This document shows, one piece after another, positions 1 to 64,000 of a DNA stretch of 64,000 nucleotides. Both the position numbers and the translations under genes were made by a program. Source of the stretch: Bradyrhizobium sp. ORS 285 (GTDB lineage: Bacteria > Pseudomonadota > Alphaproteobacteria > Rhizobiales > Xanthobacteraceae); NCBI RefSeq assembly GCF_900176205.1, contig NZ_LT859959.1, forward strand, positions 6,035,001-6,099,000, in the 5' to 3' direction. The notes under the pieces were generated by a model. That model was given only the letters and a program-made list of their open reading frames with translations. It did no database searches and was not told the origin of the DNA. Position 1 is the first letter of the stretch, and each line of letters opens with the position of its first letter.

Positions 1-2
1 CC

Positions 3-524
3 GAGCGCTACGGCGTGACGCCGGACCTGCTGACCTTCGCCAAGGGCGTCACCAACGGCGCAGCGCCGATGGGCGGCGTGCTGGTGCGCGACACCATCCA
101 TGACGCGTTCATGAGCGGCCCGGAGCACATGGTGGAGTTCACCCATGGCTACACCTACTCGGCGCACCCGATCGCCTGCGCGGCCGGCCTCGCCACGCTC
201 GACATCTACCGCGACGAGAAGCTGTTCGAGCAAACCAAGGCGATCGAGCCGAAATGGGCGGACGCCGTGATGTCGCTCAAGGGCCTGCCCAACGTGCTCG
301 ACATCCGCACCGTCGGCCTGACCGCCGGCATCGACCTCGCAGCCCTGCCCGACGCCGTCGGCAAGCGCGGCTATCAGGCGATGGAGCACGCCTTCCACAA
401 CACCGACCTGATGCTGCGCATCGCCGGCGACACCCTCGCTTTGACCCCGCCGCTGATCATCAACGAGGATCAGATCGGCGAGATCGTCGAGAAGGTCGGC
501 AAGGTCATCAAGGCCGTGGCGTAA
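3..524 (+). CDS. Class III (omega) aminotransferase, 3' part only
   Basis: This is the C-terminal 173 residues of a PLP-dependent class III aminotransferase; the 5' end lies outside the window. The reading frame is open from the first bases. The motif TFAKGVTNG carries the lysine expected to form the Schiff base with PLP, and the downstream HGYTYSAHP and LTPPLIIN stretches are typical of the omega-amino acid:pyruvate aminotransferase branch. The family transfers an amino group from beta-alanine or other omega-amines to pyruvate; the exact substrate cannot be read from this fragment. A strong terminator follows within 30 bases, so the gene ends its transcription unit. Family confidence is high, substrate confidence low. 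Confidence 0.88.
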   Translation, partial: ERYGVTPDLLTFAKGVTNGAAPMGGVLVRDTIHDAFMSGPEHMVEFTHGYTYSAHPIACAAGLATLDIYRDEKLFEQTKAIEPKWADAVMSLKGLPNVLDIRTVGLTAGIDLAALPDAVGKRGYQAMEHAFHNTDLMLRIAGDTLALTPPLIINEDQIGEIVEKVGKVIKAVA

Positions 525-550
525 GCCGCGCGAAACCTGATCCAACAATC

Positions 551-577
551 AATGGCGGCTTTCAGAGCCGCCATTTT
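551..577 (+). terminator. Rho-independent terminator of the aminotransferase gene
   Basis: A GC-rich hairpin (ATGGCGGCT, short loop, AGCCGCCAT) is followed directly by a run of five T. It lies 26 bases after the aminotransferase stop codon. Confidence 0.85.
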
Positions 578-600
578 TGTTTGCAGCGGATGTCTCGTCC

Positions 601-704
601 TAAAGCATGATCCGGAAAAGTGCGCAGCGGTTTTCCGAAAAGATCATGCGCAAACAATAACCTAAAGCGCGATGACGATTCATCCTGATCTCATCGCGCT
701 TTAG
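601..704. repeat. Two-hairpin intergenic palindromic repeat
   Basis: The element consists of two adjacent imperfect palindromes. The first is built from GCATGATC...GATCATGC arms with inner CGGAAAA/TTTTCCG arms (about 605-649). The second has CTAAAGCGCGATGA and TCATCGCGCTTTAG arms (662-704). It carries no ORF of note. The same sequence type is, from general knowledge, frequent between genes in Bradyrhizobium genomes; that identification is from memory. Confidence 0.75.
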
Positions 705-722
705 GCGCGGGCACTGATAGAG

Positions 723-1448
723 TTAGGCGCCTGGATCCCTGCGCTTCAACTCCTGAGCCTCATAGCGAGCCTCAAGCGCTGGATCCCCGATGCGGCCAGA
801 GACGGTATCGACGTCATCGCCGTCGAGGCCCGGGGCCGCCTTGATCGCACTGGCAAGATTATTCTGTGACAAGTCTTTGCGGAGAAAAGGTCTCAGGTAG
901 CTGTCCAGCTTACCTCGGCCGGGAGTCTCGATCTCCTCGGTCAGGGCGGCAAGATACTGGTCCTTGTCCGTGGTCGACCAATCAATGCCAAAGCCGGCGC
1001 GCCGCGCGAGTTCGGCATGGATCAGCATGATCGTGCGTCCGTTGCCGTCGAGAAACGGATGGCCATAGGCAAGATAGCCCATTACCTCGCCGGGCCTTTC
1101 GGTCATGAATGCCTTGTTTTGCCCTTTGTCGAGTGCGTGTTCCACGGCACGTCGGATGTCCTTCGGATGGGCGAAGAGCACCGCGCCCTTACTGACGAAG
1201 ATCAACGGAGCGTTTTTCAGACGATCTTCGCCTGCCCAGGGAAAGACCGCCTCGAACAGTATTTTGTGAACTTGGAGTACATCTGCATAGGTCAACAGGG
1301 AGCATCTTTCGAGATATTTCAGCCCCGCGTCGATGCCTGTCAGGAAGGAATTGTGCTGGAGACGCTGAACGATCTTCTGGTCTTTGGCCTTCGCAAGATT
1401 GCGCAAATAGCCCCGGGTCTCAAAGTCTCCAAAAGGATCAAATGTCAC
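723..1448 (-). CDS. Fic domain protein (probable AMPylating toxin)
   Basis: Fic enzymes transfer AMP or a related moiety from a nucleotide to a target protein hydroxyl. The complete catalytic motif HPFLDGNGR lies at residues 130-138 of this 241-residue protein, so it is predicted active. The N-terminus has the FDPFGDFxTRGYLRN start common in Fic proteins. I chose the GTG at 1448 because it overlaps the end of the upstream small gene by 11 bases (translational coupling); a longer in-frame reading to 1613 would overlap that gene entirely and encodes no Fic-like sequence. No inhibitory [S/T]xxxE[G/N] motif was found in the Fic protein itself, which suggests a separate regulator. The target is unknown. 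Confidence 0.85.
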   Translation of the reverse strand: MTFDPFGDFETRGYLRNLAKAKDQKIVQRLQHNSFLTGIDAGLKYLERCSLLTYADVLQVHKILFEAVFPWAGEDRLKNAPLIFVSKGAVLFAHPKDIRRAVEHALDKGQNKAFMTERPGEVMGYLAYGHPFLDGNGRTIMLIHAELARRAGFGIDWSTTDKDQYLAALTEEIETPGRGKLDSYLRPFLRKDLSQNNLASAIKAAPGLDGDDVDTVSGRIGDPALEARYEAQELKRRDPGA

Positions 1449-1698
1449 GGACGGCTTCGCGCAAGTAGCGGGCCTGAAGTCGAACCGCCTGAACGCGATC
1501 AAGAATGCCAGCCCGTTGCAAGGCGACGATGGTATTCTCGACTGGGTCGAAATCGATGTCGTCGCCGGACAGGCGAGTGACATGGTGAGCAAGGACGTCA
1601 TTGGCCGACGCAACGACCGCGATCTTGTTGGTCCTTGCGAGCCTCTGGATCACGCTGGCGGTGTAGCCGGGTCTGTTGGTGGCGCGTCGGGCGGACAT
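1438..1698 (-). CDS. Small protein upstream of and overlapping Fic; candidate antitoxin
   Basis: The gene encodes 86 residues, charged and probably helical, with no family I recognise. The start ATG at 1698 is preceded by a very strong Shine-Dalgarno (GGAGGAGG). Its stop overlaps the GTG start of the Fic gene by 11 bases, the arrangement usual for antitoxin-toxin pairs. Known class I Fic antitoxins carry an inhibitory helix with [S/T]xxxE[G/N]; I could not find that motif here, so if it neutralises Fic it does so differently, or it is a DNA-binding or accessory partner. The antitoxin role is inferred from context only. Confidence 0.7.
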   Translation of the reverse strand: MSARRATNRPGYTASVIQRLARTNKIAVVASANDVLAHHVTRLSGDDIDFDPVENTIVALQRAGILDRVQAVRLQARYLREAVRDI

Positions 1699-1993
1699 GG
1701 CTCCTCCTCCGCTCAATATAGGCTGGTCAGCACCAAGAATCCATTGAGGGAAAGCGGTCGCAGTTTGGCCGGGCAAAGCACTGCTGAGTTCGCCAGCTTC
1801 AGCAAACGACTGCTGCCCCGAAGACAACCCGAGAAATTCGAGGGGATCGGAGGCGAGCAACGTCGCGCAGGTCCTCGGCCGCAAAGAAAGACCAAACCTA
1901 AGGGTTCAGCGGGCCGGGGAACCTTCCCAAATCCTCCACGTTCATGTCGCGAGCCGGCGGTTCGCGCGCGGCGACGACTTTCGGAGGACGCGC

Positions 1994-2560
1994 ATGCTCG
2001 CACCGCCAGGAGAGCTCCTGCAATTGGGCCTCGAGCAGAGGCTGAACCGCGTCAAGCGCGCCACCCAGGCCTATATGCGGGATCGTACGCGGCAAGCGAC
2101 GGGCACGGTGACGTCCTACGCCGTTGCCGCTGGGTTGTTTGCCACGGCAGGCATCTTCCTGATCGCCGCCTGTATCGTCGGACTCACCGCCTTGTTCCGC
2201 TGGGTGGAAATGACCTACGGCTTGTTCACCGCCTTCGCGGTGGTCGGCGGCATCTTCGTCGTGCTGGCGGTGATCTCTGCGGTGATCGCGGCGGTCAAGC
2301 TGCGCAGCCCGACGCCGCATTATCCCTCGCTCGGCAGCCGGTTGCGCGTGGCGATCGCGGCTCCAGTGGCCCGGCAGCCGGACAGCGACGACATCGATCC
2401 GGATACGATTCCCCTGGCGCCGTCATCGACGGACCACACCAGCGGACGCGCCGGCGCGCTCGGTCGAGTCAACGTGCCCGTTGGCGTCGCCGTTGCTGCG
2501 CTGCTGCTCGGCGTAGCGGCTCTGCGTCGGCGTCAGCGCAACGCTTCGGAGGCCTCCTGA
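1994..2560 (+). CDS. Small membrane protein of unknown function
   Basis: The 188-residue product has an amphipathic, basic N-terminal 40 residues, two clear transmembrane segments at roughly 45-67 and 75-100, a polar, acidic linker (about 105-160) and a third hydrophobic segment near 160-175 followed by a basic tail. The two-helix core resembles the phage holin superfamily III/Actinobacterial holin-X-like membrane proteins of rhizobia, but no catalytic residues are present and I do not assign a function. It stands alone: the Fic pair reads away from it and 350 bases separate it from the next gene. Confidence 0.7.
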   Translation: MLAPPGELLQLGLEQRLNRVKRATQAYMRDRTRQATGTVTSYAVAAGLFATAGIFLIAACIVGLTALFRWVEMTYGLFTAFAVVGGIFVVLAVISAVIAAVKLRSPTPHYPSLGSRLRVAIAAPVARQPDSDDIDPDTIPLAPSSTDHTSGRAGALGRVNVPVGVAVAALLLGVAALRRRQRNASEAS

Positions 2561-2913
2561 CGGCCTGAGCATGGTTCGACATGGATCGAAATCTCGGATC
2601 GAAATCTCGCAGCAGTTCTTGAGCTGATCAGCATTGCCTGACGAGGCGTGAAGCCTCTGCTGCCAACGAGCCCTATCCGGCTCCCGAGCGGCGGAGCGCG
2701 CACCGGTCATGCCGGATTGAATCTCCCCGCGCGCCTCCACCGTTGTTCTACGGGATGCGACCCTACGATGACACTCCACCTCTCCGCGTGAACTTGCGTA
2801 AATGACACGCGGCCGGGAAATCATCGGCGTCTCCCGGTATTTGAATCCTGCCGACTATCCTCGCGAATCAACAGAAGTGCTAAGGTCGCGTTTGGTTGGG
2901 AGCGTCGCGCAGC
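2561..2913. other. 353-base intergenic region with a short tandem duplication
   Basis: No convincing gene was found. A 13-base unit (GGATCGAAATCTC) is perfectly duplicated in tandem at 2583-2608. The final 100 bases presumably hold the promoter of the EAL gene, but no clear -35/-10 pair was recognised. Confidence 0.5.
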
Positions 2914-4485
2914 ATGATTCGTATCTCCACGATTTTCATCGCCGTTTGCATGGTTTTGGTCGCAGCATCGCTCGGCCTGATCCTGTATTCGGTGGCCGGT
3001 ATCAGTGGCTCGGAATCCGCGATCGTCTCACTGGCCGCGCTGACCTTTCTGATCCTGTACAACGCCGTGTCGATGCGGCTGCGCGATCGCTCCGACGTCG
3101 GCAGCCAGATCGCCGATCTGTCGCGCGGAACGGCCGACCTGGCCCGCCAAGTCGCGGAATTCGGCCGGCGGCTGTCGGCGGTCGAAGGGCGCATGGTGTC
3201 GTCGAACTCGGTCAGCGCCGACCGCCTGCAGGGCGTCGTCGGCGAGATCAATGAGCTCGGCGGGCTGATGAAACAGCTCGCAGTGACCGTCGCCCAGCAC
3301 GAGGATCTCATTGCCGCAATTCCGCAGGCCGCGGCGGCGCCCGCCGAGGCGGCTCCGACTCCGGCGCGCGAGACCCAGGCTCCGGCAGTTGCTCCGGTCG
3401 CCTCCGCCGTTTTCCCCGAGCCGAACGCCGCAGCGTTGGGCAGCGCCGATCGGAAGCCCAAGGAAGCGACCGCCACCTTCAGCGCGGCGCCCGCTGCTGT
3501 AGCGAAGGCTTCGCCGGCTCCGCAGCCGGCAGCCACGCCTGTCGCGCCCGCGGTCATGGCGCCGTCAGTGCCGCGCAGCCAGCCGCAGATCCTCGCCGCC
3601 GTCAAAGGCGCGATCGAGGACAATCGCCTCGACATCTACCTGCAGCCGCTGGTGACGCTGCCCCAGCGCAAGGTGCGTTTCTACGAAGCCGTGACGCGGC
3701 TGCGCGACGAGCGCGACCAGATCGTCGCCGCCGAGGATTTCATCGGCATCGCCGAGGCGGCGGGCCTGGTCGGGCGTATCGACCACATGGTCCTGCTTCG
3801 TTGTGTCCAGGTGCTGCGCCGGCTGATGGTCCGTAACAAGGATGTCGGCATCTTCTGCAACATCTCCTCGGCGACGCTGAGCAGCCCTTCGAACTTTTCC
3901 CAGTGCCTCGACTTCCTCGAGGCCAACCGGGCGCTGGCGCCGTCCTTCATTCTCGAATTCAAGCAGTCGACCTTACGGAACCTCGGATCGACGGAAACCG
4001 AGCACCTCGCAGCGCTGGCGCAGCGCGGCTACCGCTTCTCGATCGACCATGTCACCGACCTCCGCTTCGAGCCGCGCGAGCTGGCCGATCGCGGCGTCCG
4101 CTTCATCAAGGTGCCGGCCGCGCTGCTGCTCGACCCCAAGCAGAGCTCGGTGTCCGACATCCACCCGACCGATCTGTCCGACCTGCTCGGCCGTTTCGGC
4201 ATCGACCTGATTGCCGAGCGGATCGAGGGCGAGAACAGCGTCGTCGACCTGCTCGACTACGACGTCCGCTTCGGCCAGGGTTTTCTGTTCGCGCCGCCCC
4301 GCCCATTGCGACCGGAGGGCGCATCTGCTACCGGCGAGGCCGCTGCCAGCCCCGCGGGCGGGCAGGACATCAAGATCCAGGATCCCAATGCCGCCGGCAC
4401 TCCCTCCCTCGACGCGCCGAATGCCAGCGCTGCGACCCGCAGCGGCAACGCCGCTCTGGTCCGCCGCATCGCCGGAAACATCTAG
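2914..4485 (+). CDS. Membrane-anchored degenerate EAL-domain protein
   Basis: The 523-residue protein has two transmembrane helices (about 5-28 and 35-53), a heptad-rich coiled-coil stretch (about 60-135), an Ala/Pro linker, and an EAL-type domain from about residue 225. EAL proteins hydrolyse or sense cyclic-di-GMP. Here the signature EAL is EAV (in YEAVTRL), the metal-binding DDFGTG loop is replaced by IDHVTDL, and KID is altered to KVP; FILEF and LIAERIEGE keep their glutamates. Loss of the DDFGTG loop argues that it is not a phosphodiesterase but a c-di-GMP or protein-binding scaffold. The ATG at 2914 is preferred over an upstream in-frame TTG. The HAD gene follows after 15 bases, probably in the same transcript. 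Confidence 0.85.
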   Translation: MIRISTIFIAVCMVLVAASLGLILYSVAGISGSESAIVSLAALTFLILYNAVSMRLRDRSDVGSQIADLSRGTADLARQVAEFGRRLSAVEGRMVSSNSVSADRLQGVVGEINELGGLMKQLAVTVAQHEDLIAAIPQAAAAPAEAAPTPARETQAPAVAPVASAVFPEPNAAALGSADRKPKEATATFSAAPAAVAKASPAPQPAATPVAPAVMAPSVPRSQPQILAAVKGAIEDNRLDIYLQPLVTLPQRKVRFYEAVTRLRDERDQIVAAEDFIGIAEAAGLVGRIDHMVLLRCVQVLRRLMVRNKDVGIFCNISSATLSSPSNFSQCLDFLEANRALAPSFILEFKQSTLRNLGSTETEHLAALAQRGYRFSIDHVTDLRFEPRELADRGVRFIKVPAALLLDPKQSSVSDIHPTDLSDLLGRFGIDLIAERIEGENSVVDLLDYDVRFGQGFLFAPPRPLRPEGASATGEAAASPAGGQDIKIQDPNAAGTPSLDAPNASAATRSGNAALVRRIAGNI

Positions 4486-4500
4486 TTCAAGTCGCCGGCC

Positions 4501-5355
4501 ATGACCGCTTTGCGTTTCGAGGAGCGGCTGCGCGATCTGGTCGGCCGCAAGCGGGTGCTGCTGAGCGACATCTGGGGCGTGGTCCATAACGGGCTGGAGT
4601 CATTTCCGGAGGCCTGCGACGCGCTGCATCGCTTCAAAAGCGAGGGCGGCACGGTCATCCTGATCACCAATGCGCCGCGGCCGGCCGACTCGGTGCAGCG
4701 CCAGTTGCGCAAGCTCGGCGTCGCCGACGAGGTCTACAGCGCGATCGTCTCCTCGGGCGATCTCACGCGCCATTACGTCGCCGACCATCCCGGCGGCAAG
4801 GTGTTCTGGCTCGGCCCCGAGCGCGACAACTCGATCCATCGCGGCCTCGACCTGGCGCTCTCGCCGCTCGAGGAGGCCTCCTACATCATCTGCACCGGCC
4901 TCTATGACGACGAGACCGAGACCGCCGAGGACTACCGGCCGATGCTGCTGCAGGCGCGCGAGCGCAAGCTGCCGCTGATCTGCGCCAATCCTGACATCGT
5001 GGTCGAGCGCGGCGACCGGCTGATCTACTGCGCCGGCGCCATCGCCGAGCTGTATCGCGAGCTCGGCGGCGAGGTGATCTTCTACGGCAAGCCGCACCGG
5101 CCGATCTACGAGCGCGCCATGCAGCTCGCCGAACAGCATGCCGGCCGGTCCGTCGCGCGCGAAGATGTCCTGGCGATCGGCGATTCCGTCCGCACCGATC
5201 TCGCCGGCGCGCACGGCTTCGGCATCGACTGCCTGTTCGTCACCCGCGGCATCCATTCCGAGGAATTCGCCGGCGTCGAGCAGCTCGATCCGGCCTCGGT
5301 CAGGGAGCTGTTCGGCCACCCGCCCCGCGCGCTGATGCGCGAATTGAAGTGGTGA
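4501..5355 (+). CDS. HAD-superfamily class IIA hydrolase (TIGR01459-type)
   Basis: The 284-residue protein is a probable phosphatase of the NagD-like class IIA HAD group. The nucleophile motif reads LLSDIWGVVHNG with the nucleophile Asp at residue 23; the +2 position is Trp instead of the usual Asp, which I recall as typical for this rhizobial subfamily. ITNAPRP is motif II, and IGDSVRTDLAGA the Mg-binding motif IV. The cap lies between them. The substrate is unknown. It sits 15 bases after the EAL gene and is closed by a shared bidirectional terminator. Confidence 0.85.
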   Translation: MTALRFEERLRDLVGRKRVLLSDIWGVVHNGLESFPEACDALHRFKSEGGTVILITNAPRPADSVQRQLRKLGVADEVYSAIVSSGDLTRHYVADHPGGKVFWLGPERDNSIHRGLDLALSPLEEASYIICTGLYDDETETAEDYRPMLLQARERKLPLICANPDIVVERGDRLIYCAGAIAELYRELGGEVIFYGKPHRPIYERAMQLAEQHAGRSVAREDVLAIGDSVRTDLAGAHGFGIDCLFVTRGIHSEEFAGVEQLDPASVRELFGHPPRALMRELKW

Positions 5356-5370
5356 GCCGACCCTGAAACG

Positions 5371-5403
5371 AAAAAACGCCCGGCACTGCCGGGCGTCTTT
5401 TTG
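5371..5403. terminator. Bidirectional terminator between the HAD and cheY genes
   Basis: A stem ACGCCCGGCA/TGCCGGGCGT with a 1-3 base loop is flanked by A6 on the left and a T-rich run on the right. It lies between convergent genes and can stop transcription from either side. Confidence 0.85.
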
Positions 5404-5426
5404 TCTCCGATGAGATCGGGCGGCCT

Positions 5427-5822
5427 TCAGGCCGTCGCCATGTCCGGGAACACCGCGTCGATCTTGGTCTTCAGGGTCGCGGCGTTGAACGGCTTGACGA
5501 TGTAGTTGTTCACGCCGGCCTTCTTGGCCGCGATCACGTTCTCGGTCTTGGATTCCGCAGTGATCATGATGAACGGCGTGGTCGCCAGATTCGGATCGGC
5601 GCGGACCTCGCGGAGCAGGTCGTAGCCGGTCATCGGCTCCATGTTCCAGTCGGAGATCACGAGGCCGTACTTCTTGGCGCGCATCTTGTTGAGCGCCATC
5701 GAGCCGTCGCTCGCGTCGTCGATGTCCTCGAAACCGATCTGCTTCAGAAGATTCCTGATGATACGGATCATGGTGCTGTAATCGTCGACGACGAGCACCG
5801 GCATCGTCAAATCAACCGCCAT
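5427..5822 (-). CDS. CheY-type single-domain response regulator
   Basis: The 131-residue product is a lone receiver domain. Acidic residues D13/D14 (VVDDYS), phosphoacceptor D58 (ISDWN), T88 (MITAES) and K110 (VKPF) are all present, so it should be phosphorylatable. There is no output domain, and the sequence is closest in character to chemotaxis CheY rather than to DivK or CpdR. No kinase or other chemotaxis gene is adjacent, but a CheZ-type phosphatase gene lies elsewhere in the window at 54126. The pairing of the two is conjecture. Confidence 0.85.
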   Translation of the reverse strand: MAVDLTMPVLVVDDYSTMIRIIRNLLKQIGFEDIDDASDGSMALNKMRAKKYGLVISDWNMEPMTGYDLLREVRADPNLATTPFIMITAESKTENVIAAKKAGVNNYIVKPFNAATLKTKIDAVFPDMATA

Positions 5823-6088
5823 CTTGACTCCCCCAACGCGAACACAACGCGCAGACTGTTACCAAAAATGCTCTTTTGGCAGGTCTTTCAGCGACCCCGC
5901 CATCCGGCCCCAGGAGTAGCATCAGCCGTTAAACAGCGCGTTAACTGCGCTGCGGCTGCATGTCGCTATTGCTGCGCTGCATGAAATCCGGGCCCCCTTT
6001 GGCTTGACTTCGGCAGGCCGGCCGCCCACGGTCGAACCCGCCCCGCCGGATCGGCGGCTTGAAGAAATTCGCGAGACATTTCCGTCAG

Positions 6089-7069
6089 ATGCCTGACTTC
6101 ACGATCATCCGCGATTCCACCCCGCCACAGGACATCCTCAAGGGCGCGCTGGTGGCGATGGGAAATTTCGACGGTGTCCATCTTGGTCACCGGGCCGTTA
6201 TCGAGGCCGCGATCGAGATGGGCAGAGCCAAGGGCCGCCCGGCCTTCGCGCTGACCTTCGAGCCGCATCCGCGGCGGTTTTTCAGCCCCAATACCCCGCA
6301 ATTCCGGCTGACGGACGAGACCGCCAAGCTCCGGCTGCTGGCTGGAACCGGGCTCGCCGGCGCGGTCGTCATGACCTTCGACAAGGGCCGTGCCCAGACC
6401 CCGGCGCAGGACTTCATTCACCACGATCTCATCGGCCGGCTCGGCGTCGCCGGAATCGCGGTCGGCTACGACTTCCATTTCGGCAAGGGTCGGGTCGGCT
6501 CGCCCAGCCTGCTCGCCAGCGAGGCGCCCAAGCTCGGCATCACGGTTGAGGTCCAGCCGCATGTCGACATCGACGAGCGGCCGGTCTCGTCGACCGCCAT
6601 CCGCGAGGCGCTGGCCGAGGGCCAAGTCGCTGAAGCCACCGCCATGCTCGGGGGCCCCTGGTTCGTGACCTCGGAGGTCATCCACGGCGAGAAGCGCGGC
6701 CGCGACCTCGGCTACCCCACCGCCAACATGCGGCTCGACCGCGATTGCGGTCTTCGCCACGGCATCTATGCCGTCCGGGTCGGCCGCGGCCGCGGCGCGA
6801 ACCGGGTCCTGATCGACGGCGTCGCCAATTTCGGCCGCCGCCCCACCTTCGACAACGGTGCGCCGCTGCTGGAAAGCTTCCTGTTCGACTTCAAGGACAG
6901 CCTCTACGGCGAGGTCCTGGATGTCGCCTTCATCGGCTTCATCCGCGAGGAGGCCAAATTCACCTCTATCGAGGCCCTGATCCGGCAGATGGACGACGAC
7001 AGCGCCAAAGCGCGCGCCCTGCTTTCGGCCAATGCCGGCCTCTTCCCCCGGCTCGGCGAGATCGAATAG
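6089..7069 (+). CDS. ribF: Bifunctional riboflavin kinase/FAD synthetase
   Basis: RibF phosphorylates riboflavin to FMN and adenylates FMN to FAD. The N-terminal nucleotidyltransferase domain carries GNFDGVHLGHR (ATP site) and STAIREAL; the C-terminal flavokinase domain carries GRDLGYPTANM and GVANFGRRPTF. The length of 326 residues is normal. The ATG at 6089 was chosen over an upstream in-frame TTG at 6059 because homologous proteins begin just before the GNFDG domain. No FMN riboswitch was seen upstream. ileS and lspA follow, a common bacterial neighbourhood (ribF-ileS-lspA). Confidence 0.95.
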   Translation: MPDFTIIRDSTPPQDILKGALVAMGNFDGVHLGHRAVIEAAIEMGRAKGRPAFALTFEPHPRRFFSPNTPQFRLTDETAKLRLLAGTGLAGAVVMTFDKGRAQTPAQDFIHHDLIGRLGVAGIAVGYDFHFGKGRVGSPSLLASEAPKLGITVEVQPHVDIDERPVSSTAIREALAEGQVAEATAMLGGPWFVTSEVIHGEKRGRDLGYPTANMRLDRDCGLRHGIYAVRVGRGRGANRVLIDGVANFGRRPTFDNGAPLLESFLFDFKDSLYGEVLDVAFIGFIREEAKFTSIEALIRQMDDDSAKARALLSANAGLFPRLGEIE

Positions 7070-7292
7070 GCGCCTTCACGCGAGCCGGGCGCAGGATGAC
7101 TTTGCGATTCCGCCCTCCGGCTGCTAAGAGGAGGTCCCATGTTGATACGGCGCACCATCGGCATTAGCGGCCCGGCTTCCGCCTGAGCTTTTCGAGCTCG
7201 GCGCAAGACCGGGATGTCTCTGCTCGTTCCGCCGCCCGCGATCCCAGATCGCGCCCTCGCGCCCCTCTTTGAGCTCATCAAGCCAGATCCCC

Positions 7293-10292
7293 ATGTCCGA
7301 CAAGCCGCAAAAATCCGACGCCGCCGATTATTCAAAAACCTTGTACCTGCCGCAGACGGAATTCCCGATGCGCGCCGGCCTGCCGCAGCGCGAGCCGGAG
7401 CTGCTGAAATACTGGAACGACATCGATCTCTACGGCAAGTTGCGCGAGACCGCCAAGCACCGGCCGAAATTCGTCCTGCATGACGGCCCGCCCTATGCCA
7501 ACGGCAACATCCATATCGGGCACGCGCTCAACAAGATCCTCAAGGACGTCGTGACCAAGAGCCAGCAGATGCTCGGCCACGACTCCAACTACGTGCCCGG
7601 CTGGGACTGCCACGGCCTGCCGATCGAATGGAAGATCGAGGAGGAGAACTATCGCAAGAAGGGCAAGACCAAGCCCGACTTCCGCGATAGCGCCGCCATG
7701 GTCGCGTTCCGCCGGGAGTGCCGCGCCTATGCCGAGCATTGGCTCAACGTTCAGCGCGAGGAATTCAAGCGCCTCGGCGTGATCGGCGACTGGGATCATC
7801 CCTACGCCACCATGACCTATCCGGCGGAGGCGCAGATCGCGCGCGAGCTAATGAAGTTCGCCGCCAACGGCACGCTGTATCGCGGCTCCAAGCCCGTGAT
7901 GTGGAGCGTAGTCGAGAAGACCGCGCTCGCCGAGGCCGAGGTCGAGTACGAGGACTATCAGTCCGACACGGTGTGGGTGAAGTTTCCGGTGACCTCGCCG
8001 GCGCATGGCGCGCTGGCGGGCGCCTCGGTCGTGATCTGGACCACCACGCCCTGGACCCTGCCCGGCAACCGCGCCATCTCGTTCTCGCCGAAGATCGCCT
8101 ACGGCCTCTATGAGGTCACCGACGCGCCCGCCGACAATTGGGCGAAGACCGGCGACAAGCTGATCCTGGCCGACGCGCTCGCCGAGAGCGTGTTCAAGCA
8201 GGCGCGCGTCACGAGCTACACCAAGCTGCGCGACATCCCCGGCGACACGCTCGATGCCGTCGAATGCGCGCATCCGTTCAAGGGCCTCGAAGGCGGCTAC
8301 AACTTCATCGTGCCGCTGCTGTCGGGCGAGCACGTCACCGACGACACCGGTACCGGCTTCGTGCACACCGCCCCCGGCCACGGCCGCGAGGACTTCGACG
8401 TCTGGATGGCCAATGCGCGCGAACTCGACGGCCGGGGCATCGCGACCACGATCCCCTACACCGTCGACGAGAACGGCGCGCTGACCGACCACGCCCCGGG
8501 CTTCACCGGCAAGCGGGTCATCAACGACAAGGGCGAGAAGGGCGACGCCAACGAGGCCGTCATCAAGGCGTTGACCGACGCTGGCCAGCTGCTGGCGCGC
8601 GGCCGGCTGAAGCATCAGTACCCGCATTCCTGGCGCTCCAAGAAGCCGGTGATCTTCCGCAACACGCCGCAATGGTTCATCGCGATGGACAAGGACATTG
8701 CCGATGACGGCAAAGCCAAGTCCGGCGATACCCTCCGCGCCCGCGCGCTGCAGGCGATCTCCGTCACGCAATGGGTGCCGGCCGCCGGACAGAACCGCAT
8801 CAACGGCATGATCGCCAACCGGCCGGACTGGGTGATCTCGCGCCAGCGCGCCTGGGGCGTGCCGATCGCGGTGTTCGTGCGCGAGAAGGGCGACGGCTCC
8901 GCCGAGATCCTGCAGGACGAGGCGGTCAACGCCCGCATCGCTGACGCCTTCGAGAAAGAAGGCGCCGACGCTTGGTACGCCGACGGCGCGCGCGAGCGCT
9001 TCCTCGGGCCCAAGGCCAACGAGGACTGGAAGAAGGTCGATGACATCTGCGACGTCTGGTTCGACTCCGGTTCGACCCACGCCTTCGTGCTCGAAGATCC
9101 CGTGCACTTCCCCGGCCTCGCCGGCATCAAGCGCAAGGTCGATGGCGGCCAGGATACGGTGATGTATCTGGAAGGCAGCGATCAGCATCGCGGCTGGTTC
9201 CACTCGTCGCTGCTGGAAAGCTGCGGCACGCGCGGCCGCGCGCCGTATGACGTCGTGCTGACGCACGGCTTCACGCTCGACGAGAACGGCCGCAAGATGT
9301 CGAAGTCGCTCGGCAACACCGTCGAGCCGCAGAAGGTGATCAAGGATTCCGGCGCCGACATCCTGCGGCTGTGGGTCTGCGCCACCGACTACGCCGACGA
9401 CCAGCGCATCGGCCCGGAGATCCTGAAGAACACCATCGAGACCTATCGCAAGTTGCGCAACAGCATTCGCTGGATGCTCGGCACCTTGCACCACTACAAC
9501 CGCAGCGAGGCGGTCGCGTTCACTGAGATGCCGGAGCTGGAGCGGCTGATGCTGCATCAGCTGAGCCAGCAGGCCGAGGTGATCCGCCGTGCCTATGCCG
9601 CGTTCGACTACAAGACCGTGATCGCGAGCCTCGCGGCGTTCATGAACACTGAGCTGTCGGCGTTCTATTTCGACATCCGCAAGGACACGCTGTATTGCGA
9701 CCCGCCGTCGTCGGTGGCGCGCAAGGCGGCGTTGACCGCGATCGACCTGATCTGCGACGCCATCCTGAAATGGCTGGCGCCGGTGCTGTCGTTCACCACG
9801 GACGAGGCATGGCGGATGTATCGGCCGGACGCGGAGCCGTCGGTGCACCTGACGCTATTCCCGGAGTCGATGGACGGCTATCGCGACGAGCAGCTCGCCG
9901 CGAAATGGGAGACCATCCGCAACGTCAGGCGCGTCGTCACAGGCGCGCTGGAGCTCGCGCGTGCGGCAAAGACCATCGGGTCCTCGCTCGAGGCCTCGCC
10001 GATCATCTACGTCGCCGACCGCGCCCTGCTCGGCACCTTGTTCGACACCGATCTCGCCGAGGTCTGCATCACCTCGAACTACGAGGTCCGCGAGGGCGAG
10101 GCGCCGGCCGAGGCCTTCCGGCTCGATGCGGTGCCGGGTGTCGGCGTCGTGGTGGAGAAAGCCGTCGGCAAGAAGTGCGCCCGCTCCTGGAAGATCCTGG
10201 AGAGCGTCGGCGAGGACGCCGAATATCCCGACGTCTCCCCCCGCGACGCCCAGGCGCTGCGCGAATGGAAGGCGCTTGGGGTCGCGGTGTGA
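7293..10292 (+). CDS. ileS: Isoleucyl-tRNA synthetase
   Basis: A class I aminoacyl-tRNA synthetase of 999 residues. The HIGH motif is at residues 74-77 (NIHIGHAL), the CP1 editing domain contains [12 protein letters not shown], and KMSKS lies near residue 668 ([10 protein letters not shown]). The anticodon-binding domain follows. The C-terminal zinc ribbon of the E. coli enzyme is degenerate: only one cysteine remains (KKCARSWK). The ATG at 7293 is used; a TTG 24 bases upstream is in frame but less likely. The gene lies between ribF and lspA, but 400 bases of repeats separate it from lspA. Confidence 0.96.
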
Positions 10293-10318
10293 TGCGCGAT
10301 CGCGCGTCACACTCTGCT

Positions 10319-10439
10319 GTCGTCCCGGCGAACGCCGGGACCCATGGCCCCGGCTTTGGTGTAACGAAGAGCGATGATCCAGACCTTCTCCGCCAACACC
10401 CATTACGCGGTATGGGTCCCGGCGTTCGCCGGGACGACA
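10319..10439. repeat. Paired-hairpin repeat, CCCGGCGAACGCCGGG type, copy 1
   Basis: Each end is itself a hairpin (CCCGGCG, AA, CGCCGGG) and the two ends are inverted copies of one another (GTCGTCCC...GGGACCCAT and ATGGGTCCC...GGGACGAC). The 60-70 base centre is unstructured. The element has the look of the REP/BIME-like mosaic repeats of Bradyrhizobium. It lies with copy 2 in the 401-base gap between ileS and lspA, which contains no other feature. Confidence 0.8.
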
Positions 10440-10525
10440 GCGGAGGATGTCGAGACGTCTCAGCTCCAATGTGTAGTGACCGCATCCCGCGTGATGCTGC
10501 CCGTCCGCCCGCGCCCCCCTCAGTT

Positions 10526-10650
10526 GTCGTCCCCGCGAACGCGGGGACCCATAACCACCGGCCGTCTTGGTGAGCAAAGACTGATGACTCCGAGTCCTTT
10601 CCACCAACTGGCCGTCCGCGGTATGGGTCCCCGCGTTCGCGGGGACGACA
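10526..10650. repeat. Paired-hairpin repeat, CCCCGCGAACGCGGGG type, copy 2
   Basis: This copy has the same layout as its neighbour at 10319, but the hairpin stem reads CCCCGCG/CGCGGGG at both ends instead of CCCGGCG/CGCCGGG. The stem changes are compensated in both arms, so the fold is preserved while the sequence differs. The lspA start follows after 43 bases. Confidence 0.8.
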
Positions 10651-10693
10651 GCTTTGCCCGTGCCAAGCGCCCCCGCACGATCACGCCAAATCC

Positions 10694-11191
10694 ATGACCC
10701 CCCGCCTCCGCCTCGGCCTCATCGCCGGCCTCGCCACCCTGGTCATCGACCAGGCCTCCAAGCTGTGGCTGCTTTATGCGTTCGACCTGCCCAACCGCGG
10801 CACGGTCAAGGTCACCCCGTTCTTCGATCTCGTCCTCGCCTGGAACATCGGCATCAGCTTCGGCTGGCTGCAGAACGACAGCCCGCTGGCGCAATATGGC
10901 CTGATGGCGGTGAAGGTCGTGGCCGTGGTGCTGCTCGCCGTCTGGATGGCGCGGTCGGAGACCAAGCTCGCCACGACAGCGCTCGGCCTGATCATCGGCG
11001 GCGCCATCGGCAACGGCATCGACCGGCTGGCCTATGGCGCGGTGGTCGATTTCGCGCTGTTCCACATCGAAATCGGCGGCACGGTTTACAACTGGTACAT
11101 CTTCAACATGGCCGACGTGGCCATCGTTGCCGGGGTGGCGGGCCTGCTGTATGACTCCTTCTTCGGGGGTCCCGCCGCAAAAGCGCCCTGA
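10694..11191 (+). CDS. lspA: Lipoprotein signal peptidase (signal peptidase II)
   Basis: LspA is the inner-membrane aspartyl protease that removes the signal peptide from prolipoproteins. The 165-residue protein has four predicted membrane helices. The two catalytic aspartates lie in GNGIDRLAYG and FNMADVAIV, and DQASK and NIGISFG are further family motifs. It is downstream of ileS as in many bacteria. At least one of its likely substrates, the lipoprotein at 54996, is encoded in this window. Confidence 0.95.
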   Translation: MTPRLRLGLIAGLATLVIDQASKLWLLYAFDLPNRGTVKVTPFFDLVLAWNIGISFGWLQNDSPLAQYGLMAVKVVAVVLLAVWMARSETKLATTALGLIIGGAIGNGIDRLAYGAVVDFALFHIEIGGTVYNWYIFNMADVAIVAGVAGLLYDSFFGGPAAKAP

Positions 11192-11362
11192 TCGGGGTCG
11201 ATACCGGCCGATATCGATCCCAGGTCAAGAGCCTGACGTTCTTCACGTTTTTGAGATCGGCTCGACGACCGGACGGCCCGCCGAGGTCGTGGGTCCTCTC
11301 TAGTTGGATTCGCGGCCGGTTCGTCGAGGACGAGCACTGGACAAGCGAGGACAGGGAAAGCC

Positions 11363-12067
11363 ATGCGCAAGACCGAAGTCTCAAGCCGGATCGTGACCCA
11401 CACGGCCCTTCGCGCCCTGCGGCTGTCCGCCGTCGCGCTCGGCATCGGCCTCGTGATGGCCGCGGGCACCGCCCGCGCCCAGGAGGACGAAGAGGACGAC
11501 AAGACCTTCGAAGAGAAGATCATCGACAATCTGATGCGCGGTCTCGGCGGAACCAACATGGAGACGCCGACGATCAATTACCGCGAGCGCTCGCCGCTGG
11601 TGGTGCCGCCCAAGCTCGATCTGCCGCCGCCGGCTGCCGCCGCCGCCCAGGCCACCGCGCCGAACTGGCCGAAGGACCCGGACGAGCAGCAGCGCCGCGC
11701 CGCCGCCGCCGCGCGCAAGAAAGAGAACAAGGACCCGGTGAATGCGGCCCGTCCGCTGACCCCGGCCGAGATGAAGATGGGCCGGACGGCTGCCGCCAAG
11801 CAGACCGAGCCGATCCAGCCCGGCGTGAGCAACAATCCAATGATGAGCCCGTCGCAGCTCGGCTTCAAGGGCTCGCTGTTCGGCCTGTTCAAGGGCGGCA
11901 GCGACACCGAGACCAAGCAGTTCACCACCGAGCCGCAGCGCGAAACCCTGACCCAGCCGCCCCCGGGCTACCAGACCCCGTCGCCGAGCTATGCCTATGG
12001 CACCGGCGGCGCGCAGGAGCCGATCGGCGGCAAGCAGCTGGACATCATGACCGGCAAGGAACGGTGA
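11363..12067 (+). CDS. Secreted proline/alanine-rich protein, possibly DUF3035-like
   Basis: The 234-residue protein has a long twin-basic N-terminus and a Sec signal peptide ending near residue 39 (ARAQ). The mature part is acidic at first and then low in complexity, with an ERSPLVVPPKLDLPPP stretch; a similar PLVVPP-LPPP stretch occurs in alphaproteobacterial DUF3035 proteins, which are often encoded beside lspA. No enzyme motif and no lipobox cysteine are visible. The SD (AGGGA) is well placed. The gene sits between lspA and the M16 peptidase pair, all on the plus strand. Assignment to DUF3035 is tentative; an envelope location is likely. Confidence 0.75.
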   Translation: MRKTEVSSRIVTHTALRALRLSAVALGIGLVMAAGTARAQEDEEDDKTFEEKIIDNLMRGLGGTNMETPTINYRERSPLVVPPKLDLPPPAAAAAQATAPNWPKDPDEQQRRAAAAARKKENKDPVNAARPLTPAEMKMGRTAAAKQTEPIQPGVSNNPMMSPSQLGFKGSLFGLFKGGSDTETKQFTTEPQRETLTQPPPGYQTPSPSYAYGTGGAQEPIGGKQLDIMTGKER

Positions 12068-12241
12068 CGGCGGTTGCCGTCCGTCAAGTCCCGGATATGC
12101 CGGCGCCGCCCGGCGTTAGCGAAATTTAATGTCTTGCGGCGGCAGCATGTCGCCGTTTTGTGACGCCGGGCTCCGTCCCGCGCGGTGTAGCATGCTGCGC
12201 TCAAACCCGATCGCCCGATCTCGCGGGCCTTCAGAAGGATC

Positions 12242-13627
12242 ATGATGTCCTCGCACCGGTTCACCTTCGTCGCCGCCGCGCTCGTCTCCCTCCTGGCGTT
12301 CACGGCCGGCGCTTCGGCGCAAACGACGTTCGCCTCCGAGCCCCCCGCCAGCTTCACGCTTCCCAACGGCCTGCAGGTCGTCGTGATCCAGGATCACCGC
12401 ACCCCCGTGGTGACGCAGATGATCTGGTACAAGGTCGGTTCGGCCGACGAGACACCCGGCAAATCGGGCCTCGCGCATTTCCTCGAACATCTGATGTTCA
12501 AGGGCACGGAGACACATCCGGCCGGCGAGTTCTCCAAGACCGTGCTGAAGATCGGCGGCAATGAGAACGCCTTCACCTCGGTCGACTACACCGGCTACTT
12601 CCAGCGCGTGCCCCGCGACCAGCTGCCAAAGATGATGGATTTCGAGGCCGACCGCATGACCGGCCTGGTCCTGAAGGACGAGAACGTGCTGCCCGAGCGC
12701 GACGTCGTGCTCGAAGAGTACAACATGCGCGTCGCCAACTCGCCGGAGGCCCGCCTCAACGAGCAGATCATGGCGGCGCTCTACGTCAACCATCCCTATG
12801 GCCGCCCGGTCATCGGCTGGAAGCCGGAGATCGAGAAGCTGAGCCGCGAGGACGCGCTCGCCTTCTATCGCCGCTTCTACGCGCCCAACAATGCGATCCT
12901 GGTGATCGCCGGCGACACCGACGTCAACGAAGTGCGTCCCCTTGTCGAAAAGACGTTCGCGAAGATCCCCTCGCAAGCCGACATTCCCGCCCGCCGCATG
13001 CGTCCGCAGGAGCCGGAGCCGGTTGCGCCGCGGACCGTCACGCTCGCCGACCCGCATGTCGAGCAGCCCTCGATGCGCCGGTTCTATCTGGTGCCGTCGG
13101 CAACGACGGCCGCGCCCGGCCAGTCGGCGGCGCTCGACGTGCTGGCGCAGCTGATGGGCAGCGGCAGCAATTCCTATCTCTACCGCGCGCTCGTCGTCGA
13201 CAAGCCGCTCGCGATCAACACCAGCGCGTCCTATCAGGGCACGTCGCTCGATCCGACCCAGTTCTCGATCGCGGCCTCGCCGCGGCCGGGCGTCGACTTC
13301 GCCCAGGTCGAGGCTGTCGTCGACAGCGTCATCGCCGAGCTCGCCCAGAACCCGGTGCCCGCCGCCGATCTCGAACGCGTCAAGACGCAACTGATCGCGG
13401 AGGCGATCTATGCCCAGGACAACCAGGCGACGATGGCGCGCTGGTATGGCGGCGGCCTCACCACGGGGCTCTCCATCGAGGACATCCGGAGCTGGCCGGA
13501 CCGCATCCGCGCCGTCACCGCCGAGCAGGTCCGCGCGGCCGCGCAGACCTGGCTGCAGAAGAAGCGCTCGGTCACCGGCTATCTGATCAAGGACAATGCC
13601 GCCAAGCGCGAGGAGAAGCGGTCGTGA
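12242..13627 (+). CDS. Periplasmic M16 zinc peptidase, catalytic subunit
   Basis: A 461-residue insulinase/processing-peptidase family protein with a Sec signal peptide (cleavage near ASAQ, residue 27). The inverted zinc motif HFLEH is at residues 79-83 and the downstream glutamate-containing EEYNMR segment follows, so it should be catalytically active. M16B proteins of this length act as heterodimers with an inactive partner; that partner is encoded immediately downstream and its start overlaps this stop. Two consecutive ATGs (12242 and 12245) are possible starts after GAAGGA. Confidence 0.92.
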   Translation: MMSSHRFTFVAAALVSLLAFTAGASAQTTFASEPPASFTLPNGLQVVVIQDHRTPVVTQMIWYKVGSADETPGKSGLAHFLEHLMFKGTETHPAGEFSKTVLKIGGNENAFTSVDYTGYFQRVPRDQLPKMMDFEADRMTGLVLKDENVLPERDVVLEEYNMRVANSPEARLNEQIMAALYVNHPYGRPVIGWKPEIEKLSREDALAFYRRFYAPNNAILVIAGDTDVNEVRPLVEKTFAKIPSQADIPARRMRPQEPEPVAPRTVTLADPHVEQPSMRRFYLVPSATTAAPGQSAALDVLAQLMGSGSNSYLYRALVVDKPLAINTSASYQGTSLDPTQFSIAASPRPGVDFAQVEAVVDSVIAELAQNPVPAADLERVKTQLIAEAIYAQDNQATMARWYGGGLTTGLSIEDIRSWPDRIRAVTAEQVRAAAQTWLQKKRSVTGYLIKDNAAKREEKRS

Positions 13628-15006
13628 TGAACACCATGAGCTTCACCCGCCGTTTCGTCTGCACCCTCGCCGTCGCCGTCGGTGCGCTCACGCTGGCTCC
13701 GGCCGCCCAGGCCGCCACCAAGATCCAGCGCCTGGTCTCCCCCGGCGGCATCGAGGCCTGGTTCGTCCAGGACGCCACGGTCCCCTTGATCGCGATGGAA
13801 TACGCCTTCCAGGGTGGCGCCGCGCAGGATCCGCAAGGAAAGCCCGGCGTCGGCAATCTGGTCGCCGACCTGCTCGATGAAGGCTCCGGCGATCTCGACT
13901 CCAAGACCTTCCATGAGCGGCTCGACCGCCGCGCCATCGAGCTGTCGTTCCAGGTGGCGCGCGACAATTTCCGCGGCTCGCTGCGGATGCTGCGCGACAA
14001 CAAGGACGAGGCCTTCGAGCTGTTGCGCACGGCGCTGACCTCGCCGCATTTCGACAGCGCCGATGTCGAGCGCATCAAGTCGCAGGTGTTGTCGGGCCTG
14101 CGCCGCGAGACCACCAATCCGAGCTCGCTGGCGGGCCGCAAATTCCTCGAACTCGCCTTCCCCAACCACCCCTATGGCCGTCCGTCCAACGGCACCCTGG
14201 AGAGCGTGCCGAGCATCACCGTCGACGACCTCAGGGACTACACCAGGCGCATCCTCGCCAAGGACACCTTGAGGGTCGCCGTCGTCGGCGACGTCGATCC
14301 GGCCACCCTCGGCAAGCTGCTCGACCAGACCTTCGGCAGCCTGCCGGCCAAGGCCCAGCTGACGCCGGTGCCCGACGTCGTCGCCACCAAGCCGCCGCAG
14401 CGCGTGCTGGTGCCGCTCGACGTGCCGCAGACCGTCATCACCTTCGGCGGCCCGGGCATCCGCCGCCACGACCCGAACTTCATGGCGGCCTATGTGGTCA
14501 ACCACATCCTCGGGGGCGGCGGCCTGTCGTCGCGGCTCTACAAGGAGGTCCGCGAAAAGCGCGGCCTCGCCTACTCCGTCTATGACGCGCTGCTGTGGAT
14601 GGACCACTCCGCGCTGTTCATCGGCAACACCGCCACCCGCTTCGACCGCGCCGGCGAGACCATCGCCGCGGTCGAGGGCGAGATCCGCCGCATCGCCGAG
14701 GAAGGTCCGACCCAGCAGGAGCTCGACGAGGCCAAGTCCTACATCAACGGCTCGCAGATGCTGGCGCTCGACACCTCCTCCAAGCTCGCCCAGGCGATGC
14801 TGCAATACCAGCTCGACAAGATGCCGATCGACTACATCGAGAAGCGCAGCGAGATCGTGAATGCGGTGACCCTGGACGATGCCAAGAAGGCCGCCAAGCA
14901 GCTCTGGAGCCAGGGTCTGCTGACGGCGGTCGTCGGCCGCACGCCGCAGGCGGCAGCGGAGCCGGCGCAGGCGCCGGTCACGGCACCGGTGACGAAGACG
15001 AACTGA
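13627..15006 (+). CDS. Periplasmic M16 peptidase-like protein, non-catalytic subunit
   Basis: The 459-residue protein has a signal peptide (about 30 residues, ending AQA) and M16 fold, but the HxxEH zinc motif is absent: the equivalent region reads GVGNLVADLLDEG. It retains the EVREKRGLAYSVY segment, matching the R/Y pair that in inactive M16B subunits helps bind substrate. The ATG at 13627 overlaps the stop of the catalytic subunit by one base (TGATG), giving coupled 1:1 synthesis. Together they should form a periplasmic heterodimeric peptidase. A GTG at 13624 is an alternative start. Confidence 0.92.
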   Translation: MNTMSFTRRFVCTLAVAVGALTLAPAAQAATKIQRLVSPGGIEAWFVQDATVPLIAMEYAFQGGAAQDPQGKPGVGNLVADLLDEGSGDLDSKTFHERLDRRAIELSFQVARDNFRGSLRMLRDNKDEAFELLRTALTSPHFDSADVERIKSQVLSGLRRETTNPSSLAGRKFLELAFPNHPYGRPSNGTLESVPSITVDDLRDYTRRILAKDTLRVAVVGDVDPATLGKLLDQTFGSLPAKAQLTPVPDVVATKPPQRVLVPLDVPQTVITFGGPGIRRHDPNFMAAYVVNHILGGGGLSSRLYKEVREKRGLAYSVYDALLWMDHSALFIGNTATRFDRAGETIAAVEGEIRRIAEEGPTQQELDEAKSYINGSQMLALDTSSKLAQAMLQYQLDKMPIDYIEKRSEIVNAVTLDDAKKAAKQLWSQGLLTAVVGRTPQAAAEPAQAPVTAPVTKTN

Positions 15007-15063
15007 GGGCGGCGGCGGCGCATCACCTCGGTGCGGTTGACCACAGCTGCCACAACACAAATG

Positions 15064-15250
15064 GTGTCGTCCCGGACAAGCCGCGACGCGCACCAGCGCG
15101 GCGCGGCGCAGATCCGGGACCCATACCCCCAGGGAGGGGTTTGAGGCACGCCGGTCGTTGGCACTTCCTATCATCACATCTGCTGCGGCGTATGGGTCCC
15201 GGGTCGGCGCCTCGACGCGCTATCGCGCGTCGCGGCTTGCCCGGGACGAC
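15064..15250. repeat. Paired-hairpin repeat, long-arm variant
   Basis: The outer arms GTCGTCCCGG... and ...CCGGGACGAC are inverted, as in the 10319 family, but each arm is enlarged by a GC-rich inner hairpin (GCCGCGACGCG / CGCGTCGCGGC). CCCATA and TATGGG mark the inner borders as in the other copies. Confidence 0.75.
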
Positions 15251-15573
15251 GGCGGAGGTTGAGGCACCAGACTTCCGAAAATTATAAACCGCTTGCTATT
15301 TTTCTGAATCCATGTTTATCTCCCCCCATCCCCCCTCACCGCAGAGGGGCGTTGCGCGCGATCGTCACGACACGCGAGGTGGGGATGCGATGGCCGCGAT
15401 CGAGCCGCAGCGTGTCTTCGGGCGCGCCGACGAACGGCTTGGCCGCGGACGTGAAGTCGCAGCGTCCTGACACCCCGATGCTGGTGTCACCCGCGCGATG
15501 CGCAAGCATTGTCGCGGCATGGTGGCCAACGAGCCGGGCACCAGGGAGACTGCGTATAAGCGTTCAACCCATC

Positions 15574-15678
15574 GCGCGGGGAATGCCGGGATGTCTCGGC
15601 TGAACCTGTGGTACCTGCCGCCTGCATTTTTTTCGCAGGCGGGCCATGGGTGCGGCCAGCGCCCGGCATTCCCCGCGC
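15574..15678. repeat. Nested-hairpin repeat with GGGGAATGCCGGG ends
   Basis: Outer arms GCGGGGAATGCCGGG (15576-15590) and CCCGGCATTCCCCGC (15662-15676) are perfect inverted copies. Nested inside is a second stem, GCCTGC...GCAGGC, around a T7 loop. The sequence type is widespread in Bradyrhizobium from memory and often generates spurious ORFs. Confidence 0.75.
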
Positions 15679-15817
15679 CCTCTGCACTTCGAGAGGGCCA
15701 TGATGACGCAACGCTCGGGCACGCGTGTCGCGAGAGCGCACCGCTATGTCCGTCGATCGGCTGTGCACGTGGCCTATCCGTCGCTGTTTGAACCGTGAAG
15801 TCCGCCTCCCCCACCGC

Positions 15818-15970
15818 CGTCGTCCCGGACAAGCCGCGACGCGCGCAAGCGCGGCGCGGCGCCGATCCGGGACCCATACGCCGCAGCCGAAATGATACGG
15901 GAGGTGGTCATGACCAGCCTGCCCCAAACAACTCCCTGTGGTTATGGATCCCGGCGTTCGCCGGGATGAC
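15818..15970. repeat. Paired-hairpin repeat, chimeric arms
   Basis: The left arm is the long variant seen at 15064 (GTCGTCCCGGACAAGCCGCG...) while the right arm is the short variant seen at 10319 (ATCCCGGCGTTCGCCGGGAT). It is therefore a mosaic of two arm types. The arfB start follows after 115 bases. Confidence 0.75.
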
Positions 15971-16085
15971 AGCGGAGGTTTGGGCGGCTGTCACGGCCAA
16001 CCGCATTGTCGATGTCACCCCCGCGCACGCCGCCGCTAAACCCGCTATGGTGCCCACAAAATCCTTCGAATCCACCTGGTGCCCC

Positions 16086-16505
16086 ATGCTGCGGATCTCC
16101 CGCGACCTTGCCATCGACGAGAACGACATCGAGATCTCGTTCGTCCGCGCCTCCGGCCCGGGCGGCCAGAACGTCAACAAGCTGTCGACATCGGCGCAGC
16201 TGCGCTTCGACACCAGCCGCATTACGCTGCCGGAGGATGCCGCCGCACGGCTGGCCCGCCTCGCCGGCCAGCGCATGACCAAGAACGGCGTCATCGTCAT
16301 CCAGGCCGAGCGCTTCCGCACCCAGGAGCGCAACAAGGCGGATGCGATCGAGCGTCTCGTGACCCTGCTGCGCGAGGCGATGGTGCGGCCGAAGGTCCGC
16401 CGCCCGACCAAGCCGACCTTCGGCTCCAAGCAGCGCCGCCTCGAAGGCAAGAAGCTGCGCAGCGACGTCAAGGCCGGCCGCGGCGCGCGCCGCTTCGACG
16501 ATTAG
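16086..16505 (+). CDS. arfB: Alternative ribosome-rescue factor / peptidyl-tRNA hydrolase
   Basis: ArfB (YaeJ/ICT1-like) releases nascent chains from ribosomes stalled on mRNA without a stop codon. The 139-residue product has the GGQ motif in SGPGGQNVNK (about residues 26-35) and the basic C-terminal tail (KKLRSDVKAGRGARR) that threads the empty mRNA channel. Absence of a codon-recognition domain separates it from RF1/RF2. The ATG at 16086 fits family N-termini; an in-frame ATG at 16047 is possible. It is upstream of the dehydrogenase locus but functionally unrelated. Confidence 0.92.
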   Translation: MLRISRDLAIDENDIEISFVRASGPGGQNVNKLSTSAQLRFDTSRITLPEDAAARLARLAGQRMTKNGVIVIQAERFRTQERNKADAIERLVTLLREAMVRPKVRRPTKPTFGSKQRRLEGKKLRSDVKAGRGARRFDD

Positions 16506-16633
16506 TCCGCACCGCTGACATATGCTGCGTCGCAGACAGATCATGCGCCCGCTTTGTTCTCGCTGAAACAGCCGGCTACTACCACGCCGCGTCGGCTGCG
16601 ACCTACTCTCAGAAAAAACGAGAGCGAGGATCG

Positions 16634-17041
16634 ATGTCGGGATGGCGTGCGGCGCAGTGTGCGTCTGTTTTTGTCGGACTGTTTTGCAACGCGGTGCTCG
16701 GCACCACGATCGCCTCGGCGCAGATGGCGCTGCCCTCCCCGAAACCCGTCGACGGCGCCACCCTGTTCAAGCAGCAATGCGGTGTCTGCCACACGCTGAG
16801 CAGCACCGAGCCGATGCGCCAGGGACCGCCGCTGTCGAAGGTGGTCGGCCGCCGCGCCGGTTCCGTCGAAGGCTTCCGCTATTCCGCCGGCTTTGCGAAA
16901 GCCGACTTCACCTGGGACGAGGCCAAGCTCGACGCCTGGCTGACCAATCCGCAAGAGCTGATCCCCGGCGCCGTCATGGCCTATCGCCAGGCCAAGCCCG
17001 ATGTGCGCGCCGCGATCATCAACTACCTGAAGGACAATTGA
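16634..17041 (+). CDS. Periplasmic class I cytochrome c (single heme)
   Basis: The 135-residue precursor has a Sec signal peptide (ending near IASAQ, residue 30), one heme-binding motif CGVCH, and a distal Met ligand in PGAVMAY, the arrangement of cytochrome c2/c550-type carriers. No membrane anchor is present in the mature part. The SD GCGAGGA precedes the ATG. The stop is separated by one base from the next gene, and the cluster continues to a Tat-exported small subunit and a GMC flavoprotein, for which this cytochrome is the likely electron acceptor. Confidence 0.92.
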   Translation: MSGWRAAQCASVFVGLFCNAVLGTTIASAQMALPSPKPVDGATLFKQQCGVCHTLSSTEPMRQGPPLSKVVGRRAGSVEGFRYSAGFAKADFTWDEAKLDAWLTNPQELIPGAVMAYRQAKPDVRAAIINYLKDN

Positions 17042-17042
17042 G

Positions 17043-17438
17043 ATGGCAAAGCCCGTTCACTCCATGATCCGCGTCTTCGACGAGGCCAAGGCGCTCGATT
17101 TCTACAAGCGCGCCTTCGGTCTGGAGATCGCCGACAATCTCCGCTTCGACGGCTTTGCGCTGATCTATCTGCGCCACCCGTCCTCGCCGTTCGAGGTCGA
17201 GCTGACCGTGAACTTCGACCGTAAGGAGCCGTACACGCTCGGTGACGGCTATGGCCATCTCGCCGTCGTGGTCGACGATGTCGACGCCGAGCATGCCCGC
17301 TTCGAGCGCGAGAACCTGGCGCCGGGCCCCTTGCGCGACTTCAAGCACAATGGCGCGACCTTGGCCCGCTTCTTCTTCGTCAGCGACCCCGACGGCTACA
17401 AGATCGAAGTCATCCAGCGCGGTGGCCGCTTCGGCTGA
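17043..17438 (+). CDS. VOC-family protein, glyoxalase I-like
   Basis: The 131-residue protein has the four metal-ligand positions of glyoxalase I: H6, E53 (EVEL), H72 (GYGHLAV) and E122 (GYKIEV). Glyoxalase I isomerises the hemithioacetal of methylglyoxal and glutathione to S-lactoylglutathione. No signal peptide is present, so it is cytoplasmic, unlike its neighbours. It starts one base after the cytochrome stop and is followed by the Tat subunit after 49 bases, so it is inside the dehydrogenase operon. gloA is possible, but other VOC functions such as a C-C lyase or epimerase cannot be excluded. Confidence 0.85.
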   Translation: MAKPVHSMIRVFDEAKALDFYKRAFGLEIADNLRFDGFALIYLRHPSSPFEVELTVNFDRKEPYTLGDGYGHLAVVVDDVDAEHARFERENLAPGPLRDFKHNGATLARFFFVSDPDGYKIEVIQRGGRFG

Positions 17439-17487
17439 AACCGCGAGACTGCGGAACTACAAACAAAAACCAACGGAGGAACTACCC

Positions 17488-18036
17488 ATGAGAGAAGTCG
17501 ATCGCCGCAACAAATACGACCGCCGCGTCTTTCTCAAGGGCGCGGCCTCGACCGTGCCGGCCGCGGCCGTTGCATCCGCTACCGGCCTGGGGATCACCGA
17601 CGCCTGGGCCGAGGATGCCAAGGCGCTGACGCCGGCCACCCTGAAGACGCTGGTCAAGGTCGCGCGCGATATCTATCCGCACGACTTCCTCGCCGACCGC
17701 TACTACATCGTCGCGGTCAAGCCGTGGGACGGCAAGGCCGCCGAAGACGCCGCCGTCAAGGCGATGATCAATGACGGCATCGCGCGCCTGGATCAGGACG
17801 CTAGGGATCGCCACAAGGTGCCGTATGCGCAGGTGCCGTGGGAGACCGACCGCGTCGCGCTGCTTATGGGCATCGAGCAGACCACCTTCTTCAAGACCTT
17901 GCGCGGCGACCTCGTGGTGTCGCTCTACAATCAGAAAGAGCTCTGGCCGAAGTTCGGCTACGAGGGCTCCTCCGCCGAGCATGGCGGCTACATCAACCGT
18001 GGCTTCTCCGACATTGACTGGCTGCCCAAAGCCTGA
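17488..18036 (+). CDS. Tat-exported gluconate 2-dehydrogenase subunit 3-like protein
   Basis: The 182-residue precursor carries a twin-arginine signal (YDRRVFLKGAA, then an Ala-rich hydrophobic stretch to about residue 40). The mature part matches the small (gamma/hitchhiker) subunit of flavin-dependent sugar-acid and glucose/fructose dehydrogenases. In that family it carries the GMC subunit, which lacks its own signal, through the Tat pore after folding and cofactor insertion. A strong SD (GGAGGA) precedes the ATG. The GMC gene follows after 38 bases. Confidence 0.88.
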   Translation: MREVDRRNKYDRRVFLKGAASTVPAAAVASATGLGITDAWAEDAKALTPATLKTLVKVARDIYPHDFLADRYYIVAVKPWDGKAAEDAAVKAMINDGIARLDQDARDRHKVPYAQVPWETDRVALLMGIEQTTFFKTLRGDLVVSLYNQKELWPKFGYEGSSAEHGGYINRGFSDIDWLPKA

Positions 18037-18074
18037 CGCCGGCGAACAACAAAGAGAACACGGAGGAAACCACA

Positions 18075-19643
18075 ATGGCAAAATTCGATCTGAACGATTC
18101 GGGCGTGGTCGTGGTCGTGGGCTCGGGCGCCGGCGGCGGCACCCTGGGCAACGAGCTCGCACAGAAGGGCATCAAGGTCGTGATCCTCGAGGCGGGCGGC
18201 CGCTACGAGATCCCCGACTTCATCAACGACGAATGGGAAAGCTTCACCCAGCTCGCCTGGACCGACATGCGAACGACCTCGGGGAGCTGGCGCGTGGCGA
18301 AGGACTTCGCCAACCTGCCGGCCTGGATCGTGAAGGCGGTCGGCGGCTCCACGGTGCACTGGGCCGGCGCCTCCTTGCGCTTCGAGGAGCACGAGTTCAA
18401 GGCGCGCACCACCTATGGCGGCGTGCCCGGCACCACGCTGCTCGACTGGCCGGTGACCCTCGCCGAGATGGCGCCGTGGTACGCCAAGGCCGAGTTCAAG
18501 ATGGGCGTGACGCGCACCAACGACATTCCCGGCCTGCCCGGCAACAACAACTTCAAGGTGCTCGAAGCCGGCGCCAAGCGGCTCGGCTACAAGACCGTGC
18601 ACACCGGCAACATGGCGATCAACTCGCAGCCGCGCGACGGCCGCGGCGCCTGTCAGCAGATCGGCTTCTGCTTCCAGGGCTGCAAGTCCGGTGCGAAATG
18701 GTCGACCTTGTACACCGAGATTCCCAACGGCGAGGCTACAGGCAATCTCGAGGTGCGCTCCGGCTGCATGGCGATCAAGATCGAGCATGACGCGTCCGGC
18801 AAGGTCACCGGCGTGGTCTATGCCGACGCCGACGGCAAGATGCAGCAGCAGAAGGCGCGCATCGTGGCGGTGGCCGGCAACTCGATCGAGAGCCCGCGGC
18901 TGCTGCTCAACAGCGCCTCCAGCCTGTTCCCGGACGGGCTTGCGAACTCGTCGGGCCAGGTCGGCCGCAACTACATGCGGCACATGACCGGCAGCGTCTA
19001 CGCGACGTTCGAAAACCCCGTGCACATGTATCGCGGCACCACGATGGCCGGCATCGTCCGTGACGAGGCCGCGTTCAATCCGAAGCGCGGCTTCGTCGGC
19101 GGCTACGAGATGGAGACCTTGTCGCTCGGCCTCCCTTTCATGGCCGCGTTCCTCAATCCCGGCGCCTGGGGCCGCAGCTTCACCGCGGCGATGGAGACCT
19201 ATCCGCGCATGGCCGGCATGTGGCTGGTCGGCGAGGACATGCCGCAGGAGACCAACCGCATCACGCTCGATCCGGTCGCCAAGGACAAGTTCGGCATGCC
19301 GGTGGCCTCGGTGCATTTCGACGATCACCCCAACGACGTCGCGATGCGCGCCCACGCCTACAAGCAGGGCTCGGCGATCTACGAAGCGGTCGGCGCCACG
19401 GTGACCTATCCGACCACGCCGTACCCCTCGACGCACAATCTCGGCACCAACCGGATGAGCGAGAAGGCGAAAGACGGTGTGGTCAACAAGTTCGGCCAGA
19501 CGCACGACGTGAAGAATTTGTTCGTGTCGGACGGCAGTCAGTTCACGACGGGTGCAGCGTGCAATCCGACGCTGACCATCGTGGCGCTGGCGATCCGCCA
19601 GGCCGACTACATCGCCGGCGCGATGCAGAAGAAGGAGATTTAG
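18075..19643 (+). CDS. GMC-family FAD dehydrogenase, large subunit with predicted 3Fe-4S site
   Basis: The 522-residue flavoprotein starts with the FAD dinucleotide fold (VVVVGSGAGGG, residues 12-22). Cysteines C193, C199 and C203 form Cx5Cx3C, the pattern that binds a 3Fe-4S cluster in the FAD-dependent glucose dehydrogenase complex of Burkholderia. The C-terminal catalytic region contains STHNLGTNRM and CNPTLT, supplying the expected His and Asn. It has no export signal and probably travels with the Tat subunit encoded just upstream. Electrons would pass FAD to Fe-S to cytochrome c. The substrate (sugar, sugar acid or alcohol) is not determinable. Confidence 0.9.
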   Translation: MAKFDLNDSGVVVVVGSGAGGGTLGNELAQKGIKVVILEAGGRYEIPDFINDEWESFTQLAWTDMRTTSGSWRVAKDFANLPAWIVKAVGGSTVHWAGASLRFEEHEFKARTTYGGVPGTTLLDWPVTLAEMAPWYAKAEFKMGVTRTNDIPGLPGNNNFKVLEAGAKRLGYKTVHTGNMAINSQPRDGRGACQQIGFCFQGCKSGAKWSTLYTEIPNGEATGNLEVRSGCMAIKIEHDASGKVTGVVYADADGKMQQQKARIVAVAGNSIESPRLLLNSASSLFPDGLANSSGQVGRNYMRHMTGSVYATFENPVHMYRGTTMAGIVRDEAAFNPKRGFVGGYEMETLSLGLPFMAAFLNPGAWGRSFTAAMETYPRMAGMWLVGEDMPQETNRITLDPVAKDKFGMPVASVHFDDHPNDVAMRAHAYKQGSAIYEAVGATVTYPTTPYPSTHNLGTNRMSEKAKDGVVNKFGQTHDVKNLFVSDGSQFTTGAACNPTLTIVALAIRQADYIAGAMQKKEI

Positions 19644-19684
19644 GACTCCTTGTCGCCCCAGTTCCAAGTGCCAACTTGTTACTC

Positions 19685-19770
19685 GTCATGCCCGGGCTTG
19701 TCCCGGGCATCCACGCGGCTCCGCGAATGTCGTCTGACGTGGATGGCCGGGACAAGCCCGGCCATGACGG
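19685..19770. repeat. Inverted repeat, GTCATGCCCGGG type
   Basis: Arms GTCATGCCCGGGCTTGTCCC and the inverse GGGACAAGCCCGGCCATGAC enclose a short centre. It belongs to the same general class as the paired-hairpin repeats at 10319, with different arm sequence. It lies between convergent genes (GMC and the ribbon-helix-helix gene) and may also serve as a terminator. Confidence 0.7.
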
Positions 19771-19823
19771 CGCGAGGGCCTATGGGCCCAAACGATCACG
19801 GCGTCTCGAAGGATGGCCTCGCC

Positions 19824-20135
19824 CTACTCCGCCGCGTCCATGATCGCCGCCGCGGCGAAATCCGGCATTCCCGCGCTCGCTTTCGCGCGATAAATCAGAC
19901 AGGAGCAGCGCAGCAGCGACGCGAAATTCTTCACCTCGCCGTGATGGTCGAGCACCTCGGCATACAGCGTGGTCACGAACTTGGCGACGCTCATGCCTTC
20001 CTTCGCCGCGATCTCCTCGAGCGTGTCCCAGAACGCCATTTCGAGCCGGATCGACGTGCTATGGCCGCCGATCCGCAACGAGCGGGTCTGCGACTCATAA
20101 TCGCGCTGAGGCTGGTGTGCGAACAGGCGGCACAT
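19824..20135 (-). CDS. Ribbon-helix-helix domain protein (RHH_4-type)
   Basis: The 103-residue protein has a central RSLRIGGHSTSIRLEMAFW segment followed by LEEIAAKEGMSVAKFV, matching the beta-strand plus helix-turn-helix core of the ribbon-helix-helix (RHH_4) family. Such proteins are DNA-binding or protein-interaction modules; no target is known. The start at 20135 has a strong SD (GGAGGA). The reading frame continues upstream to 20426 but that part is antisense to mutL and lacks homology. mutL is divergent, 171 bases away. Confidence 0.82.
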   Translation of the reverse strand: MCRLFAHQPQRDYESQTRSLRIGGHSTSIRLEMAFWDTLEEIAAKEGMSVAKFVTTLYAEVLDHHGEVKNFASLLRCSCLIYRAKASAGMPDFAAAAIMDAAE

Positions 20136-20306
20136 GGGCTTCCTCCGGCAGATTGTGATTTTCGCGAAACGATATACCGGCCCCGCTTGCCTCACAATCC
20201 CGTTGGAGAACGTGGCTTTCGCCTGCCGCACTGCATAAAAAACGCTATTCTCGTGGCATCGCGAGCCTTCAAAATCCAAGCCACTCGAATCCAAGCCAGT
20301 CCCGTC

Positions 20307-22163
20307 ATGCCCGTCCGCCAACTCCCCGAGCAGGTCATCAACCGCATCGCCGCCGGCGAAGTGGTCGAACGCCCTGCGAGCGTGGTCAAGGAGCTGGTCG
20401 AGAACGCGATCGATGCCGGCGCCCACCGCATCGACATCTTCACCGATGGCGGCGGCCGGCGGAAGATCGCGATCACAGACGATGGCGGCGGCATGACATC
20501 AGCAGATCTCGCGCTCGCCGTCGAACGACATGCAACGTCGAAGCTCGACGACGAGGACCTCCTGCAGATCCGCACGCTCGGGTTCCGCGGCGAGGCGCTG
20601 CCGTCGATCGGCTCGGTGGCGCGGCTGTCGATCACGACGCGGCACAAGAGCGAGCCGCATGCCTGGAGCATCCATGTCGATTGCGGCGACAAGTCCGACA
20701 TCGTGCCGGCGGCGCTCAACCAGGGCACCCGCGTCGAAGTGGCCGATCTCTTTCACGCCACACCCGCACGATTGAAGTTCCTCAAGACCGACCGCACCGA
20801 GGCCGAAGCGATCCGCGAGGTGGTGCGGCGGCTCGCCATGGCGCGGCCCGACATCGCCTTCACGCTCGCCGGCGAGGAGCGCGCGCCGGTGACCTGGGCC
20901 GCCGCGCTGCCCGGCGCGCCGGGACAATTGACCCGGCTCGGCGATATCCTGGGCGCCGACTTCCGCAGCCACGCGATCGCGGTCCGCAGCGAGCGCGATC
21001 ACGTCGTCGTCGAAGGCTTCGCTGCCGCGCCGGCTCTGACCCGCGCCAATGCGCTCGGGCAGTATCTGTTCGTCAACGGCCGCCCCGTGCGCGACAAGTT
21101 GATCCTCGGCGCGGTGCGTGCAGCGTACGCCGACTATCTGCCACGCGACCGCCATCCGGTGGTGGCGCTGTTCGTGACGCTCGATCCGCACGAGGTCGAC
21201 GCCAACGTGCATCCGGCCAAGACCGAGGTGCGCTTCCGCAATGCCGGCCTGGTGCGCGCACTGATCATCCACGCGCTGAAGGAAGGTCTGGCGCGCGAAG
21301 GCCGCCGCACCGCAGCCAATGACGGCGGCGCGACCATCGCCGCATTCCGCCCGGCGTTCACGCCGCCGCGGCCCAATCCTGGTCCGATGAACTGGGAGTG
21401 GCAGCGTTCGCCGTCAGCGCCGGTTGCGCCGATCCAGCGCTATGACGATGCGGCTGCGGCGCCGACTGCGGCAGCGTTCTCACCTGCCGCCTTCGCCGAG
21501 CCGATGCAGGCGGCGTTCGACGTCGGCGGTCCGCGCGCCGATCTGCGCCTGCATGAGCAGCCGGCTACACCCGACCTGCTCGACCGTCCGCTCGGCGCCG
21601 CACGCACGCAGATCCACGACACCTACATCGTGGCGCAGACGCGCGACGGCCTCGTCATCGTCGACCAGCACGCCGCTCATGAACGCATCGTCTATGAGCG
21701 GCTGAAGTCTTCGCTTGCCACGCACGGCGTGCAGCGGCAGATCCTGCTGATCCCCGATATCGTCGAGCTCGACGAGGCCACGGTCGAGTCGCTGCTCGCG
21801 CGGAGTGATGAGCTCGCCTCGTTCGGCCTTGCGATCGAGTCCTTCGGCCCCGGCGCGGTCGCGGTGCGCGAGACGCCGTCGCTGCTCGGCAAGATCAATG
21901 CCTCCGCGCTGTTGCGCGACCTCGCCGAGCACATGGAGGAATGGGGCGAGGCGCTGCCCCTGGAGCGCCGGCTGATGCATGTCGCCGCCACCATGGCCTG
22001 CCACGGCTCCGTCCGCGCCGGCCGCCGCCTCAAGCCGGAGGAGATGAACGCGCTCCTGCGCGAGATGGAAGACACGCCGAACTCCGGCCAGTGCAACCAC
22101 GGCCGCCCGACCTATGTCGAGCTCAAGCTCGCCGATGTCGAGAAGCTGTTCGGGAGGAGATAG
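20307..22163 (+). CDS. mutL: DNA mismatch repair protein MutL (endonuclease type)
   Basis: MutL couples mismatch recognition by MutS to strand incision. The N-terminal GHKL ATPase has VENAIDAG, DDGGGM, TLGFRGEAL and a GTRVEVADLFHATPAR segment. The C-terminal domain (after a Pro/Ala-rich linker at about 340-430) contains DQHAAHERIVYE near residue 452, the metal-binding endonuclease motif, along with ACHGSVRAG and CNHGRPT. The protein is therefore expected to nick DNA itself, as in bacteria without MutH. Length 618 residues is normal; the ATG at 20307 begins the conserved MPVRQLPEQVINRIAAGEV. Confidence 0.96.
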   Translation: MPVRQLPEQVINRIAAGEVVERPASVVKELVENAIDAGAHRIDIFTDGGGRRKIAITDDGGGMTSADLALAVERHATSKLDDEDLLQIRTLGFRGEALPSIGSVARLSITTRHKSEPHAWSIHVDCGDKSDIVPAALNQGTRVEVADLFHATPARLKFLKTDRTEAEAIREVVRRLAMARPDIAFTLAGEERAPVTWAAALPGAPGQLTRLGDILGADFRSHAIAVRSERDHVVVEGFAAAPALTRANALGQYLFVNGRPVRDKLILGAVRAAYADYLPRDRHPVVALFVTLDPHEVDANVHPAKTEVRFRNAGLVRALIIHALKEGLAREGRRTAANDGGATIAAFRPAFTPPRPNPGPMNWEWQRSPSAPVAPIQRYDDAAAAPTAAAFSPAAFAEPMQAAFDVGGPRADLRLHEQPATPDLLDRPLGAARTQIHDTYIVAQTRDGLVIVDQHAAHERIVYERLKSSLATHGVQRQILLIPDIVELDEATVESLLARSDELASFGLAIESFGPGAVAVRETPSLLGKINASALLRDLAEHMEEWGEALPLERRLMHVAATMACHGSVRAGRRLKPEEMNALLREMEDTPNSGQCNHGRPTYVELKLADVEKLFGRR

Positions 22164-22199
22164 CGACAACGATTGAGGCCACGACGATAGCTACAATTC

Positions 22200-22365
22200 C
22201 GGTGTCGTCCCGGGCAAGCCGCAGCGGCGCAAGGCGCCGCGGGGGCGCCGACCCGGGACCCATACGCCGCAGCAGATGTGAGGGACAAGAACGACGTCGC
22301 GAGCACCCTGCCTCCCAACGCAATCCTGTGGTTATGGGCCCCTGCGTTCGCAGGGGCGACACCGA
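22200..22365. repeat. Paired-hairpin repeat between mutL and rsmD
   Basis: The left arm is the long variant (GTGTCGTCCCGGGCAAGCCG... with an inner GGCGCAAGGCGCC hairpin) and the right arm a third variant (GCCCCTGCGTTCGCAGGGGC). CCCATA and TTATGGG mark the inner borders. It fills the gap between two convergent genes. Confidence 0.75.
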
Positions 22366-22372
22366 GTGTGGA

Positions 22373-22927
22373 TCACGAGCGACGCAAGAAGACGAACTCC
22401 GTGTCGTCGTAGGCACGCCGCTCGAGCTCTTCAAACCCCTCAGGCGCCTTGAACGCCGCGGCCTTGGACTCCTCGACCACAAGCAGTGCCGATGGCATGA
22501 GCCAGCCGCCGTCGCGCAGCGAGGCCAGCGCCGTCTCCGCCAAGCCCTTGCCATAGGGCGGATCGAGAAACACCAGCGCGAATGGCTCGACCGGATGCGC
22601 CGGGCCGAGATTAGTGGCATCGCGGCGATACACCTTGGTGACGCCGCCAAGCCCGAGCGCCTCGACATTGTTGCGCAACAGCGCCCGCGCCTCGGCGCCA
22701 TTGTCGACGAACAGAGTGAACTCGGCGCCACGCGACACCGCCTCGATGCCGAGCGCGCCGGTGCCGGCAAACAGATCGAGCACCCGCGCGCCCTCGATCG
22801 GATTATCGTAGGCATGCACGAGGATGTTGAACAGCGCCTCGCGCAGCCGGTCCTGTGTCGGCCTGATATCGCGCGACGCAGGCGAAGCGATGCTGCGGCC
22901 CTTCAGCCGCCCCCCGACGACACGCAT
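22373..22927 (-). CDS. rsmD: 16S rRNA (guanine(966)-N(2))-methyltransferase
   Basis: RsmD methylates G966 of 16S rRNA in the small subunit. The 184-residue protein begins MRVVGGRLKGR, has the SAM-binding motif VLDLFAGTGALGIEA, and the N6/N2-type catalytic motif DPPY. The size is normal. The ATG at 22927 is preferred to the GTG codon just before it. It lies downstream of the pseudouridine synthase on the same strand, a frequent pairing of rRNA-modification genes, though a repeat separates them. Confidence 0.94.
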   Translation of the reverse strand: MRVVGGRLKGRSIASPASRDIRPTQDRLREALFNILVHAYDNPIEGARVLDLFAGTGALGIEAVSRGAEFTLFVDNGAEARALLRNNVEALGLGGVTKVYRRDATNLGPAHPVEPFALVFLDPPYGKGLAETALASLRDGGWLMPSALLVVEESKAAAFKAPEGFEELERRAYDDTEFVFLRRS

Positions 22928-22977
22928 CACTTGCCTCTGCGAGTGTTGAGCGACGTCATAGCAACGGGCGAGCTGCG

Positions 22978-23107
22978 CCCCCCTCCGCCCGCACGAAGCG
23001 AAGCTTCGCTAGGCGGGGAGGGGTCGGGGGTGGGGGTGCCACAAGCGAGACTGCCTGCTGGGTTACCCCCCTCCCCGCCCCTCCCCCACAAGGGGGGAGG
23101 GAGAGGA
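22978..23107. repeat. C-rich inverted repeat between rsmD and the pseudouridine synthase gene
   Basis: A G-rich arm (GGCGGGGAGGGG...GGGGG, about 23012-23036) is matched by a C-rich arm (CCCCCCTCCCCGCCCCTCCC, about 23066-23088), followed by a small CTCCCCC/GGGGGGAG hairpin. The composition resembles the CCTCCCC repeat at 59322. Confidence 0.7.
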
Positions 23108-23173
23108 AAGACCACCCGAGCGTCAGCGAGGAGCGCTGCGCTCGCGACATACATCGCAGCCGATGGCATCGTC

Positions 23174-25249
23174 CTACTCATCATCCCGCGGGCTGATATC
23201 GCGCTTGCCGTGGTAGCCGCGCTTCGGGCGCTTCGGCGGGCCGGGGAAGCGCGCTTCGGCTTCGTGACGCTCGCGCGCCTCCTCGCTGCCGGTGCGCTGC
23301 ACCAGCACGCGGCGGCCCTTGCGATCGGCGACGACCTCGCGCTTCGGCTTGGGCTTCGGATCGGGCAACGGCTCGCGATTGCCCGCGCCGGCCGGGCCGA
23401 GATCGGCGCCGGATTGCGCGATGACCTTCTCGCCGAGCTGCTCGCGCAGCACCCGCGTCTTGACCTCCTGCACCTCGCCCTCGGGCAGCTCCAGCAGCTG
23501 GAACGGGCCGTAGGAGACGCGGATCAGGCGGTTCACCTCGAGGCCGAGATGCGCCAGCACGTTGCGCACCTCGCGATTCTTGCCCTCGCGGATCGCGACA
23601 ACCAGCCAGACATTGGCGCCCTGATCGCGCTCGAGCGTCGCTTCGATCGGGCCGTACTTCACGCCGTCGACCTCGACGCCCGCGGCGAGCTGGTCGAGCT
23701 GTCCTTGCGTGATCTCGCCATGGGCGCGAACGCGGTAGCGCCGGGTCCAGCCGGTGTCCGGCAGTTCGAGCACGCGCGCGAGGCCACCGTCATTGGTGAG
23801 CAGCAAGAGGCCCTCGGTGTTGAAGTCGAGCCGGCCGATCGAGATCAGCCGCGGCAGGCCCTCGGGCAGATTGTCGAACACCGTCGGGCGGCCCTCGGGG
23901 TCGCTGTGCGTCGTCATCAGCCCCCGCGGCTTGTGATACAGGAACAGCCGCGTCCGCTCGCGCTCCGGCAGCGGCGCGCCGTCGACCTTGATCTCATCGT
24001 TCTCGGTGACGTCGAGCGCCGGCGAGTTGATGACGCGGCCGTTCACGCTGACGCGGCCCTGCGTCACCATCTCCTCGGCGTCGCGGCGCGAGGCAAGCCC
24101 CGCGCGCGCCAGCACCTTGGCGATGCGCTCGCCCGTCTTGCCCGGTCGCGGCGCTTCGTCGGGCACGACGCGCTTGCTGCGCTTCTCCGGCTCAGGCTTG
24201 CGCTCGCGATACGGACCTCGGCCGCCGAATGCCGGGCGCTTGGCGAAGATCTCGCTGTCGTTCTCGTTGTCGCGGCGCGGCCGATCACCAAAATCGCGGC
24301 GTTCGCTGCGCGGGTGCTCCTGCCAGTCAGTGCGCCCCTCGGGACGACGACGCGGCTTGTCGAAGCCGCGGTCATCGCCACGATCACGCGGCCGGTCGAA
24401 CTTCGGACGATCCTCGCGGGTGCGGTCAGAGCGCGGACGGTCATAGCTGCGGCCGCCTTCGCGCGAGGAACGCGCGCCGCGATCGCCCTCGCCATCGCGC
24501 TTCTGCCACGGCTTGCTCTCACCGCGCGGCGGACGATCGCCGAACTCCTTGCGCGGCCCCCGCGCGCCGCCACCGAACTTGCGCTCGCCGCGATCGCCCT
24601 CGGCACCGCGCGAGAACTTGCGCTCGCCGCCAAACTTCCGCTCCGGCCGATCGCCTCCGCGTGGCGGACGGTCACCGAAGCTGCGCGCCGGGCGGTCGCC
24701 GCGATCGCGCGCGCCTTCGCCGCGGGGGGTATACGGCCGCTTCTCGCCGTCGCGCTCCCGCGACGCGTAGGGCTTGCGCTCGCCGAACTTGCGCTCCGAC
24801 GACCGGCCCGCGGGACGCGCCTCGTCACGGCCGGCGCGCGGCGTGTAGGGACGCTTCTCGCCGCCGCGATCATCGCGGTCGAATTTCGGCCGGTCACCGC
24901 GCGGCTTGAAGGCACGCTTCTCGCCGTCGCCCGACCGCGCCGCATACGGCCGGTCGCCGCGCGGCCGCTCGTCGCGGTTAAAGCGCGGCTTGTCGCCATA
25001 GGATTTGCGCGGCGCATCGCCGTCGTCGCGGCGGCGCGGCGCGCGGCCCTCGTCGAACGAACGCTTGCCGCCATCGCGCTTGGCAAAGCTCTTGCCGCCG
25101 CCCTCCTTGTCGCCGAAGCCGCGCTTGGCGAACTTCTTCTCCGGCCCGCGCGCGGCGCCCGAGCGTCCCTTCGGCCCCTCGGACCGCCCTCGCGGGGCGC
25201 CACCGCGGCGGCCGCGGGAATCGTTGTCTTTGTCGGTGTCACGGGGCAT
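23174..25249 (-). CDS. 23S rRNA pseudouridine synthase (RluB/RsuA family) with long disordered N-terminus
   Basis: The enzyme isomerises uridine to pseudouridine in rRNA. An S4 RNA-binding domain starts near residue 373 (ERIAKVLARAGLASRR) and the synthase domain carries the catalytic Asp in GRLDFNTEG near residue 471. The total of 691 residues is more than twice the usual family length, because about 370 N-terminal residues are an Arg/Gly/Asp/Lys-rich low-complexity region with recurring units such as GEKRPYTPR, FGDRP and ERKFGG. That tail is probably disordered and RNA-binding, similar to RGG regions. Start ATG 25249. rluB is the likely ortholog but RsuA/RluE cannot be excluded. Confidence 0.88.
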   Translation of the reverse strand: MPRDTDKDNDSRGRRGGAPRGRSEGPKGRSGAARGPEKKFAKRGFGDKEGGGKSFAKRDGGKRSFDEGRAPRRRDDGDAPRKSYGDKPRFNRDERPRGDRPYAARSGDGEKRAFKPRGDRPKFDRDDRGGEKRPYTPRAGRDEARPAGRSSERKFGERKPYASRERDGEKRPYTPRGEGARDRGDRPARSFGDRPPRGGDRPERKFGGERKFSRGAEGDRGERKFGGGARGPRKEFGDRPPRGESKPWQKRDGEGDRGARSSREGGRSYDRPRSDRTREDRPKFDRPRDRGDDRGFDKPRRRPEGRTDWQEHPRSERRDFGDRPRRDNENDSEIFAKRPAFGGRGPYRERKPEPEKRSKRVVPDEAPRPGKTGERIAKVLARAGLASRRDAEEMVTQGRVSVNGRVINSPALDVTENDEIKVDGAPLPERERTRLFLYHKPRGLMTTHSDPEGRPTVFDNLPEGLPRLISIGRLDFNTEGLLLLTNDGGLARVLELPDTGWTRRYRVRAHGEITQGQLDQLAAGVEVDGVKYGPIEATLERDQGANVWLVVAIREGKNREVRNVLAHLGLEVNRLIRVSYGPFQLLELPEGEVQEVKTRVLREQLGEKVIAQSGADLGPAGAGNREPLPDPKPKPKREVVADRKGRRVLVQRTGSEEARERHEAEARFPGPPKRPKRGYHGKRDISPRDDE

Positions 25250-25380
25250 GAAGGTCTCGCTTCGAGGTGCAGGACGCGGGGTGATACGCGCGCTCTGAGC
25301 AGCGCATGTCACGCGGGAAATCGGTGTCCGGTTTTGCTGAAGGGCGATGCAGTAGCAGACTTGACCGGGTAATACGAGCC

Positions 25381-25827
25381 ATGAACAGCCCTTCTTTCAT
25401 GGATTTGGCGCTGAAAGCGGCCGAATCGGCCGCAATTTCCGGCGAAGTGCCGATTGGCTGCGTCGTGGTGCGGAACGGAGAGGTGCTCGCCACCGCCGGC
25501 AACCGGACCCTGACCGACCGCGACCCGACCGCCCACGCCGAAATCCTCGCGCTCCGCCAAGCCGCCCAGGCGACCGGCAGCGAGCGGCTCGTGGATTGCG
25601 ACCTTTACGTCACGCTCGAGCCGTGCACGATGTGCGCCGGCGCCATCTCCTTCGCCCGCATCCGCCGGCTGTATTACGGGGCGGCCGATCCCAAGGGCGG
25701 CGCGGTCGAGTCCGGCGTCCGCTTCTTCGCCTCGCCGACCTGCCACCACGTGCCGGAGGTCTACTCCGCCGTGGGCGAACAGCAATCGGCCCAGATGCTC
25801 AAGGAGTTCTTCAAGGCACGGCGCTGA
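25381..25827 (+). CDS. tadA: tRNA-specific adenosine deaminase
   Basis: TadA converts A34 to inosine in the anticodon of tRNA-Arg(ACG). The 148-residue protein has the zinc-deaminase signature HAE (TAHAEILAL) and PCTMC (EPCTMCAGA), plus VPIGCVVV near the N-terminus. Length and order are typical. The ATG at 25381 is chosen; the upstream 131 bases to the divergent pseudouridine synthase gene form the shared promoter region. Confidence 0.95.
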   Translation: MNSPSFMDLALKAAESAAISGEVPIGCVVVRNGEVLATAGNRTLTDRDPTAHAEILALRQAAQATGSERLVDCDLYVTLEPCTMCAGAISFARIRRLYYGAADPKGGAVESGVRFFASPTCHHVPEVYSAVGEQQSAQMLKEFFKARR

Positions 25828-25829
25828 TG

Positions 25830-25955
25830 TCACTCGCTCAGAAAGAACTCGCGCAACAGCCGCGCTGTTCTGCCGGGCTCTCCTCGGTGAGGAACTGCCC
25901 GGAATCACCGGCGCACCGCGCATTGGTCGCCCAGTTCTGACAGATATCGATCGCG
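25830..25955 (-). pseudogene. Frameshifted C-terminal remnant of an alpha/beta hydrolase (haloacetate dehalogenase-like)
   Basis: Reading leftwards, the minus strand encodes GAIDICQNWATNARCAGDS followed by GQFLTEESPAE in one frame and then TARLLREFFLSE-stop in another frame. Joined, these read like the C-terminus of haloacetate dehalogenases (GHFLxEExPEETAxxLxxFF). Restoring one base near 25868 would fuse the two halves. The expected catalytic His in GHFL is Gln here. Nothing of the N-terminal part remains upstream, because the P450 gene starts its 3' end 20-odd bases away. It appears to be a decayed gene fragment left after a rearrangement. Confidence 0.55.
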
Positions 25956-25977
25956 CCGGCGGACCGCTGATCGTGCG

Positions 25978-27282
25978 CTATGCTATCGCCGAGCGGCGCG
26001 GCGCGCAAAACGAGATGCGGACCGGCAGCGCGCTCACGCCGCTCATGAACGGCGACTCGACGCGGCGGACACGCCCGGCCAGCTCGATCCGCTTCGTTCG
26101 CTGCAACAGTTCCGCGAACAGCGCCCGCATTTGCATGCGCGCCAGTTGCAGCCCCATGCAGATGTGCGGACCGCGCCCGAAGGCGATGTGCGGGTTGGGA
26201 CTGCGATCGATCCGGAACGTGCCGGCGTTCTCGAACATTGTCTCGTCGCGATTGGCTGAATGAAAGAACAGCGCCAGAGCCTCCCCCTCGCGAATGGGCT
26301 GGCCTGCGACTTCGGTATCGCAGAGCGCCGTGCGCATGAAGTGGCGCACCGGGCTGGTCCAGCGCAGCATCTCCTCGATGGCGCTGTCCAGGAGCGCGGG
26401 CTCCGCACGCAGGCGCGCGAACTGATCGGGCGCGGCCAGCAGCGCTTCGAGGCCGCCGGCGAGCGCAAGCGCCGTGGTGTCGTGGCCCGCGGTGACCAGG
26501 AGGATGAAATAGGAGATCAACTCATAATGCGGCATCGCCTGATCGTGCGGCCGGGCATGGGCGATTCGCGTCGCGAGATCCTCGCGCGGGGCGGCGCGGC
26601 GATCGGCGATGACCGCTTCGAAATAATCGCGCAGCGCCAGCATCGCCATGCGCATCGTGTCGCCGGGCGCCTCCGCAAGCCGCCGCCGCGGATCCTCAGC
26701 ACTGACGAACGCCTGGGCGAGGCGGGCGAGCCGCGCATCATCGGATTCGGGCGTGCCCAGCATGCGGCCGATGACGCGGAAGGTAAACGGCAGCGCGACG
26801 TCAGCCGCGAAGTCGCAAGCATCACCGCGCGCCGCGGCGCGATCGATGATGTCAGCGGACCACCGCGACAGCCAAGCCTCCATGTCGCGCAGGGCTGTTG
26901 GTGAAAATGCGCCCTGAGTGATGGCGCGATATGCAGAATGATCCGGCGGATCCATTTCCGTCAGGCTCCGCACGAGCTGCGGCTTGCCGGTGACACGCTG
27001 CAGCACGGCCTCCGACATCTCGCTGGCGAGATAGGTCCGCGGCCCCGCGGCGAACTCGCGGCTTCGCGTCTCGATCGAGCCGACATCGGCATAGCGGGTG
27101 ACGGCCCAGAACGGACGCACGCCGGGACGCTCGACCCAGTGCAGCGGCGATTGCCGGCGCAGAAGCGCGCAGGCCCGCTCCAGCCGCGGAGGGCCGGCGT
27201 GACCTCGCGACGAGATCAGCACATCGACCGCCCGCTCGATCGCCGTCATGCGCCGATCAGCCTTCGACGATGCAACAGACAT
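25978..27282 (-). CDS. Cytochrome P450
   Basis: The 434-residue soluble bacterial P450 has the I-helix motif TAGHDTT (residues 264-270), the K-helix ExxR (E304-R307), and the heme loop FGRGPHICMG with the thiolate Cys375. P450s use two electrons and O2 to oxidise an organic substrate, usually by hydroxylation. No ferredoxin or reductase gene is adjacent. Its ATG overlaps the methyltransferase stop by one base (TGATG), so it is translated with that gene. The substrate is unknown; the resemblance is to the CYP102-independent soluble class such as CYP107/CYP109-like enzymes. Confidence 0.93.
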   Translation of the reverse strand: MSVASSKADRRMTAIERAVDVLISSRGHAGPPRLERACALLRRQSPLHWVERPGVRPFWAVTRYADVGSIETRSREFAAGPRTYLASEMSEAVLQRVTGKPQLVRSLTEMDPPDHSAYRAITQGAFSPTALRDMEAWLSRWSADIIDRAAARGDACDFAADVALPFTFRVIGRMLGTPESDDARLARLAQAFVSAEDPRRRLAEAPGDTMRMAMLALRDYFEAVIADRRAAPREDLATRIAHARPHDQAMPHYELISYFILLVTAGHDTTALALAGGLEALLAAPDQFARLRAEPALLDSAIEEMLRWTSPVRHFMRTALCDTEVAGQPIREGEALALFFHSANRDETMFENAGTFRIDRSPNPHIAFGRGPHICMGLQLARMQMRALFAELLQRTKRIELAGRVRRVESPFMSGVSALPVRISFCAPRRSAIA

Positions 27283-27998
27283 CAGTGCGACAGACTCGTC
27301 TGCAACGGAACGGCATCGGGCTTGCGGCGCACCAGCAGCGTGAACTCCTTCATGCCGTAGTTGTCGATGATGTCGACCATGACCGGAAACTCGCGCGCGC
27401 AGTGCTCAGCCCAGATCTCCGGCGTGGTGCGATAAAGCTGCGCCTCCGAGAGGTCGTCCTCCGCGTGACCGGCTGCATCGGCGCGCATGAAGTTGACGCT
27501 GAAACCGCGCCGGCTGGTTGCGTGCATCTGCCGCAACACATCCTTGACATAGCTTTCCCAGACCTTACGGGGATGGCCGACATTGACGTTCATGATCCCC
27601 GACGCGACCGAATAGTCGGCCATGCGCGGACTCTCCGTCGCGACGACGAAACGACGCTGGGGCGCGGAAAAGCGGCGACGCGCCCGGCTGATCATGGCGC
27701 GGGACAGGTCGATGCCGAGATAGTCGATCTCACAAGATGCAAAGCGCGCGGCGAGAAAAGGCACCAGTGCGCCGTAGCCGCAGCCGATGTCGTTGAGGCT
27801 GAATGGCGCCGACGCATCGCACAACTTCATCAGCTGCACGAAGCGCAGGCCCTGCGTCGCCTCGCACGACCAATCGACGCCACGGGGCGTCGCACCGTGA
27901 CGCGCGACGCAGGCCGTGTAGTAGGCATCGACGCCGGAGCAGATGGCCTCCAGATCAGGAGCCTGCCGTCCAGCACCCCGGCCCCCGGCCTCGCTCAC
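27282..27998 (-). CDS. SAM-dependent methyltransferase
   Basis: A class I methyltransferase of 238 residues with motif I NDIGCGYGALVPF and an acidic motif II (YLGIDLS). Later segments contain GIMNVNVGHP and SVNFMRA, showing it resembles methyltransferases acting on small molecules rather than nucleic acid. The start is a GTG at 27998 that overlaps the preceding gene's stop as GTGA; the stop overlaps the P450 start. It is thus tightly coupled on both sides. A tailoring role with the P450 on a common substrate is an inference. Confidence 0.86.
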   Translation of the reverse strand: MSEAGGRGAGRQAPDLEAICSGVDAYYTACVARHGATPRGVDWSCEATQGLRFVQLMKLCDASAPFSLNDIGCGYGALVPFLAARFASCEIDYLGIDLSRAMISRARRRFSAPQRRFVVATESPRMADYSVASGIMNVNVGHPRKVWESYVKDVLRQMHATSRRGFSVNFMRADAAGHAEDDLSEAQLYRTTPEIWAEHCAREFPVMVDIIDNYGMKEFTLLVRRKPDAVPLQTSLSH

Positions 27999-28486
27999 TT
28001 CTTGCGCTTCTCGACCCGCCTCGCGCGCGCGGTCTCGGCCGCCTGACGGCGGACTTCACGGCCCGGCGTCGTCGGAATGGACACCATCACGTGAACATCG
28101 AGCGAGAACACCACAGGGCGCCCTTCGCAGACCGTGACACGAGGATCGTCAGCCGCAGCGTGGCACACGATCGAGACAGGAAGCGGCTTCTCGGCTTCGA
28201 GGTTGTCCTTGAAAGCCTTGATGACCCGGTCGTGTCCATTCACGTTGGGCAGATCGGAAGGATAGGTCTTGAGGAATTCCAGGAATTTGTACCAGCGCCG
28301 CCGCTCGGACCAGTCGGACGGAACGATTCCCAGCAAAGCGAACGACTGCTGCAATCCATGCTGTAATGAGAAAACACCGAACTCACGCTGCAGCTCGACC
28401 ATCTCGGCCAATGCATCCGAGTCGAAACGCTTGTTCAATTGCACGACGATATCCAGCGTCGTGCTGTCTTTGATCATTGCACCCAT
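27995..28486 (-). CDS. Protein of unknown function, first gene before methyltransferase-P450
   Basis: The 163-residue protein is not recognised. It has no signal peptide or membrane segment. The N-terminal part looks helical (LNKRFDSDALAEMVELQREFG), the middle holds WSERRRWYKFLEFL, and a beta-rich part follows (PVSIVCHAAADD, GRPVVFSLDVHVMVS). The C-terminus is a highly basic helix (ARARRVEKRKK), possibly for nucleic acid or membrane contact. The ATG at 28486 has a G-rich SD. Its stop overlaps the GTG of the methyltransferase by four bases, and it begins 52 bases after the cyclase/ATPase gene. Function cannot be assigned. Confidence 0.75.
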   Translation of the reverse strand: MGAMIKDSTTLDIVVQLNKRFDSDALAEMVELQREFGVFSLQHGLQQSFALLGIVPSDWSERRRWYKFLEFLKTYPSDLPNVNGHDRVIKAFKDNLEAEKPLPVSIVCHAAADDPRVTVCEGRPVVFSLDVHVMVSIPTTPGREVRRQAAETARARRVEKRKK

Positions 28487-28538
28487 GGGCCCCCCGCCAA
28501 TTGCGTTTAGTCATACAAACGCCGGCACTTTGCCCATA

Positions 28539-31500
28539 TCATCTTACTTGTTCAAGGGAGGACCGGAGCGCCATCAACAGCGGCAGGTACAAATCCGCGC
28601 CTGCGGCCTCGAACATGACTTCGACATCGGCCAGCAGGCGACGAGGATCATCGTCTTCCGAGAGATGCGGGGCGGAGCTCACGATGACTCCTCTCAGGAG
28701 CAGAGCTTGCAGCTGCGCGGCGCGATCCGTTCGTCTTCTGCCGACTGTAATGGCTTCCTCAGTCACCGAGAGAGCCATCTCCATTTGTCCGGCCTGCCGC
28801 AGCACCGCGGCGTGAGACGCCAGCATGCGCGCCTCGAACTCGAGACCGGCCCTCGCACGTCGCGCATAGGCTATGGCGTCCTGAAGCTCCTGTGCCCCCA
28901 AGGCAGGATCTCCCGAGGCCGCGTGGGCCAAGGCGGCGCACCACAAGCCGGCGACGCGAATGTACGGCATGCCCGATTGCTCAGCGATCTCAGTCACTCT
29001 CGCGGCATGCTCCTGGACCAAGGCGGCGTTGTCGGTCGCCCATCCAAATTCGACCGATGTGAAATGAGGGATGAAGCGCACGACGGCGGCGACCTGCTGA
29101 TCCACGTCACGAAGCAAATGGGCCAGCTCGCTCGCGACCTCATCGAATCGTCCGAGCTGAAGCAGGATGCGTGCCTTGAGGCATTTGATCCAGTATTCAA
29201 CATCGAAGCCCAGGATCTGATTGGCGGTCAGCCCGAGCGTCACGTTCGTGTCAAATCCACCCTGGCTGGCAATGGCTTGTTGCGCTGTCTCGGCCGCAGC
29301 CAACGCTTCGCGAGCCCGGCCCGACATGAAGTAGGCCTGCGCCAGCATGGCGTTGACGGTTGCGTAGCGGCCGACATCGCCCTCCTCGGACGTCAGCGTG
29401 ACGGCGTTGTGCACCAGATTGACGTAGTCATCCGCCGCTCCCGTCGAGGCAAGTACCCGGCCATAGGCGCCGAGCAGAATCGGCTCGTGCATCTTGTCGG
29501 AGGAGCGCGCATAGCGCAGCGCCTCCTCTGCGAACGGCCTCACTTCGTCAGCCGACATGCCCTCGCGCCATCCGCAATTGAGGATCTGGCCGCTGGCCAG
29601 CGCGCGGAGGCGATCGACGTGATCCGACTGCGGCAATGGCTGCAGCATCGCCCGGATCTTCCGCCATAGGCGCAGCGCTTCTGCGGTATTGGTGCGGCCG
29701 ATCCAACGCGCGGCCCGCTGCAGATGCTCGATGGCCGGCATGGTCTGGCCGGCAAACTCATAGTGCGAGGCGATCAGGGCGGCGAACTCATCCTGGCTTC
29801 CCCAATCCAGTGCTTCGATCGCCTTGGCGACCGACAAATGCACGCTGCTCAGGCGCGAGCGCAGCTGCATCGAATAGGCCACCTCCTGGATCAGCGGATG
29901 GCGGAAGGCGAGCACGCCCATGTCGAACGGGGGCAGATCGTAGAGCAGATCGGCGTTGCGCAACTGAGCGAGCGCGTCGAACAGCTCGGCATCGGCGAGC
30001 CCCATCACCGGCCTGAGCACCGCAAGCGCAACCGAACGGCCGATCACCGCCGCCGTTTCCAGCACGCTTTTGGCAGTCTCGCTGAGGCGATCGATGCGCG
30101 CCGCGACCACGGCATGCACGGTCGGCGGCAGCGGAATGGGACCAATGCCGCCCTTGAGACGGTAGGCGCCGCGCTCGCCCTCGAACCCGCCGCTCTCGGA
30201 GACGGCGCTCGCCAGCTCCTCCAGAAAGAACGGATTGCCCTGCGCGCGCTCGACGATGTCACCGGCCAGCGCCTGAAGCGAGGGATCATCGCCGAACACG
30301 CCGCGCAGCAACTCGCGTGCTTCGGCGGATTGGAGCGGCACGATATGCAGCTCGTGAAACGCCGCGCGTTGCATGAAGGACGCGGCAAAGCCGGGCCTGT
30401 AGTTCACCACCAGCAGGGTCTTGGTGCCGATGGTGGCTTCCGCAAGCGCCTCGACGAACTCCTCGCTCGCTTCATCGATCCAATGCAGATCCTCGATCAT
30501 GATCACCGTCCCGCCATCGGCGGGGCCCGAGCGAAACAGCATCCTGAACACGTTCAAGAGCCGGGTCTTGAACACGCCGGGATCGAGCCGCAGCGCAGGA
30601 CGGGTCGGATCGGCCAGGCCCATGAAGTCAAGCAGCAGGACGAGCGACGTATCGGGGATGCCGATGAGCTCGAGCTTCTCGACCACGCGGTGCCGCGAGA
30701 CCTCCACCGGCTCCTTGGCCCGGATGCCGAAGAAGTCGCGCAGCAATTCGAGGACCGGCTGAAACGGCGTCGTGCGGCCATGCGCGAGCACGCGCGCCTC
30801 GTAGACGCGAATGCCCTGGCGGCGGCAATGCTCGGCAAACTCGAAGCACAGCCGGCTCTTGCCGATGCCGGCCTCGCCGACGATGCCGACCACGGCGCCG
30901 CGCGCCGCCAGCACGTTGTCGAGCTCGCGTTCGAGCACCTCGAGCTGGGCGTTGCGTCCGATCAGCGGCAGCAGCCGCTGCCCGCTGCGAAACACGTCGC
31001 TTGCCGGCGCGTTCAGACGGCCAATCAGTCTGTAGATCGAGACCGGCGTGGCGATGCCACGCAGAGCATGAGTGCCGAGGGACTCGGCTTCGACGAATTG
31101 CCGGGCGCCGGTGTAGGTCTCCTTGCTGATCAGGATCGTGCCTGGCTCGGCCATGTGCTCGAGGCGGTTGGCCAGATGGACGTTGGCGCCGGCTGCGTCA
31201 TAGGTCTGGTACATGCTGTTGTCGACGACCTGGACGATGACTTCGCCGGTGTGCAGCCCGACCCGGACCTGCAGGCGCGGGTCGGCCAGGCGGCCGATCG
31301 AGTCCTGCATCGCGAGCGCGCCGAGACAGCCGCGCACGGCGTGATCCTCATGCGGCACCGGAGCCCCGAACAGCGCCATGACGCCGTCGCCTTGCGTCTT
31401 GTTGACGACGCCGTCGTAGCGGTGAACCGCCTCCTTCATAAGATTGAGCACCGGATCGAGCCGCTGCATGGCGAGCTCGGGGTCGCCGAGGCTGTCGATC

Positions 31501-31769
31501 AGCTGGGTGGAGTCGCGAATATCGGCAAACAGGATGGTGACGCGCTTGCGCTCACCGCCCTTGCTGCTCAGGGTCCGCAGCACGCGCTGGGCGCTCTGGT
31601 CCGGCACGGCCAGCCGGCCCGGCAGCGGCGAGCCACATTGGCCGCAGAAACGATTCGACGGATTGTTGGCGTGGCTGCACGCCTCACATCGAAGGCCGAG
31701 CGGCTCACCGCAGAGATCGCACGAGGCTCTCCCTGGCTGATTTTGCCTCCCGCACCGCGCGCATTCCAT
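28539..31769 (-). CDS. Class III adenylate cyclase / AAA ATPase / TPR sensor protein
   Basis: The 1076-residue cytoplasmic protein has, in order: a double zinc ribbon (four CxxC pairs, residues 3-45); a class III cyclase domain with metal Asp D83 (LFADIRDST) and D128 (TQGDGV), Lys124 and Asp191 favouring ATP, and N196/R202 of the transition-state pair; a STAND-like AAA ATPase (GEAGIGKSR, VIMIEDLHWID); and a long helical TPR-type C-terminus. Such proteins make cAMP in response to a ligand gated by the ATPase. All catalytic residues are present. ATG 31769 has the SD GGAGGGG. It lies just upstream of the unknown-methyltransferase-P450 genes, probably in one transcript. Confidence 0.92.
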   Translation of the reverse strand: MECARCGRQNQPGRASCDLCGEPLGLRCEACSHANNPSNRFCGQCGSPLPGRLAVPDQSAQRVLRTLSSKGGERKRVTILFADIRDSTQLIDSLGDPELAMQRLDPVLNLMKEAVHRYDGVVNKTQGDGVMALFGAPVPHEDHAVRGCLGALAMQDSIGRLADPRLQVRVGLHTGEVIVQVVDNSMYQTYDAAGANVHLANRLEHMAEPGTILISKETYTGARQFVEAESLGTHALRGIATPVSIYRLIGRLNAPASDVFRSGQRLLPLIGRNAQLEVLERELDNVLAARGAVVGIVGEAGIGKSRLCFEFAEHCRRQGIRVYEARVLAHGRTTPFQPVLELLRDFFGIRAKEPVEVSRHRVVEKLELIGIPDTSLVLLLDFMGLADPTRPALRLDPGVFKTRLLNVFRMLFRSGPADGGTVIMIEDLHWIDEASEEFVEALAEATIGTKTLLVVNYRPGFAASFMQRAAFHELHIVPLQSAEARELLRGVFGDDPSLQALAGDIVERAQGNPFFLEELASAVSESGGFEGERGAYRLKGGIGPIPLPPTVHAVVAARIDRLSETAKSVLETAAVIGRSVALAVLRPVMGLADAELFDALAQLRNADLLYDLPPFDMGVLAFRHPLIQEVAYSMQLRSRLSSVHLSVAKAIEALDWGSQDEFAALIASHYEFAGQTMPAIEHLQRAARWIGRTNTAEALRLWRKIRAMLQPLPQSDHVDRLRALASGQILNCGWREGMSADEVRPFAEEALRYARSSDKMHEPILLGAYGRVLASTGAADDYVNLVHNAVTLTSEEGDVGRYATVNAMLAQAYFMSGRAREALAAAETAQQAIASQGGFDTNVTLGLTANQILGFDVEYWIKCLKARILLQLGRFDEVASELAHLLRDVDQQVAAVVRFIPHFTSVEFGWATDNAALVQEHAARVTEIAEQSGMPYIRVAGLWCAALAHAASGDPALGAQELQDAIAYARRARAGLEFEARMLASHAAVLRQAGQMEMALSVTEEAITVGRRRTDRAAQLQALLLRGVIVSSAPHLSEDDDPRRLLADVEVMFEAAGADLYLPLLMALRSSLEQVR

Positions 31770-31911
31770 GGCCCCTCCGTTCCACGGCGGAACTGACTCA
31801 GCCCATTCACGGACTGAGACTATGGAACTGCCACAATTTTCGCGGGAAACATAGTCCGAAGGACAGGCTCACTTCGCGGACCCGAAATCGGGAACTCCGT
31901 CACTGATCCGC

Positions 31912-33195
31912 TCAGGCGTCGCCGCGCTCCTGCGCGACCGCCTGCCAGGCGATGTCGCGGCGACAGAAACCGTCGGACCAAATGATGCGGTCGACGGCCT
32001 GATAGGCCCGCTGCTGCGCCTCTTCCACCGTCTTGCCGGAGGCGCAGACATTCAGCACGCGCCCGCCGTTGGCGATGATCGCTCCGTCCTTCGCGATGGT
32101 GCCTGCATGAAAGATTTCCACGCCCGCAATCTTGGCGGCCTCGTCGAGGCCCTCGATCACGCCGCCTTTCTTGTAGTCGCCGGGATAGCCCTTCGCCGCC
32201 ATGACCACCGTGACGGCCGGCTCCGGAAACCAGCGCAGGTCGAAATTCTTCAGCTGCCCGTCGCAGGCCGCCAGCAGCGCCGGCACCAGGTCGGACATCA
32301 TGCGCAGCATCAGCACCTGACATTCCGGATCGCCGAAGCGGACGTTGTATTCGAACAGCTTGGGCCCCTGCGCGGTCAGCATCAGTCCGGCATAGAGGAT
32401 GCCCTTGAACGGCGTGCCGCGCGCATTCATCCCGGCGATGGTCGGCAGGATGATCTTTTTCATGATCTCGTCATGGATCGCCTGCGTCACGAACGGGGTC
32501 GGCGAATAGGCGCCCATGCCGCCGGTGTTCGGCCCCTGGTCGTGATCGAACACGCGCTTGTGGTCCTGCGCCGAAGCCAGCGGAATCGCCGTCTCGCCGT
32601 CGCACAGCGCGAAGAACGAGACCTCGCGCCCCTCGAGAAACTCCTCGATGACGACCTCGGTGCCGGCGACACCGAAGCCGCCGTCGAACATTATCCGCAC
32701 TGCGTCCTCGGCCTCGGCCAGCGTCTTGGCGACCACGACGCCCTTGCCTGCCGCCAGCCCGTCGGCCTTCACGACGATCGGCGCGCCATGCTCGCGGACA
32801 TGGGCCAGCGCCTCCGGCGCATTGTCGAAGCGACCATAGGCGCCGGTCGGAATGCCGTATTCGGCGCAGAGATCCTTGGTGAAGCCCTTGGAGCCTTCGA
32901 GCTGGGCGGCGAGTTTGCGCGGCCCGAAAATCTTGATCCCGGCGGCCTCGACATCGTCGACGATGCCCGCGGCCAGCGGCGTCTCCGGCCCGACCACCAC
33001 CAGGTCGACCTTATTAGCCTTGCAGAAGTCGATCACCGCCGCATGATCGGCGACATCGAGCGCCACGCATTCGGCCTCCTTGGCAATCCCCGCATTGCCG
33101 GGCGCGCACCAGAGCTTGGTGAGCAGCGGGGAGCCGGCAAGCTTCCAGGCGAGCGCATGCTCGCGGCCGCCGGAACCAATGAGGAGAATGTTCAT
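31912..33195 (-). CDS. purD: Phosphoribosylamine-glycine ligase
   Basis: PurD (GARS) makes glycinamide ribonucleotide from phosphoribosylamine, glycine and ATP, the second step of purine synthesis. The 427-residue protein starts [19 protein letters not shown] and contains the ATP-grasp core ([17 protein letters not shown]) and FGDPECQ. Length is normal. The ATG at 33195 is preceded by a weaker in-frame start at 33210, which is not favoured. It is followed by the cyclase gene after 142 bases. Confidence 0.95.
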
Positions 33196-33267
33196 CGTCG
33201 ATGCCGTCACAGGGGGAAAGGGTCAATTTGGAGGCCCCAATTGCCCGGCCCTTGCAGCAGAGTCAAA

Positions 33268-33606
33268 TCATGGCTCCGGCGGTTTGGCAGCCGTCCCGGC
33301 GATGATTTCCTGCAGGCTGGCGACGTGGCGGGCAAACGCCGTCCGGCCGGAGGAGGCCAGCCTCACGGTGGTCTGCGGCTTCTTGCCGACGAAGGCCTTG
33401 TCCACGGTGACGTAGCCGGCGCGGGCCAGCGTCTCGATATGGGCGCCGAGATTGCCGTCAGTCGCCCCGGTCAGCTTCTTCAGCCGGACGAATTCCAGAC
33501 CTGTGCCGGCCGGCAGCGCATTCAGCGCCGCCATGATTCTGAGTCGCAGCGGCTGGTGGATGATCTCGTCGAGCTCCGCCAAGGCCGCTAGCCCCGCCGC
33601 ATCCAA
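33268..33606 (-). CDS. Winged-helix transcriptional regulator (HTH_34-type)
   Basis: The 112-residue protein has a PLRLRIMAALN helix, an LKKLTGATDGNLGAHIETL recognition region and a VTVDKAFVGKKPQTT wing, matching the winged-helix family PF13601 found beside small membrane proteins. There is no ATG; the likely start is TTG at 33606, overlapping the membrane-protein gene by 19 bases, with another TTG at 33582 possible. It is encoded with the membrane protein and hydrolase genes upstream and may regulate them. The effector is not known. Confidence 0.78.
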   Translation of the reverse strand: MDAAGLAALAELDEIIHQPLRLRIMAALNALPAGTGLEFVRLKKLTGATDGNLGAHIETLARAGYVTVDKAFVGKKPQTTVRLASSGRTAFARHVASLQEIIAGTAAKPPEP

Positions 33607-34136
33607 AGGCCGCCCACGATCAGGCCGACGCCATTGACGACGGCCATCCACAGCGGAAACGCCGCGCCGACGAAGGCGTAGCCGATCAGGGTCAGCACGA
33701 TGATTCCGAGCCCGAAGATCGTGAACGCGATGCCGAACCACAGGCCCGCAAGGCAATAGAACAGCATGAAATAGATCGGCCAGAACGCGCCCATCTGGCG
33801 CGGGCCGAAATGGCCGATGGTCTCGACGAAGAAGCCGAAGGCGAACAACATCACGAAAGCGAACAGCGGCCTGACGTCGAAGCTGCCCATGCCCGATCGC
33901 GCCTTCTCCGCCGCCCCCAGCACGACCGATCCGACGATCCCGAGCACGTAGACCGCGAGCCATGTCTTGTCGGCGTAGACCGGCGTCAGATAGGTGACGA
34001 GATTGCCGGCAAAGACCAGCGCGCCCCACAGGATCATCAGCAGGCTGGAGAGCCTGTAGATCTGCGACTGGCGCACGCGCCTCGTGATGTCCTTGATGTC
34101 ATCGAGGGCGCGGGCGGCTTCCAGACGGTCGATCAT
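33588..34136 (-). CDS. Six-helix membrane protein of unknown function
   Basis: The 182-residue protein has about 30 polar N-terminal residues and then six predicted membrane helices (about 33-52, 58-77, 91-107, 119-137, 138-156, 160-178). No motif identifies a function. It starts 14 bases after the hydrolase stop and overlaps the winged-helix gene, so the three form one unit. Pairs of a small membrane protein with an HTH_34 regulator are recurrent in bacteria, but I do not know their role. Confidence 0.75.
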   Translation of the reverse strand: MIDRLEAARALDDIKDITRRVRQSQIYRLSSLLMILWGALVFAGNLVTYLTPVYADKTWLAVYVLGIVGSVVLGAAEKARSGMGSFDVRPLFAFVMLFAFGFFVETIGHFGPRQMGAFWPIYFMLFYCLAGLWFGIAFTIFGLGIIVLTLIGYAFVGAAFPLWMAVVNGVGLIVGGLWMRRG

Positions 34137-34150
34137 GTGGTTCGAAACCT

Positions 34151-35134
34151 CTAGCGCGTGGCCACGTCCTCGGCGATCGCAGCGACGGCTTCAGGCGCCG
34201 ACACGATCTCCATGTGATTGACGCCAGCGACCAGCTTGACGTCAACAGCGGGCGCGAGCGCATGCACCGCGTCGGCATATTTGTCCGCAAGCATCAGCTC
34301 GTCAGCGGCGCCCGCAATCACGGTGACCGGATGCTTCGCCGCGGTGAGATCGGCCTTGTAGCCGGCGGTCGCGAAATTGCGAAACAGCCGATAGCTGTAG
34401 GCCGGGACGACATACTTCTCCGCGTTCGGCCGGACGGCGAAAGCCAATGCGGGCAGCGCCTCGCAGCATGGCAGGCCGGCACGGCTCAGAAAGCCCAGCG
34501 CAAGGATGCGCGGAATGTCGGGGCTCGCCCAGCCGCCGGAATTGTCGCGATTGGTCGGCGCATCATAGCCGAGATAAGGCGCCAGCAGCACGGTGCGCGC
34601 GAACAGATCCTGGATCGGCGAACCAGCGACGCGCAGGGCGAAGCCGCCGCCGGCGGAATGGCCGAGCAGCAAGATGGGCTGCGTCGGCACCGACTTTCTC
34701 ACCTCGGCCACGAGATCGGCGAGGTCGTTTTCGAGCTGGCCGCTGTAGCCGATGTCGCCGCGGGTGCCGGAGCCGCCATGGCCGCGGATGTCGGGCGCGA
34801 AGGTTTCGATTCCCTTCGCCGCCAGTCCATCGGCGAGCGCATGCACGGCGACGCTGGAGCCCGAGGAGCCGTGGACCAGGATGGCGACCTTGCCGACCGG
34901 CGTCGCGCGTGCCGGGTAGTGACGATAGGCGAGCTCGGTGCCGTCGCGGGCGCTGAAGCGCTGCAAAGAAGGCATGGTGCTGCGGTCGACGCGGCCGGCC
35001 GTCTCGGAGATCGACTTCAGCTCCGGTGGGCGCACCAGCGGGGTCGCGAGCATTCCGCCGAGGATCAGCGCCACAGCCCCAACGAAGCCGAGACCGAAGC
35101 CAACCAGCCGAAACACGATTTTGACGGCTCTCAT
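34151..35134 (-). CDS. Membrane-anchored alpha/beta hydrolase (lysophospholipase-like)
   Basis: The 327-residue protein has one N-terminal membrane helix (about 8-28) and an alpha/beta hydrolase domain. Oxyanion segment LVHGSSGSS, nucleophile elbow GHSAG, acid GAADELM and catalytic His in VNHME are all visible. The arrangement resembles monoglyceride lipase/lysophospholipase-type hydrolases, but the substrate is unknown. The ATG at 35134 is chosen because it begins the hydrophobic anchor; the region to 35194 is likely promoter, shared with the divergent xseA gene. Confidence 0.82.
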   Translation of the reverse strand: MRAVKIVFRLVGFGLGFVGAVALILGGMLATPLVRPPELKSISETAGRVDRSTMPSLQRFSARDGTELAYRHYPARATPVGKVAILVHGSSGSSVAVHALADGLAAKGIETFAPDIRGHGGSGTRGDIGYSGQLENDLADLVAEVRKSVPTQPILLLGHSAGGGFALRVAGSPIQDLFARTVLLAPYLGYDAPTNRDNSGGWASPDIPRILALGFLSRAGLPCCEALPALAFAVRPNAEKYVVPAYSYRLFRNFATAGYKADLTAAKHPVTVIAGAADELMLADKYADAVHALAPAVDVKLVAGVNHMEIVSAPEAVAAIAEDVATR

Positions 35135-35264
35135 CCGTACCCCCTGCTCGCCCTTAATAGAGCACTCTGTATAACAGAGCTCTCGAAAAGACAACCGCTT
35201 GATTGGCGGAGGCGACCGAAAGCCCCTACTTTGGCAGCTGCTCCCAAACCCGAATCAGCCAGCA

Positions 35265-36881
35265 ATGCCGCCTGCGGAAGCCCTGCCCAACGCGCCCGAA
35301 TTCACCGTCACCGAGCTGTCCTCCGCGCTGAAACGCACGGTCGAGGACCAGTTCGGGCATGTCCGGGTGCGCGGCGAGATCACCGGTTTTCGCGGACCGC
35401 ATTCCTCGGGCCATTGCTATTTCGCGCTCAAGGACGAGAGCGCCAAGATCGAAGCAGTCATCTGGAAGGGCGTGCATGGCCGCATGCGCTTCAAGCCCCA
35501 GGAGGGGCTCGAGGTCATCGCGACCGGCAAGCTCACGACCTATCCGAATTCCTCGAAGTACCAGATCGTCATCGAGGCGCTGGAGCCGGCCGGCATCGGC
35601 GCGCTGATGGCGCTGATGGAGGAGCGCAAGAAGAAGCTCGGCGCCGAGGGCCTGTTCGATCCCGCGCGCAAGCAGCTGCTGCCATGGCTGCCGGAGGTGA
35701 TCGGCGTCGTCACCTCGCCGACCGGCGCCGTCATCCGCGACATCCTGCACCGGCTGGAGGATCGCTTCCCCCGTCGCGTGCTGGTGTGGCCGGTCAAGGT
35801 GCAGGGCGAGGGCTCGGCCGAGCAGGTCGCGGCCGCGATTCGCGGCTTCAACGACCTGCCGGAGGATGGCCCAATTCCGCGCCCCGACGTGCTGATCGTC
35901 GCACGCGGCGGCGGCTCGTTGGAGGATCTCTGGTCGTTCAACGAGGAGATCGTGGTTCGCGCCGCCGCGGAGAGCATGATCCCGCTGATCTCCGCGGTCG
36001 GCCACGAGACCGACGTCACCCTGATTGATTTCGCCGCCGACAAGCGCGCACCGACTCCGACGGCTGCGGCCGAAATGGCGGTGCCGGTGCGCAGCGAACT
36101 CATGCAGGAGGTCGCGAGCCTCGCCCGCCGCGTCAGCGTCTGCTGGCAGCGCGGGCAGGAGAGCCGCCGCAACGAGCTGCGCGCCGCGGCGCGCGCTTTG
36201 CCCGGTCCGAGCGACCTGCTCGCGATCCCGCAGCAGCGGCTGGATGCCGCGGCGGCCAGCCTGCCGCGCGCGCTCAAGACCAACACGCACGTCCATTTCC
36301 GCCAGTTCGCCGCGGCCAGCGCCAAGCTGACGCTACGCGTGCTGCATGGACAGATCACGCAGGCCGATCATCGCCTCGTCGTCTCGTCCGAGCGGCTGTC
36401 GCTCTCCGCGCGCAGCCTGCTGCATCGGCGACGCGAGCGGTTCGAAGCGCTCGATGCGCGCTTCAAGGCCTCGCGGCTCGCTTATGCGCAGGCCAAGCGG
36501 CAGGCGATCGCACGCGAGCGCGACCGCACCGAGCGGCTCGCCGATCGCGCCAGCCGTGCGCTGGCAACATCGATCCTGCGCTTACGGGCACGCACCGATC
36601 ACGCGGGCCAATTGCTGTCGGCGCTGTCCTATCGCAGCGTGCTGGCGCGCGGCTTTGCATTGGTGCGCGACGAAGCTGGCCATCCCTTGCATCAGGCAGC
36701 GGGCATCGAGGCCGGCGCGGCCCTGTCGCTGGAGTTCGCGGACGGCAGGATCGCAGCGACAGCCGGCGCTGGAAGCCCTGCTCCGACGTCAGCCCCGGCT
36801 GCGCCGAAGCCCGTGCGGGACAGCAAGCCGACCGCGCCGAAGCGCACGCCTGATCCCGCTGATCAAGGCAGCCTGTTCTAA
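35265..36881 (+). CDS. xseA: Exodeoxyribonuclease VII large subunit
   Basis: XseA is the catalytic subunit of ExoVII, which degrades single-stranded DNA from both ends. The 538-residue protein has an OB-fold ([21 protein letters not shown]), the family motifs [25 protein letters not shown] and [13 protein letters not shown], a long coiled-coil, and a C-terminal [15 protein letters not shown] segment. The Ala/Pro-rich tail is typical of rhizobial homologs. The small subunit xseB is not in this window. The ATG 35265 was preferred over an upstream TTG at 35199. Confidence 0.95.
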
Positions 36882-36888
36882 GGACAGA

Positions 36889-37713
36889 TCAGCGCGCCAG
36901 CCAGTCGGCGACAAGCTTCTGTGCGTCGGCACGGGCTTCCGGATCAGAGCCGACATGGCCGCGCTCGGGCGCGGCGGCATCGGCGCCCGCGACCTGATGC
37001 ACCGGCAGATTGAGCCGGTCGAAATCATGATAGGCGCCGGGATAGACCACGATGCGGGTCAACGCACTGCGCCCGCGTGCGCCGTCGATCATCTGTCGGC
37101 ACGCCGGCGGCGAATAGACATCGTCGAGCCCGCCGATCAGGATCAGCGTCGGGACGCGCGCGCTCCAGCCCAGGCCCGACGAGGCCCGGCAATCCGGATA
37201 GAACGCGACGGCCGCACGGAAGTCCGGCGAGGCATGGTCGGGCAATTGCGGCCGCACCGCCCACAGCAGCGCGCTGGCCCCGCTCGCCCAGCCGACCAGG
37301 CTGATGCGGTCCGGCATCGCCCAGGATTGCTGCAGCAGCCATTTCTGCGCGATCACGATATCGGCGACGCGCTCGCGCCGGCCGCTGATGCGGCGGTCCT
37401 TGACCCGGCATTGCGGCCCGAGCCCGCGCGAGCCGTAGCTGTCCGGCAGCAGCACCGCCTTGCCGTCCTTGACGAGATCCAGCGCCCAGTCGCGGTAGCG
37501 CGGCTGCACCGGCTCGCTGCGGCCAGCGAGCCCGCCGCAGCCATGCAGCGCGATCACGGTCGGAAACGGTCCCTTCCCGCTCGGGCGGTAAAGCTGCGCG
37601 TGCAACACGTAATTGTCGGAGGGAATCTCGACCGCAACGGGCGACGGCTCGGCGGAGGCCGCCGATGCCGTGGCGCAGAGCAGAGCAACGACGACGGTGG
37701 TGAGGAAGCGCAT
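36889..37713 (-). CDS. Secreted dienelactone hydrolase-like protein lacking the usual nucleophile
   Basis: The 274-residue precursor has a Sec signal peptide (about 22 residues, ending ASA) and an alpha/beta-hydrolase domain of the dienelactone hydrolase type. Oxyanion segment ALHGCGGL is intact, and the acid (GLDDVY) and His (GAYHDFD) are in place. The nucleophile elbow reads GWASG (141-145): the position normally held by Ser or Cys is Ala143, with Ser144 adjacent. Unless Ser144 substitutes, it is probably inactive or has another role. It is convergent with xseA, eight bases apart. Confidence 0.82.
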   Translation of the reverse strand: MRFLTTVVVALLCATASAASAEPSPVAVEIPSDNYVLHAQLYRPSGKGPFPTVIALHGCGGLAGRSEPVQPRYRDWALDLVKDGKAVLLPDSYGSRGLGPQCRVKDRRISGRRERVADIVIAQKWLLQQSWAMPDRISLVGWASGASALLWAVRPQLPDHASPDFRAAVAFYPDCRASSGLGWSARVPTLILIGGLDDVYSPPACRQMIDGARGRSALTRIVVYPGAYHDFDRLNLPVHQVAGADAAAPERGHVGSDPEARADAQKLVADWLAR

Positions 37714-37883
37714 CAAACCAGCCGGGGAAGACAAGCGGCGGAGACCTGAAACCTAGCTAGCACGGCCCCTCCGGCCGCCGCATCACAAATCGGTGGGTTT
37801 GCGCAAGCGACAGCTTCCCCTATCTATGCTACTGAAATCACCTGACATCATCAGGTTGTGCGCACTTTGGCGGCGTACAGGGA

Positions 37884-38126
37884 GTGGAGATCGCGGACGT
37901 GCTCAACAAGTTCGGTCCCTCGGGTCAGGGGGAAGCGCAGGTGCAGTATCTGGATGGTGATTTCCGCGTGATCTCGCCGGGAAGCTATGTGCGCTGTGCG
38001 GTCACCGATGCACGGATACCACTCGACGAGCTGAAATATTGGAGCGTCGACCTGCAGGAGGCCTATGCGGTGCCGAGCGCGGTGCTGCAGCGGCATTATC
38101 CCGGCGCGCTGAAGGCGAACGGCTAG
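37884..38126 (+). CDS. DUF2093 family protein
   Basis: The 80-residue protein carries VQYLDGDFRVISPGSYVRCAV and PLDELKYWSVDLQEAY, features of DUF2093, a short alphaproteobacterial family of unknown function. It has no cysteine pair or membrane segment. The start is a GTG at 37884. Its stop is one base away from the stop of the convergent lpxK gene. Confidence 0.88.
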   Translation: MEIADVLNKFGPSGQGEAQVQYLDGDFRVISPGSYVRCAVTDARIPLDELKYWSVDLQEAYAVPSAVLQRHYPGALKANG

Positions 38127-38127
38127 T

Positions 38128-39135
38128 CTAGCGCTTTGTCAGCGCCGACAGCCGTTGCGTGACGTAGCTGCGCACCGCAGCTTGATCCTTGAATTGCAGC
38201 GTCACCGGGAAGGCGGCGATGCCGAAGTCGGCATGAGCTGATCCGCTGCCGCCAAGCCGCACCAAGTCTTTCTCGGTCGTCACCAGCGCCAAGCCCTGAT
38301 GCCTGGCCTGCTCCTTCAGAGAAACGATATCCTCCGACGAAAACGGATGATGGTCGGGAAAGGCGCGCTCGGCCTTGACGTCGAGCCCGCTGGCGCGAAG
38401 GGTCCGGAAGAAGCGCTGGGGATCACCGATCCCGGCGAACGCCATGAGCGGCCGTCCCGCCAGCGCAGCGATGACCTCTGCGTCCGGCTGCAGACGGGCC
38501 CTGAAGACCGGCTTTCCCTGGGCAGCGACGCTTGACGCGACGACGTCACCCGCGTCCCCGTCCCCCACCACCAGCAGCGCATCTGTCCGAGCCAGCTGCG
38601 GCGGCAGCGGCGCGCGCAGCGGCCCCGCGGGAAACACCCTGGCATTGCCGAGCCCGCGCGCGCCATCGATCACGATCAGAGCGAGGTCCTTGGTGATCGA
38701 CGGGTTCTGAAATCCGTCGTCCATCAGGATGACGGAAGCGCCCTGCGCCTTGATCAGGCCGATGCCGTCAGCGCGATTGCGCGACACCACGACCGGCACA
38801 TGGGACGCCATCATCAGCGGCTCGTCGCCGACATCGGCGGCATTGTGAGTCGTTGGGTCGACCACCACCGGCCCGCGCAACCGGCCGCCATAGCCGCGGC
38901 TCAGCACGACCGGCCGCTCGCCGAGCTCGCGCAGCAGGTTGGTCAGCGCCAGCACCGTCGGCGTTTTGCCGGCGCCGCCGACATGGAAGTTGCCGACGCA
39001 GATCACCGGCAGACCGGCCGCGATCCCCGGCTGCCGCATCCGGCGCGCGGCGACGGTGCCGTAGAGCATCGAGAGCGGAGACAGCAGACGCGATTGCCAG
39101 GATCGGGGCCGATGCCAGAAGGCCGGCTCACGCAT
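38128..39135 (-). CDS. lpxK: Tetraacyldisaccharide 4'-kinase
   Basis: LpxK phosphorylates the 4' position of the lipid A disaccharide at the inner face of the inner membrane. The 335-residue protein has a membrane-associated N-terminus (RSWQSRLLSPLSMLYG), the P-loop-type motif VGGAGKTPTV, and VILMDDGFQ in the kinase domain. Its ATG overlaps the end of waaA by eight bases, so the Kdo-transferase and the kinase are co-translated. Last gene in the minus-strand lipid A cluster. Confidence 0.95.
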   Translation of the reverse strand: MREPAFWHRPRSWQSRLLSPLSMLYGTVAARRMRQPGIAAGLPVICVGNFHVGGAGKTPTVLALTNLLRELGERPVVLSRGYGGRLRGPVVVDPTTHNAADVGDEPLMMASHVPVVVSRNRADGIGLIKAQGASVILMDDGFQNPSITKDLALIVIDGARGLGNARVFPAGPLRAPLPPQLARTDALLVVGDGDAGDVVASSVAAQGKPVFRARLQPDAEVIAALAGRPLMAFAGIGDPQRFFRTLRASGLDVKAERAFPDHHPFSSEDIVSLKEQARHQGLALVTTEKDLVRLGGSGSAHADFGIAAFPVTLQFKDQAAVRSYVTQRLSALTKR

Positions 39136-40435
39136 CGCCGGCGGTCCCCATCTCCAGCCTGATCTGCAGCAGATACGGCTCGAGCGCGGACAGCGTTCGC
39201 TCCAGCGCGCCACCGAGCTGATCGACGACGCGCGATCCCTCGGCGACCAGGCTGTTGCAGGCCGCGGGGTCCGCCAGCAGTTGGCGGAGCTGCCGCACCA
39301 GCGCGTCCGGATCATGCGCGAGCCGCGCACCGGCCGCCCTGTCCAGCGCCTCATAGACGTCGGTGAAGTTGAAGACGTGCGGCCCGTGCACGATGGCCGC
39401 GCCGAGCTTGACGGCTTCGATCGGGTTCTGGCCGCCATGCTCGACCAGCGAGCCACCCATGAACACGACCGGCGCCAGCCGGTAGAACAGGCCGAGCTCG
39501 CCCATCGTATCCGCGACGTAGATATCGGTGCCTGCGAGCGGCGGCTCCTCGCGCGAGCGCAAGGCGGCCTGCAACCCTGCGCCGGCGATGAGTTCGGCGA
39601 CGGCGGGACCGCGATGCGGATGACGCGGCACGATCACCGTGAGCAGTGACGGATAGATCCCTGAGAGCACCTTGTGAGTTGCAATCAGGATCTCTTCTTC
39701 GCCGGGATGGGTCGACGCGGCGACGATCACGGGACGGCCGCGCGTCATCGCGGTGAGGCGATCGAGCTTCACGGGATCGGCGGGCGGCGCCGGCACGTCG
39801 AGCTTCAGATTGCCGGTCGTGACGACGTTGCGCGCGCCGAGCGCGGAGAACCGGTCGGCATCGGCCTGCGACTGCGCCAGGAACAGATCGAAGCGTCCGA
39901 GCAGCGCGGAGATCGTGCCCGCCATGCGCCGCCAGCGCGGGAACGAGCGCGGTGACATGCGGCCGTTGATCACCACCATCGGCACCCGGTGCGAGGCGCC
40001 GGCCAGGATCAGGTTGGGCCAGAGGTCGGATTCGATGAACAGCCCGAGCGAGGGACGCCAGTGATCGAGAAACCGCTTGACGAAGCGCGGCGTGTCATAG
40101 GGCACGTATTGATGGATCACGTCGGGCGGGAAGCGCTTGGCAACGATCGCGGCCGAGGTGACCGTTCCTGAAGTGATGAGGATGCGGATGTTGAGCGCAC
40201 GCAGCCGCTCGATCAGCGCCGCCGCGGCCAGCACTTCGCCGACGCTGGCGCCGTGGATCCACACCAGCGGTCCCTCGGGGCGCGTATCGTGGCTCAGGCC
40301 CCGCCGCTCGTCCGTCCGCTCAGGATCTTCCTTGCCGTGCTTGAGGCGCTGCCGGATCAGAGCCGGCGCGAGCGGCACCGCCGCCGAGGACAACCCGCGG
40401 TACACGCGCAGGGCCATCGGCAGCGGGCTAGCCAC
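39128..40435 (-). CDS. waaA: 3-deoxy-D-manno-octulosonic acid transferase
   Basis: WaaA (KdtA) transfers Kdo from CMP-Kdo onto lipid IVA. The protein (435 residues) has the GT30 N-terminal signature VWIHGASVGEV, the acceptor-side ESDLWPN, and donor-side HPGEEE and GGSLVEHGGQNPIE. The start GTG at 40435 overlaps the DUF374 gene by eight bases and matches rhizobial homologs; an ATG at 40417 and a GTG at 40444 are alternatives. Whether it is mono- or bifunctional cannot be decided from sequence. Confidence 0.95.
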   Translation of the reverse strand: MASPLPMALRVYRGLSSAAVPLAPALIRQRLKHGKEDPERTDERRGLSHDTRPEGPLVWIHGASVGEVLAAAALIERLRALNIRILITSGTVTSAAIVAKRFPPDVIHQYVPYDTPRFVKRFLDHWRPSLGLFIESDLWPNLILAGASHRVPMVVINGRMSPRSFPRWRRMAGTISALLGRFDLFLAQSQADADRFSALGARNVVTTGNLKLDVPAPPADPVKLDRLTAMTRGRPVIVAASTHPGEEEILIATHKVLSGIYPSLLTVIVPRHPHRGPAVAELIAGAGLQAALRSREEPPLAGTDIYVADTMGELGLFYRLAPVVFMGGSLVEHGGQNPIEAVKLGAAIVHGPHVFNFTDVYEALDRAAGARLAHDPDALVRQLRQLLADPAACNSLVAEGSRVVDQLGGALERTLSALEPYLLQIRLEMGTAGDA

Positions 40436-41168
40436 TGTCGGCACCCGATGTCACCGGGGGCGGGCATGCCTCGGGCCGGCCGACGATCTCATAGGCGCGG
40501 CGCATGCACTCGTTCAGCGTGGCCTCGAGGTCGAGGCGCGCCTGCTCCATCATGGCAGCGTCGGCATCACGCGGCACGTTGATTTCCTTGATCCCCACCA
40601 ATGCGCCGCGGCCGAATGGCAGATTGATGGTGGTGCTGTCCCAGTTCTTCAGGCGGACGAAGCGGCTCGTGACCATTGCGAAGGGCATGATCGGACGTCC
40701 TGACTCACGCGCGAGCATGATGATGCCGAGGCCTGCGATCCGCGCGCGCTTCGGCACATCGGCGGTCGATGCAACATTATAGTTGTCTTCGAGCGCCTGC
40801 ACCATCTCCCTGAACGCTCCGACCCCACCTTTGCGGTGGAAGGAGCCGCCATGGTCGCCCGAGCCGCGGATGGTTCCGATCCCCAGCCGCTCCGCGGCGA
40901 TCGCGTTGAACTCGCCGTCGCGATGCTTGGAGATCAGCACCTTGGCGCGGTAGCTCGGCTTGTTCCTGATGAACGGCGTCAGCAGATGCTGGCCGTGCCA
41001 GAACGCGAAGATCGCGGGCATCTGCGGCTCGACGATCTCGTAGACCTCAGGCGGCTCGAAGGTGAAGCGGTTGGTCAGCCACACCAGGCGCAGGTACTCG
41101 GCCGCGAGGAACCCGACGGCGCGCTGGAACCAGCCGCTACGCAGCGTATTGCGGATCAGATGTTTCAA
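40428..41168 (-). CDS. DUF374 lysophospholipid acyltransferase family protein
   Basis: The 246-residue protein has the DUF374 features FAFWHGQHL, SKHRDGE and IRGSGDHGG, which place it in the lysophospholipid/lipid A acyltransferase superfamily. An N-terminal hydrophobic segment suggests membrane association. Its position just before waaA and lpxK suggests an acylation step in lipid A or a related envelope lipid, but this is inferred. The start is a TTG at 41168, since no ATG is available nearby; it is 15 bases after the DUF4170 stop. Confidence 0.85.
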   Translation of the reverse strand: MKHLIRNTLRSGWFQRAVGFLAAEYLRLVWLTNRFTFEPPEVYEIVEPQMPAIFAFWHGQHLLTPFIRNKPSYRAKVLISKHRDGEFNAIAAERLGIGTIRGSGDHGGSFHRKGGVGAFREMVQALEDNYNVASTADVPKRARIAGLGIIMLARESGRPIMPFAMVTSRFVRLKNWDSTTINLPFGRGALVGIKEINVPRDADAAMMEQARLDLEATLNECMRRAYEIVGRPEACPPPVTSGADSG

Positions 41169-41183
41169 GTCGTGAGCTTCGTC

Positions 41184-41426
41184 TTACGCCTTGGCGTCCT
41201 GACCGGGATCGAGCAGCCGGTGCAGATGCACGATGAAGTAGCGCATATGGGCGTTGTCGACGGTCATCTGCGCCTTGGCCCGCCAAGCGGCGTGAGCAGA
41301 AGCGTAGTTGGGATAGACGCCGACGATATCGACCTTGTCGAGATCCTTGAACTCGTTCTTTTCGAGGTTGACGAGCTCGCCGCCGATCACGAGGTGAAGG
41401 AGCTGCTGCGAGGCGCTATCTGTCAT
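41184..41426 (-). CDS. DUF4170 family protein
   Basis: The 80-residue protein matches the short DUF4170 family (LLHLVIGGELVN at the start, then IVGVYPNYASAHAAWRAKAQ, then a MRYFIVHLHRLLDP end). The function is unknown. It lies between cysQ and the DUF374 gene in the envelope cluster. Confidence 0.85.
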   Translation of the reverse strand: MTDSASQQLLHLVIGGELVNLEKNEFKDLDKVDIVGVYPNYASAHAAWRAKAQMTVDNAHMRYFIVHLHRLLDPGQDAKA

Positions 41427-41491
41427 CGGTATCGTTTCCTATCAACGCGCCTTGCGGGCGGCTTGGGCGACGCGATCCCTTACGGGTGTGA

Positions 41492-42310
41492 TCAGCTCTG
41501 CGGCAACCGGCGATAATGGCTGACGATGTCAGCATGTCGATCGCGTCCCGCTGCTACCAGCACCCCATGGGCCACGTCGGGACGATTATAGACGATCGCC
41601 TCGCCGGACAATGCGCTCATTTTACCACCCGCTTCCTGCACGATCAGATGAGCCGCCGCAAGATCCCAATCGCGGCTTTGCCCGCCTGCAAAAGCGGCAT
41701 CGAGCGCACCATGGGCGACACGGCACAGCCTGAGCGCCAACGACCCGATTCGCGGGTGAAGCTCAATCCGTGCCGATCCCGGTGCCAGCCGCTCAACCAG
41801 CGGTTTCGGCCCGGCCACGCGCGAGAAGTCGATGTCGTGTCCCGCCGCGGCGTGGACCGGCGCGTCATTCAGCGTCGTGCCACGTCCCCGCGCAGCGAAG
41901 AAGAACTCCTCGCTCATCGGGACGTGGACGGCCGCCAGCACGGGCGCCCCATTCTCGACCAGAGCTACGCTCACGCACCAATCGTTGCGCCCGCCGAGAT
42001 AGGACCGCGTGCCGTCGATCGGATCGACGATCCAGACCCGCGACCGCGCGAGCCTTGCGGGATCGTCGGCGCTCTCCTCGGACAGCCAGCCATAATCCGG
42101 CGTCGCCGATCGCAATGTGCGTTCAAGCAGCGCATTGACGGCCATGTCGGCCTCGGAGACGGGCGATGACGCGTTCTTGGTCCATTTGCGCAGATCGGTG
42201 CCGAACATCGCGCGCGCCAGCTCGCCGGCCTCGCGCACCACCGCCTTGAGAAGCGCCGCATCCGCGGCCAGGCTCGTCTCGTCGGAGCTATCGATCTTAG
42301 CGTCCGCCAA
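41492..42310 (-). CDS. cysQ: 3'(2'),5'-bisphosphate nucleotidase / inositol monophosphatase family
   Basis: A 272-residue Mg-dependent, Li-sensitive phosphatase. Motif DPIDGTRSYLGG (near residue 96) and the second motif WDLAAAHLIVQEAGG (near 215) carry the metal ligands, and SEADMAVN binds metal near the N-terminus. CysQ hydrolyses 3'-phosphoadenosine 5'-phosphate; inositol monophosphatase activity is an alternative. The start is TTG at 42310 because no ATG exists in the first 30 codons, and it overlaps the pmbA stop by 14 bases. Confidence 0.88.
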   Translation of the reverse strand: MADAKIDSSDETSLAADAALLKAVVREAGELARAMFGTDLRKWTKNASSPVSEADMAVNALLERTLRSATPDYGWLSEESADDPARLARSRVWIVDPIDGTRSYLGGRNDWCVSVALVENGAPVLAAVHVPMSEEFFFAARGRGTTLNDAPVHAAAGHDIDFSRVAGPKPLVERLAPGSARIELHPRIGSLALRLCRVAHGALDAAFAGGQSRDWDLAAAHLIVQEAGGKMSALSGEAIVYNRPDVAHGVLVAAGRDRHADIVSHYRRLPQS

Positions 42311-43691
42311 GCGTCAATCCCTCGATGCGCACGGTCGGCGCATTGACGCCATAGCGGAATTCGAGATCGCTGGCGGGGGTCATCGACTTGAAGATCTCGA
42401 ACAGATGTCCGGCGATCGTCACTTCGCTGACCGCATAACCGATCTCGCCGTTCTCGATCCAGAAGCCGGAGGCACCGCGGCTGTAGTCGCCGGTCACGCC
42501 GTTCACGCCCGAGCCGATCAGGTCGGTGACGTAGAAGCCCTGCTTGATGTCCGAGATCAGCTCCTGGGCGGTGACGACGCCCGCTTCGAGATGCAGGTTG
42601 AACGGCCCCGGCGACGGCGAGGACGACACGCCGCGATGCGCGTGGCCGGTCGTGACCAGGCCGAGTTCGCGCGCGGTGGCGGAATCCAGCAGCCAGGTGG
42701 TGAGAACGCCGTCGTCGATCAACGCCGTCTGCTTCACCTTGACGCCCTCGGCATCGAACGGCTGCGAGCGCAGGCCGCGGGGACGCAGGGGATCGTCGAT
42801 GATGCGGATGCCCTTGGCGAATAGCTGCGCGCCGAGCTTGTCCTTCAGGAAGCTGGTCTTGCGCGCGATCGACGCACCATTGATGGCGCCGACGAGATGG
42901 CCGACCAGCGAGCCGGAGACGCGCGGATCGAACACCACGGGGACCTGGCAGGTCGCGACCTTGCGCGGATTGGCACGCGCCACGGCGCGCTCGCCGGCGC
43001 TGCGCCCGACAGCCGCGGGGGCGAGCAGATCGGCGCCGTGGGGCGCCGCCGTGTAGTCGTAGTCGCGCTCCATGCCGGTGCCTTCACCGGAGATCGCCGT
43101 GGTCGAGATGCTCTGGCTCGAGCGCAGATAGGCGCCGTGAAAGCCGCTGCTCGTTACCAGCACCATGCCGCCGATGCCCGCCGAGGCCGAGGCGCCGCCG
43201 GATTTGGTGACGCCCTTCACGGCAAGTGCGGCAGCCTCCGCCTCCTGCGCACGCCGCTCCAGCTCCGCGGTGCCAGGGATCGCTGGGTCGAGCAGATCGA
43301 GTTCGGGAATGTCACGCGCCAGCAACTCCGGATCGGCCAGGCCGACATATTTGTCGTCTGGCGCCACGCGCGCCATCGCCACGGCGCGCTCCGCCAGCCG
43401 CGCCACGCCGTCGCCGCTGACGTCGTTGGTCGAGACCACCGCCTGGCGCTTGCCGACCAGCACCCGGAGGCCGACATCGTCGCCTTCCGAGCGCTCGGAT
43501 TCCTCGACCCGGCCGTCACGAACCTCGACGCCCTGCGAGATACCGCGCACTGCGATCGCATCGGCCGCATCGGCGCCGGCCTTCTTCGCAGCCTCGACGA
43601 GCCGCTCGGCGAGTGTTCGCAGGGCGGACTGATCGAGCAGGTCTGAATGGGCTGAAGTCGATGATGCAGCGGCTGAGGGAGAAGATGTCAC
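42297..43691 (-). CDS. pmbA: PmbA/TldE-type metallopeptidase-family subunit
   Basis: The 464-residue protein is the TldE/PmbA partner, which lacks the HExxxH motif found in TldD; together TldD/TldE cleave unfolded peptides such as CcdA and microcin B17 precursor. Here the central region has VFDPRVSGSLVGHLVGAING and a C-terminal SGVNGVTGDYSRGASGFW, both family signatures. GTG at 43691 is preferred to an in-frame TTG at 43736. tldD is not in the window. It begins the co-oriented pmbA-cysQ-DUF4170-DUF374-waaA-lpxK cluster. Confidence 0.9.
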   Translation of the reverse strand: MTSSPSAAASSTSAHSDLLDQSALRTLAERLVEAAKKAGADAADAIAVRGISQGVEVRDGRVEESERSEGDDVGLRVLVGKRQAVVSTNDVSGDGVARLAERAVAMARVAPDDKYVGLADPELLARDIPELDLLDPAIPGTAELERRAQEAEAAALAVKGVTKSGGASASAGIGGMVLVTSSGFHGAYLRSSQSISTTAISGEGTGMERDYDYTAAPHGADLLAPAAVGRSAGERAVARANPRKVATCQVPVVFDPRVSGSLVGHLVGAINGASIARKTSFLKDKLGAQLFAKGIRIIDDPLRPRGLRSQPFDAEGVKVKQTALIDDGVLTTWLLDSATARELGLVTTGHAHRGVSSSPSPGPFNLHLEAGVVTAQELISDIKQGFYVTDLIGSGVNGVTGDYSRGASGFWIENGEIGYAVSEVTIAGHLFEIFKSMTPASDLEFRYGVNAPTVRIEGLTLGGR

Positions 43692-43974
43692 GAACACGAT
43701 CCGATCGATGTCAGGTGGGCGGCGAAGACGTCTCAATCCAGACGAAATGTGGCCTGTTCACGCCGACTTCAAGCAGGGCGGCAGCACCACGTCGGATTGT
43801 CGGCAAATCGGCAAGGTCTCGTCAATCATGCGGGGCAAGCGGTTGTCAATCATGACGGTAAGAGGATCATGCGTGAGATCTGATTAACCAGCAATCTTAA
43901 GCTGATACGGGCGAGGCGCGTGGCAAGGTCTCACGCATCGACCGGGAGAATAATCCCGGCGGGGAGACCAAGCC

Positions 43975-44499
43975 GTGAGGCGTCAAACAGCATCAGGCGG
44001 AAGCAATTCCGCTGGGTCGAGCCGCGTGCTGCGGCTCGACCCCCTTTCCCTGCCCGTCTCGTACAGCGCGCACGACATCCGTGCCGATGGCGGGATCCGG
44101 CAGATCGAATTGCACCGGGAGCGCGTCGTGCTGCGCCGTGCCGTCAGCGGCATGCGCATGGCCGTGAATCTCCGGGTCAGCGATTTCCTCGGCATCGCGC
44201 TGCGCGAGGTCGACGACACACAGATGATGCTGATCCTGATGCATCGCGACCCCTCGCTGAGCATCCCGCTCTGCGTCAGCGACGATCAGGACGACATCAT
44301 CGCCGCCTGGGCGATGTGGAGCGAGACCTTCGCGCTGCCACAACTGCAAGAACCGAGGCGCGAAGCTGCGCCCCGCCGCCGGCGTCGCAACGCCATCCGC
44401 GCGCGCCGTCCGCGGTTCCTGATGCGTCGCCGTGTCGGGCACCTGCTCAATCCCGCGTCGATCTATCGCGGCGAGCACGAGATCATCGCGCGGACCTGA
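43975..44499 (+). CDS. Small basic-tailed protein (DUF6101-like)
   Basis: The 174-residue protein has a low-complexity N-terminus, the segment RLDPLSLPVSY, a central HRERVVLRRAVSGMRMAVNL, and an Arg-rich C-terminal tail (PRRRRRNAIRARRP). This resembles the DUF6101 family of Bradyrhizobium/Rhodopseudomonas as I remember it. No enzymatic motif is visible. A GTG start at 43975 is used. Its stop abuts the stop of convergent ubiA without a gap. Confidence 0.75.
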   Translation: MRRQTASGGSNSAGSSRVLRLDPLSLPVSYSAHDIRADGGIRQIELHRERVVLRRAVSGMRMAVNLRVSDFLGIALREVDDTQMMLILMHRDPSLSIPLCVSDDQDDIIAAWAMWSETFALPQLQEPRREAAPRRRRRNAIRARRPRFLMRRRVGHLLNPASIYRGEHEIIART

Positions 44500-45432
44500 T
44501 CAGGCCGCGCGGAGCACCGCGTCAACCAGGAGAGCCGCGAACAGCAGCAGGCCTGCATCGCGGTTCGATTTGAACAGCCGCAGGCACAGCGCGGGATCCG
44601 CGGTGTTCAACCGGCGAACCTGCCAGCCGAGATGTGCGGCGAAACAGCCGAGACCGAGCCACGCTGCGACATGCACATGGGCCGTGGCAAAGGCTGCCCC
44701 GATCAGCACGACCGCCAGTGAATAGAACACCACCAGCGCCAGATGCGTGCGTTCGGCGAACAGCCGCGCCGTCGATTTGATGCCGATCAGCGCGTCATCT
44801 TCCGCGTCCTGATGCGCGTAGATCGTGTCATAGGCGATCACCCACGAAATCGAACCGGCATAGAGCAGCAGCGCCGTCGCATCGAGGCGCCCGAACGCCA
44901 CGGCAAATCCCATCAGCGCGCCCCACGAGAAGGCGAGGCCCAGCACGACCTGCGGCCACCAGGTGACGCGTTTCATGAACGGGTAGATCGCGACGATCAG
45001 CAGCGAGGCGATGCCGGTGCCGATCGCGAAACGGTTGAACTGCAGCAGCACCACAAGGCCGATCAGGGCCTGCGCCACCAGGAAGGCCAGTGCCTGCTTC
45101 ACCCCGACCTGCCCGGCCGGAATCGGACGGGAGCGCGTGCGCTCCACCTTGGCGTCGAGATCGCGGTCGGTGATGTCGTTCCAGGTGCAGCCGGCGCCGC
45201 GCATGACGAAGGCGCCGACGAAATACAGCACGATCCATGCGGGGAGCATCGAGAGATCGCCGGAGATGCCGGCCGCCAGGGCGGCCGACCACCAGCATGG
45301 CATCAGCAGCAGCCAGGATCCGATCGGGCGATCAAAGCGGGCAAGCCGCAGATACGGCCGGCTCCAGGCCGGCGCCAGCGTATCGACCCAATTGCCGGTC
45401 GCGTCTGCAACGCGGACGGCGGTGTCGCTCAT
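44500..45432 (-). CDS. ubiA: 4-hydroxybenzoate polyprenyltransferase
   Basis: UbiA attaches the polyprenyl tail to 4-hydroxybenzoate in ubiquinone synthesis. The 310-residue membrane protein has about eight predicted helices and both Asp-rich motifs, NDITDRDLD and YDTIYAHQDAEDD. Its ATG overlaps the stop of the upstream four-cysteine gene by four bases (ATGA), implying co-translation. Confidence 0.94.
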   Translation of the reverse strand: MSDTAVRVADATGNWVDTLAPAWSRPYLRLARFDRPIGSWLLLMPCWWSAALAAGISGDLSMLPAWIVLYFVGAFVMRGAGCTWNDITDRDLDAKVERTRSRPIPAGQVGVKQALAFLVAQALIGLVVLLQFNRFAIGTGIASLLIVAIYPFMKRVTWWPQVVLGLAFSWGALMGFAVAFGRLDATALLLYAGSISWVIAYDTIYAHQDAEDDALIGIKSTARLFAERTHLALVVFYSLAVVLIGAAFATAHVHVAAWLGLGCFAAHLGWQVRRLNTADPALCLRLFKSNRDAGLLLFAALLVDAVLRAA

Positions 45433-46100
45433 CGGGTGAGGACGTTGCCGGTCAGCGTGTCGAAAGCCGAGCCGCCCTTCTTCGCCGTATTGGCTTCGGG
45501 CAAGGCCGCCGACGAGCCGAGCACGTCGCTGAGGCCGGGCGCGGGAGCCGGTCCGCCGCCCTTCTGCATCTGCTCGGCGACGTTACAGACCTTCTGCTGA
45601 ATGCCTTCGGTGCCCTTGTGGTTGGTCTTCAGCTGTTCGGCGATCTGGCCGGGAATGCCGCAGCGCGCCGAGTTGGCCTCGATGTATTTGATCATCTTGA
45701 CCTCGGCCTGGCTGAAGTTCTTGAACAGCTTGCAGGCCTCGACAGGCGTCGCCTTCTTCTTGCTCGCCTCCTGGATCAGCTTGCCGCGGCGCTCGGCCTC
45801 CTCACGCAGCGGCACGAAATCCTTCATGCAGCTGTCGGACGGACCGGCCTGCTGGGGCGCACCGAAACCACCACCTCCGCCGCCGCCGAACGCGGCCGGA
45901 CCGGCAGGCGGGAACGCATTCGCCGGCGCCGCCATCGGCGGAGGCGCGCTGCCGTTGATGGGCGGGAACGGCGATGACGACGAATTGGTCTGCGTCTGGC
46001 CCGGCAGCGGCGCGGGAAACGCACCTTGCGCCGCGACCTGCCCGGCAGAGAGCATGACGACGGCGACAGCGAGCGGCACGATGGAATGGCGGACGATCAA
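45429..46100 (-). CDS. Secreted four-cysteine protein, paralog 1
   Basis: The 223-residue precursor has a signal peptide (to about residue 25, QVAAQ), a Pro/Gly/Ser-rich region with a Gly run (about 50-80), and a helical domain (90-180) with cysteines at 91, 123, 147 and 172. Spacing is identical in the paralog encoded at 46375. No enzyme motif is recognised. The start is TTG at 46100, chosen because GGAGAACCAGCC precedes it with the same layout as the GTG start of the paralog; a longer ATG start at 46136 would give a worse signal peptide. Downstream ubiA overlaps it. Function unknown. Confidence 0.78.
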   Translation of the reverse strand: MIVRHSIVPLAVAVVMLSAGQVAAQGAFPAPLPGQTQTNSSSSPFPPINGSAPPPMAAPANAFPPAGPAAFGGGGGGGFGAPQQAGPSDSCMKDFVPLREEAERRGKLIQEASKKKATPVEACKLFKNFSQAEVKMIKYIEANSARCGIPGQIAEQLKTNHKGTEGIQQKVCNVAEQMQKGGGPAPAPGLSDVLGSSAALPEANTAKKGGSAFDTLTGNVLTR

Positions 46101-46374
46101 GGCTGGTTCTCCGGCAAGACCAAGAATCCTCAACACTTCCGGACGAAAGCACGATCCGATCAGGGGCTTTTACGATTCCCGCCCGCCCGGCACAACCGCG
46201 GATTTGGGCAGCCGCGGCCGAGAGACGCAGCGCGGCCTCAAAAGGGATCGAATCGCCGCCTGATCACGTTGTGTTCATCTTGGCCGTGACAGCCACTGCA
46301 GAATCGCCACTCGTCCTCTGGAACTCCGGACCGGCCTGTCGCGCCCCCCATCCACGTCGAGCCGGGAACCAGGC

Positions 46375-46788
46375 TCAGGTCGCCGTGCAGACCTTGCGCA
46401 TCACGGTGAGGGTATTTTCGTGATTCGCCTTCAACTGGTCGGTGATCTTGGCCGGGATGCCGCACAACGAGGCGTGCGCCACCGCGTAATCGATCATTTT
46501 CGTCTGGGCGAGCTCGTAATCATGCACCAGCTGACACGCCTCCCCCGGCGCAAACCTGCGCCCGGTCGCGGCCTTCAGCAGCTTGGCGCGGCGGGCGGTC
46601 TCGTCCCGCAACGGGGTGAAATCCTTCAGGCAGCTTTCGGGGGGACGGAAGCCGGCCACGCCAGCGCCTCCCGGGACCGAAGGGTTCGCCGGCTGGGGCG
46701 CGGCTGCCTTGTCGTCAGCCCTGACAGCTCCGGAGAGCGCCACCACGACGGTCGCAGCGATAGCCCAAGTCGAATGTCTAGAGATCAC
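46375..46788 (-). CDS. Secreted four-cysteine protein, paralog 2
   Basis: The 137-residue precursor has a short signal peptide (to about residue 24, VRAD), a brief Pro-rich linker and the same helical domain as the neighbouring paralog at 45429, with cysteines at 53, 85, 109 and 134. The spacing (x31, x23, x24) matches exactly, and the domains align in SCxKDFxPLR, EAC, CGIP and KVC. The start is GTG at 46788 with an AGGAGA SD. It lies 274 bases upstream of paralog 1, on the same strand. Function unknown. Confidence 0.78.
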   Translation of the reverse strand: MISRHSTWAIAATVVVALSGAVRADDKAAAPQPANPSVPGGAGVAGFRPPESCLKDFTPLRDETARRAKLLKAATGRRFAPGEACQLVHDYELAQTKMIDYAVAHASLCGIPAKITDQLKANHENTLTVMRKVCTAT

Positions 46789-47005
46789 GGCCGTTCTCCT
46801 CGCAAGCCCCCGCAAAGGCTTCCGGCAGCGCCGGAGTCCCGCCCCAATGGACGACTGCCATTTCCGCCCCTATCCGAGCTGACAAATCTGTCGGCAGCGC
46901 GGCCGAAACGCGCCATCCCTTGTCCAGCTCACGCGGGGTGTGCTGGCTTTCCGCCCTGCTCTCCGTGAGCTAAGCAAGCGTCATCATCGCCAGCAGCTCG
47001 TTTCC

Positions 47006-47755
47006 ATGCCTGAATACGACTTCACCGCCCCGCGCCTTTACGTCGACGCTCCCCTGAAAGAGGGCGGCGCGGTCGCGCTGGAGCGCAACCAGAGCAACTA
47101 TCTCGGCAACGTGCTGCGGCTCGGCGCGGGCGATTCGGTGCTGGTCTTCAACGGCCGTGACGGCGAATGGCAGGCCGCGATCGCCGGCCGCAAGCGGCCC
47201 GACCTCCTGGCGATCCAGCAGCGGATCCGGCCGCAGGACCGGCTGCCCGACATCGCCTATGTCTTCGCTCCGCTCAAGCACGCCAGGCTCGACTACGTCG
47301 TCCAGAAGGCGGTCGAGATGGGTGCCGCGCGGCTCGAGCCGATCCTCACCCGGCACACCCAGGTGGCGCGGGTCAATGGTGAGCGGATGCGCGCCAACGT
47401 GATCGAGGCGGCCGAGCAATGCGGCATTCTCAGCCTAGCCGAGGTCAGGGATCCCGTGCCGCTGGAGCGCTTTCTGCGCGAGCGCGCGGCCACGCGGCTG
47501 CTGGTGTTCTGCGACGAGGCCGCCGATGTCGCCGCTCCAGTGCAGGCGCTGCGCGATGAGGCGCCGGGCGGCATTGACGTGCTGATCGGCCCGGAAGGCG
47601 GCTTCGCGGCCGAGGAGCGGGAGCTCCTGCTGCGGCAGCCGCGCGTGATCAGGCTGGCGCTCGGCCCTCGCATCCTGCGCGCGGATACCGCGGGCGTGGC
47701 CGCGCTCGCTTTGGTCCAGGCGACCCTCGGGGATTGGCAGGGAGGCGGCGGTTAA
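47006..47755 (+). CDS. rsmE: 16S rRNA (uracil(1498)-N(3))-methyltransferase
   Basis: RsmE is a SPOUT methyltransferase acting on U1498 of 16S rRNA. The 249-residue protein has an N-terminal PUA-like part and a SPOUT knot with LIGPEGGF and LGPRILRADTA. Size is normal. The ATG at 47006 begins MPEYDFTAPRLYV; the frame extends upstream without homology. Confidence 0.94.
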   Translation: MPEYDFTAPRLYVDAPLKEGGAVALERNQSNYLGNVLRLGAGDSVLVFNGRDGEWQAAIAGRKRPDLLAIQQRIRPQDRLPDIAYVFAPLKHARLDYVVQKAVEMGAARLEPILTRHTQVARVNGERMRANVIEAAEQCGILSLAEVRDPVPLERFLRERAATRLLVFCDEAADVAAPVQALRDEAPGGIDVLIGPEGGFAAEERELLLRQPRVIRLALGPRILRADTAGVAALALVQATLGDWQGGGG

Positions 47756-47872
47756 GACATCCCGCGGATTGTGGCCGGCCTCGGCCATTCGCAGTCGAAA
47801 CCGTCAAATGACCATGCTAAGGCCAGCCGCCGCCCCGGAAGGGGCGCCCATCCAGTTTGGAACCTGATCGAC

Positions 47873-49033
47873 ATGACCGGACCCGCTCCGACCGGACCCG
47901 CCGCGTGGGCGGACACGCTGCTGCAGTCCTTCGCGGACGCCGGCTACGCGCGCGCCGAGCCGGCCATCCTGCAACCGGCCGAGCCCTTCCTCGACCTCTC
48001 CGGCGAGGACATCCGCAAGAGCCTGTATCTGACCACGGATACGGGCGGCGAGGAGCTCTGCCTGCGGCCGGACCTCACCATTCCCGTCGCCCGCGATTAT
48101 CTCGCCTCGGCCCAAGCCGGCCAGCCGGCCGGGTTCAGTTATCTGGGAACCGTATTTCGATACCGCAGTGGCCGGCCGAGCGAGTTCCTGCAGGCCGGCA
48201 TCGAATCGTTCGGCCGCAAGGACCATCCGGCGGCCGACGCCGAGATGCTGGCGCTGGCGATGGAGGCGACGGCGGCGGCAGGGCTTGCCGACGTGGAGAT
48301 CCGCACCGGCGACGTCGCGCTGTTCACGGCGCTGATCGACGCGCTCGATCTCTACCCGGTGTGGCGGCGGCGGCTGATCAAGGATTTCAACCGCAAGCGC
48401 ACCTTGGCGCAGGACCTGGAGCGGCTGGCGACCGCCGAAGTCGCACCGCGCAACGAATATGAGGGCGTGCTCGCAGCATTGGCCGGCTCCGACCGCAAGG
48501 CGGCGCTGGCGCTCGTCACCGACCTGATGTCGATCGCCGGCGCTACCGCGTTGGGCGGCCGCTCGGTGGCCGAGATTGCCGATCGCTTCCTGGAGCAGTC
48601 CACCCTGAAGGGCGGCGCGCTGCCGCGCGACGCGCTCGACCGCATTAAGCGTTTCCTCGCCATCACCGGCAGCCCGGCAGAGGCCGTCCAGCAGCTCCGC
48701 GCGCTCGCCGCTGACGCCAAGCTCGACATCTCCGCCGCGATCGATGCGCTGGAAGCGCGCACCGGCTTCATGGCCCAGCGCGGCATCGATGTCGGCAAGG
48801 TGCGCTTCGCCACGTCTTTCGGCCGCGGCCTCGACTACTACACCGGCTTCGAATTCGAGCTGCACCATCCCGGCAATGGCGACGAGCCGCTGGTCGCGGG
48901 CGGTCGCTATGACGGGCTGCTCAGCCAGCTCGGCGCAGCCACGTCCATTCCGGCCGTCGGCTTCTCGATCTGGATCGAGCGCCTGGCCCAAAGCAGCGCC
49001 GCGGGCAAGGCCGCGCGCGGGAGAGCATCATGA
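47873..49033 (+). CDS. hisZ: ATP phosphoribosyltransferase regulatory subunit
   Basis: HisZ is a histidyl-tRNA synthetase paralog that activates and allosterically regulates short-form HisG. The 386-residue protein has class II synthetase-like features ([30 protein letters not shown]) and a [12 protein letters not shown] segment, but lacks the anticodon-binding domain of HisRS. Its last codons overlap the hisG start by four bases (ATGA), giving coupled synthesis of the two subunits. Confidence 0.93.
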
Positions 49034-50007
49034 GCGGCCCCCTCGTCCTCGCCGTTCCCTCGAAGGGCCGCCTGCAGGAGAATGCTGAGGCGTTCTTTGG
49101 CCGCGCCGGGCTGAACCTGTCCAAGCCGGGCGGCGCGCGCGACTATCGCGGCACCATCTCGGGCCTCGACAATGTCGAGATCGCCTATCTCTCTGCGAGT
49201 GAGATCGTCTCGCAGCTGGCGCGCGGCACAGTGCATCTCGGCGTCACGGGCGAAGATCTCGTCCGTGAAGGCATCGCCGATGCCGACAAGCGTGTGCTGC
49301 TGATCGATACGCTCGGCTTCGGCGGCGCCAATGTCGTGGTCGCGGTGCCGCAGGCGTGGATCGACGTCCGCACCATGGCCGATCTCGACGACGTCACCAC
49401 CGGCTTCCGCGCCCAGCACAATCGCCGCATGCGCGTCGCCACCAAATACATCAACCTGACGCGCAGCTACTTCGCGAGTCACGGGATTGTCGACTACCGC
49501 ATCGTCGAGAGCGCCGGCGCCACCGAGGGCGCGCCCGCCGTCGGCACCGCCGAGCTGATCGTCGACATCACCAGCACCGGCTCCACGCTCGCCGCCAACG
49601 GGCTGAAGGTGCTGGATGACGGCGTCATCCTGCGCAGCCAGGCCAATCTCGTCGCCTCGCGCGACGCCGACTGGTCGGAGGGCCCGCGCGAGAGCGCGCG
49701 GATCATCCTGGATCATATCCATGCCAGCGCCCGCGCCAGGAAATACCGCGAGGTCCGCACCCGCTTCAAAGGTTGCGACGCAGCAATGCTGACCGAGGCG
49801 CACAACCGCTTCGGCGTGGTCGCACCGTTCGGCGGCCCGACCTCGTCGGGCATGCTGACCCTGCACTGCCCGCCCGCGCAGATCTACGCGCTCGGCAGCT
49901 TCCTGCGCGCGCACGGCGCCGAGACCGTCTCGGTGGCCTCGCTGGACTACGTGCTCGACCGCGAGAATCCGCTGTTTGCCCGCCTCGAGGCCTTCCTGCG
50001 ATCATAA
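49030..50007 (+). CDS. hisG: ATP phosphoribosyltransferase catalytic subunit
   Basis: HisG condenses ATP and PRPP in the first step of histidine synthesis. The 325-residue protein shows LAVPSKGRL at the N-terminus and the PRPP-binding region [20 protein letters not shown]. It is longer than typical short-form HisG (about 215-230 residues), as in other rhizobial homologs, yet pairs with HisZ encoded upstream. It overlaps hisZ by four bases. Confidence 0.93.
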
Positions 50008-50078
50008 ATCGCCGTTCATCGTAGCGACAGGCAGAGGCAGCTACCATATGTTGGTGGGCGAATGAGGACTGCAAAGCG

Positions 50079-51122
50079 ATGCTGGGAACTGACGTCTCCG
50101 ACCTGACCACGACCGCGGCCGACGCCGCGTCGCAGGGACTGTCGATCGTTATCCCCGTCTACAACGAAGGCGCGGGACTGACGTCGCTGCATGAGCGGCT
50201 GAACAATCTCGCCCGGACCCTGCGCCAGCGCTTCGGCCTTGCTTGCGAGCTCGTCTATGTCGACGACGGCAGCCGCGACAACACGCTCGCCATCGCCCGC
50301 ACCCTGCAGGCCGATGCGCTCGACGTGCAGGTGGTGTCGCTGTCGCGCAATTTCGGCAAGGAGGCGGCGCTGATGGCCGGCCTCGATCACGCCCGCCGCG
50401 GCGCGGTGTTGTTCATGGATGGCGACGGCCAGCATCCGCCGGCGCTGGTCGAGCAGCTCGTCTCGCACTGGATCAAGGACGGCTATGACGTCGTCTACAC
50501 GGCCAAGGCGCATCGCGACAATGAGCCGTTCCTGCGCCGCGTCGCCGTGCACGGCTTCTATTCGCTCATCAACTGGGGCGCGCGGCAGAAGATCCCGGAG
50601 GATGCCGGCGACTTCCGCCTGCTGTCGCCGCGCGCGGTGGCCGCACTGAGGCAGCTGCCCGAGCGCAACCGCTTCTTCAAGGGGCTGGCGAGCTGGATCG
50701 GCTTCCGCCAGATCCGCGTCGACTACGAGCCCGCGGCGCGCGCCCATGGCGTCACCACTTTCAACCTTACCAGCCTGCTCGGCCTGTCGATCGAGGGCCT
50801 GACGTCGTTCTCGGTGGCGCCGCTGCGCGTGGCAAGCCTCTTGGGAATCCTGCTCGCCTCGGCAGCCTTTCTGTTCGGCCTGTCGATCCTGTGGGAGACC
50901 TTCACCACCGGCAAGTCGGTGCCCGGCTATCCCTCGCTGATGGTCGGCCTGATGACGATCGGCGGCGTGCAGCTGATCATGATCGGAATCATGGGCGAGT
51001 ATATCGGCAAGATCCTCTCCGAGCTGAAGGCGCGGCCGATCTACTTCGTCGCCGAGCACAGCGAGAAGCGCGCCACGCTCGATGCGCGCAGCGACGGCTC
51101 CGAGAGGAATGCCGCGGAATGA
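50079..51122 (+). CDS. Polyprenyl-phosphate-type family 2 glycosyltransferase
   Basis: The 347-residue protein begins with a GT2 catalytic domain (VIPVYNEGAG, VYVDDGSRDNT, the DGDGQHPP D-x-D region) and ends with two membrane helices (about 243-270 and 280-310). This layout is that of DPM1/ArnC-like enzymes that load a sugar onto undecaprenyl phosphate. The next gene, a YdjC-type deacetylase, overlaps its stop (ATGA), so the two act in one pathway. The sugar is unknown. Confidence 0.86.
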   Translation: MLGTDVSDLTTTAADAASQGLSIVIPVYNEGAGLTSLHERLNNLARTLRQRFGLACELVYVDDGSRDNTLAIARTLQADALDVQVVSLSRNFGKEAALMAGLDHARRGAVLFMDGDGQHPPALVEQLVSHWIKDGYDVVYTAKAHRDNEPFLRRVAVHGFYSLINWGARQKIPEDAGDFRLLSPRAVAALRQLPERNRFFKGLASWIGFRQIRVDYEPAARAHGVTTFNLTSLLGLSIEGLTSFSVAPLRVASLLGILLASAAFLFGLSILWETFTTGKSVPGYPSLMVGLMTIGGVQLIMIGIMGEYIGKILSELKARPIYFVAEHSEKRATLDARSDGSERNAAE

Positions 51123-51961
51123 GCGAGGCGCCGCACCGGCGCATCTGGCTGTGCGCCGATGACTATGGCATCAGTCCCGGCGTCAACACAGCGATCCGCG
51201 ACCTGATCGCGCGTGGCCGGCTGAACGCCACCTCGGTGATGACGGTCGGCGCGGCGATCGGCCGGAACGAGGTCGCAGAGCTCACCAAGGTCGCCGCCGA
51301 CAGTCCGCGTTGCGCGATCGGCCTGCACGTCACGCTGACCGCGCCGTTCCGGCCGCTGACGATGCATTTCCGCCCCGCCGAAGGCGGCATGTTCCTGCCC
51401 TTTCCGAAGCTGCTGCGCGCCGGGCTGATGCGGCGGCTCGACCCGGAGCTGATCCGCGCCGAGGTGATGGTTCAGCTCAACGCGTTCGGCGAGCTGTTCG
51501 GCCGCGCGCCCGATTTCGTCGACGGTCACCAGCACGCCCAGCTGTATCCGCAGGTGCGCGAGGGGTTTCTCGCCGCCGTCAAGGACGCCGCGCCGTCGGC
51601 CTGGGTCCGCCAGGGCGGCCGCAACGCGCCGCTGATGCAGCGGCTGGCGGCGCCCAAGGCGCTGCTGCTCGACGTGCTGAGCGCGCAATTCCGCCGCCAC
51701 GCAAAGCGCGCCGCGATCCCCTTCAATCCCGCCTTCGCCGGCGCCTATGACTTCACCAAGGCTGGCGATTTCGGGGCGCTGATGGACGGCTTCCTGCACG
51801 AGCTTCCCGAGGATGGCCTCGTGATGTGCCATCCCGGCTTCGTCGACGACGTCCTCATCGAGCTCGATCCGCTGACCGTGCAGCGCGAGCATGAGCACGC
51901 CTATCTCGCCGGTGAGCATTTTCCGGACCTGCTGGAGCGCCGCCGGGTGACGCTCGCCTGA
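51119..51961 (+). CDS. YdjC/ChbG-family carbohydrate deacetylase (HpnK-like)
   Basis: The 280-residue protein has the YdjC metal and catalytic residues: CADDYGISPG (D14/D15), GLHVTLT (H70) and VDGHQHAQLYP (H137/H139). The family removes N-acetyl groups from amino sugars; relatives include ChbG and the hopanoid-associated HpnK. With the coupled glycosyltransferase it would deacetylate a lipid-linked amino sugar. The ATG at 51119 overlaps the upstream stop. No signal peptide is present, so the reaction is cytoplasmic. Confidence 0.86.
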   Translation: MSEAPHRRIWLCADDYGISPGVNTAIRDLIARGRLNATSVMTVGAAIGRNEVAELTKVAADSPRCAIGLHVTLTAPFRPLTMHFRPAEGGMFLPFPKLLRAGLMRRLDPELIRAEVMVQLNAFGELFGRAPDFVDGHQHAQLYPQVREGFLAAVKDAAPSAWVRQGGRNAPLMQRLAAPKALLLDVLSAQFRRHAKRAAIPFNPAFAGAYDFTKAGDFGALMDGFLHELPEDGLVMCHPGFVDDVLIELDPLTVQREHEHAYLAGEHFPDLLERRRVTLA

Positions 51962-52133
51962 ACCTTTCGCGCCCTCGACGAACAAAATGCCCGCTGACCG
52001 CGTTTCCTTCGCACGCTCGTTAGACGCTTTGTCGCATACGGAAATTTAATCCGCGGCCCGGCTGGCCGGACCACAAAGTCCCCCTAAATGTTGGCCGCGC
52101 TTGGCTGGAACCGGCAAGCGGCAGGAGAACCAC

Positions 52134-52949
52134 ATGACACCGCAAGAACGCCAACTCATCGACGACCTGTTCGACCGGCTTGCCAAGCTGGAGGCCGCGC
52201 CGCGTGATCCGGAGGCCGCCGCCGCCATTGCTCGTGGGCTGCAGCAGGCACCCAATGCCGTCTATGCGCTGGTGCAGACCGTGCTGGTGCAGGACGAGGC
52301 CCTGAAGCGCGCCAATGCCCGGATCGAGGAGTTGCAGCACGCGCAAAGCGCGCCGCCGGCGCAGTCCGGCAGCTTCCTGGATTCGATGCGCGACAGCATC
52401 TTCGGCTCGTCGGGCAGCCGCGGCTCCGTTCCGAACGTGCCCCCGCCGTCCACGAGCCGGCCGGTCTGGAACAGCGGCCAGGCGATGCCCGGCGGCTATC
52501 AGGGCCAGCCCGGCTACCCGCCGCAGCCCGGCCCCTATGATCAGGGCGGCTTCGGCCAGCCGCGCGGCGGCGTGTTCGGCGGCGGAGGCGGCTCGTTCTT
52601 AGGCACCGCAGCGGCCGCGGCGGCCGGCATGGTCGGCGGCTCGCTGCTGCTCGGCGGCATCCGCTCGATGATGGGCGGCGGCTCGCATCAGGCGTTCGGC
52701 GACACCACGATCATCGAGGAGCGCGGCGGTGGCGGCAGCCCCTGGGGCGGCGGCGATCAGTCCGGCGGCTCGCTGGCGCAGGATGCAGGTCTCAATGACA
52801 TCGGCCGCTCCGGCGATGGCGGCGGCCGCTCCGGCCTGTTCGACCAGGCGAACTACGACGACAACAACGGCAACGACAGCGATCCCTCGGATTTCGATGC
52901 CGATGACAGCTTCGGCAACGATGATGACGGCGGCAGCGACTACGCCTGA
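52134..52949 (+). CDS. DUF2076 family protein
   Basis: The 271-residue protein opens with MTPQERQLIDDLFDRLAKLE, the hallmark of DUF2076, then a short coiled-coil, a Pro/Gly/Gln-rich linker, a small hydrophobic segment (AAAAAAGMVGGSLLLGGI) and an acidic Asp/Asn-rich tail. No enzymatic motif is visible. A good SD (AGGAGAA) precedes the start. The role is unknown, though it is an abundant alphaproteobacterial family. Confidence 0.88.
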   Translation: MTPQERQLIDDLFDRLAKLEAAPRDPEAAAAIARGLQQAPNAVYALVQTVLVQDEALKRANARIEELQHAQSAPPAQSGSFLDSMRDSIFGSSGSRGSVPNVPPPSTSRPVWNSGQAMPGGYQGQPGYPPQPGPYDQGGFGQPRGGVFGGGGGSFLGTAAAAAAGMVGGSLLLGGIRSMMGGGSHQAFGDTTIIEERGGGGSPWGGGDQSGGSLAQDAGLNDIGRSGDGGGRSGLFDQANYDDNNGNDSDPSDFDADDSFGNDDDGGSDYA

Positions 52950-52981
52950 TCACTGTCGGCCATCGCACAGTCGAGAACGAC

Positions 52982-53008
52982 GAAGGCCGCCCCGAGGGGC
53001 GGCCTTTT
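52982..53008. terminator. Terminator between the DUF2076 and L,D-transpeptidase genes
   Basis: A perfect stem AAGGCCGCCCC/GGGGCGGCCTT with a GA loop ends in T4 on the plus strand. Genes converge on it, so it mainly serves the DUF2076 gene, with a weaker tail for the reverse direction. Confidence 0.8.
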
Positions 53009-53027
53009 GCATGACGCAGGATCGCCG

Positions 53028-53819
53028 TTACATCACGATGACCCTGGCGCCGACATTCACCCGGCCATAGAGGTCGATGACGTCCTCATTGCGCATCCGG
53101 ATACAGCCTGACGATACGTTGGTCCCGATCGTCCAGGGCTCGTTGGAGCCGTGAATGCGATACAGCGATGAGCCCAGATACATCGCGCGGGCGCCGAGCG
53201 GGTTCTGCGGCCCGCCCTCCATGTGCCGCGGCAGATCGGGCCGGCGCTGCAGCATCTCCGGCGGCGGCGTCCAGTCCGGCCATTCGCGCTTGGCCGAGAT
53301 GGTCTTCACGCCCGACCAGGTGAACCCCGGACGGCCGACGCCGATGCCATAGCGCAGCGCCGTGCCCTGCCCCTGCACAAGGTAGAGGAACTTGTTCGGT
53401 GTATCGATGACGATCGTGCCCGGCCTTTCTTTGCCGTCATAGTCAACGACCTGTTTCTCGTATTTCGGATCGAGCGGCCGCTGTGTCTGCTCATACGCCT
53501 CCTCGTCCGGATATCCCTGCTGGGGCGCAGTGCCCGGCATCGCCGGCTGCGTCCCGTAGGTGGACGGCTGCTGCTGATACATGGGTTGTTGCGGGGGCGG
53601 AGCGCCGCGGACGCCTTGCGGATCGCCGAACAGGAATTCGATGAAGCCGCCGCCCATCCGCGAGCGGTCGACATAGGCCGTGCGCACCGGCGCGGTCTGC
53701 TGCGGCGGGCCGCTATAGATCACCGTCGGCTGCTGAAATCCCTGGGCCGCAGCCCGATCCACACCGCAATAGAAGACGCATGCGCCGGCCAGCAGCGCTG
53801 TAGAGAATGATCTGAACAT
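53028..53819 (-). CDS. L,D-transpeptidase (YkuD domain)
   Basis: The enzyme forms 3-3 peptidoglycan cross-links or attaches outer-membrane proteins to peptidoglycan. The 263-residue precursor has a signal peptide (to about residue 25, RAAAQ), a Gln/Pro-rich linker (60-125) and a C-terminal YkuD domain with the active-site SxGCIRM and its upstream HGS. The catalytic Cys is present. ATG 53819 is preferred over an upstream longer start. The rhizobial family also includes enzymes that tether OM beta-barrels to peptidoglycan. Confidence 0.92.
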   Translation of the reverse strand: MFRSFSTALLAGACVFYCGVDRAAAQGFQQPTVIYSGPPQQTAPVRTAYVDRSRMGGGFIEFLFGDPQGVRGAPPPQQPMYQQQPSTYGTQPAMPGTAPQQGYPDEEAYEQTQRPLDPKYEKQVVDYDGKERPGTIVIDTPNKFLYLVQGQGTALRYGIGVGRPGFTWSGVKTISAKREWPDWTPPPEMLQRRPDLPRHMEGGPQNPLGARAMYLGSSLYRIHGSNEPWTIGTNVSSGCIRMRNEDVIDLYGRVNVGARVIVM

Positions 53820-54125
53820 CGACGTACTCTGTACTGTTTCGTCTGAAGGCTGTTCACCGCGCGTAGGCTGCAACGCCGCCGCTTATCGTCAATAAAGAGC
53901 AAAACCCGATCGCTTTGGTAAACACAGGGCTCGCCGGGATTCACCATCGCCGCAGGGGCGCGCTGATTTGATAGCTAGCGTTTATTTTGCGTGAAGGGCG
54001 CCGGCGCATGGTTAATAGGTCGTATCAGGCGCACGCGGGCGTTGCGCCGCCGCAGTTCCTGGCGTGAACGCGATGTTAAATAGCCACAGCGTAGAACTGA
54101 CCAAGCAAGAGGTCAGGGATATATC
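53820..54125. promoter_or_regulatory. Divergent promoter region of the L,D-transpeptidase and cheZ genes
   Basis: This 306-base region separates two divergent genes. It is relatively A/T-rich at 53885-53995 and contains GC-rich symmetric patches around 53940-54060, but no confident -35/-10 pair could be named. An in-frame SD (AGAGGTCAGGG) precedes cheZ. Confidence 0.4.
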
Positions 54126-54905
54126 ATGGCTGTTCGCAAGCGTTTCCGTATCGAAGAAGCAATCGTCGGCCATATGCCGGAGCCCGATTTTGTGGGTGGC
54201 GAGATCGGCCCCAATCACAAGGAAATCATGGACGAGCTCCGCGCCATCCGCGCCCAGATGGGCAATGCCATCCGGAGCGGCGGTAACAGCACGGCGGCTG
54301 CGGCCATCGAGGAATCCGCGCAACGCGAGGTCGCCGAAGCGCGCGCCCTGCTCGAGACCTACCGCGCGCAGATCGAACAGTGCGAGAAGCTGAAGGTCGA
54401 GCTCGACCTGATCCACGACGCCATCAACCGCACCAAGGGCGAGATCGCCACGCTTCACGCCAAGAGCTTCAACGGCGAGGAGATGGCCAAGGTCAATGGC
54501 GAGCTCGGCGCGGTCGTCGGCGGCACCGAACAGGCCACCCAGCAGATCCTCGAAGCCGCGGAGGCGATCGACCAGGCCGCCAGCGCGCTCGCCAAGGTCG
54601 ACTCCGCCGACCAGCAGAAGATCCTGAGCGAGGACATCCAGGAGCGCGTGGTCTCGATCTTCGAGGCCTGCAACTTCCAGGACCTCACCGGCCAGCGCAT
54701 CAACAAGGTCATGACCACCATGAAGTTCATCGAGCACCACATCGTGGTGATGATGGACATCTGGGGCGGCGTCGACGCCATCAAGGCGCATGTGCCGCCG
54801 ATCGTCGACACCCGCGAGGGCGACGCCAGGCTGCTGAACGGCCCGAAGGCCGAAGGCGATGTCGGTCACGCCTCGCAGGACGACATCGACGCGCTGTTCA
54901 ACTGA
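54126..54905 (+). CDS. cheZ: CheZ-type CheY-P phosphatase with FliM-like tail
   Basis: CheZ accelerates dephosphorylation of CheY-P. The 259-residue helical protein has a long coiled-coil (about 55-175) and the motif FQDLTGQ at residues 184-190; D186 and Q190 correspond to catalytic D143 and Q147 of E. coli CheZ. The last residues SQDDIDALFN resemble the N-terminal CheY-binding peptide of FliM (LSQDEIDALL) and the CheY-binding helix of CheZ. The only CheY in the window is at 5427. Whether it serves chemotaxis or another CheY-like protein is uncertain. Confidence 0.83.
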   Translation: MAVRKRFRIEEAIVGHMPEPDFVGGEIGPNHKEIMDELRAIRAQMGNAIRSGGNSTAAAAIEESAQREVAEARALLETYRAQIEQCEKLKVELDLIHDAINRTKGEIATLHAKSFNGEEMAKVNGELGAVVGGTEQATQQILEAAEAIDQAASALAKVDSADQQKILSEDIQERVVSIFEACNFQDLTGQRINKVMTTMKFIEHHIVVMMDIWGGVDAIKAHVPPIVDTREGDARLLNGPKAEGDVGHASQDDIDALFN

Positions 54906-54930
54906 GCGGCCTCCGCGTCTCACACCAAAC

Positions 54931-54959
54931 AAAAACGCCGGCGTTCCGCCGGCGTTTTT
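54931..54959. terminator. Bidirectional terminator after cheZ
   Basis: The stem ACGCCGGCG/CGCCGGCGT is flanked by A5 on the left and T5 on the right and lies between convergent cheZ and lipoprotein genes. It is symmetrical and should work in both directions. Confidence 0.88.
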
Positions 54960-54995
54960 CGTTTGCCTCGTCGGTTCTGACCGAGCGACCGGACC

Positions 54996-55505
54996 TCAGG
55001 CCCGCGGTCCGCAGCGGACATACACCATGGTCTGGTAGCGGGTCGCCGCATCCTTGTCGACGAAGCGGGTGATCAGCACCCTTCCGTCGAACGAGACCAC
55101 CTCGCGGTCCTGCTCGCCGCCGGGAGGGCCGGCGGGGCCGATGTAGTTCTTGCCGCCGGCCGAGCCCTTCAGGCGCAGTTCCTGCGGGGTCGCCTGGTCG
55201 GCCAGATGCATGATGACGCCGCCGGACGTGCCTGCCCCGATGACATAAGGCTGCTTGCACTGCGCCAGCGCCATCTTCTCGGTCCGCGGCCGGTCGTTGG
55301 GATTGTTGTAGGCGGCGAGGCCCCATTTGCCGACGAGATCCTCAGCCCGGATCGTCGCTGGAACCTCGGGCTCCACAGCCACCTCGGGCGGCGCAGGGCT
55401 GGAAGGCGAGAGGTTGAAGCCGCCGCCGCACGCTCCCAGCAGCATTGTGAGCGCTGACGCGATCGCGAGATTGGCAACCGGCCGCGCGCACCGTGAACTC
55501 GTCAT
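54996..55505 (-). CDS. Lipoprotein of unknown function
   Basis: The 169-residue precursor has a signal peptide ending in the lipobox LLGAC (Cys26), so it is processed by LspA and anchored by acyl chains. The mature protein starts with a Gly/Pro/Ser-rich linker followed by a small beta-rich domain (LVGKWGLAAYNNPNDR ... VYVRCGPR). The WGLAAY opening resembles AprI/protease-inhibitor-type folds loosely, but I do not assign it. The next gene to the right is groES, divergent. Confidence 0.82.
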   Translation of the reverse strand: MTSSRCARPVANLAIASALTMLLGACGGGFNLSPSSPAPPEVAVEPEVPATIRAEDLVGKWGLAAYNNPNDRPRTEKMALAQCKQPYVIGAGTSGGVIMHLADQATPQELRLKGSAGGKNYIGPAGPPGGEQDREVVSFDGRVLITRFVDKDAATRYQTMVYVRCGPRA

Positions 55506-55683
55506 GGCATCCCCTTAGGAACAAGATCATGGCTGCCCCGTCCGGCAACCAAGCGCAAAACGCGCATCAGAGCAATGACGTCGGATGACGACGCCGCTCC
55601 ACTAACATGTCTGGCCAAGGACAGCATCCCCTAAGACAGCATCCCCTGATAGCCTCAAGAAGGGCTTAACCGCCCGCCTTTGC

Positions 55684-55712
55684 TTGACAGGAACAGCGCC
55701 AAGCCATATTTC
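55684..55712 (+). promoter_or_regulatory. Predicted -35/-10 promoter of groESL
   Basis: TTGACA at 55684-55689 and TATTTC at 55707-55712 are separated by 17 bases, a good housekeeping (sigma-70-type) promoter for this group. The CIRCE element starts 12 bases further on and so covers the start of transcription. Confidence 0.7.
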
Positions 55713-55724
55713 CGGCAGCGGTCT

Positions 55725-55751
55725 TTAGCACTCGGAGGGCAGGATTGCTAA
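55725..55751. promoter_or_regulatory. CIRCE operator (HrcA binding site) of groESL
   Basis: TTAGCACTC, nine bases, GATTGCTAA. The consensus is TTAGCACTC-N9-GAGTGCTAA, so the left arm is perfect and the right arm has a single mismatch (T for G at its third base). It lies between the promoter and the groES start. HrcA should repress groESL here and release after heat shock. The hrcA gene is not in this window. Confidence 0.85.
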
Positions 55752-55863
55752 GTCCGCGAGTCAGTTGGTGCCGAGTCGATTGGTGCCAAGTGGGCGCTAA
55801 ATATGGCCGCATTCAGATTTCCTCCGACACCAACCTACCGAAGCACCCCCAAAGGGATCCGTC

Positions 55864-57937
<2,074 letters not shown>

Positions 57938-57979
57938 GCCCAAGCACCCGTCACCAAGCCTCCATCACCAAGACTTCAG

Positions 57980-58008
57980 GAAGGCCGCCTCCGGGCGGCC
58001 TTCTTTTT
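57980..58008 (+). terminator. Terminator of the groESL operon
   Basis: The stem GAAGGCCGCC/GGGCGGCCTTC with a three-base loop runs into T5. It lies 43 bases after the groEL stop. Confidence 0.88.
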
Positions 58009-58090
58009 GGCGGAGTGTCCCGATGGGGGTGCAGTGATGGCCGATTGGCGCTACAGCTAGCGCCGATTCCGCTCCCACAAGGATTTTCAG

Positions 58091-59284
58091 ATGCGCGCTA
58101 TTTTGCTTGCGTTGGCCGTGATTGCAGCGGCCGCGCCGGAACTCGGTTGGGCCCAGAGCAAGAGCGGGACCAAGGCCGCCCCCGCCGTCGAGACACGCTA
58201 TTTCACCGCGATCGACGGCCTGATGGACGGCAATGCCGACGTGATCCTGAAGGAGACGCGCCAGGGCAAGACCGTCACCGCGGCCACGCTCGACGTCTGC
58301 TATCCCGTCGCCAAGAACTCGGACCGCAAGGACCGCTTCGTCGTCAGCCTCACCGTCAACGGCCAGACCCTCACCGGCGCGACCCAGAGCAACGGCGCCA
58401 AGGAGCCGGTCACGGTGAAGCTGACCCGCAAGCCGACCGGCGACAATTTCGAGTTCCGCGGTCAGATCACGATCGGCAAGACGGTCACCGAGGTGGCGTC
58501 GACCGACAACTCCGACGTCAGCGAGAAGGAGTTCCAGGAGAGCCAGTCGAGCGACGACGGCATCAGCGCGCAACCGAAGGACTTCACCGATGTTTCGCCC
58601 GAGGCGGTCTCCGTCCGCCTCAAGCTCGATGCGGTCGCCGACTTCCTGAAGAGCCTGAAGGGCGAGAACGTCGAGGTCTCGCTGTCGAGCTTGATCGTGG
58701 GCTGTGATGCGCTCCGCGCCGGCGAACAGACCGTCAGCATGACCGTCGATCCGGAACGCGCCGGCGCGCTGATCGCGAAGGCTCGCGCCACGACCGGCGC
58801 CGTCACCGCCGGCTGGACGGCCGGCACCGTCGAGATGGACCGCACCATCCGCTTCGCAGCCGGCGAATGGCGCGATGGCGACAAGATCAACAAGGACAAG
58901 CTCGCGGGCGCGATCTCCGACGTGCTGGCCAAGACCTACAACGCCAAGCCGACCAGCGCGGCCTGGAACCCGGTGACGGGCAAGCTGAAGCTGACGTTGA
59001 AGCGGCCGAGCCAGCTGATGCCCTCCCTCGAGCTCACCGACGTCATCGAGGTCACCGGCCTCGTCTCGCCGGACAAGCCCGGCGGCGCCGACGCGCTGGT
59101 CCTGTGGATCAGCAGCCCGACGACGACCACCGTGGACGAAGCCTCCGCGGCCAAGCTCATCCTGTCGGATGAATCATCCGGCGACGAGGAAAGCGACACC
59201 CGCGACGATGGCGGTGCAATCGAAGAGCTTGCGAAGGCCTTCAAGGCCAAGCGCTGGGACGCCGACAACTCGGTCTGGAAGTAA
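58091..59284 (+). CDS. Secreted protein of unknown function
   Basis: The 397-residue precursor has a Sec signal peptide ending near residue 21 (LGWAQ). The mature part is soluble and rich in beta strands, contains two isolated cysteines (VCYPV, GCDAL) that could form a disulfide, and ends in an acidic linker and an AKRWDADNSVW end. Two segments with a similar TxTKLKLTLKR pattern suggest possible duplicated lobes, but this is weak. It has no recognised family. It starts 82 bases after the groESL terminator and belongs to its own unit. Confidence 0.78.
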   Translation: MRAILLALAVIAAAAPELGWAQSKSGTKAAPAVETRYFTAIDGLMDGNADVILKETRQGKTVTAATLDVCYPVAKNSDRKDRFVVSLTVNGQTLTGATQSNGAKEPVTVKLTRKPTGDNFEFRGQITIGKTVTEVASTDNSDVSEKEFQESQSSDDGISAQPKDFTDVSPEAVSVRLKLDAVADFLKSLKGENVEVSLSSLIVGCDALRAGEQTVSMTVDPERAGALIAKARATTGAVTAGWTAGTVEMDRTIRFAAGEWRDGDKINKDKLAGAISDVLAKTYNAKPTSAAWNPVTGKLKLTLKRPSQLMPSLELTDVIEVTGLVSPDKPGGADALVLWISSPTTTTVDEASAAKLILSDESSGDEESDTRDDGGAIEELAKAFKAKRWDADNSVWK

Positions 59285-59321
59285 GGCGAGCCACGAGGGC
59301 AGGCGCCGCGATCTCCGCTCT

Positions 59322-59477
59322 CCACCCTCCCCTGGAGGGGGAGGGTCGATCGCACGCGAAGCGGGCGAGCGGGGTGGGGTGAGCCGCGGGCGCCGGTGTG
59401 GGTGGAGAGATCACCCCACCCCGGCTCATACGCGCTTCGCGCCTATGAGCCGACCCTCCCCCTCCAGGGGAGGGTGA
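59322..59477. repeat. Inverted repeat with CCTCCCCTGGAGGGG arms
   Basis: Arms CCACCCTCCCCTGGAGGGGG and the inverse CCCCCTCCAGGGGAGGGT enclose a stretch with two further inverted segments (GGGGTGGGGTGA/TCACCCCACCCC). The composition resembles the element at 22978. It fills the 249-base gap before the META-like gene. Confidence 0.72.
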
Positions 59478-59533
59478 CAGTGGGGCCTCCACTTCGATGA
59501 TGCGTCACTACGACTAGAAGCGGCGGTCTCTAC

Positions 59534-59935
59534 TCAATTCGTATTCAGCCGGAAGCGCAGCGTCTTCGGCCCGATGAAGGTGATCAAATCGCCCTGGCGC
59601 TTCCAGTTCGTTGCCGCGCTCAGCGCGGCAATGAGCTCATCGTCGGCCTGGGCGCGCGCGGCCGGGCAGTTGCGATCCTCGATGGTGCTGGGGATGAACA
59701 CGATGGTGTTGCCGGCAACCGAGAACTGCCCCTTGCCGCCCTTGCACCAGAGCTCCAGCACGGTCTCGCCGTGATCGCCGATGTCGAGGTCCGGCACCCG
59801 CTTCGACCCGGGCTGCGGCAGCGCGTCCAGCGTCATTTCCATGCCGAACGGAAACTCCTCAGCCGCAACCACCGGCCCACCTGACAGCAACAAGGCTGCG
59901 ACCACGCTGGCAACGGCCCGCTTCACAACTCGCAT
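59534..59935 (-). CDS. Secreted META/HslJ-like protein
   Basis: The 133-residue precursor has a signal peptide (to about residue 24, VVAAE) and a mature domain ending in LITFIGPKTLRFRLNTN, a pattern typical of META (HslJ-type) domains. A cysteine pair (LELWCKGG and DRNCPAAR) may form a disulfide. The ATG at 59935 has the SD GAGAGGGAAG. META-domain proteins are envelope proteins of mostly unknown role; the family assignment here is tentative. Confidence 0.68.
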   Translation of the reverse strand: MRVVKRAVASVVAALLLSGGPVVAAEEFPFGMEMTLDALPQPGSKRVPDLDIGDHGETVLELWCKGGKGQFSVAGNTIVFIPSTIEDRNCPAARAQADDELIAALSAATNWKRQGDLITFIGPKTLRFRLNTN

Positions 59936-60035
59936 CTTCCCTCTCGATCGATCATCACGCGACGAGCCGGCCTTGTAGGCGATCGACTCGATGGCTGCCA
60001 GCACGGCTCCCGCACAATTGTGTTCCAAACATAGC

Positions 60036-60069
60036 AAACCCCGCGTCGCCCAGGCGACGCGGGGTTTTT
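60036..60069. terminator. Perfect 14-bp hairpin terminator before lactate permease gene end
   Basis: AACCCCGCGTCGCC and its inverse copy around a CA loop form one of the most stable hairpins in the window, followed by T5 on the plus strand and a shorter T run on the minus strand. It is 17 bases past the stop of the lactate permease gene, and so probably terminates that gene. Confidence 0.82.
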
Positions 60070-60085
60070 GTCGCAGGCGATGGTG

Positions 60086-61750
60086 TTACTTCAGCACCAT
60101 CGCCGTGAACGGATAGACATAGGCCTGCAAGGTCACGAACAAGCCGACGAGACAGGCCAGCACGATCGAGTGCAGGAAGACGTAGCGCAGGATCGAGCTT
60201 TCATGGCCGTACCAGTTGGTGGCGGTCGAGGCGACGACGATCGATTGCGCGTCGATCATCTTGCCCATCACGCCGCCCGAGGAGTTGGCGGCGGCCATCA
60301 GCACCGGCGACAGGCCGATCTGCTCGGACGTGATCTTCTGCAGATTGCCGAACAGCACGTTCGACGCCGTGTCAGATCCCGTCAGCGCCACGCCCAGCCA
60401 GCCGAGCAAGGTGCCGAAGAAGGGATACAGCACGCCGGTCGCGGCGAAGGCGAGGCCGAGCGTGGCGTCGACGCCGGAGAGCCGCGTCAGCGTGCCGATC
60501 GCGAGCATCGCCGAGATCGTGATCAGCGAGATCGCGCAGAGGCGGATGGTGCGGCCATATTCGGCGATCAGCTTGCCCGGTCCGACGCCCATCAGGAAGC
60601 CGGAGATGATCGCCGCGATCAGCATGCCGGTGCCGGTAAAGCTCAGATAGGTGAACGAGAACACCGCACCCTCGGGCATCGGCTTGGCGGCCACCGGCGG
60701 GATCTTGTTGATCAGCTTGTCGAGCTCGGGCACCGGATAGCTCCAGGCGAAGTTCGCGTTCGCCCAGGCCTTGAAGGCGCCGTTGCCCCAAATCAGCATG
60801 ATCACGCAGACGATGATCCAGGGCAGCAGCGCGCCCCAGAGCTCGGCCTGCGTCAGGGGCGTGCGGTCGAGCGGCTTTGCCGCCGCCATCGTCGCTGCCG
60901 ATTCGTCACGGCCGCGCAACGCCGGCGACAGCCATAGCTGCTTCGGCTGCCAGACCTTCAGGAACAGGATCAGCGCGCCCATCGAGATCAGCGAGGCGCC
61001 GATGTCGACGATCCACGGATTGATGTAGTTCGAGATCAGGAACTGCGGCACGGCGAAAGAGACGGCGGTGACCAGGATGGCCGGCCAGACGTCCTTCATG
61101 CCCTTCCAGCCCGCGAACGCCCAGATCACCCAGAACGGCACGATCAGCGAGAACACCGGCAATTGCCGGCCGACCATGGCGCCGAGGATGTAGGGATCGA
61201 TGCCGGTGACCGAGGCGAGGCCCTGGATCGGCGTGCCCAATGCGCCATAGGCGACCGGCGCGGTGTTGGCGATCAGCGACAGGCCGGAGGCCGCGAGCGG
61301 CGAGAAGCCCAGCCCGATGAGCACGGCGCCGGTGATCGCCACCGGGGTGCCGAAGCCTGACGCGCCCTCGAAGAACGCGCCGAACGAGAACGCAACCAGC
61401 AGCAGCTGCAGCCGGCGGTCTTCCGTGACGCCGCCGATCGCCCGCTTCAACAGCTCGAAGCGCCCGGTCGAGACCGTGACCTGATACAGGAAGATGACGT
61501 TCAGCACGATCCAGCCGATCGGGAAGAAGCCGGTGACGACGCCGAGAAACGTCGCGCGGATCGACATGTTGGCCGGCATCGTGAAGACGAAGATCGTGAT
61601 GATGTTGGTCAGGATCACCGCGATGATCGCGGCGATATGCGCCTTCACCTTGCCGCTGGCGATCAGCACCAGCAGCGTCACCACGGGTATGGCGGCAGCC
61701 AGCGTCGACAGCGCCGGGCTCCCCAACGGGTCGTAGATTTGATTCCACAT
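60086..61750 (-). CDS. lldP: L-lactate permease
   Basis: A proton-coupled lactate (and glycolate) transporter of 554 residues with about 13-14 predicted membrane helices. Family features include MWNQIYDPLG at the start, FGAFFEGASGFGTPVAITGA and GLAFAATGVLYPFFGTLLGWLG, and the SDTASNVLFGNLQ segment near the end. The ATG at 61750 has a G-rich SD. No lactate dehydrogenase gene is adjacent, so regulation with lactate metabolism cannot be read from context. Confidence 0.93.
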   Translation of the reverse strand: MWNQIYDPLGSPALSTLAAAIPVVTLLVLIASGKVKAHIAAIIAVILTNIITIFVFTMPANMSIRATFLGVVTGFFPIGWIVLNVIFLYQVTVSTGRFELLKRAIGGVTEDRRLQLLLVAFSFGAFFEGASGFGTPVAITGAVLIGLGFSPLAASGLSLIANTAPVAYGALGTPIQGLASVTGIDPYILGAMVGRQLPVFSLIVPFWVIWAFAGWKGMKDVWPAILVTAVSFAVPQFLISNYINPWIVDIGASLISMGALILFLKVWQPKQLWLSPALRGRDESAATMAAAKPLDRTPLTQAELWGALLPWIIVCVIMLIWGNGAFKAWANANFAWSYPVPELDKLINKIPPVAAKPMPEGAVFSFTYLSFTGTGMLIAAIISGFLMGVGPGKLIAEYGRTIRLCAISLITISAMLAIGTLTRLSGVDATLGLAFAATGVLYPFFGTLLGWLGVALTGSDTASNVLFGNLQKITSEQIGLSPVLMAAANSSGGVMGKMIDAQSIVVASTATNWYGHESSILRYVFLHSIVLACLVGLFVTLQAYVYPFTAMVLK

Positions 61751-62071
61751 CGTGACGTCTCCCCCCAATTGTTGTTGTTGGACCCGGTCCGGCGGGGCGG
61801 ATCAGGTCTGTCTGATCCGGCGCCAGGCCCGACAGGACGGCCCAAAAACCAGATCACAAACGCGGCAACGCCCCACTCTGCTCAAATTCTCGCGAAATCT
61901 GGCAGCGGCCACGGTGCCTCTTGTATGCAGCATGCTACGGTTTGCCGCATATGACCGACAAGCCGGTGGTCGCCGGGCCCCTTACGACTTTCGTCTAGAC
62001 AGGCCTCCCAGGATACGGAATTCTCGTTCCGCCCCAGCCTGTTAAGCCCTTTTTTCAGGAGCAGCCTCTCT
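61751..62071. other. 321-base divergent intergenic region with a short inverted repeat
   Basis: The region separates lldP and the ABC transporter gene. GGATCAG and its inverse copy CTGATCC (61799-61818) form a 7-bp inverted repeat, 50 bases upstream of the lldP start, which could be an operator. No -35/-10 could be named with confidence and no gene is seen. Confidence 0.4.
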
Positions 62072-63832
62072 GTGAACAATTTGCGCTCGACCCTCGCCAT
62101 CGTGTGGCGGATCGCCATTCCCTACTTCCGCTCCGAGGACAAGGTCGCCGGCCGCATCCTGCTCGCCGCCGTCATCGCCATCGAGCTCGCCCTGGTCGCG
62201 ATCGATGTGCTGGTGAACCAGTGGCAGAACCGGTTCTACAACGCGCTGCAGGAATACAATTGGAACAGCTTCATCTGGGAGATCGGCGTCTTCGCCGTGC
62301 TCGCGACCACCTTCATCGTGCTCGCGATCTACCAGCTCTATCTCAATCAGTGGCTGCAGATCCGCTGGCGGCGGTGGCTGACCGAGACCTATATGCGGCA
62401 TTGGCTCAGCAACGCCAACCACTACCGCATGCAGCTCAAGGGCGACGCGGCTGACAACCCCGACCAGCGCATCGCCGACGACGTGAAGCAGTTCGTCGAG
62501 CAGACCCTCTACATTACGGTCAATCTGCTCAGCTCGGTCGTGACACTGGCCTCTTTCGTGGTCATCCTCTGGGGCCTCTCGGAAGCGGCGCCGCTCACGC
62601 TGTTCGGCATGGAGTACAACATTCCCGGCTATCTGGTCTGGGCGGCGCTCATCTACGCGATCGCCGGCACTGCGCTGACCCATTGGATCGGATCGCCGCT
62701 GGTCAACCTCAATTTCGAGCAGCAGCGCTTCGAGGCCGATTTCCGCTTCAACCTGGTGCGCGTGCGCGAGAACTCCGAGCAGATCGCGCTGCTGCGCGGC
62801 GAGTCTGCCGAACATGATCTGCTCTCGAACCGGTACGGCCGCGTCGTGCAGAACTGGTATCAGATCATGACCCGGACCAAGCGGCTGACGGCGGTGACGA
62901 GCGGCTACTCGCAGGTCGCCACGATCTTTCCCTACGTCATCGTCGCGCCGGCCTATTTCGCCAAGAAGGTCCAGCTCGGCGGCATGATGCAGACCGCGTC
63001 GGCGTTTTCGAGCGTGCAGCGCGCGCTGTCGTTCTTCGTGAACACCTACCGCACCCTCGCCGACTGGCGCTCGACAGTCGCCCGTCTCGACGGGTTCGAG
63101 ATGTCGATCGCGAGCGCCGTCACGCTCTCGGGCGAGCCGCAGACGATCGATGTCGTCAGCCATGCCGGTGACAGCATCGAGCTCGCCCAGCTGCTGCTCA
63201 AGCTGCCGAACGGCCTGCCGCTGATCGCGGCCGACGGCTTCAGCTTCAAGAGCAACCAGAGCATGCTGCTCACCGGCCCGTCCGGCGCCGGCAAGTCGAC
63301 GCTGTTCCGCGCCATTGCCGGGGTCTGGCCGTTCGGCAGCGGCGCGATCAGCGTGCCCGGCCATGCCAAGCTGATGATGCTGCCGCAGCGGCCCTACTTC
63401 CCGATCGGCGCGCTGCAGACGGCGGTCGTCTATCCCGCCGCGCCCGACGCCTTCAGTCCGGAGCAGGTCAAGGACGCCCTGGTGGCGGTCGGCCTGCCGC
63501 TGCTGGCGGAGCGGCTGGACGAGGAGGCGCATTGGAATCGCATGCTGTCGCTCGGCGAGCAGCAGCGGCTCGGAATCGCCCGCGCGCTGCTGCATCAGCC
63601 TCAATTTCTGTTCCTGGACGAGGCCACGGCGTCGCTGGACGAGCCGAGCGAGGCCCGGCTCTACCGCGCCATCGCCGAGCGCCTGCCGCAAACCACCGTC
63701 GTCTCGATCGGCCACCGCTCGACGCTGCACGACTTCCACGACCGCAAGGTCGAGCTCGTTCGCGACGGCGACCGGTTCTCGCTGCGGCCGACCGGTCAGG
63801 CCGCGGATGCCCCGGCGGGTGGCGCCGAGTAG
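62072..63832 (+). CDS. SbmA/BacA-like ABC transporter (fused membrane and ATPase domains)
   Basis: The 586-residue protein has a SbmA/BacA-type membrane domain with about six helices over residues 1-350 (VNQWQNRFYNALQ is a family hallmark), then an ATPase domain with Walker A GPSGAGKST, signature LSLGEQQRLGIARA and Walker B FLFLDEATASLD. SbmA/BacA lack the ATPase; fusions such as BclA of Bradyrhizobium and YddA have it. BclA is needed for tolerance of antimicrobial plant NCR peptides; a peptide-transport role is possible, but B12-type transport is another. The GTG start at 62072 has the SD AGGAG. Confidence 0.88.
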   Translation: MNNLRSTLAIVWRIAIPYFRSEDKVAGRILLAAVIAIELALVAIDVLVNQWQNRFYNALQEYNWNSFIWEIGVFAVLATTFIVLAIYQLYLNQWLQIRWRRWLTETYMRHWLSNANHYRMQLKGDAADNPDQRIADDVKQFVEQTLYITVNLLSSVVTLASFVVILWGLSEAAPLTLFGMEYNIPGYLVWAALIYAIAGTALTHWIGSPLVNLNFEQQRFEADFRFNLVRVRENSEQIALLRGESAEHDLLSNRYGRVVQNWYQIMTRTKRLTAVTSGYSQVATIFPYVIVAPAYFAKKVQLGGMMQTASAFSSVQRALSFFVNTYRTLADWRSTVARLDGFEMSIASAVTLSGEPQTIDVVSHAGDSIELAQLLLKLPNGLPLIAADGFSFKSNQSMLLTGPSGAGKSTLFRAIAGVWPFGSGAISVPGHAKLMMLPQRPYFPIGALQTAVVYPAAPDAFSPEQVKDALVAVGLPLLAERLDEEAHWNRMLSLGEQQRLGIARALLHQPQFLFLDEATASLDEPSEARLYRAIAERLPQTTVVSIGHRSTLHDFHDRKVELVRDGDRFSLRPTGQAADAPAGGAE

Positions 63833-64000
63833 CGCATCCAGGCTGGGCGGCGCCTCGGAGACCGCCGGCCTGATGATGCCGATCCGCGGTGTCGCCGGCG
63901 GTCCAGCGGCCGGCCGCACCGTTTCCCGAGTGGCTGATTGATGATTGACGATGAGGCCGGGCGGCGGCTCTGCTCCGCCAACGCCCCGCTGTTGAACCAC

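Follow-up and report, generated by a model that had tools for sequence, protein, structure and literature searches.

The window, i.e., the whole 64,000-nucleotide stretch of Bradyrhizobium sp. ORS 285 DNA that was analyzed, contains four open reading frames (ORFs) on its minus strand, referred to here as CYC, SP, MT, and P450. ORF listing placed all four at the coordinates given in the original prediction. The features of the locus are as follows.

28539..31769, minus strand: CYC, a 1076-aa cyclase/ATPase sensor (ORF; DZR, Guanylate_cyc, and AAA_16 above cut-off; clade tree)
31032..31547, minus strand: class III nucleotide cyclase domain, CYC aa 75–246 (Pfam Guanylate_cyc, 2.3e-23)
30408..30968, minus strand: AAA_16/STAND-like ATPase domain, CYC aa 268–454 (Pfam AAA_16, 1.4e-21)
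27995..28486, minus strand: SP, a 163-aa small partner protein, first listed as unknown (ORF)
27282..27998, minus strand: MT, a 238-aa class I SAM methyltransferase with a GTG start (Methyltransf_25, 9.9e-9; NDIGCGYG)
25978..27282, minus strand: P450, 434 aa, an optional accessory oxidase (Pfam p450, 1.6e-25)
25851..25865, minus strand: terminator-like hairpin 3′ of P450 (consensus match only)

The predicted spacing of the genes also held, with a gap of 52 bases between CYC and SP, a 4-base overlap of SP and MT, and a 1-base overlap of MT and P450. Domain matches confirmed the cyclase/AAA_16, class I methyltransferase, and P450 assignments and returned nothing for SP, and the motifs claimed for the sensor, methyltransferase, and P450 can be read in the sequence. 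Those of the latter two are NDIGCGYG in MT and AGHDTT and FGRGPHICMG in P450. A promoter and a terminator between CYC and SP had been named in advance as the mark of unrelated neighbors, and consensus scans found neither: no sigma-70-like promoter was detected in 25800–32050, and the minus strand of the 52-base gap contains nothing resembling a terminator. Terminator-like sites in the scan numbered 6, against 3.3 expected by shuffling. No RNA element reached the gathering score in 25000–34000. The locus is flanked by housekeeping genes (purD, tadA). A mobile element was considered and set aside, as P0001 had no tblastn match in plasmid or phage collections.

CYC is composed of a double zinc ribbon, a Guanylate_cyc domain, an AAA_16 domain, and a C-terminus that is probably a helical repeat, for which the only match was to TPR_12 (E = 0.019, below cut-off). 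The Guanylate_cyc match (83.2 bits against a cut-off of 21.9) identifies a class III cyclase, and the AAA_16 match (78.1 bits), with the P-loop GEAGIGKSRL and IEDLHW retained, identifies a STAND-like ATPase. The cyclase motifs FADI, GDG (K..GDG), and YDAAG are kept, as is the Arg. The retained Asp pair corresponds to the metal-binding residues of class III cyclases, and the Arg to one of their transition-state residues, the other being an Asn. That Asn is replaced by His in CYC, as it is in the outgroup cyclase forms seen most often. The Lys and Asp linked to adenine choice are, like the Asp pair, kept in the window CYC, and coupling to cAMP is thus possible. Since the same Lys and Asp are altered in the cyclases of other MT lineages, the cyclic nucleotide, and even catalysis, is uncertain.

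Cyclase-ATPase sensors are common in the genus, occurring in 141 of 195 genomes at E ≤ 1e-80; with three candidates scored in each genome, additional copies may have escaped notice. CYC belongs to a clade of 53 rows (SH-aLRT 100) in a quickly built tree that leaves out L052, whose cyclase is spread over two ORFs, and L036, where the contig stops and a cyclase is lacking, and carries a long-branch warning for L026, L042, L043, and L138, among others. It is this clade with which SP is associated. Of 54 CYC-clade loci, 50 gave an SP profile match, and one further locus, cut off by a contig edge, gave a weak one. At outgroup cyclase loci there was no match within 3.5 kb (0 of 26). These 26 were picked from among the matches listed below the clade; neighbors were read at six (L131–L135, L137) and covered by profile search at the other 20, and some of the loci, e.g., L141, end at a contig edge within 3.5 kb of the cyclase. 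Three clade loci (L130, L138, and L139) have a small neighbor but neither MT nor M48, and the SP profiles miss these neighbors (best hhalign probability 38 for L130/L139 and 4 for L138); at outgroup loci, too, an SP that has diverged might thus escape the profiles.

The original prediction asked whether SP homologs always accompany MT and P450. MT adjoins SP in all 36 retrieved genus regions that hold SP, and the cyclase adjoins it in 35; in the remaining one, L036, the contig breaks off. The idea of a co-inherited unit is thereby supported for CYC, SP, and MT, the only genes that recur in nearly all 36 regions. Conversely, the genus has 37 MT places at E ≤ 4e-56, every one of them at an SP locus, while both SP and CYC are missing from 19 MT places of greater distance. 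The trio occurs at several different chromosomal sites, and its gene order and strand vary between lineages. The single transcript envisaged earlier is not essential, because SP lies on the strand opposite CYC in 23 of 39 SP–MT cases.

P450 is present at just 9 of the 38 MT loci with a cyclase, which does not support its earlier assignment to the core; rather, it is an add-on of a few lineages that is optional to the unit. Within 48 same-genus genomes (up to 21 candidates per genome scored), P450 matches of at least 46% occur in three places, all of them cyclase loci. A P450 near L044–L052 was rejected as the same gene and left uncounted, being ~30% identical and located beside TetR and MFS genes. 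Transporters are found near the unit in two lineages, namely MFS at L044–L052 and EamA at L053–L061. The MFS-type gene also occurs where SPa is lacking, at cyclase loci of the M48 type or the outgroup (L125, L127, L133, L135), and therefore may belong to the site, not the unit.

SP has no family in Pfam, NCBIfam, PHROG, or PADLOC and no significant match among PDB folds, so its structure could be new. Its predicted fold consists of five helices, three strands, and a basic C-terminal helix (AlphaFold2, pLDDT 91.4), and its sequence is kept along the whole length with no variable core; the conserved positions include a DP..D.GE..P stretch. The protein is under strong purifying selection, with dN/dS of 0.05–0.12 against four relatives, the lowest of the four genes. 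To call SP the most constrained of the four would be too strong, since its dN against L027–L029 (0.10–0.14) resembles that of CYC (0.11–0.12) and P450 (0.10–0.12); its dS in these comparisons is higher (1.3–1.8) and near saturation. Against L033, the dN of SP (0.18) is below that of CYC (0.27) and P450 (0.32).

Four SP families, SPa to SPd, were defined here, and a profile match to any of them, which SP has, places a protein in the superfamily. Profile-to-profile comparison indicates that the families are homologous: hhalign probabilities were 98 for SPa–SPb, 94 for SPa–SPd, and 97 for SPb–SPc. The 31 non-SP families taken from these loci for comparison, left after SP itself was dropped from a set of 32, reached no more than 2.6. 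SPa and SPc, with a direct probability of 4, are linked solely via SPb and SPd. The predicted folds share the same order of structural elements. A basic tail is not general (median charge −4 in SPc and +3 in SPd). The SPb profile has 13 matches in the genus, all at CYC loci, and in five cases the protein matched is an SPa. The proteins at the 12 M48 loci were themselves the source or seed of the SPb, SPc, and SPd profiles. Matches to these profiles there are thus by construction, and the independent evidence is the family-to-family comparison.

The enzyme paired with SP comes in two unrelated kinds. MT, a class I methyltransferase by its Methyltransf_25 match (36.2 bits) and motif I, accompanies SPa at 38 loci, and GCGYG is intact in 39 of 39 MT proteins. 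An HExxH M48-like protein accompanies SPb, SPc, or SPd at 12 loci, and at no locus do the two enzymes occur together within 3.5 kb. HExxH, shared with M48/gluzincin peptidases, is present in 13 of 13 M48-like proteins, seven of which were chosen by that motif for profile building. However, only one of four proteins tested exceeded the Pfam M48 cut-off (28.6 bits), the other three being below it or unmatched, and the third-ligand region is variable (CECAAD, CDCAAD, WQGQAD, SSERRASE). In the tree, the M48-type cyclases group into a single clade (support 97) that branches from within the MT-type ones, a nesting that depends on forks of 86 and 92. Accordingly, the SP–enzyme pair was probably exchanged under one sensor.

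To follow the spread of the unit beyond the genus, a family-wide profile search with A1 was run, which gave matches in 4 of 295 genomes (12 candidates per genome scored), and a family-wide CYC search gave clade-type matches in 8 of 295 genomes and 3 of 47 genera. Order-wide, the MT search recovered genome G000 alone among 297, and the CYC search, over 249 genomes, recovered clade members from none but G000 and G063.

Gene association, SP-family homology, enzyme swap, and purifying selection are established by the analysis. We tentatively favor, as a reading that falls somewhat short of probable, one in which this locus represents one version of a modular Bradyrhizobium signaling system consisting of a STAND-like cyclase, a small partner, and an exchangeable enzyme. 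In CYC, a class III cyclase is placed N-terminal to a STAND-like ATPase; a ligand or partner bound at the C-terminal region would switch the latter and, through it, the output of cyclic nucleotide, for which cAMP is a candidate. SP, as a small folded protein, would work directly with CYC. The paired enzyme, MT here and a putative HExxH peptidase in another lineage, would act on SP by methylation or cleavage, perhaps in the C-terminal tail, or would deploy it; SP is the likeliest substrate, given that the substrates common to methyltransferases and peptidases are, apart from proteins, of few kinds. The state of SP may then be read by CYC, or SP may be released by it. A more specific version, doubtful as yet, is that the cyclase monitors whether SP, as a dedicated protein of new fold, has been covalently altered by methylation or proteolysis, in an adaptation-like manner with plug-in chemistries.

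Chance packing of unrelated genes, to which the variation in gene order and strand might point, is refuted for CYC, SP, and MT by the occurrence of the trio at several chromosomal sites and its absence from all 26 outgroup loci; it may hold for P450, and as a reading of the whole it is very improbable. A more serious contender, possible though hardly likely, is that SP assists its enzyme as a subunit or chaperone. CYC would then sense a cue, and the output would be the SP-bound methyltransferase or peptidase, with a target other than SP, be it a metabolite, a lipid, or a foreign protein, much as in adaptor-effector sets around STAND ATPases. The pairing of SP type with enzyme type and the SP–MT overlap fit such an arrangement, as does the combination of STAND ATPases, cNMP cyclases, and peptidases described for NTP-dependent conflict systems (PMC7159879, PMC8195603). 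This account leaves the tie of SP to one cyclase clade unexplained, though, and the window locus lies amid housekeeping genes. In addition, PADLOC gives only PycC cyclase-domain matches and weak methyltransferase and peptidase matches.

Two further accounts, each improbable, involve tailoring chemistry. The original prediction was of cAMP-coupled small-molecule tailoring by MT and P450, in line with the overlap of these genes and the restriction of close P450 matches to cyclase loci in the sample. The scarcity of P450 at MT loci does not agree with it, and the replacement of MT by an HExxH protein beside an SP homolog at 12 same-clade loci is evidence against a dedicated pathway of this kind. 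Alternatively, SP could be a long precursor that is tailored or cut by MT, P450, or a peptidase in a RiPP-like route under a TOMM-like cyclase. Methyltransferases, P450s, and peptidases are usual RiPP tailoring enzymes, transporters lie near the unit in the two lineages noted above, and CYC matches TIGR03903 (TOMM_kin_cyc) over aa 68–866 with 272 bits. That score is far under the cut-off of 705.75, however, and no kinase domain was matched. Moreover, SP is confidently predicted to be folded and is evenly conserved, unlike a precursor with a variable core; only the trio recurs across the regions; and the MFS-type gene is found without SPa.

Few inputs of cyclase-ATPase sensors are known. For the CYC clade, the dedicated partner together with its exchangeable enzyme offers a handle on which cue is sensed and how output is set, and the methyltransferase-for-HExxH swap, as an experiment of nature, limits the candidate substrates, making the question testable in a few strains.

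As originally supposed, no described system of this composition was found in open-licence full text searched with narrow word combinations. TOMM_kin_cyc is homologous to CYC over the region given above, but CYC falls outside that family by score and lack of a kinase domain, and no TOMM synthesis gene is among the annotated neighbors of the locus. Pycsar systems have a class III cyclase in common with the unit, and PycC profiles match CYC (best 1.3e-10). Their architecture is very unlike it, though, and no cyclic-nucleotide effector was found among the neighbors of CYC, which are SP (no family), MT, P450, purD, and tadA. NTP-dependent conflict systems, which unite STAND ATPases, cNMP cyclases, and peptidases, follow a similar modular logic of sensor ATPase, nucleotide signal, exchangeable enzymes, and small coupling domains (PMC7159879, PMC8195603); the main text of these papers does not contain the word Bradyrhizobium. 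They differ in that SP has no Pfam domain and no vWA or MoxR gene is among the annotated neighbors. Bacterial class III cyclase–AAA/STAND–repeat proteins share with CYC the order of cyclase, AAA_16, and C-terminal region. The 26 such relatives examined in the same genus have no recognized SP, MT, or M48 nearby, whereas the CYC clade is distinguished by SP and, at 50 loci, by an exchangeable enzyme.

The window locus consists of four genes, and re-reading of the open reading frames (ORFs) returned exactly the positions originally predicted:

31769-28539, minus strand: CYC, a 1076-residue sensor with double zinc ribbon, class III cyclase and AAA_16 ATPase domains
28486-27995, minus strand: SP, a 163-residue small protein without a family match in Pfam, NCBIfam, PHROGs or PADLOC
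27998-27282, minus strand: MT, a 238-residue class I methyltransferase
27282-25978, minus strand: P450, 434 residues, the last gene of the set

The unit is flanked upstream by purD and downstream by convergent tadA in a genome (G000) assembled as a single 7.80-Mb contig. SP represents a protein family unnamed in the libraries used here. All relatives of SP that have an organism name carry the name Bradyrhizobium, and a search set of four loci includes one from an alphaproteobacterial metagenome assembly. Also in the window, a winged-helix ORF (33268-34029) forms one 253-residue frame, as at loci L029 and L031 of other genomes; at L027, L028 and L030 it is divided into two frames that overlap, and at L034 into two that adjoin.

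CYC, SP and MT form a specific unit, since MT and CYC accompany SP and the more distant MT relatives lie apart from both. SP is present in 36 of 195 genus genomes, at 38 places, and CYC lies next to SP and MT in 35 of the 36 regions fetched. The exception, L036, ends at a contig edge; in the same genome, a different contig ends with a cyclase (L136), beside which the beginning of an SP gene was weakly matched by profile (E 0.017). A search with MT gave 56 places in 53 of the 195 genomes: 37 at E ≤ 4e-56, every one an SP locus, and, following a gap, 19 at 1.5e-37 to 5.9e-28. Neither SP nor CYC occurs in the stretches fetched around these 19, three of which were shortened by a contig end. The distant genes (L097-L115) constitute a sister methyltransferase subfamily, with 30-38% identity, in a recurring gene cluster. 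At the annotated locus L115, genes for a family 2 glycosyltransferase, WbqC and PhyH are among the neighbours, and most of the other loci have neighbours homologous to those of L115.

P450 is outside the core of the unit. It was proposed to check whether SP homologs always accompany MT and P450; this held for MT, which adjoins SP in 36/36 fetched regions, and failed for P450: of 38 MT loci having a cyclase, 9 carry it (the window's, L027-L033 and L042). Matches to P450 of at least 46% identity in 48 same-genus genomes fall at three places, all CYC/SP/MT loci, and the next best (43%) lies elsewhere.

Several loci depart from the window's layout. The window's genome carries the system a second time (L026; G000:C1:343-348 kb), there with SP and MT on the strand opposite CYC and with the cyclase spread over two reading frames (residues 1-121 and 119-1071). 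The cyclase of L052 (5768-8949) is likewise split into two ORFs, and L044 carries an extra SP with a short methyltransferase fragment (10105-10762) upstream of its main pair.

A second form of the system also occurs in the genus. The search with CYC returned a set of cyclases at 48-52% identity, at places distinct from those of the SP search. All 12 regions fetched from this set contain a small protein beside the cyclase, plus a gene for an HExxH protein, referred to as M48-like. Many of these small proteins start with MG, and many have a basic tail. Pfam M48 scored above cut-off in one of four HExxH proteins tested, and the motif is kept in 13/13 genes, of which seven were chosen by that motif to build a profile and six were found by the profile. 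At L123 (5902-12387), two pairs of small protein and M48-like gene flank one cyclase, one per side. A short ORF at L128 (12629-12871) starts with MGDF and resembles the small proteins found at L130 and L139; the ORF beside it looks like one for an IS3-type transposase.

The second-form small proteins sort into three profiles (SPb, SPc and SPd) that, judged by profile comparison, are homologous to the window-type family, SPa. Probabilities from hhalign were 98.0 for SPa-SPb, 97.1 for SPb-SPc, 94.0 for SPa-SPd, 82.5 for SPb-SPd, 73.4 for SPc-SPd and only 4.2 for SPa-SPc, with a maximum of 2.6 for 31 other families from the same loci. In an independent search of the 195 genomes, all 13 matches of the SPb profile are at cyclase loci, and it matches SPa at five cyclase loci, including the window's (E 1.6e-7 to 6.3e-5). 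The predicted structures likewise agree. SPa (pLDDT 91.4) is modelled with helices at 7-20, 26-36, 45-52, 59-74 and 84-96, strands at 104-110, 117-122 and 132-139, and a final helix; SPb (pLDDT 72.8) has helices at 8-20, 23-36, 48-54, 70-78 and 81-95 and strands at 102-111, 120-130 and 133-142, its basic tail being modelled at low confidence. The SPb stretch DP..D.GE..P, in which the Glu is invariant (E162 of the L128 protein), lies at the low-confidence edge before that tail and is a candidate site of recognition by the HExxH enzyme.

The cyclase clade was surveyed over 54 loci: 38 combine CYC, SPa and MT, and 12 combine CYC, SPb, SPc or SPd and an M48-like gene, although the SPb, SPc and SPd profiles were built from or seeded by proteins of the same 12 loci, so that their presence there is by construction and weight falls on the family-to-family comparisons. 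One locus, L136, is cut by a contig edge, and L130, L138 and L139 have a small neighbour unmatched by the profiles. That of L130 and L139 bears a weak likeness to SPb (38.5, against ≤1.3 for other families, SP itself set aside), while kinship of the L138 neighbour with SP is unsupported in the same comparison (4.2). MT and M48-like genes occur together within 3.5 kb at none of the 54 loci. SP, MT and M48 were all absent within 3.5 kb of 26 outgroup cyclases, where profiles may miss a strongly diverged SP and contig edges cut some stretches short. In a quick tree of 79 cyclases, with long branches, a branch with support 100 separates the 53 clade rows from the rest, and M48-type cyclases form one group (support 97). 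This group lies beside the window's MT lineage with other MT types outside (two forks, support 86 and 92 only), which suggests that the pair of SP and enzyme was exchanged under a conserved sensor.

Relative to L027-L029, dN/dS is 0.05-0.10 for SP, 0.15-0.17 for CYC, 0.13-0.18 for P450 and 0.24-0.27 for MT; relative to L033, it is 0.12, 0.25 and 0.24 for SP, CYC and P450. SP is thus a genuine protein under strong conservation, although it is not clearly under more constraint than CYC, because its low ratio is partly explained by a dS near saturation (1.3-1.8) and its dN is similar to that of CYC. The predicted single transcript fits the window's layout, yet is just one arrangement among several, since SP and CYC are on opposite strands in 23 of 39 SP-MT and 5 of 13 SP-M48 cases. 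Consensus scans of the window found no promoter-like site in the region of the unit, and no terminator-like site on the minus strand of the gap between CYC and SP.

Catalytic residues of the cyclases were compared over the five commonest forms per group. The window lineage keeps FADI, K..GDG, YDAAG and Arg, and the usual Asn is His, likewise in the commonest outgroup forms. The remaining MT lineages (L026, L042-L061 and kin) differ: their commonest forms carry Arg or His in place of Lys, and HGAYG, QSVYG or HEAQG at the Asp region. Adenylate cyclase activity is therefore likely in the window's CYC and uncertain elsewhere.

Within one sensor clade, homologous small proteins are accompanied by either MT or the HExxH protein, one replacing the other. 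Such a replacement would most simply mean that the enzyme acts on SP, or is carried by it, and that SP communicates with CYC. Of these roles we tentatively prefer SP as the target of the enzyme; SP as an enzyme subunit or adaptor is possible, if somewhat doubtful. A RiPP route is improbable, and so, to a like degree, is the small-molecule tailoring proposed in the original prediction. Two lineages have transporter genes next to the unit (MFS in L044-L052, EamA in L053-L061), as would suit an exported product. However, an MFS-type gene (cluster e4) also occurs at M48 and outgroup cyclase loci (L125, L127, L133 and L135), in three of the four with TetR and P450 genes, and so could be a feature of the site and not of the unit.

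No published description of this gene combination turned up in narrow searches of an open-licence library. CYC has the architecture of cyclase-ATPase sensors; it is related to TIGR03903 (TOMM kinase/cyclase), but falls far below its cut-off and has no kinase match. In its modular logic the present system resembles the NTP-dependent conflict systems described in two reports (PMC7159879, PMC8195603); among the annotated neighbours, however, there was neither a vWA nor a MoxR gene.
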